Part shown: positions 1 to 23,375 of the stretch, piece by piece
Layout of the letters: each line of letters starts with the position of its first letter
Numbering within the stretch: the first letter of the stretch is position 1
DNA from: a virus
DNA length: 23,375 nt
IMG/VR virus record: IMGVR_UViG_3300048102_000246
Span: 1-23,375 of that record
Reading direction: 5' to 3' (one strand)
Position numbers and translations under genes: made by a program
The notes under the pieces: generated by a model
Told to the model about the DNA's origin: nothing
Databases searched by the model: none
The model's input: the letters and a program-made list of their open reading frames with translations, nothing else

Positions 1-1
1 C

Positions 2-211
2 AAAGACGACACCAGTAAGCCCTGTGAGAATTGCGGTAAGCCCTGTTATGACCATGAGTTGTTAGCCAAAGAAGACACTGATTGGTGTTTGAATTGTAAC
101 GATGAATACTATAGGAAGGGTTGGTCGGAAATTAAAATGGGTATGTGGTGCATGGAACAGATGGCCAAAGGTATGGCCGTTGCAGTAATTACCCAAGACA
201 GAGAGGAATAG
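2..211 (+). CDS. Small zinc-ribbon-type protein, 5' truncated
   Basis: The reading frame is open from the window edge to a TAG at 209-211, so the start lies outside. The visible 69 residues carry a CENC pair, a further Cys (GKPC), and a later CLNC pair, a spacing typical of a zinc ribbon or treble-clef knuckle. The rest is Met-rich and ends in Asp-Arg-Glu-Glu. The last codons (AGAGGAA) double as the ribosome-binding site of the next gene. I do not recognise a specific family; nucleic-acid binding or protein-protein contact is the usual role of such modules but is not shown here. Confidence 0.6.
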   Translation, partial: KDDTSKPCENCGKPCYDHELLAKEDTDWCLNCNDEYYRKGWSEIKMGMWCMEQMAKGMAVAVITQDREE

Positions 212-216
212 ATATG
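202..216 (+). promoter_or_regulatory. RBS/stop/start junction, first copy
   Basis: A 15-base unit, AGAGGAATAGATATG, contains a Shine-Dalgarno core (AGAGGA), the stop codon of the upstream gene and the ATG of the next gene. The identical 15 bases recur at 7194-7208. It fixes the start of the 44-residue gene at 214, in preference to an upstream in-frame start at 145. Confidence 0.5.
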
Positions 217-348
217 GATGAATACGATAGAGCAATCATCGGACTGGCAGGTATAGCAATAGCGCACATAGACAACGGTGACATAGACAAAGCAAGAGCC
301 ACGATGTTAGGACTCATAAATTCATTAGAAGGACAGGTGGAAGCATGA
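214..348 (+). CDS. Hypothetical 44-residue protein
   Basis: An ATG at 214 lies six bases after AGAGGA and three bases after the upstream stop. The same frame is open back to 145, but those extra residues overlap the upstream zinc gene and look non-coding. The product is predicted to be mostly helical and amphipathic, with an acidic middle (HIDNGDIDKARATM) resembling one tetratricopeptide-like helix pair. The stop overlaps the next ATG as ATGA (345-348). Function unknown. Confidence 0.5.
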   Translation: MDEYDRAIIGLAGIAIAHIDNGDIDKARATMLGLINSLEGQVEA

Positions 349-860
349 ACATATTTGTATTAGATAAAGACCCAGCCCAAGCCGCTAGATACCTAGACGA
401 TGTTAGACTACCCAAGATGTGTGTAGAGTCAGCACAGATGATGGCATCAGCCCTGCGTAGGCATGGTGCTACTGATGAGCAGATGCCACTTACCAAAGCA
501 GGTAAACCATACAAAGGAGGCTACAAACATCATCCATGCACAGTGTGGGCTGGCGACAGTCGTGCTAACTTTGTATGGCTTGCTCTACATGCAATTGAGC
601 AGTGCAAAGAATATACTCGAAGGTTCGGTAAAGAACATGCTTGTTACGGACCAATCAATCACATGGCTCGTATGTGGAAAACTGCTAAGTTTGAGGAGAA
701 CTACATGACACCATTTGCACAGGCTATGCCAGACGAATACAAATCCGATGACGATGTGGTCAAAGCCTACAGGTCTTACTACAAGTCTAAGGAACACAGC
801 AAAGGCGGTGTTAGATACATCCGAGCAGATGTTCCTAATTGGTGGGAAGTGGTTGCTTGA
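345..860 (+). CDS. Conserved phage-type protein of unknown function
   Basis: A 171-residue protein starting at an ATG that overlaps the previous stop, with AGGTGGA upstream. It opens with MNIFVLDKDPAQAARYLDD followed by PKMCVESAQMM. This looks like a family of small phage proteins that begin NIFVLD.DP..AA and continue with a KM..ESAQM segment; I recall it from bacteriophages, usually annotated as hypothetical, and I cannot name a verified activity. Notable residues are His40, a GGYKHHPCTVW segment, a WKTAKFEENY segment and a Trp-rich C-terminus (PNWWEVV). There are no membrane segments or signal peptide. It ends in TGA, overlapped by the start of the next gene. The coding call is firm, the family call is tentative. 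Confidence 0.7.
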   Translation: MNIFVLDKDPAQAARYLDDVRLPKMCVESAQMMASALRRHGATDEQMPLTKAGKPYKGGYKHHPCTVWAGDSRANFVWLALHAIEQCKEYTRRFGKEHACYGPINHMARMWKTAKFEENYMTPFAQAMPDEYKSDDDVVKAYRSYYKSKEHSKGGVRYIRADVPNWWEVVA

Positions 861-1126
861 GTGCATTCGACCAAGAGATTAAGTGGCGTGTTCCGTCAAC
901 CACTGCTAAGTGGAAAGGAAAGGCTGAGATAGTCATGAGCGTTGCTACTCCTAAAGGTCGAGGTAAGACTGCCATTGATATTAGAACTAGAAGAACAATA
1001 GAGCATCCGAAAGGTGAAGGCTTTACGAGAGAGGGCGTAAGGTTGTCACTTGAAGATACAAGCACTCTAATCAAAGCATTAACACATACCCTCAAAGAAC
1101 TGAGGGAAACGAATGGTATCAATTAG
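857..1126 (+). CDS. PC4-like ssDNA-binding/transcription coactivator
   Basis: An 89-residue protein if translation starts at the TTG at 857, which overlaps the upstream stop (CTTGA) and follows GGTGGGAAG. In-frame alternatives are TTG 839 and GTG 842. The C-terminal half matches the PC4 (p15) pattern of short beta strands and a final helix: AIDIR at residues 39-43 (PC4 family: VDIREYY), a GEGFTREGVRLSLE segment at 53-66 (family: KPGKKGISLSLEQ), then an amphipathic helix. PC4-fold proteins dimerise and bind single-stranded DNA, and can act in transcription, replication or repair. Here the setting beside replication genes fits a virus-encoded ssDNA-binding or transcription factor. The match is by eye only. 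The next gene starts inside its 3' end (14-base overlap). Confidence 0.5.
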   Translation: MSAFDQEIKWRVPSTTAKWKGKAEIVMSVATPKGRGKTAIDIRTRRTIEHPKGEGFTREGVRLSLEDTSTLIKALTHTLKELRETNGIN

Positions 1127-1532
1127 TGATATGATAGAGCAATTGGAAGTGAAGGCTTCTAAGTATGACAGTTTATTAAGTGACTTAGGTGAACTCTTAT
1201 CTAAGCATAGCGCAGAAGTAATTTCTAAAAATAAATTAGATGTAGTGACTAAACACAGCGATAAACCTAAGAGAAATTATCTTCTATGGAGATGTGAATT
1301 AAATGATTATAATAGAACGATGAAACCAAGAGGTATACCTATACAGACTGGATGCGGTAAATGGAGTATCTTTTCAACTAAAAATAAATTTTCTGACAAT
1401 AAAGAAATAATGCCTACTTGTCGATACTGTGGTCGCAAAAAACGCCTCACACTATCTACTCCTAATGTATATCAATTTAACAACCGTGAGGATGCTTTAA
1501 AGAAGCAATATAATTTTGGAGGAAACGATTGA
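1113..1532 (+). CDS. Zinc-binding-type protein with helical N-terminus
   Basis: A 139-residue protein from ATG 1113, preceded by GAGGGA. Residues 1-35 look like a helix or short coiled coil (MIEQLEVKASKYDSLLSDLG). The middle is Lys/Asn-rich. Cys61, Cys81, Cys103 and Cys106 (CRYCGRKKR) could form one zinc site. The gene is visibly more A+T-rich than its neighbours, with runs of AAA and AAT codons, which suggests a different origin or relaxed constraint. It overlaps the PC4-like gene by 14 bases and the ligase-like gene by one base (TGATG). Function unknown; a DNA-binding role is only a guess. Confidence 0.65.
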   Translation: MVSISDMIEQLEVKASKYDSLLSDLGELLSKHSAEVISKNKLDVVTKHSDKPKRNYLLWRCELNDYNRTMKPRGIPIQTGCGKWSIFSTKNKFSDNKEIMPTCRYCGRKKRLTLSTPNVYQFNNREDALKKQYNFGGND

Positions 1533-2983
1533 TGCTACTGGCTGAGGCATCTCAGATATCCGAAGAACTGCGTAACTATTATCGCAACTACATGCGAGAT
1601 AGTGAGAACCGTTCTCAATACTTTAACAAGTTGATAGATACAGTTAGCCTCGCAGTGCGTGATTCTATAGATGACTTGAACCAACTAATAGATATGTTCT
1701 TCCCTTCCTATTCTAAATATCCAAGACAGTATGTTTCTTTTCGAGACCTGAGAGACGATGTATGCAAGAAGTTGTCAATCTCTCCTTTGGTTTGGGATGA
1801 AGCACTGGCAGGTAAACCGATGGTGCCACTGTTAGCACTTGAATCCCCAGAGTACGGAGGCGACGGATTGACCGTCAAGCAAGGACTCAATCTAATGTCT
1901 CGAATAAAAGACCTAGGCTTCCTCGAAATTGCCAGCAAAATAAATGAGAAAGAAGCATTAGTATTCTGGGCGAGAGCCACAGGTGAAAGACCACCCATCC
2001 CTATCAATCGCTTTTTACAAATAATATCCTATGTAGTTGGCGAGAATCCTCAAACATTACAATCAATCAATATCCTACTCCAAACGATGCTACCGGCAGA
2101 GATAGCACAAAGAATGATTGGTACTCAGAAACCAATCGAAGTAAGAACCATGCAACCGGGTCAGCCATTTGTTGGTCCGGTTTACAAAGCATGGGACAAA
2201 TTCACAACTCCTACAGATGTATTTGTAGAAGTGATATCCAATTCAAGAAGATACTTACACATCACTGAGTTTCCAAAGGGTAACTTCAAAGGTGTTCTTT
2301 ATGATAGGCATCGGCAACTTATGGGTAAGCCTCTCAGCCTACCTATTGAACAGGAGGCTATCTTAGAAGTAGAAGTAGATGGGTTGGATATTAAGTTCGT
2401 CACTGATATATTGTCGTTAGACAAAGACTGGGATATTCACAAATCAGATTATAGGGACAGGGTGAATAAGTTGGAACAATTGAATTTAAGTAAGCCTGTG
2501 AAATCTGGTAAGTTCGTTTCTAACGCTACCGATTTTACTAATATGTTAGAGACCATAGAGCCCACTGAAAGACTGAGGCTTACTAACACTGACGGCATAG
2601 TTGCCGGAGGGCAAGGTGGCTGGCTAGTAATGAAAGACGCATTCCACATACAGTTGCTCGTTAACGCAGTAAAGCGTGACGAAGAATATGATACCTTCGT
2701 AAGATTATCTGCATTAGACGGTTATGAGAGTTATGAAGTCGGGCAAGTTAAATTAACCGTCTCGGTTGCACAACATCTCCGTCAAAGGTTGGCACAACAG
2801 GGAGTGCTTGCTGGACAAGACTGGTTACCAGTTGACGAATATGGAATGGTGGTAGTTATGGAAATGAAAGAATTTTCTTTACAAGACCTTTCTGTCACTG
2901 ATGGTGATATAAAATACCTTGATGATGACTTGGGATTTTCCGATGTTTCTCAACTAACAGACTTGATAGAAATGAGTGACTGA
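1532..2983 (+). CDS. ATP-dependent DNA ligase-like protein, probably inactive
   Basis: A 483-residue protein. ATG 1532 follows GGAGGA at 1518-1523. By eye it has the archaeal ligase order: helical DNA-binding region (1-200), nucleotidyltransferase region (about 205-370) and OB-fold region (about 370-455). VFVEVISNSRRY at 230-241 aligns with motif I (VEYKYDGERV), placing Ile235 where the AMP-accepting lysine belongs. EAILEVEV at 275-282 fits motif III with Glu281 kept. DGIV at 354-357 fits motif IV, but the lysine after it is replaced by Gly. GGWLVMKD at 362-369 fits motif V with only the second lysine, Lys368. The OB-like part has LSALDGYESYEVGQVKLTV. Residues 50-57 (NQLIDMFF) resemble a PCNA-interacting box with Asn for Gln. 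It could be a structural or regulatory ligase relative, or a misassigned fold. Confidence 0.5.
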   Translation: MLLAEASQISEELRNYYRNYMRDSENRSQYFNKLIDTVSLAVRDSIDDLNQLIDMFFPSYSKYPRQYVSFRDLRDDVCKKLSISPLVWDEALAGKPMVPLLALESPEYGGDGLTVKQGLNLMSRIKDLGFLEIASKINEKEALVFWARATGERPPIPINRFLQIISYVVGENPQTLQSINILLQTMLPAEIAQRMIGTQKPIEVRTMQPGQPFVGPVYKAWDKFTTPTDVFVEVISNSRRYLHITEFPKGNFKGVLYDRHRQLMGKPLSLPIEQEAILEVEVDGLDIKFVTDILSLDKDWDIHKSDYRDRVNKLEQLNLSKPVKSGKFVSNATDFTNMLETIEPTERLRLTNTDGIVAGGQGGWLVMKDAFHIQLLVNAVKRDEEYDTFVRLSALDGYESYEVGQVKLTVSVAQHLRQRLAQQGVLAGQDWLPVDEYGMVVVMEMKEFSLQDLSVTDGDIKYLDDDLGFSDVSQLTDLIEMSD

Positions 2984-2990
2984 AATATTG

Positions 2991-3001
2991 ACTATATAAA
3001 G
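2991..3001 (+). promoter_or_regulatory. Candidate archaeal TATA-box promoter
   Basis: ACTATATAAAG lies in one of the few gaps between genes (2984-3020). It matches an archaeal TATA element (TTTATATA-like). Its centre is about 25 bases from the ATG at 3021, the usual distance to a transcription start, so transcription could begin at or next to that ATG. No clear purine-rich BRE was recognised upstream. It would drive the long replication gene set from 3021 onward. Confidence 0.45.
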
Positions 3002-3020
3002 AACTAACAAAGGATGGGAG

Positions 3021-3956
3021 ATGATTAGAATGAACCTACGAGAGAAGTACAGACCACAGACCTTAGCAGACCTAGCAGGATGCTCTGAGTTTATTACTTC
3101 TGCTGAGACATGGACAATAGAAACATGCCCTGCCAACATTCTACTTGTTGGCCCTCCCGGTGTCGGTAAGACCAGTGCTGCCATTGCTTTGGCCAAGGAT
3201 TTACTTGGAGAGTTCTTTAACTCGGTCAACTTTAGAGTTACTAATGCAAGTGACGAAAGAGGTATTGACGCTGTCAGAGAACTAAAACAGATTAGTAAGA
3301 GCAAAGCACTTGGTGCTAGTAGACGCATCGAGTTCCTAGATGAGTTTGAAAGTTTCACTGCACCTGCTCAAAAAGCACTTCGTCAAGTAATGGAAGAAAG
3401 TCACAAGAACACTATCTTTATTCTGACAGCCAATGACATTGGTCCTATTCACAATGCAATCAGAGACCGTTGTCTTACATTCGTGTTCAACCCTATTGAC
3501 CCTTATGATACTGAAAGATTAGAGATGATTGTCAATAAAGAAGAAATGCCTAAACATTGGAAAAATCACTTACCTAACTTAATCAAATTCGCTAACGGCA
3601 GTCTAAGACAGTCGATAGATATACTTGATAGTCTACCTAAAGAAGCAATCGCTCTTGAGGATAGAATACGGAAGGATGGAGAGTTTCTAAATAAAGCGGC
3701 ACTTAATCTGATGAGTTCAGATTATACTAAATTGACCGCTTATCTCAAGCAAGCCATAGAGTCGGGACAAGGGCGATTCTATATACTGAAAGGTTTGCGC
3801 TTTCGTGCCAAGTCGCTTATGGAAAGCGAAGACGATTGGTACAATTTCATGTTCACTTACGGAGAGTTTGTTATGATGGCTCAGCAATGGCCCGATGATG
3901 ACTTGTCGTTTGTGGAATACTTTGTAGCAAAACTAAAGAAAAATATGGAGGAATAA
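3021..3956 (+). CDS. rfcS: Replication factor C small subunit (clamp loader)
   Basis: A 311-residue AAA+ ATPase that would load the PCNA clamp onto primed DNA. It opens with the RFC signature LREKYRPQTLADLAG, and has Walker A GPPGVGKT (Lys50), Walker B EFLDEFESF (Asp107, Glu108; archaeal RFC usually has LDEAD), sensor-1 TAND and an IRDRC box in place of the family's SRC, keeping the arginine finger. The C-terminal third is the collar region. Two starts are possible: ATG 3021, which fits a leaderless message from the TATA element, and ATG 3030, which has GGAGATGA at 3017-3024 as an RBS. No large subunit is visible in the window, so the loader is either homomeric or completed by the host RfcL. 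Confidence 0.92.
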   Translation: MIRMNLREKYRPQTLADLAGCSEFITSAETWTIETCPANILLVGPPGVGKTSAAIALAKDLLGEFFNSVNFRVTNASDERGIDAVRELKQISKSKALGASRRIEFLDEFESFTAPAQKALRQVMEESHKNTIFILTANDIGPIHNAIRDRCLTFVFNPIDPYDTERLEMIVNKEEMPKHWKNHLPNLIKFANGSLRQSIDILDSLPKEAIALEDRIRKDGEFLNKAALNLMSSDYTKLTAYLKQAIESGQGRFYILKGLRFRAKSLMESEDDWYNFMFTYGEFVMMAQQWPDDDLSFVEYFVAKLKKNMEE

Positions 3957-3958
3957 TT

Positions 3959-5209
3959 ATGGAAGAAAATAATGGAACCAAATGGCCAGAAGATGTGATT
4001 GAAAGACTGAATGGGTATGCTGAGCGAACCGGCATCAAGTTGGGGGAAGCCGCCAACAAATTCAACAAGTGGTTGAAAGATGAGTTTGCAGTAGAAAATC
4101 CATTCGATGAAGACCCATTTTATCTAAGTCAGTGGAGTGAACAATTCGTGATAGAGAATAGAAACGAAAGTGCAGGTCGTCAGCAAGACACTATCACTTA
4201 TGTCGGCATGTTTATTGGAATTGAAGACACTGAAAGAGATAACCGAAAGGGTATGTATGACAGAGCAATCAACATGTTCAAAACTAACAGAGATAGAGCA
4301 ATTGACGAAGGTCACATTGGTATTCTAACTGCTAAATCTGGTAAGTGGCACCTCAATGGTAAAGAGACAAACGACAGGGTTCAAGGTAGTGACCTACCTT
4401 GGTACGGCTTTGAGTTTGACGACATGATTCTGTGCCTAATGGCTGAAAGAAACAACGAAAGAAAACCCATTGCACCCACTAGTATCAGTAGAACTGCTTA
4501 CTTCTTGGGCTCACCGGAAAGTGGTGGTGACATAAAGAAATGGTCAATCAGCCTTCAAGGAAAGTCTATGAACGCTGGTTACGAGAAGTGGGTAGCGAGT
4601 CGAATAAAGGTAGTAGAGCCCAAGAACAAAGACCAAGACATTTTGTATACCAATCGCAACTTCCACGAAACAGTTGAATACACTGACTCTTGGCTACCTG
4701 AGCATCTTAGAGTAGCCTTTAGCGCAGAGAGACTTCTAATCAACGGTGACATGCATGGTGAGTATGTAGAGTTAGGTAACTTACTTGATGCTCACGCAGC
4801 AAAGAAAATCACTACAGCCAATGGTATGACAATCAACCCTGTCGTAATCACATATGGTTCAATTACTTATCTGAACAGAGAGCCGATGGAAAGCGAGTAT
4901 GACCCGACTGGTCGCTCGTATCGTCTCAGCATCTATCGCCAGAATGTAGACCCGGTGACAGTCTGGGTATCTGGTAGAATGCACGATGAAGACAGAGTGT
5001 TTGAATACAAAAACGCAAGGGGTGAATGGGGTCACTACAATGAAAAGACCAATGTTATCGTAGTCGGTAGATTGAGACTACGACCATTCAACAATGAAAT
5101 GCAACCAAGCCTATCAGCGCTTGGTATTTACATTCCACACAGAACTGCTCGCCCTGCGGGTGGAAGTGGGAACACAAGCCTAAATCAATTTGGAGGAGAT
5201 GAACAATGA
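3959..5209 (+). CDS. Candidate single-stranded DNA-binding (RPA-like) protein
   Basis: A 416-residue soluble protein starting at ATG 3959 after ATGGAGGAATAATT. I do not see a diagnostic motif. The first 45 residues look like a helical ribbon-helix or UBA-like segment (PEDVIERLNGYAERTG, LGEAANKFNKWL). The remainder is beta-rich, with strands typical of OB-type barrels near 55-130 and again near 290-395 (DPVTVWVSGRM, TNVIVVGRLRLRPF). It ends in a Gly-rich acidic tail, FGGDEQ, as many SSB proteins do. Placement between the clamp loader and a RecA-family ATPase supports a ssDNA-binding role. This is inference from position and shape; it could be another replication accessory factor. The stop overlaps the next ATG (ATGA). 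Confidence 0.4.
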   Translation: MEENNGTKWPEDVIERLNGYAERTGIKLGEAANKFNKWLKDEFAVENPFDEDPFYLSQWSEQFVIENRNESAGRQQDTITYVGMFIGIEDTERDNRKGMYDRAINMFKTNRDRAIDEGHIGILTAKSGKWHLNGKETNDRVQGSDLPWYGFEFDDMILCLMAERNNERKPIAPTSISRTAYFLGSPESGGDIKKWSISLQGKSMNAGYEKWVASRIKVVEPKNKDQDILYTNRNFHETVEYTDSWLPEHLRVAFSAERLLINGDMHGEYVELGNLLDAHAAKKITTANGMTINPVVITYGSITYLNREPMESEYDPTGRSYRLSIYRQNVDPVTVWVSGRMHDEDRVFEYKNARGEWGHYNEKTNVIVVGRLRLRPFNNEMQPSLSALGIYIPHRTARPAGGSGNTSLNQFGGDEQ

Positions 5210-6240
5210 GTGGATGGGATGCATTACTAGGAGACGAAGCACAGCCAGTAACTACAACTCAGCCGGTTGCACCAGCAGCCGCTGAGCCTGTGGTTCAAGA
5301 AAACATAGAGCAGAATATTAAGGAGAAGTTAACTCCTGAGACCTCTACTGAATTTATCAGTAGGTTCCCTGCTATTGCACAGGAAATGAAAGAGCAAGCG
5401 AAAGCGCCTGCTATACAACCTAGTGCTACTTTCATGGGCGTAGTTGGTCACGAAGGTACTGGTAAGACTGGTCTGGCTATGGATGCTCACAAGCATAAGC
5501 ATGGAGATTCTCTATGTATTGTAATTGACCACGATAACGGTGGCCTATCTTGTAAGCAGGCTCACTACAACAACGACCCTGCCTTCCGTATATTCTCGCC
5601 TTGGGTTATGCAACAGGAAGACAAGACTGCCTACAACTACTTACTCAGTTACAACCGAGTCATGGAACTTGCTAAGTTTGCTGTAGAATACGCAGAGAAT
5701 CAGTACAAGCCGGGCTTTGAAGGACCGATGCTCAAATCATTCATCGTCACTGGCGTTGACCAGTTTGATGAGATGTGTATTACCTGTATGAAGATTTACG
5801 ACTTGGACATGACTGCTACTAACGCTGTCGAAGCCAGTCACTCCAAACTCAACGCCGAGATTGGTTGGAACTGGAATATTCGTGCTACAAGATTCAAGCA
5901 ACTAACTGCTCAGTGTCAAAAACTGAACAGACTAGGTGTTGATGTCTATTGGGAGACTCATCTTAAAGAAGACAAAGATGGCAAAGTAGGGTTTGACGGA
6001 TGGAAGTTTGCTTGGCATGCCAGTGGTAACAAAGACCTGTTCCAGATACTATGGTGTAAAAACAAGTATATGAGAAACAATGATGGTTCTTTGACTGGCG
6101 AAGTTAGATACACTGCTGAGTTCTTCAAGCAGAAAACTAACCCAAACTTATTGAACCAAGAACGACTTTACTTCGTAACTAAGAAGGGTGAAGATGCACA
6201 GTGGTACGGTTTACCTGAACTAAGAGACGGTGTAATCTGA
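5206..6240 (+). CDS. RecA/RadA-superfamily ATPase (Sak4-like recombinase)
   Basis: A 344-residue P-loop protein. ATG 5206 follows GGAGGAGATGAACA and overlaps the upstream stop. The first 75 residues are Pro/Ala/Gln/Glu-rich and probably disordered. The ATPase core starts with Walker A GHEGTGKT at 81-88 (Lys87), continues with a CIVIDHDNGG strand, and has a hydrophobic Walker-B-type strand, SFIVTGVDQFDEM, near 178-190. A later VYWETHL strand matches the L1/sensor position where RecA-type proteins have a polar residue. Such single-domain ATPases in viruses pair with ssDNA-binding proteins for recombination or annealing. The N-terminal helix-hairpin-helix domain of cellular RadA is absent, so a Sak4/phage-type RecA is more likely than a full RadA. 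Confidence 0.65.
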   Translation: MSGWDALLGDEAQPVTTTQPVAPAAAEPVVQENIEQNIKEKLTPETSTEFISRFPAIAQEMKEQAKAPAIQPSATFMGVVGHEGTGKTGLAMDAHKHKHGDSLCIVIDHDNGGLSCKQAHYNNDPAFRIFSPWVMQQEDKTAYNYLLSYNRVMELAKFAVEYAENQYKPGFEGPMLKSFIVTGVDQFDEMCITCMKIYDLDMTATNAVEASHSKLNAEIGWNWNIRATRFKQLTAQCQKLNRLGVDVYWETHLKEDKDGKVGFDGWKFAWHASGNKDLFQILWCKNKYMRNNDGSLTGEVRYTAEFFKQKTNPNLLNQERLYFVTKKGEDAQWYGLPELRDGVI

Positions 6241-6245
6241 GGTGA
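6239..6245 (+). promoter_or_regulatory. Strong Shine-Dalgarno deciding the PCNA start
   Basis: GAGGTGA at 6239-6245 is complementary to the usual archaeal 16S rRNA 3' end (CACCTCC core). It overlaps the upstream stop codon and also covers an in-frame GTG at 6242. A TTG at 6251 sits five bases downstream, the normal spacing. This makes TTG 6251 the better initiator and the GTG part of the ribosome-binding site. Confidence 0.6.
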
Positions 6246-6250
6246 TTGGC

Positions 6251-7012
6251 TTGGTTAGTTTCACAATCGACAAAGATAATTTCAATCACTTTATCGGGAG
6301 TTTTGGTAAAGATTTGGCAGACATTGCTATTGACGCCAATGTCGGAAGTATCTCTGCGGCGGTGGGTAAATCTACGCATTATATCTATAGAAAGATAGAC
6401 TGCGGGGTAGAAAAGGGTGGTAAAGTATACATCACTGACATCCCCAAGTTGAAATCCTTTCTTAGTAATGTGAAGTCAAAGGATTTAGAAATTAACCAAG
6501 AAGGTAAGACAGGTACGCTTCATGTAAGGTGTGGTAAAAGTAGTTTACAATTACCGACCTCTTCACATATAGAATCACAGAAGAGAGTCGGCATTATGCA
6601 GAAGGCTATCGAGCAATCCAAGCAGAGCATGTGGCGTATGTGGTTTAACAGTCCGTTGACGCATCATGCTACGCTCAACTCACTTGAATTGAAACCGGCA
6701 ACGGGCTTCAAGAAAGTCTTAGGTGACAAGTATTCTTGTAAAACCGAATTCGATTCAGACGGCTCAGAGTTTATCGTAAGAGGTGGTAAATCAGCAACGG
6801 GTAAGATGTTCGTCAGAGCGACCTTAACGCAACTCGAAGCACCTGCTACATCAGCAAGGTCGGCTTTTGATAAGTGGCTACCTGACTTATTATCTAACAT
6901 ACCTAACGGTGATGTAGAGATTCACACTGCTAACGAAAGCGTGCTGATTGTAGTGCAACCAAGCACAGATTTCACCATGATAGTCATCGACCAAGAATAC
7001 GAGGAGGACTGA
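6251..7012 (+). CDS. pcn: Sliding clamp (PCNA)
   Basis: A 253-residue protein if it starts at TTG 6251; this gives an N-terminus, MVSFTIDKDNFNHFIGSF, close to the PCNA opening (short strand, then a helix with FK/FN..I..). PCNA usually has 245-250 residues. The second half shows the expected repeat: LTHHATLNSLELK, then FIVRGGKSATGKMFVRATL, then SARSAFDKWLPDLLSNI, then VEIHTANESVLIVVQ, matching the strand-helix-strand order of a clamp domain. The C-terminus ends FTMIVIDQEYEED rather than the usual LAPRIE. It would form a ring that tethers the polymerase and other partners to DNA. Neighbours (clamp loader, PolB) support the call. Divergence is high and the match is by eye. Confidence 0.68.
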   Translation: MVSFTIDKDNFNHFIGSFGKDLADIAIDANVGSISAAVGKSTHYIYRKIDCGVEKGGKVYITDIPKLKSFLSNVKSKDLEINQEGKTGTLHVRCGKSSLQLPTSSHIESQKRVGIMQKAIEQSKQSMWRMWFNSPLTHHATLNSLELKPATGFKKVLGDKYSCKTEFDSDGSEFIVRGGKSATGKMFVRATLTQLEAPATSARSAFDKWLPDLLSNIPNGDVEIHTANESVLIVVQPSTDFTMIVIDQEYEED

Positions 7013-7014
7013 AT

Positions 7015-7203
7015 ATGACTAACTACATACATACTAATCACCAAAGGCGAGATGTCTGTTGGCTATGCGGCGGCAGACTCATTTGGGGCGCAGACTTTGA
7101 CGCAGAAGACTACGGATACGAGGGAGATGGTATAGTGGCAACGCTACAATGCTCATCGTGCGGTGCTGATGTGACTTATGTTTTGATTAATGAAGAGGAA
7201 TAG
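7015..7203 (+). CDS. Small zinc-ribbon protein
   Basis: A 62-residue acidic protein from ATG 7015, preceded by GAGGAGGAC. Two CxxC knuckles, Cys15/Cys18 (CWLCGGR) and Cys46/Cys49 (CSSCGA), frame a loop of aromatic and acidic residues. This is a classic four-cysteine zinc ribbon with no further domain. It lies between the clamp and the polymerase; a role as a replication or transcription adaptor is possible but unproven. Its 3' end encodes Glu-Glu-Glu and supplies the RBS for the next start. Confidence 0.65.
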   Translation: MTNYIHTNHQRRDVCWLCGGRLIWGADFDAEDYGYEGDGIVATLQCSSCGADVTYVLINEEE

Positions 7204-7208
7204 ATATG
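7194..7208 (+). promoter_or_regulatory. RBS/stop/start junction, second copy
   Basis: The 15 bases AGAGGAATAGATATG are identical to 202-216. They hold a Shine-Dalgarno core, the stop of the zinc-ribbon gene and an ATG at 7206 that opens a 19-codon frame ending just before polB. Confidence 0.45.
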
Positions 7209-7265
7209 ATTCGTGAATGGTTAGATTTGTTATTTAGACTGATTACCTTTGACTGGTGGGATTGA
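7206..7265 (+). CDS. 19-residue peptide directly before polB
   Basis: ATG 7206 follows a good RBS and the frame ends at TGA 7263-7265, one base before the polB ATG. The peptide begins MIREWLDLLFRLITF and ends DWWD: strongly hydrophobic and amphipathic, with three Trp. It may be a real micropeptide or a translational leader that delivers ribosomes to polB. At this length coding cannot be proven from sequence alone. Confidence 0.3.
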   Translation: MIREWLDLLFRLITFDWWD

Positions 7266-7266
7266 T

Positions 7267-9618
7267 ATGATAATTGATATCTTCAAACCAGACCCTACAG
7301 GTCCCGACCATATCTACAAGAGATGGCGTGACGCTGAGGGTAATTTGATTGAAGAAACTGTTACCGACTTCGAGCCTTACTTTTGGATTTCAGCCAATAC
7401 TTCTAAGCAAATCGCTAACTCGGTCATCGACCAGTTTCCCGGCTCTCGTATAGACTGGGAAGACAAAGCGGTTGGTCTTAGAGACGATGAACCCTTAGTC
7501 AAGGTATATGCATACAGGCAATCAGATGTCAAGAGTATGGCCGCCATGTTCAGAAAAACATGGGAAGCAGACCTCAGTTTACAAGACAGATATCTGATAG
7601 ACAATGTCAAAGAAATGCCCGAATGGAAACCGAGAGTGTGGCACTTCGATTTAGAGTGGGATGTCAAGACCAAAGAAACCACGGTGATGGCGGTCATAGA
7701 CAACTACAACAATCGCCATGTGGCTTTTTGTTGGAAGAAGCACAATCCTAATGGTCTACATGATAATGATTATCAATTAGAGAATAAAATCGTAGAGTAT
7801 GAAGTCGACGGAACTATTCAAGAGTTTACCTATGACAGATACCTTTACGGTTCAGAGCAAGAAATGCACGATGCCTTTCTTTACTACTTAGACGAATGTA
7901 ATCCTGATGTATTCGTAGCCCACGCCATAATGTGGGCTGACTTACCTCACTTGATTGATAGACTAAAGCGATTCAGAAAACTGAGTCCTCTGGGTAGAGT
8001 TATGAAGCCTATGAAAAGCGGTGCTTATGACTATGTAGCCCAGCCTATCGTAGGTAGGTTATGCTTTGATACTGCTGCACCAGTAAGAAGCGGTAGCGGC
8101 TTTGAGCGTGTATGGAAGGATAGTGGTCAGCCACAACTTAAGAATTTGAAATTAGACACCATCGCTAAAGCCTGTAAATTGGGTGGTAAGTTTGACATGG
8201 ATGTCAAGACAGGTTGGACAGAAAGGTTTGATGACTATGTTGATTATTGCATGCAAGATACCTTATTACTGAAAAAGATAGACGAAGGTAACCATGTACT
8301 AAATTTCTTTTTATCGCTACAAAGATTATGTGGCGTTTCTTTTGAATCGTGTCATAATGTCACACGGTTCGCCAAAGGTCTGTTGAACAGACGAACACAC
8401 TGGAAGGCACCGAGTCGCTCTATGCAAGAGAAGCAAGAGTATGAAGGTGCTTTCATTCCACCTCCCAAGCCCGGTAGATATGAGGGTGTGGCTTGTGTAG
8501 ACTACAAGGGCTTGTACCCTAGTATCATACTGAGCCATAATCTATCGTGGGAGACCCAAGTTCCCAAGCACATGGCAGAGGAAGACAATGTTAGACAATT
8601 ACCTGATGGTACTTGTTGGAGACAAGATGTCCCTGCACTGCTACCTAAGATTGTTACGGAGATGTTTGAACTCCGTGACAATTACAAAAAGAAAATGCGA
8701 GAAGCCCCCACTGAAAATGAGCGAAACGGATGGAACACATTACAACTTGCAGTAAAGCGTGTAATGGCTTCCTTCTATGGTATGACCGCCAGTGCTTACT
8801 GGGGCTGGTCAGATTTTGACATAGCGAGTGCTATTACAGCCTGTGGTCGAAGAGCAATTAAGGCTCTAATGGAAGAGTCAGAAAAGGCCGGTTACAAGGC
8901 ATTGTACGGTCACACAGACTCTGCCTTTGTCGAAGTACCTTTCGATGAAGCACCCGCTTTAGCCAAGCATCTAACTGAGACCATACAGCGTGACCATGAA
9001 GCGAGCCATCTCATTGTAGAGTTCGAGGCTTACATGCCTTACTGGATTGTCGGCGGTAAAAATCTGTACTACGGTATCTGTTCTTGGCCGCCAGAAGACG
9101 AAGGTAAAAAGAAGTCAGCAAGATGGGGTAAAATCAGCACTTTGTCTCCGATATCGAAGGACTTGGAAAACGATATACTCACTGCTATCTGCACTGGGGC
9201 TGACGAAGAAAAGGTCATCAGTATAGTAAGACCGTTGGCTAAGAAAATAAAGCGAGGAGATGTCGATATAAAGGATATCTCTACTACTACTAGACTACAG
9301 AAAAGGTTGACAGAATACTCAGATACTGCTGGCGGCGCTGTTAAAGCGGCTCGGTATTACAATCAACATATAGTCGGGCGTAATCACTTTGGGGAAGGAG
9401 ACAGCGTAGACTGGGTATATATTGCCAAGCCGAAAGACGGTTTACCTTCTACTCCAGTAGTCGCTTACGAAGATGTCAGAGAACTAGACGGTTTCGTAAT
9501 AGATTATGATTTGATGGTTGATAAAATTGTCAAAGACAAAATAAAACCTATATTCAGAGCCTTAGATTGGGACTTAGAAAGAGCAAGCGGGGCGGCGATG
9601 CCTAAACAATATTGGTGA
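7267..9618 (+). CDS. polB: Family B DNA polymerase with 3'-5' exonuclease
   Basis: A 783-residue replicative polymerase, the usual length for archaeal PolB. ATG 7267 follows GGTGGGA; an in-frame TTG at 7249 adds six residues of poor quality. Exonuclease motifs: Exo I DLEWD (Asp128, Glu130), Exo II region AHAIMWADLPH with Asp225, and Exo III YCMQD (Tyr327, Asp331). Polymerase motifs: A, DYKGLYPS (Asp412 to Ser419); B, KRVMASFYG (Lys497 to Gly505); C, YGHTDS (Tyr547 to Ser552), with catalytic Asp551. Two positions are odd: motif B has Ala501 where KxxxNSxYG has Asn, and motif C has His549 where YGDTDS has Asp. Both metal-binding Asp residues and the exonuclease acids remain, so activity is likely. 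The neighbouring clamp gene suggests processive synthesis with it. Confidence 0.95.
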   Translation: MIIDIFKPDPTGPDHIYKRWRDAEGNLIEETVTDFEPYFWISANTSKQIANSVIDQFPGSRIDWEDKAVGLRDDEPLVKVYAYRQSDVKSMAAMFRKTWEADLSLQDRYLIDNVKEMPEWKPRVWHFDLEWDVKTKETTVMAVIDNYNNRHVAFCWKKHNPNGLHDNDYQLENKIVEYEVDGTIQEFTYDRYLYGSEQEMHDAFLYYLDECNPDVFVAHAIMWADLPHLIDRLKRFRKLSPLGRVMKPMKSGAYDYVAQPIVGRLCFDTAAPVRSGSGFERVWKDSGQPQLKNLKLDTIAKACKLGGKFDMDVKTGWTERFDDYVDYCMQDTLLLKKIDEGNHVLNFFLSLQRLCGVSFESCHNVTRFAKGLLNRRTHWKAPSRSMQEKQEYEGAFIPPPKPGRYEGVACVDYKGLYPSIILSHNLSWETQVPKHMAEEDNVRQLPDGTCWRQDVPALLPKIVTEMFELRDNYKKKMREAPTENERNGWNTLQLAVKRVMASFYGMTASAYWGWSDFDIASAITACGRRAIKALMEESEKAGYKALYGHTDSAFVEVPFDEAPALAKHLTETIQRDHEASHLIVEFEAYMPYWIVGGKNLYYGICSWPPEDEGKKKSARWGKISTLSPISKDLENDILTAICTGADEEKVISIVRPLAKKIKRGDVDIKDISTTTRLQKRLTEYSDTAGGAVKAARYYNQHIVGRNHFGEGDSVDWVYIAKPKDGLPSTPVVAYEDVRELDGFVIDYDLMVDKIVKDKIKPIFRALDWDLERASGAAMPKQYW

Positions 9619-9622
9619 TAAA

Positions 9623-9808
9623 ATGAGCAGAATAGAAGACGAAGTATGTAAGAAAATTCAAGGGAGAGCAGAAGTCGGTAAAGCGAAGTACGGCGTTACT
9701 ATGGAGACTGCACCTTTGTCTAGGTTAGAATGGCTTATCCACGCCCAAGAGGAAGCGATGGATTTGGCTGTCTACCTACAAAAAATAATCGAGGAGGAAT
9801 CAGAATGA
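9623..9808 (+). CDS. Small MazG-like (NTP pyrophosphohydrolase-type) protein
   Basis: A 61-residue, all-helical protein from ATG 9623, four bases after the polB stop, with GGTGAT upstream. It has a pattern common in phage proteins: RAEVGKAKYGVTM, then a leucine helix, then EWLIHAQEEAMDLAVYLQK. The EEAMD segment resembles the metal-binding EExxD part of MazG-like all-alpha nucleotide pyrophosphohydrolases. The protein is too short for a full two-site MazG domain, so it may act as an oligomer or be a non-catalytic relative. It could trim the nucleotide pool for replication. The next ATG (9805) overlaps its stop. Confidence 0.55.
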   Translation: MSRIEDEVCKKIQGRAEVGKAKYGVTMETAPLSRLEWLIHAQEEAMDLAVYLQKIIEEESE

Positions 9809-10800
9809 GCGATAGAGATTGGAGTGCCTACGCTAAATCTACTTATCAGTGGGAGCCGGGACATGAGAAGATGCTCCGTATCACCAAGACTAGCCTTACC
9901 AGTGACTTTGATTTCTGCCCTAAACAGTATGAATACAAGCGTATTCATCGTTTACCAGAGCCATCGACAGACGCTATGACAAAGGGTACAAATGTACACG
10001 ACGCTATAGAGTTTTATTATGACAATGTCATGCCAATAGTAGGTGAATTACATACTCTTGTACAAAGAGACAAGATGAAAGAAGCACTTGAACTGGCTAA
10101 ATCCATTTTACCTGACAAAGAATATCAATTGGGTGAACAACCGTCGATTGATACCAGAATACACTGGGACTTACAGAGATTGAAGCATGTAGGAGTAGAT
10201 GACTATTTACCTATTATCAATGAATCTGAGATACACGCTTATATCGAAGAAGAGATTGAATTCAATGGCGAAGTACACACTATACCGATTCACTATGCGG
10301 GCAGCATTGACCGTGGTTTCAGCGAAGAAGAAGGCGGCGTAGCCATCATGGAATTGAAAACAGGCAAGTGGGTTCAAACTAAAAGAAACGATGAGTGGAA
10401 AGACTCAGATTTCAAAGTAAAGTCTATGAGAAGAGAAATGGCCTTTTACAAGAAGTTGCTAAAGTTGGCAGACCATCCTTTACAGGATGTGACGCACTGG
10501 GGTTGGGTTTACCCATCAGGTACAGTAGAAGGGCTAGACTCTCTTAACAAATACGGCTATGAACAAAGAAGCATCAACAAAATATTTTATGAAAAAATCA
10601 CTAAGCGTATGGATACTACATATACTAAGCAAATTGACAAACTGAAAGTAGGTTTGATTACGGCTTATTTGACTGGTGATTTCCCTACTAGTTCTAGTGC
10701 GGGCAAGTGCGCTTGGTGTAGTTTTAAAGAAATCTGCCCGGCATGGGAAGGAAGTGACAATCCACAAGAATATTTGGATAATTATCAGGAGGAAGAATGA
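9805..10800 (+). CDS. Cas4/RecB-like PD-(D/E)XK nuclease with Fe-S cluster
   Basis: A 331-residue protein; ATG 9805 follows GAGGAGGAATCAGA. It has the Cas4/AddB layout. Cys38 (DFCPKQYEY) comes first, then a GTNVHDAIEFYY helix, then the catalytic core with GSIDRGF (Asp) and VAIMELKTGKW (Glu-x-Lys), then the MRREMAFYKKLLK helix in the QxxxY position, and finally Cys302, Cys305 and Cys311 (CAWCSFKEIC), which with Cys38 would bind a 4Fe-4S cluster. Such enzymes degrade or resect DNA ends or ssDNA. There is no Cas1/Cas2 or CRISPR nearby, so it belongs to replication/recombination rather than adaptation. A frame extending upstream to 9730 overlaps the MazG-like gene and is rejected as the start. 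Confidence 0.8.
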   Translation: MSDRDWSAYAKSTYQWEPGHEKMLRITKTSLTSDFDFCPKQYEYKRIHRLPEPSTDAMTKGTNVHDAIEFYYDNVMPIVGELHTLVQRDKMKEALELAKSILPDKEYQLGEQPSIDTRIHWDLQRLKHVGVDDYLPIINESEIHAYIEEEIEFNGEVHTIPIHYAGSIDRGFSEEEGGVAIMELKTGKWVQTKRNDEWKDSDFKVKSMRREMAFYKKLLKLADHPLQDVTHWGWVYPSGTVEGLDSLNKYGYEQRSINKIFYEKITKRMDTTYTKQIDKLKVGLITAYLTGDFPTSSSAGKCAWCSFKEICPAWEGSDNPQEYLDNYQEEE

Positions 10801-11054
10801 TGGATAAAGGGATGGTAAGCCGTTTGATAGAAAAAATGATGACTATGGTTGTAGACAGAAATGTAGAAGTTAACTTTTCTCATTTAGGTAAAGGTAACGA
10901 CTATAGTATCGCTATTCAAACATCGCTATACGAGTTTGACGAGAATGTACAAGGACCGAAGGGGCCCATGTACATCACTCTGAACAACTATCTTTTACAA
11001 GATACGGGCGAACTAATTAGCACCATAGACAAAATCATCGAAAGCAGGAAGTGA
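10797..11054 (+). CDS. Hypothetical 85-residue protein
   Basis: Starts at ATG 10797 (or the adjoining ATG 10800) after AGGAGGAAGA, overlapping the nuclease stop. A Met-rich helix (residues 1-20) is followed by a beta-rich middle (VEVNFSHLG, YSIAIQTSLYEFD, GPMYITLNNYL) and a closing helix (ISTIDKIIESRK). No motif recognised. It is embedded between the Fe-S nuclease and the primase with tight spacing, so it is probably co-translated and may be an accessory subunit. Confidence 0.6.
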   Translation: MMDKGMVSRLIEKMMTMVVDRNVEVNFSHLGKGNDYSIAIQTSLYEFDENVQGPKGPMYITLNNYLLQDTGELISTIDKIIESRK

Positions 11055-11058
11055 AGCC

Positions 11059-12162
11059 TTGAAAATAACATTTGATTTTCCAAGAGAGGTAATGGAACTT
11101 GGAAATGAGAATGGTAGGGGCTTCCGTAAAATCGTCAGAAGTAGTGGCGACTTAGAGAGATATTGGGCTGGAAAAAACGGCGTGTCTAACGCTTATATGA
11201 CGGTTTACGGTTATCGTGCCACGAAGCAACCTCATAACAACAGGGTAGATTTACTCACCCCTATAGTAAGGCACTTCGTTATGGACTTCGACCCTAAAGA
11301 CTTTCGACAAAGGAGTAGACCTGATGTTGACCCAGAGAAAGCAATGGAACAGACTAAGACTTTGCATTATTATTTACTCAAAGAAAATATATCTCACGCT
11401 GTATGGTATAGCGGGGGAGGATTTCATGTATGGGTGGGGTTAGATAAGCCTTACATGCCGAGTAACGGTAACCACTTGTCTGCTATCAAAGATGCAGGTA
11501 TGCAGGTTGTCAATGACTGGATAAAAGATATGAACTTATTTTGCTCTGACCCTGCTGTTCCTTTCGATACCAGCGGGATGATTAGAATACCTAACTCGTA
11601 CAATTCCAAAAGAGGTTCGTGGTCGATACCATTAACCACTAACGATTTAGAAAGAGGACTAGACCACATTATGGTCAAGGCACTTAATCCTAAAAACGGA
11701 GTGATTAGTTATGGCGAAAAAGGACTTGATTTAGTTATCAAAGAATCGCACAAAAAAGCCAATGTTTTCAACCCCAAATCGAAGCCAATTGATTTACCAA
11801 CAGTATCAATGGATGGTGTCATAATATTACCATGCTTAAACTCAGCAGCATGTCGACAGGGGAGTAACCCTAGTCACGATGCTAGGGTACAGTTAGTCAA
11901 GTATCTGGCTAAACGGTTGAGAAATTTCATACCAGTTGAAAGAGTAAGTAAAGAGAAAGTCAAAAAAGACACAGAAACTATCATAGATTACATTAGAACA
12001 TTAGAATGGGCAGACTTTGACGAAAGGACAACCAGATATCAAGTTAGCACAATTGTTGGCACAGAGTATCCTCAGACCTGCTCTATGCTTTACAAAAAAG
12101 GTATGTGTTTGGGTAAATGTAGATATTGGGATAAGACTGGCGCTATCGAGGAGGAAGAGTGA
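11059..12162 (+). CDS. Archaeo-eukaryotic primase, PriS core fused to PriL-type Fe-S domain
   Basis: A 367-residue protein from TTG 11059, with GGAAGTGAAG upstream. The catalytic core has HFVMDFDP (Asp76, Asp78: the two metal ligands), WYSGGGFHVW (Ser118 to His123: the SxH-type motif) and, after SDPAVPFD, the MIRIPNSYNSKRG segment that matches the third AEP motif region. After about residue 250 it changes character: LPCLNSAAC (Cys259, Cys265), a HDARVQLVKYLAKR helix like the PriL H..R segment, and CSMLYKKGMCLGKCRYW (Cys341, Cys350, Cys354). This cysteine layout resembles the 4Fe-4S domain of PriL. So both primase roles (primer synthesis and initiation/substrate handling) may sit on one short chain. 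PriS-PriL fusions are known (Nanoarchaeum primase, pTN2 plasmid primase). The tail is Glu-rich. Confidence 0.85.
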   Translation: MKITFDFPREVMELGNENGRGFRKIVRSSGDLERYWAGKNGVSNAYMTVYGYRATKQPHNNRVDLLTPIVRHFVMDFDPKDFRQRSRPDVDPEKAMEQTKTLHYYLLKENISHAVWYSGGGFHVWVGLDKPYMPSNGNHLSAIKDAGMQVVNDWIKDMNLFCSDPAVPFDTSGMIRIPNSYNSKRGSWSIPLTTNDLERGLDHIMVKALNPKNGVISYGEKGLDLVIKESHKKANVFNPKSKPIDLPTVSMDGVIILPCLNSAACRQGSNPSHDARVQLVKYLAKRLRNFIPVERVSKEKVKKDTETIIDYIRTLEWADFDERTTRYQVSTIVGTEYPQTCSMLYKKGMCLGKCRYWDKTGAIEEEE

Positions 12163-12401
12163 TGACATTGCACTATTGTGAGATTTGCGAAAAGCGTGTC
12201 AGGGCCACCAAAAGTATGAGAGATAGATACAAATCTATCGAAGACCCAGTTATTATCTGCCAAGTCTGTAGGTACAAGAAACTAGTTCCGAGAAATCTTC
12301 TATGCACACGGACTATCAAAAGTGGTAGACTGTGCAACGGTGTAAGGTTTGATAGAAACATAGACAAGTGTGCATTATGCAGGAGGAAGAGTTATGAGTA
12401 A
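12159..12401 (+). CDS. Double zinc-ribbon protein
   Basis: An 80-residue basic protein starting at ATG 12159 or 12162, overlapping the primase stop, with GAGGAGGAAGAG upstream. Eight cysteines fall in two sets: Cys7/Cys10/Cys34/Cys37 and Cys49/Cys59/Cys71/Cys74. This would hold two zinc ions in tandem knuckles. Arg/Lys are frequent, so nucleic-acid binding is plausible. Family unknown. It overlaps the start of the XPF-like gene by eight bases. Confidence 0.65.
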   Translation: MMTLHYCEICEKRVRATKSMRDRYKSIEDPVIICQVCRYKKLVPRNLLCTRTIKSGRLCNGVRFDRNIDKCALCRRKSYE

Positions 12402-13128
12402 ATCTCCTCTAATAATTGACACTAATGAAAGAGGACCTCTTCATGATGCTGTTATTCGTGCCGCTGAAAGAGAAGGCTTCTCAGTAAAGAAAGAGCATTT
12501 GCAGGGCATGGGAGATTACAAAGCAGGTAATGCTCACATAGAGTGTAAAAGTATATCCGATTTGATTCAATCTACATTCAAAGGTCATCTACAAAGACAG
12601 ATAGAAAACTTGGATGCTAACTGTGACAGAGTAGTTTTGCTGGTACACGGTGACATTGCTAAGTATGTCGCAATGTGCAAAAACCAAGGTAGACCTACTA
12701 GTTATCCTAAAGTTTTAGACATGATGTTAGGTATATTTGCACGACTTACAGCGGATTTTGATTGTCATATTTATCGAGCAAAAGACTACACTGAAGCAGG
12801 TATTTTCATAGCCAAGTTACATGCTAAAATGAACAAACCTGCTAGCAAGCATGGTGCAAAAGCGATAACAAGAGTGAGCACTAATGATGTACGAGCAGAT
12901 ATGCTTGTTACAATACCGGGCTTTGGTCCAGATTTAGTGGATAAATTACTTGAAAAATGTGGGTCTATTGAAGAGATGTTGTTTCCCGAATCACTTAAAC
13001 AAGTGAGAGGGTTAGGAACAACTCTGCGACAAAGATTACTAAATGTACTGACATCCGAAGAACCGATTAGGATTCAGAAAACATACAACAAGAGAGGGAA
13101 AGGAAATGATGGAACACAGAGCAGATAA
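12394..13128 (+). CDS. XPF/ERCC4-type structure-specific nuclease
   Basis: A 244-residue protein; ATG 12394 follows GCAGGAGGAAGAGTT. Residues 1-150 are an ERCC4 nuclease domain: IIDTNER (Asp9, Glu12), GDYKAG with Asp41, and IECKSISD (Glu50, Lys52, Asp56), which matches ERKxxxD with Cys51 for Arg, followed by HLQRQIENL. Residues 175-232 look like a tandem helix-hairpin-helix: MLVTIPGFGPDLVDKLL and QVRGLGTTLRQRLL. Archaeal XPF has this nuclease-HhH2 core, often after a helicase domain that is absent here. Such enzymes cut flaps, forks and branched DNA, useful for recombination-dependent viral replication. The short basic tail (KTYNKRGKG) may contact DNA. The next gene starts within its 3' end (23-base overlap). 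Confidence 0.85.
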   Translation: MSKSPLIIDTNERGPLHDAVIRAAEREGFSVKKEHLQGMGDYKAGNAHIECKSISDLIQSTFKGHLQRQIENLDANCDRVVLLVHGDIAKYVAMCKNQGRPTSYPKVLDMMLGIFARLTADFDCHIYRAKDYTEAGIFIAKLHAKMNKPASKHGAKAITRVSTNDVRADMLVTIPGFGPDLVDKLLEKCGSIEEMLFPESLKQVRGLGTTLRQRLLNVLTSEEPIRIQKTYNKRGKGNDGTQSR

Positions 13129-14539
13129 GTACGATTGCGTGAAACAATACCCTATACTGAAAGGGTATCTTGAGCATTTTAACCAAGTGAGTAAGAATAA
13201 TGAGATACCGGGCTTGATATCTTTCTTTTTCATACTGGGTCAAGCGGCAGTGCCTTATGTCAGGATACCTGTCGGAGGTAGTAACCTTGACCCAAGAGTT
13301 AGTATATTCTGGATTCAAGATACTAGGACAGGTAAGTCAGCAGCGTACCAAATCATAGAAAGAGTGCTAAAAGAATCAGGAATGAAAAGCGAAGACTATA
13401 ACTCTGGTAACGATGCAGCCTTAGTTGGTACACTAATCCCTGACCCTGAATTTGAAGGGCCAGTAAGAGACGCACCACAAATACCGAGGCCGGGTATATT
13501 GGCTGGTCGAAAAGGACTTAACTTCGATGAGGGTAGTGTAATCTTGAAGTCTGGTCAACATAATGAAAATACTACCCTATTCTTACAATCAGCACTAAAC
13601 TCAGCAGGTACTGGTCGTAACATACTTACTAAGCACATGGCAAGAGACACATTCAGTGTCAAATCTGAGGTATCTCTATGGATAACTACATACCCTCCGA
13701 AAGGTATCAAAGAGCATGTTCTTGACAAAGGTATTTTCCAGCGTGTTTTGACATACTGGAGGCATTGGACTCTTGAAATGAAGAAAGATATCAATCAATT
13801 ATTAGCGGAGGCTGTTTACAATATACCGACATACACTGTATCCTTTGAAGAGGTCGTAACTTTCTTTGAGGACATGAGGCGTAAACTGAAAAGAAGAGTG
13901 CTGGAACTATCTGACATTGCGCCACTTGAGTGGGATGAGATGTCAGAAGAAGACCAAGATGTAGTAGTGGGTAACTTGAAGCATTTAATGTTCCAGCCAG
14001 ACGAAGCCTATGTACCAGCACTTATGTCAGCCATTGATGATTATTACAGCGCAGTAGAAGTAATGAGTCCCGATAAACAGGGTATATGTTCTTCCTTTAT
14101 CATGGGTCTACAGAACTACACCAATGTACTAGCACATCATATGGCGATGATTGAAGGAACATGGGTAGTCAGAGGCGACCACATTGACATGGCTAAAGAG
14201 ATACTTTTAGACTTGTACGGTAACTTGATTCAATGGCTAGAGTCTGAAATAAACATCGGTGCCGGTGCTAGTGAAAAGAAGAAGATGGAAGGTTACTGGA
14301 TTAGTGCATTCGGTCAAGCAGAAAAGTTTGACTTTGACGACACTAGAGGTCACGGATGGGCTAAGAAGAAAGAGGTTATGGACAACTTTGGTAAGATAGC
14401 AAACTACAGTAGTCATGCTTCTATCAATGACAAATTCAAATTATATGGCAAAGAAATATTCAAAGATACTCGTGAAGGGGCGAGGATATTTATTAGGCTA
14501 AACAAAGATGTCAAGCAACCGAAAGGTGGTAACTCATGA
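13106..14539 (+). CDS. P-loop ATPase, candidate replicative helicase
   Basis: A 477-residue protein from ATG 13106, preceded by GAGGGAAAGGAA. The Walker A variant is QDTRTGKS at 71-78 (Lys77), lacking the usual first Gly. A Walker-B-like LNFDEGS follows about 65-70 residues later, then VSLWITTYPPKG (sensor-like), an FQRVLTYWRHW segment and a long helical C-terminal half. This order resembles DUF3987/D5-type primase-helicase ATPases, in which the SDE strand and an arginine near QR act in hydrolysis; it is not an MCM or DnaB by any motif I can see. Since no other helicase appears in this block, a role as replicative helicase or ATP-driven loader is plausible. The stop overlaps the next ATG. Confidence 0.5.
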   Translation: MMEHRADKYDCVKQYPILKGYLEHFNQVSKNNEIPGLISFFFILGQAAVPYVRIPVGGSNLDPRVSIFWIQDTRTGKSAAYQIIERVLKESGMKSEDYNSGNDAALVGTLIPDPEFEGPVRDAPQIPRPGILAGRKGLNFDEGSVILKSGQHNENTTLFLQSALNSAGTGRNILTKHMARDTFSVKSEVSLWITTYPPKGIKEHVLDKGIFQRVLTYWRHWTLEMKKDINQLLAEAVYNIPTYTVSFEEVVTFFEDMRRKLKRRVLELSDIAPLEWDEMSEEDQDVVVGNLKHLMFQPDEAYVPALMSAIDDYYSAVEVMSPDKQGICSSFIMGLQNYTNVLAHHMAMIEGTWVVRGDHIDMAKEILLDLYGNLIQWLESEINIGAGASEKKKMEGYWISAFGQAEKFDFDDTRGHGWAKKKEVMDNFGKIANYSSHASINDKFKLYGKEIFKDTREGARIFIRLNKDVKQPKGGNS

Positions 14540-14676
14540 GTTTCTGGGATATAGAATGTATATGCTGCGAAAGTGTATTAGGTGATAATATCGGAGGCTA
14601 TTTCATGGGTCACAAGGGTAAGAAGAGGATTGCTGTCTGCGATTGGTGCCTATCTTGTATGTCGGGGGATAACTGA
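14536..14676 (+). CDS. 46-residue zinc-ribbon microprotein
   Basis: ATG 14536 overlaps the previous stop (ATGA) and the frame ends at TGA 14674-14676, which overlaps the next ATG (TGATGA). Cys8/Cys11 (CICC) and Cys35/Cys38 (CDWC), plus Cys10 and Cys41, give a compact zinc-binding pattern around a Gly/Lys-rich loop. Both junction overlaps are the kind used throughout this strand, which supports translation. Function unknown. Confidence 0.55.
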   Translation: MSFWDIECICCESVLGDNIGGYFMGHKGKKRIAVCDWCLSCMSGDN

Positions 14677-15281
14677 TGAAGATGCTAGCGCTCGACATAG
14701 AAACTGCTAACTTTAGCCACGATATAGGTGGTTTTGGTCAGACGCATTTATTCGAGCCTACTGTAGTAGCCACATGGGATGGAAATCAAGGCGTGGTATA
14801 TTCCAACGAGTCGGTTTCTAAATACTTACCAGAGGGTACTGTAGTCAAAAAAATGCATCCTGAGATAATAGGAGACGACTTAGCCAAGCATGTCAGCGAA
14901 GGCGGTATGGTACTAGGTCATAATTTGAAAAACTTTGACTTACCTATTATCAGAGATGCACTTGATTGCTACACTGTTGGTGAGATAATGAAAAAATCCA
15001 CCGAGCAGGTTTTTGATACATCTGTTTTGCTGAAAAGTATAGTGGGTCACGCAGTGCCCTTATCAGATGCCTGTTATCACACTTTGAACAAAGGTAAACT
15101 TATGAACAGTCACGATGCCCCGATAGAGTGGCGCAAGGGTAATTACAGCAAAGTCGCTGAATATTGCTTGAAAGACGCTGAACTCGTATACGAACTTTGG
15201 AAACATGGTATGGAAGAAGGTTTCGTAAAGGCGAGATGTAGAAAAACGGGGGATGTCAAAGAATACGAGGTGGACTGGTAA
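14676..15281 (+). CDS. DnaQ/RNase H-fold 3'-5' exonuclease
   Basis: A 201-residue exonuclease. Exo I is LALDIETA (Asp7, Glu9), Exo II is GHNLKNFDLP (Asp88), Exo III is YCLKDAEL (Tyr163, Asp167): the YxxxD variant. This matches the RNase_H_2/PolB-exonuclease-like group of stand-alone nucleases. It would remove nucleotides from 3' ends for proofreading, recombination or host-DNA use; PolB has its own exonuclease domain, so a distinct role is likely. The start is ATG 14676, overlapping the preceding stop; the stop TAA overlaps the next ATG (TAATG). Confidence 0.85.
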   Translation: MKMLALDIETANFSHDIGGFGQTHLFEPTVVATWDGNQGVVYSNESVSKYLPEGTVVKKMHPEIIGDDLAKHVSEGGMVLGHNLKNFDLPIIRDALDCYTVGEIMKKSTEQVFDTSVLLKSIVGHAVPLSDACYHTLNKGKLMNSHDAPIEWRKGNYSKVAEYCLKDAELVYELWKHGMEEGFVKARCRKTGDVKEYEVDW

Positions 15282-15445
15282 TGTCAATGATAGTCTGCGA
15301 AGTATGCGAAAGAGATAATTGGTCAGGGATTAGATGCTCTAAACATAGAGTGTGTACTTCCTGTATAGATTCCATATTGGAAGAATATTTTGAGAGGGAA
15401 AATAATGAACGAAAACGAGAGCAACACAAGCGCAGTAGTGCATAA
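15281..15445 (+). CDS. 54-residue cysteine/histidine microprotein (half-RING-like)
   Basis: ATG 15281 overlaps the exonuclease stop as TAATG, and the frame runs to TAA 15443-15445, overlapping the chaperonin gene by 41 bases. Cys6, Cys9, Cys19, His22, Cys25 and Cys28 have the spacing CX2CX9CX2HX2CX2C, the first six ligands of a RING finger, but the last CxxC pair is missing. The C-terminal half is charged and helical (EEYFERENNERKREQHKR). It may bind one or two zinc ions. Function unknown. Confidence 0.45.
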   Translation: MSMIVCEVCERDNWSGIRCSKHRVCTSCIDSILEEYFERENNERKREQHKRSSA

Positions 15446-16901
15446 TATAAGAGCAGCAAAAAGAGCCGTAATGACGGTCAAGACAACACTTGGCCCGATG
15501 GGTATGGACAAGATGATGGTAGATGCCGGTGGTAATGTAATAGTTACTAACGACGGTGCCACTATTCTACAAGAGTTAGACATCAGTCATCCTGCGGCTA
15601 AAATGGTAGTCGAAGCGGCTAATACACAAGAGAACATCTGTTACGACGGAACAACCAGTACGGTAGTATTGGCCGGAGAACTACTAGGTAACAGTGAACT
15701 TCTGTTTAACAAAGGGCTTCATGCCAATATCATTTGTCGTGGTTACAGAAAAGCCTCTAAGTGGGCCACTGACCACATACAATCACTGGCTTTCAGAGGG
15801 TCTAAGCATCTCAGCAATGTAGCAAAGACTTCAATTACAGGCAAAGCGTTAGAATCTAGTGTAGAGCATGTCAGTGGATTATGTGTAGAAGCAGTCAAGA
15901 AAGCAGCAGGTGACTTTGAAAGAATTAGAGTTCTATGTCAACCGGGCGGTAGCCTAGATGATTCGTCTTGTTTTAGCGGTGTAGTTTTGCACAAAGAGTT
16001 CATGCTACCTGCCATGCCTACTTTGCCAAATGGTCAGGCTTTGCTAATTAACACTGGCTTGAGTGACATCAAAAGCGATGACAATGTTCAACTAAATCTT
16101 GGCTCTGCTGCTGAATACCAGCAATACAAGCGACAATCAGGTAGAGAGCAGTGGGTAGACAAAGCCAAAGCCATAACGAACCTTCTACCAGAAGGAGGCG
16201 TAGTATTTGTCAGAGACACTGTCCATGAAGTTGTAGGGGCTACATTAGCCAAGCATAACATATCCATGGTGCACAGAATACCTGAAAGTGACATGACAGC
16301 ATTAGCCAAGTTACTCAACACTACTATCGCTCATACCACAGAAGACCTACAAGAGGCGGTAAAATGCGACGCAGAGTGCAAGACTATTGGTGATATGAAG
16401 TATGTCGTAGTCAAGGGTGAAGGAGAAGTCACTACGCTTATTCTAAGAGGCGCTACTAAGCAAACTCTTGACGAGACTGAGCGTGGATTTGAAGATGCTC
16501 TCGGTGTAGTCTGTTTGGCTTACAACAGCGATTCAGTTGTCTATGGAGGCGGCTCTGCTTATCTCAATGCAGCGTTGCACTTACGCTCAAGGGCTGCGGA
16601 AGCAGGTGGCAGAGAGCAAATGGCTATCGACGCATTTGCTGACGCATTGGAGTCAATACCGGCTACCATTGCTGAGAATGCAGGTCATGACCCACTTGAC
16701 ACTATACTGACACTAAGAAATGAACACAAGGCGGGTAACACTGACAGCGGCCCAGATATAGAAAACGGCGGCGCTTGCTCGATGAAGGAACAAGATGTCT
16801 TCGAGCCACTTGATTTAGTCAAACAGGCTATTCAATCGGCCAGTGAAGTTACCATCAGTATACTACGAATCGACGACATCATCGGAAAGCGTGGCGAGTG
16901 A
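15405..16901 (+). CDS. ths: Group II chaperonin (thermosome/CCT-type subunit)
   Basis: A 498-residue subunit of a ring chaperonin that folds proteins in an ATP-driven cavity. ATG 15405 follows GAGAGGGA; an in-frame TTG at 15390 is less likely. Signatures: KTTLGPMGMDKMMVDAGG at 26-43, NDGATIL at 49-55 (Asp50), HPAAKMVVEAANTQ at 62-75, YDGTTST at 80-86 (Asp81; the family has GDGTT, so Gly is replaced by Tyr), LIRG-like LILRGATKQTLDETERGFEDAL with the catalytic-type Asp, YGGGSAYLNAAL, ALESIPATIAENAGHDPLD and a final ILRIDDIIGKRG. Group II rings carry a built-in lid, and the apical region here is present. Length is about 45 residues below host thermosomes, lost mainly at the two termini. It may serve virion or replisome proteins, alone or mixed with host subunits. 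Confidence 0.95.
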   Translation: MNENESNTSAVVHNIRAAKRAVMTVKTTLGPMGMDKMMVDAGGNVIVTNDGATILQELDISHPAAKMVVEAANTQENICYDGTTSTVVLAGELLGNSELLFNKGLHANIICRGYRKASKWATDHIQSLAFRGSKHLSNVAKTSITGKALESSVEHVSGLCVEAVKKAAGDFERIRVLCQPGGSLDDSSCFSGVVLHKEFMLPAMPTLPNGQALLINTGLSDIKSDDNVQLNLGSAAEYQQYKRQSGREQWVDKAKAITNLLPEGGVVFVRDTVHEVVGATLAKHNISMVHRIPESDMTALAKLLNTTIAHTTEDLQEAVKCDAECKTIGDMKYVVVKGEGEVTTLILRGATKQTLDETERGFEDALGVVCLAYNSDSVVYGGGSAYLNAALHLRSRAAEAGGREQMAIDAFADALESIPATIAENAGHDPLDTILTLRNEHKAGNTDSGPDIENGGACSMKEQDVFEPLDLVKQAIQSASEVTISILRIDDIIGKRGE

Positions 16902-16902
16902 C

Positions 16903-16998
16903 ATGAGACTATGCTCAAAAAGAGGCTGTTTCAATCTAGCCCACCGAGGATTTAGATATTGTTTAGCGTGTCTCCGTGGAAAAGACGAGGAAGAGTAA
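16903..16998 (+). CDS. 31-residue zinc-knuckle microprotein
   Basis: ATG 16903 lies one base after the chaperonin stop; the frame ends at TAA 16996-16998. Cys4, Cys9, Cys20 and Cys23 (YCLAC), with His14 between, fit a miniature zinc finger. Its last codons (GACGAGGAAGAG) give an acidic tail and the ribosome-binding site for the next ATG at 17000. Being very short, it is supported by cysteine spacing and junction structure rather than length. Confidence 0.45.
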   Translation: MRLCSKRGCFNLAHRGFRYCLACLRGKDEEE

Positions 16999-16999
16999 A

Positions 17000-17164
17000 A
17001 TGGGCCGTGGACCTAACAAGTCGTGTAGGTGCTGTAATATACCTAGGAAAATGAGCCGACTTTATGCTAAAACTAAGCCTCCCGAAGGTGGTAAGGCTAC
17101 AATGAAAGTGGTCGGTTGGATTTGCTGGGAAAAGAAAAATATGCAACTAGACTTACCTTCCTAA
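17000..17164 (+). CDS. 54-residue basic cysteine-containing protein
   Basis: ATG 17000 follows GAGGAAGAG. A longer frame upstream (from 16976) overlaps the preceding gene and is rejected. Cys9/Cys12 (CRCC) and Cys42 provide a partial zinc-site pattern; the protein is Lys/Arg-rich (pI clearly basic) and could bind nucleic acid. It is the last plus-strand gene: its final 12 bases overlap the end of the convergent minus-strand gene. Confidence 0.45.
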   Translation: MGRGPNKSCRCCNIPRKMSRLYAKTKPPEGGKATMKVVGWICWEKKNMQLDLPS

Positions 17165-17410
17165 CTTCTCAGCCATTTGCCTGAGATAACGAGAGAATCT
17201 GCCGCCAGCCCTTCTCGATACAGGCTCAGCCTTACGCTTACGAACACCCTTGAATCCAAGTTGTCCGTGAAAGCGTATGTAGTCGCAGAAGGAGCACTGG
17301 TGTAAGACTACGGGCTCGCCTGATACATAGCAACCTGATATCGACAGCGGTAGAGAGATGCGATTACAGTTTTCGCATCTTTGCTTGAGCATGTCAATTA
17401 GTCTACCCAT
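17153..17410 (-). CDS. Zinc-ribbon protein at the end of the virion block
   Basis: An 85-residue protein reading leftwards from the ATG at 17410, which overlaps the fibre gene stop (TGATG) and follows GGTGAG. Cys12/Cys15 (CENC) and Cys39/Cys42 (CSFC) form a zinc ribbon. The C-terminal half is strongly basic (GVRKRKAEPVSRRAGGRFSR), fitting a nucleic-acid-binding or packaging-associated protein. A TTG at 17413 is an alternative start. It is the last gene of the leftward set and overlaps the convergent plus-strand gene. Confidence 0.6.
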   Translation of the reverse strand: MGRLIDMLKQRCENCNRISLPLSISGCYVSGEPVVLHQCSFCDYIRFHGQLGFKGVRKRKAEPVSRRAGGRFSRYLRQMAEKLGR

Positions 17411-18588
17411 CAACTCACCGTATGCAAGTCTAGTTTATGCCAATCAGCACCGTCATAGACAAACTTAGCGTACTGATTGATTGCTACATTGACATTTATC
17501 TTAGTACCACTACTGTGCCCACCGCTAGTAGAATCGAAATGTAGAGTATGGCTTCCAGCCTTGTGATATACTTCGACAACATGACCTCTTGGAAAATCAC
17601 CTGTAGGGTTTATTTTTCTAGCAGCGTCAGTAGTAACTATCCATATATTACCTTGGTCAAAGTTGAATGTGACATCCGCACTGGTCGTCACTACTTCTAA
17701 TCTATTTGGCCCCAATACATGGGTATCTGTCGAAGGAGTGGCTTGTAGATTTCTTGGATTTGCTGCGTATATCAGCCCATGTTGATTGCCCGCTACATCA
17801 GCAGTGTGACTCTGCCATATAGCGCCAAAGGTGCTACCAGCAAAGTCTCCGTTTTCTGGCGAAGTGAAGAAACCGTCTAGGTCAGCGGCTGAATTGATAG
17901 AATTAGCGGGATAAACCGTGTTGCCATTTTCTGCTTTTGTCATAGGTGTCAAAAAGTTAACAGTGTTATCTAAAAATGTTCTACGGTCAAAGATGATTGG
18001 GTCATTACCTAAGACACCACTAGTACTTATCGTATACCTAAGCACTGCTAAAACCGTACTTTGGTGATTAGAATCGGTGTTGGCTGTTATACTAGGGTCG
18101 GACAAGAATCGGTTAGGTATCAAGGGAGTACCTTCTGATGCTACAACTGGTGTACCCATTTCGTACATGATATTGTCTTTGGGTGAACCGTTACCTACCA
18201 AATATACCACAACGAATACTTCTGAGTTAGAAGATGGATTGCTTGGTAAATCGCCAGAAAAGTTAGAGTCTGTTTTGACAGTAAAACTGACAGTGCTCGA
18301 TGGACCTCCTGCAAACTTATACATGATGCCATCTATTTTGCAGTAACCTCCGTTGACTGTAATCAAGCCTGCGTTACCTGCTGTGATATAACCGGGAGTA
18401 CCAGATACCACGCTGTTTCTAAGCGAATGACCTTTAGCACCGTCGCTTAGTCTCAAGATACCATTGCCGTGTAGCCCTTCGTATAGATTAGTAAGACTAG
18501 GACTAGTAAGCCCGTCTCCGTCTCTGAGTCCTTGTGAATTAGCCCCGTAACCTGTTGCGCTTGTATGTCCTGCTTTCGGATTAGTCAT
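17410..18588 (-). CDS. Tail fibre/receptor-binding-like virion protein
   Basis: A 392-residue protein from the ATG at 18588, with AGAGGTGGG as RBS and a four-base overlap with the upstream gene. It is rich in Gly, Asn, Ser and Thr, poor in Cys and Lys, and predicted to be nearly all beta. The N-terminal 100 residues are Gly/Asn-rich (NGILRLSDGAKGHSLRN, TVNGGYCKIDG), typical of a fibre attachment region. The C-terminus has the repeated strand pattern seen at tips of phage fibres: FNFDQGNIWIV, GHVVEVYHKAGSHTLHF, AINQYAKFVYDGADWHKL. It probably trimerises and contacts the host surface. Which fibre family it belongs to cannot be told by eye. Confidence 0.6.
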   Translation of the reverse strand: MTNPKAGHTSATGYGANSQGLRDGDGLTSPSLTNLYEGLHGNGILRLSDGAKGHSLRNSVVSGTPGYITAGNAGLITVNGGYCKIDGIMYKFAGGPSSTVSFTVKTDSNFSGDLPSNPSSNSEVFVVVYLVGNGSPKDNIMYEMGTPVVASEGTPLIPNRFLSDPSITANTDSNHQSTVLAVLRYTISTSGVLGNDPIIFDRRTFLDNTVNFLTPMTKAENGNTVYPANSINSAADLDGFFTSPENGDFAGSTFGAIWQSHTADVAGNQHGLIYAANPRNLQATPSTDTHVLGPNRLEVVTTSADVTFNFDQGNIWIVTTDAARKINPTGDFPRGHVVEVYHKAGSHTLHFDSTSGGHSSGTKINVNVAINQYAKFVYDGADWHKLDLHTVS

Positions 18589-18941
18589 TGTCCCACCTCT
18601 ATAATTGCTGTGAACTTTATTTCGTTATTGCTAGTTTTTTCAATTGAGTTGTAAGTGTATCTACAGAAGTCAGTGGTATCCGTATCATCGCTCGGATTTT
18701 TGTACCTAATAACTACCTCTCTCAAAGGTAGCGTGAAACTAACATCTAATGACAGTTTTGCTTCGACTGACAAGGTGTTGTCGTCTATTACTTTGACATC
18801 TGGTTTGACGACGACTGCTGGTCTACCTATACCGCCGTCTTGTTGAGTAGCAACAGTACCGTCAAAGCCGAACACCACTTCGTTAATTCTTGCTCTAAGT
18901 GTATCTATCAAAAATCTAGTTCCTTCATCTAATAATGGCAT
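18585..18941 (-). CDS. Small tail/collar-like virion protein
   Basis: A 118-residue protein from the ATG at 18941, with GGAGAGGTTGAT as RBS. It starts with a helix (LLDEGTRFLIDTLRARINEVVFGFDGT), followed by beta strands: RPAVVVKPDVKVIDDNTLSV, SLDVSFTLPLREVVIRYK, DFCRYTYNSIEKTSNNEIKF and a last TAIIEVG. This helix-then-beta plan, between the hub-like and fibre-like genes, is that of small tail adaptor or collar proteins. I see no motif that proves it. The stop overlaps the fibre ATG by four bases. Confidence 0.5.
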   Translation of the reverse strand: MPLLDEGTRFLIDTLRARINEVVFGFDGTVATQQDGGIGRPAVVVKPDVKVIDDNTLSVEAKLSLDVSFTLPLREVVIRYKNPSDDTDTTDFCRYTYNSIEKTSNNEIKFTAIIEVGQ

Positions 18942-18942
18942 A

Positions 18943-20595
18943 TCAACCTCTCCTGTTTTTCAAGTATCTACTTTGTACTGTGCCCAACTTGAGATGGGCG
19001 TTCTTTGATTCTGGAACAGTATCTGACCTTATCAGTAGTTCTTCGTTGTCCAGTACCGGGTGAACACTTCTTGATTTGATGACAACAGTATTTGCCCCCA
19101 CTCCGGCTAGATGAATATGACCTAATTTGTTACCGCTAGATGTGTAGACTGGTTGGTTGTCAGTAGCAAATACAGAAGTGGCGCTTACTCCGTCTACTGT
19201 AAATGAGGTCGTGCCTATAGTATGGCCACCACTGTTGTCAATTAAGACACCCGTACTTTGGAGTACACGACCCCCATGTATAGTGTCTCTGTTGGGCTGA
19301 CCAAGGTTGAATCCTACACCTCTGTTGTTATCGACTCTTTCTGCTATCTCCCAACTAATTTTGACTTTGAAACCGAAAGCAGTACTAAACTCTTCTACGC
19401 TAAACTGCCTGTTTCTGTCAAAGTCATCTTCTGATGTGTTGCTTATGTCAACTTCTTGAAATTTCTGCAATACATCTTCAAGCGTACCGTCGACTGAATT
19501 GATATGCAAGTCCGATTTACGGTTTATTAAATCATAATTACCACTTAGCACAATTTGTTTGTTATTGTCGGTTCTTGATTGGTAACTAACTAAATCTCCG
19601 GGTTGTATATGAGAGCCCTCTAAAACATCTGCCAATATTTTAGAATCATTAGCCTTTTTTGACATTCTAAGCATGTTTTGACCTATTCTTCTAGCACTAG
19701 CCTTAGTCAAAGCAGTAGGTGCGTAAATACCACCGGGTACTTCGTTAACAGAGTCGCCTTGAGTGCCAAAATCGTCGACTTGTACAACATTTTTATCATT
19801 GTTAGCCCTAGATTTACCTCTAACTACTACTCTGTTGGGTAAAGCGCTGTTATTGTTCTCTGATGTGCCTCCAGAGACTCTGTTTTCAGTCAAAAGATGC
19901 TCTCTTTCTATCTGAGTTTGAGGGGAATAGACCAGATTACCGAACCTGTCACTTCTTGGTGAGTAAAAGTCGTGTTTGGCCAAGAATCTGATGGCAGTGA
20001 GTGAGTCGATGCCATAGAAATCTTGAGCAACGAATGTACCGCTTGGTCTTTTCACCCTTAAACCGTTGATTGAACTCTGTGAAGTATTACCCAACTTGAT
20101 TGCTAGGTCAGAAGTTCGCAAACCCACGCCTACTTTCTGAGCAAAACGGATAGTTTTGTCAGTAAAGCCGACATCATGTAACTTTCTACCCTTCAAGTTC
20201 TCTATTCCGTACCTGTTACCCTTGTTTGATGTCTTGATTTCGGACATAACCAGCGCTTGGGTATGGTTCTCACTACCAACAGCCAGCGCAGGTAGCGTAC
20301 TAGTAGTGGTCACTTTGTCACCATCATAAAACAAAGAGCCTTCATAGGTCATACTGTCTGTCGGATTGTGAAGCAAACGGATAGTATCTTCTTCCTCGAT
20401 GAGTTTGTATCTGCGCTCAGGTGTAGGTATGAAGTCCGTTTTGGTAGGTTTGTTAGCCGCAAAGCCAGCCTTTACTTTGGTGTATTGGGCGTGGCGTACA
20501 GCGTTATCAACAAAGCGTGGCTTACGAATCTTCTTCATCACAGTGTCCTGAGCAGCGTCTGCTCGACCTGTTGATTGATTCTTACCCAGTGCCAT
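18943..20595 (-). CDS. Baseplate hub/tail protein
   Basis: A 550-residue protein. The ATG at 20595 is chosen because GGGGAGTGA (20606-20598), which overlaps the upstream stop, lies at the right distance; a GTG at 20601 lies inside that RBS. The first 45 residues are Lys/Arg/Gln-rich, then a helical and beta mixture. The stretch NRVVVRGKSRA with a following Gln/Asp-rich loop, then ALTKASARRIGQNMLRM, then LEGSHIQPGDLVSYQ resembles tail hub proteins of the gp27/phage-D type, where an NRVxVxG strand and an IxPGDxV turn recur. The C-terminus is beta-rich (TIGTTSFTVDG, NTVVIKSRSVHPVLDNEELLI). A role in the tail tip or baseplate is likely. Confidence 0.5.
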   Translation of the reverse strand: MALGKNQSTGRADAAQDTVMKKIRKPRFVDNAVRHAQYTKVKAGFAANKPTKTDFIPTPERRYKLIEEEDTIRLLHNPTDSMTYEGSLFYDGDKVTTTSTLPALAVGSENHTQALVMSEIKTSNKGNRYGIENLKGRKLHDVGFTDKTIRFAQKVGVGLRTSDLAIKLGNTSQSSINGLRVKRPSGTFVAQDFYGIDSLTAIRFLAKHDFYSPRSDRFGNLVYSPQTQIEREHLLTENRVSGGTSENNNSALPNRVVVRGKSRANNDKNVVQVDDFGTQGDSVNEVPGGIYAPTALTKASARRIGQNMLRMSKKANDSKILADVLEGSHIQPGDLVSYQSRTDNNKQIVLSGNYDLINRKSDLHINSVDGTLEDVLQKFQEVDISNTSEDDFDRNRQFSVEEFSTAFGFKVKISWEIAERVDNNRGVGFNLGQPNRDTIHGGRVLQSTGVLIDNSGGHTIGTTSFTVDGVSATSVFATDNQPVYTSSGNKLGHIHLAGVGANTVVIKSRSVHPVLDNEELLIRSDTVPESKNAHLKLGTVQSRYLKNRRG

Positions 20596-20597
20596 GT

Positions 20598-23375
20598 TCA
20601 CTCCCCACTATGGTCCCCTGTATTATAAGATGCATCCCCTTTGCTGCCCTTTGGATGTAGCGTCTGGCTGTGTCTTGGCTGAACACTGTAATCACCCTCA
20701 TCATCATCTATAGAACGACGACTTGCGTCGGCTCGGAAGTGCTCAAGGGTGTTTTCTGACATGACCATTCTGGCGACTGGGCTAGTGATATCTGACTTGT
20801 CGTAACCTGTGACATCGACACCGGGTATGTTCGGCCCTTGACTGACAGGCACAGTTGTACTGGTCGCTGGGTCTACTGTATAGACAGGTGCGTAAGGTGG
20901 GCTACTTGGTGTACCTGTTCTAGCACCCGGTGCATCACTAGTAAACATACCATACTTACCGCCAGCAGTAGCCCTGTAGAAGTTTGAGTTTTCTTGAGGG
21001 CTTCTATATTTCAGCGCTACATAAGACCTGAACATCTGACTGTGTTTGAAGTCAAGTCCAAACGCTGGTCTGTACAAGAATTGTATGTTGCTGTCAGAGT
21101 TATTTATGTTTTGAGATATAGGGTCGTGGTCATCATCTTGGTAAGGGTTGGAAGGGTTCCAAGTACTTTGAGATATACTGATATTATAACGAATACTTAG
21201 ATAACCCTCTACTAAATTCATCTCGGCTTCTGTTAATTTTCTATTGTAGTGTATAACTTCTGCTATTTTCCCTAATAGTGGGAAAGTATTTGGAGAGGGG
21301 CCGTCGTTTAACCGACCTAATTGAGTTGGCTCTGATTGATTTTTATGATAGTTAGGAGTAGAACTCGCTACATCCACGCCATCAATTCTGAGTTTCTTTG
21401 CAGTGACTACTCCTCCTACACCGTTACCACCTTCTATAGATAAATTAACTATGTTGGGCGTATCGACAACAGCACTTCCCGTAGCGGCAGTAAGTTCTGT
21501 ATTCCAACTACTTGCGCTTCTACCAGTCCAATATTCCCATCTATTGTTACTACCTGACATATTAGCGTATACATTGTAACCTCTTAATCTAGTTGGACTG
21601 GTTAAATAACTTCTACTTTCATAGCCTAATTGGTAGTTATTGTTATCATTATTAGTAGACATCACTAAGATTGTAGTAAACTCGTTAGTATTAAGACCAG
21701 CGTCAAAAGTCCTTAATAAAGCATCATTGCTACTGAACTGTACACACGGTTTGTTGTTAAATGTGGAGTCTGATGCCAAAAAAGTTGGTTTGTCATTAGC
21801 GACTGATTGACTGAAATCTCTGCCGTTTCCACTACGGTCTTTCCATTCGGAAATAGCATCCCCGTTGTCTACATCAATAGAGTCGGCTCTCAGCCAAAGA
21901 GCCAAACCGTTTTGTGGTATCTGTTGACCCCACCCTTTGACATCTAGGTTACCAGCGTGTTTGTTCCAGTCCATCACATAAGTACCGCCAAGTGGCCACA
22001 TAGCGTGTGCATCAGAGTGTTTGACGACACCAGTGACAGGAGCAGCGCTCCAATCAAGGGCAGTCATATCTAAGTCCTTGAGAGTTCTGCTTCCAAAGTT
22101 ATATGCTCCTCTGATGTTAGTCCTTTGTCCAACTTCCCTATCTGTATGTAGACTATGGGCTTCAGTTGACATGACGATGTATTCTCTACTTACGCCGTCG
22201 TTTAGTTCAGCAATAGTATCTACATCTAGCCCCAATCTGACATCATCTCTTGATACAGGCTCGGCACCTCTAGTATCTGCGTTGACAGTTTCGATGGCCT
22301 CACCAACATGTGCACTAGGCTTGAGTAACCCGTCATCGGAATCTAAGTCTACTCTATCGCTGATGCCTCTTTCGATTTCACCAGCCTGCAATGTCTCGTT
22401 GCTTGGTCTGACCAAACCTTGTCCGTAGACAGGTTCGGCTGTGTTACTTGATAGTACAAGTCCAGTAGCGTCATGATTTTCGCTGACAGCCATAAGTAGA
22501 CTTTCGTTGAAGACTGTAGGCCATCTACAGCCTCTACCGTCTCCTCGGTCACCGACTCTCAGCATACTTGCTGGATTAAACCAGTCAACGGTTCCCATGT
22601 TGGTGCCGTCGTTATTGACTGTATTCGCATTACCACTTTGTCTGTCATTACCGTCGCCACCAAACAAACCATTTGCAGCGGGTCTGTGAGTGACATTCGT
22701 ATCTTTGTAAGCATCTTCTGGGTCCCAAGAAGGCCGTAGCCCGAATCCTCTTACAGGGAAACGCCTGACATCTTCACCACGAGTGTTGCCCCACCAGTCG
22801 ACCATGTAATGTCTGTGGGCTTGCGACAACTCTTCGATACCTTGTCCTTCTTCATCATTAGGGAAGAAACGAGTTACAGTAGATGCATTTCTTGCAGTTC
22901 TAACTGGGCAACCAAACGGCCCTGTCATTCTTCTACCATCACTGTACCTGACCTGACGACCAAGTTGGTCTTGTCCAAGTAGACTAGAAACTTGCGTTAT
23001 TCTTTCAAGTATACCTACATACAGTGCATTGAAATCGACATCTGTTTGACCGCTGATACTACCTACATAATCCCAGCCATTTGTCTTAGAATCTTGTTGG
23101 ATTAGCGGCCCGTTGTAGTATCCAAGCATAGCATTTGAATCGGCTACTTCTAACCAACCACGAATGTAAGGAGACCACCTTGGTCTGTTGTACAATTGCC
23201 TAACTGCCATTCTATAACCGAAACATCTGTTTCTATCGTTGGGCAAAGATAGCGTAGCAACTCCAGTTGAGTCTTGATATGTCTCACAGTCCATGCCAAA
23301 GGTATCACTACCCCAACCCATTAGTGAATGCCCATATGATTCGAGTCTACTAACAGCACCTGCACCGTGGCTTCC
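20598..23375 (-). CDS. Large virion protein with LamG-like lectin module, 5' partial
   Basis: The frame is open to the window edge: the 18 codons before the first ATG (23321) have no stop and read as plausible protein, so the true start probably lies outside. The visible 925 residues have three parts. Part one, about 470 residues, is Gly/Asp/Asn/Arg-rich structural sequence (WWGNTRGEDVRRFPVRGFG). Part two (bases about 21180-21920) is a concanavalin/LamG-like jelly roll: LALWLRADSIDVDNGD, ISEWKDRSGNGRDF, then at its end GKIAEVIHYNRKLTEAEMN and VEGYLSIRYNI, a textbook opening and closing for this family. Part three, about 220 residues, is Pro/Ser/Asp-rich. Such modules bind glycans, so this may be a virion adhesin or tail-tip protein. 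Ends at TGA 20598-20600 overlapping the next gene's RBS. Confidence 0.75.
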   Translation of the reverse strand, partial: GSHGAGAVSRLESYGHSLMGWGSDTFGMDCETYQDSTGVATLSLPNDRNRCFGYRMAVRQLYNRPRWSPYIRGWLEVADSNAMLGYYNGPLIQQDSKTNGWDYVGSISGQTDVDFNALYVGILERITQVSSLLGQDQLGRQVRYSDGRRMTGPFGCPVRTARNASTVTRFFPNDEEGQGIEELSQAHRHYMVDWWGNTRGEDVRRFPVRGFGLRPSWDPEDAYKDTNVTHRPAANGLFGGDGNDRQSGNANTVNNDGTNMGTVDWFNPASMLRVGDRGDGRGCRWPTVFNESLLMAVSENHDATGLVLSSNTAEPVYGQGLVRPSNETLQAGEIERGISDRVDLDSDDGLLKPSAHVGEAIETVNADTRGAEPVSRDDVRLGLDVDTIAELNDGVSREYIVMSTEAHSLHTDREVGQRTNIRGAYNFGSRTLKDLDMTALDWSAAPVTGVVKHSDAHAMWPLGGTYVMDWNKHAGNLDVKGWGQQIPQNGLALWLRADSIDVDNGDAISEWKDRSGNGRDFSQSVANDKPTFLASDSTFNNKPCVQFSSNDALLRTFDAGLNTNEFTTILVMSTNNDNNNYQLGYESRSYLTSPTRLRGYNVYANMSGSNNRWEYWTGRSASSWNTELTAATGSAVVDTPNIVNLSIEGGNGVGGVVTAKKLRIDGVDVASSTPNYHKNQSEPTQLGRLNDGPSPNTFPLLGKIAEVIHYNRKLTEAEMNLVEGYLSIRYNISISQSTWNPSNPYQDDDHDPISQNINNSDSNIQFLYRPAFGLDFKHSQMFRSYVALKYRSPQENSNFYRATAGGKYGMFTSDAPGARTGTPSSPPYAPVYTVDPATSTTVPVSQGPNIPGVDVTGYDKSDITSPVARMVMSENTLEHFRADASRRSIDDDEGDYSVQPRHSQTLHPKGSKGDASYNTGDHSGE

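Follow-up and report, generated by a model that had tools for sequence, protein, structure and literature searches.

The window analysed here is the complete 23,375-base virus record IMGVR_UViG_3300048102_000246 (positions 1 to 23,375). It carries a block of replication genes on one strand, among which the gene for the protein studied here, P0001, stands directly before that for a clamp-loader subunit:

1113–1532, + strand: small ORF of 139 aa, upstream of P0001, its stop overlapping the P0001 start; no Pfam match
1532–2983, + strand: P0001, the putative pseudo-DNA-ligase, 483 aa plus stop
3021–3956, + strand: clamp-loader small subunit, an RFC-S-like AAA+ protein directly downstream of P0001 (Pfam AAA, Rad17 and DNA_pol3_delta2)
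3959–5209, + strand: protein that we take to be RPA-like, named from position, size and recall; no significant family match
5206–6240, + strand: RadA/Sak4-like protein (Sak4-like phrog_124, E 6.6e-6)
6242–7012, + strand: presumably clamp-like protein, named from position, size and recall; no significant family match
7249–9618, + strand: family B DNA polymerase, PolB (PF00136, E 1.3e-35)
After PolB, + strand: PD-(D/E)XK nuclease, primase-like protein and ERCC4 nuclease, among others

The P0001 ORF is a real gene. It opens with an ATG at 1532 that overlaps the TGA (1530–1532) of the upstream ORF, with a GGAGG at 1518–1522 and an in-frame TTG at 1529, and closes with a stop codon at 2981–2983. 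Further along, the primase-like protein matched PF04104 at E 3.1e-4, below the family cut-off. The exonuclease domain of PolB itself likewise scored below the Pfam cut-off, and a separate 201-aa DNA-polymerase-exonuclease-like protein is encoded at 14676–15281 (phrog_403, E 3.2e-11). The window also encodes a thermosome-like viral group II chaperonin (15390–16901; Cpn60_TCP1, E 4.4e-130) and a 171-aa protein at 345–860 that matches phrog_624, a DNA binding protein (E 4e-56). The best 20 of 1,970 phage records matching PolB were all haloarchaeal viruses, at 24–26% identity. Viruses with the P0001 family apparently have archaeal hosts and are marine; a link to the magroviruses (Poseidoniales viruses), through gene content described in PMC10768690 and PMC12999244, is only a lead.

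Relatives of P0001 were collected from IMG/VR by successive searches, which raised the number of loci from 6 to 20, 33 and finally 34; with the conserved RadA-like neighbour as query, 67 loci were obtained. An HMM of the P0001 family detected the gene in 51 of these 67, and in all 51 the RFC gene lies downstream on the same strand. Of the 16 loci without a homologue, 12 end before the gene would be reached (for L161, the first base lies beyond the end of the gene in L165; the other 11 cut-offs were judged by position) and four (L175–L178) come from a group that is further removed. The 51 homologue rows comprise 43 different sequences, of which three are partial, and reduce to 23 full-length sequences at 95% identity; the remotest homologues that were aligned share 42–47% identity.

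Searches by sequence gave no indication of what the protein is. P0001 matched no ligase in Pfam, PHROG, NCBIfam or PDB sequences, where all its matches stayed at chance level, and no ligase family appeared even among the chance-level matches when 26 members of the family were compared with the curated profiles of Pfam and NCBIfam, and 32 with those of Pfam. A phmmer search of the PDB returned just chance matches to dihydrofolate reductase and kinases, and the family profile (A4) found no PDB chain. Neither P0001, the primase-like protein nor the protein at 3959–5209 had a tblastn match in the phage collection, and one pattern scan of genome contigs yielded no cellular relative of P0001.

We therefore turn to the predicted fold, since the profile comparisons described below are borderline or within the range of decoys. 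An AlphaFold2 model was built without templates from 32 viral homologues (alignment A8), an alignment that contained no ligase, and reached a pLDDT of 72.6 and a pTM of 0.43, the five models spanning pLDDT 72.6 to 52.6; an earlier fold from 7 near-identical sequences (pLDDT 35.7) was discarded. Foldseek matched the model to nine PDB entries at E ≤ 0.001, all of them DNA ligases or mRNA capping enzymes, with human LIG1 the best (E 4.1e-9), so the ligase fold that the first-pass annotation had proposed from a by-eye alignment was recovered from the predicted structure. Among predicted viral proteins there were 20 matches at E ≤ 0.001, of which 12 are named as ligases or capping enzymes, one is ‘uncharacterized’ and seven are unnamed; the lowest E-values belonged to a protein without a name (1.1e-10) and to the Halogranum tailed virus 1 DNA ligase (2.4e-8). 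Whole-chain Foldseek superpositions gave low TM-scores (0.24 by query) and high rmsd, as expected if the arrangement of the domains in a model of this pTM is uncertain. The model divides into three regions:

1532–2146, + strand: DNA-binding-domain-like helical region, aa 1–205 (model compared with LIG4, 4htp)
2147–2647, + strand: predicted nucleotidyltransferase domain without the catalytic lysine, aa 206–372 (model compared with LIG3, 10ye_L; column counts)
2648–2980, + strand: OB-like region and conserved tail ending SQLTDLIEMSD, aa 373–483 (lower confidence; tail at low pLDDT)

Superposed separately with VIA-align, residues 223–371 matched the nucleotidyltransferase domain of LIG3 (10ye_L) with a Z of 12.2 at 2.8 Å over 142 residues, and residues 1–204 the DNA-binding domain of LIG4 (4htp) with a Z of 12.0 at 3.6 Å over 181 residues. 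The alignment tool warns that for helical bundles a Z below about 13 can reflect a common arrangement, and the nucleotidyltransferase domain is therefore the stronger evidence of the two. Residues 226–372 also matched the m3G-cap-binding domain of snurportin-1 (1xk5; Z 11.4, 3.3 Å, 138 residues), which has a nucleotidyltransferase-like fold as in the P0001 model. Snurportin-1 is a non-catalytic cap binder, a eukaryotic import adaptor without the DNA-binding or OB domains of a ligase. In the OB-like region the strands and helices are at lower pLDDT, and some whole-chain alignments extend to 467–471 at high rmsd. As judged from the model, the match to ligases is thus clear in the nucleotidyltransferase domain, good in the DNA-binding domain and weakest in the OB region. 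The predicted order, a DNA-binding domain followed by the nucleotidyltransferase domain and, less certainly, an OB-like region last, is that of human LIG1, LIG3 and LIG4 and of archaeal ATP-dependent ligases (7sxe, 10ye, 4htp, 3gde and 2cfm). At the end of the protein (2927–2983, aa 466–483), Q474, L475, T476, D477, I479 and E480 are invariant in 32 of 32 aligned homologues; this low-pLDDT tail is a possible partner-binding motif.

Residues of the active site were then compared across the family. The counts below are over the 50 or 51 homologues that cover the region, which include near-copies, and both the register and the motif assignments were made by eye from the strands of the model and the alignments. 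Two sites are of particular concern:

2231–2236, + strand: codons of V234 and I235, candidate sites of the missing motif I lysine (Lys 0/50; strand-turn-strand in the model, 230–235/238–246)
2327–2329, + strand: codon of K266, the sole lysine of the domain that is invariant in the homologues (50/50)

Genuine ligases have K-x-D-G-x-R as motif I, in which the AMP-accepting lysine is followed by an arginine five positions on (Lys+5) and a histidine nine positions on (Lys+9). No homologue has a lysine at either candidate column: position 234 is Val in 48 and Thr in 2, and position 235 is Ile in 34, Met in 8, Val in 6 and Leu in 2 (50 homologues each). The first-pass annotation had placed Ile235 at the lysine position and asked whether orthologues ever carry a lysine there. 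The absence of the lysine stands in either register; the exact position probably does not, because R239 and H243 are invariant (50/50) and, as the counterparts of Lys+5 and Lys+9, favour V234 over I235 at the lysine position. The two-residue turn of the model at 236–237 fits the Asp-Gly there, with V234 again at the site of the lysine.

Other catalytic residues have fared unevenly. E281, noted earlier among the residues that remain, is present in 50/50, its equivalence to the glutamate of FDGE being judged by eye, and E279, D292, W300 and R310 are also invariant (50/50 each); R259 is found in 44/50 and W364 in 47/51. Of the two lysines in the motif V KxK, the first is absent throughout (position 366, 0/51), as had been noted for Val366. 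The second, K368, had likewise been listed as remaining, yet it is Lys in only 34/51 (Asp in 11, Gln in 6) and is not conserved in remote homologues. For motif IV, in an uncertain register, Lys occurs at 351 in 4/51 and at 359 in 0/51; the motif more likely lies on strand 347–352, with its lysine replaced by T351, than at Gly359, the previous choice. The basic residues of motif VI are mostly replaced (by eye), and K266 falls just after motif Ia in the by-eye alignment. Relative to cellular ligases, then, P0001 has in common the motif III-type Glu, the motif I-type Arg and the motif V Trp (by eye), while it differs in lacking the catalytic lysine and the first motif V lysine, and in having no sequence-profile match.

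A further line of evidence came from a related group of viruses, reached through the RadA-like gene of L177 and L178 at just 26% identity. Both encode a ligase that is recognized by PF01068 (E about 3e-37) and in which all motifs can be identified by eye:

L178, 1545–3074: canonical ligase of the related group, 509 aa (alignment A9)

This protein carries intact DYKYDGNRYQIH, EGIIVKD, GWAKYK and LRFPR..RIRDDK. The gene order in L178, assigned by eye, is ligase, RFC-S, RPA-like, RadA-like, clamp-like, PolB (split), PD-(D/E)XK, primase-like and ERCC4. The two parts of the polymerase (L178:9504–11177 and 12310–13221) are ~1.1 kb apart, a split that recalls the PolB-NTD/CTD labels in a figure legend on the Aoguangviridae (PMC10768690). 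A scan with the related-group ligase added 21 loci. All 18 sequences that were aligned have the motif I lysine, within KYDGNRYQIH. In this set L178 also stands for L193 and L194, with which it is 100% identical; L210 and L213, both partial, are excluded, and several members are near-copies. In all 23 loci (the 21 together with L177 and L178; 21 contigs) the ligase gene lies upstream of RFC.

The P0001 gene has the same neighbours on the same strand as this ligase gene, at a distance from RFC of 37–1456 bases as against 2.0–2.6 kb, and the two proteins are similar in length and occupy an equivalent place upstream of the block from RFC to PolB. P0001 corresponds in position to the lysine-bearing ligase of the related group, which keeps the motifs lost in P0001 and has no significant sequence match to the P0001 family. 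A tree was built from 41 RFC proteins, 97% copies and three unlabelled rows having been removed; a single branch with a support of 100/100 separated those from pseudo-ligase loci (32) from those of intact-ligase loci (9). This tree is unrooted and has very long branches between the groups; the direction of change, from intact to dead, is accordingly deduced from the fact that ligases in general carry the lysine. The fold in the model, the loss of the lysine from every homologue and the canonical ligase of the related group together uphold the original proposal of a ligase fold that lacks its AMP-accepting lysine.

Direct profile comparison with real ligases was less decisive. Using hhalign in local mode against 10 cellular ligases, full-length P0001 was equalled by 1 of 60 shuffled decoys, the nucleotidyltransferase domain by 6, the DNA-binding domain by 4, the OB region by 5 and the last two regions together by 8 of 60; in global mode, 2 to 43 of 60 decoys scored as high. 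Against the 18 viral ligases of the related group E was 0.13, with 9 of 100 decoys as high, and against cellular and viral ligases merged, 1 of 100. The family profile (A8) found nothing in the records of the related group. Several hhalign alignments set GKPMVPLLALE of P0001 on the PMLA motif of ligases, a different register. We rejected the register that places residues 94–105 on this motif, as this stretch of the model is mainly helical and the beta domain does not begin until 230. Homology to ligases consequently rests on the predicted fold and on synteny, and not on sequence alone.

The gene is not decaying. Compared with an 87% relative, P0001 had a dN/dS of 0.048, against 0.089 for RFC, 0.058 for the RPA-like protein, 0.070 for the RadA-like protein and 0.053 for PolB; dS in these comparisons was 1.3–1.7, close to saturation. 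Saturation was reached for the clamp-like gene and in most comparisons with two relatives that are further away. A dN/dS of about 0.05 indicates strong purifying selection. The pseudo-ligases are also strongly acidic, with a median net charge of −16.9 (range −22.7 to −10.0; 32 proteins) as compared with −1.4 (−6.5 to 3.5) in the 18 related-group ligases; the RPA-like protein of L178 itself has a charge of −25. This acidity fits docking to proteins somewhat better than clamping of nicks, and acidity of the whole proteome may contribute to it.

Loss of the chemistry, strong selection and location in a replication operon most likely point to a structural part of the replisome. On the strength of the predicted fold, the missing lysine, conservation and synteny, we consider it probable that P0001 is a pseudo-DNA-ligase kept as a non-catalytic component of the replisome while a ligase of the host seals the nicks; its place in the replisome is suggested by gene neighbourhood and conservation. 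The ancestor would have been a full-length ATP-dependent ligase of the archaeal/eukaryotic type, presumably active, which lost the AMP-accepting lysine and most other catalytic residues and retained the multi-domain body. This body and the acidic OB/C-terminal region may dock on the clamp, clamp loader or polymerase at the site formerly held by the ligase, nick sealing having been handed over to the host enzyme.

The main rival to such a scaffold is a sensor of nicks or 5′-phosphates, in which the dead ligase would encircle nicked DNA and mark or protect Okazaki junctions until the host ligase acts. The model retains a ligase-like DNA-binding region, and among residues assigned to motifs by eye, Arg239 (motif I-type) and Glu281 are found in 50/50 and Arg259 (motif Ia-type) in 44/50. 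The sensor is nevertheless the less favoured reading, given the strongly negative net charge relative to the related-group ligases and the absence of the second motif V lysine from 17/51 homologues.

Both a different nucleophile and a decoy, which the first-pass annotation had also offered, are less likely. P0001 could still be an enzyme if K266, or K368 where present, accepted AMP, or if it acted on DNA adenylated by another enzyme. K266 is indeed invariant (50/50), and the authors of PMC9638927 consider a back-up lysine for the residual activity (under 5%) of human LIG4 K273A. However, the lysines of motif I and the first position of motif V are missing throughout the homologues, the basic residues of motifs IV and VI are mostly replaced (by eye), K266 aligns immediately behind motif Ia, and 17/51 homologues have no K368; a different nucleophile is thus disfavoured, and we regard residual catalysis as improbable. 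A shade more doubtful still is a decoy or inhibitor of the host ligase or of a defence directed at DNA ends, acting outside the replisome. Such a role would suit a protein that looks virus-specific, no relative having turned up in the genome-contig pattern scan, yet P0001 is found inside the replication block at every locus checked and is as constrained as the polymerase. Counter-defence genes are often less constrained than that. That P0001 is an unrelated protein with a merely ligase-like predicted fold, as its weak or absent profile–profile signal might suggest, is very unlikely given that ligases and capping enzymes account for all nine PDB matches at E ≤ 0.001, that two domains match separately and that a canonical ligase stands at the equivalent genomic position in the related group.

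In addition, 48 contig records were searched with PF01068. The 46 outside the related group contained no ligase gene, only a ligase-like domain in a head-module protein: in 15 of the 46 a weak match fell inside an open frame of 1,803–2,013 codons, and it was present in all 14 records of at least 69 kb. Pfam could overlook a highly divergent ligase, just as it overlooks P0001. None of 15 large contigs matched PF01653, the NAD-dependent ligase family.

L073, 3116–9154, and L074, 5254–10854: giant head-module protein of ~1,900–2,000 aa, with the ligase-like domain towards its C-terminus

The giant ORF of L073 has a portal protein on one side and a prohead protease on the other, both identified by family matches; in L074, L191 and L192 the nearby protease was recognized by eye only. 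In the related group, G049 (L187) encodes an 838-aa protein with a canonical ligase domain (QEKYDGMRVQLHK) directly before a protease recognized by eye, one further ORF separating it from the likely portal; G048, the second record searched from that group, has no head-module PF01068 match within its 56 kb. The head-module ligase protein of the related group had no tblastn match in the phage collection. BLASTP of the G049 protein against all 15 domains of the P0001 clade gave E-values of 1e-22 to 6e-33 at 25–30% identity, and homology of the head-module domains is clear from these sequences. At the column of the G049 lysine, nine domains have Met, four Phe, one Leu and one Tyr, and the lysine is thus absent from 15/15; the column was read off printed alignments in two cases and located in the others by the same spacing after the GF.G.W anchor. 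One speculative and rather unlikely extension is that both ligase modules, of replisome and head, were switched off in one lineage and their bodies kept as structural parts; nicks would then perhaps be left deliberately, with the copy in the replisome reserving the site for a host ligase and the copy in the head recognizing nicks or ends in packaged DNA.

There is a laboratory parallel for a ligase without its lysine. According to PMC9638927, inactive human LIG4 (K273A) still promotes joining by another ligase, LIG3; like P0001 it lacks the catalytic lysine, and unlike P0001 it is a laboratory mutant in end joining rather than a conserved viral family. A literature search that reached few subscription papers found, among the matches listed, no description of a DNA-ligase pseudoenzyme conserved in nature as part of a replication module, an absence that carries little weight at that coverage. 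A study of magroviruses reports that nearly all of its genomes have a DNA ligase (PMC10160649). For annotators of such genomes there is a warning here, because the sole ligase domain visible to Pfam in the P0001 clade is the lysine-less one of the giant head-module protein. The P0001 family is probably a pseudoenzyme branch of the ligase family, and two groups of viruses with equal gene order, one with a lysine-bearing ligase and the other with a lysine-less one, provide a natural comparison. The clade thereby allows one to ask what a ligase contributes to the replisome beyond sealing.
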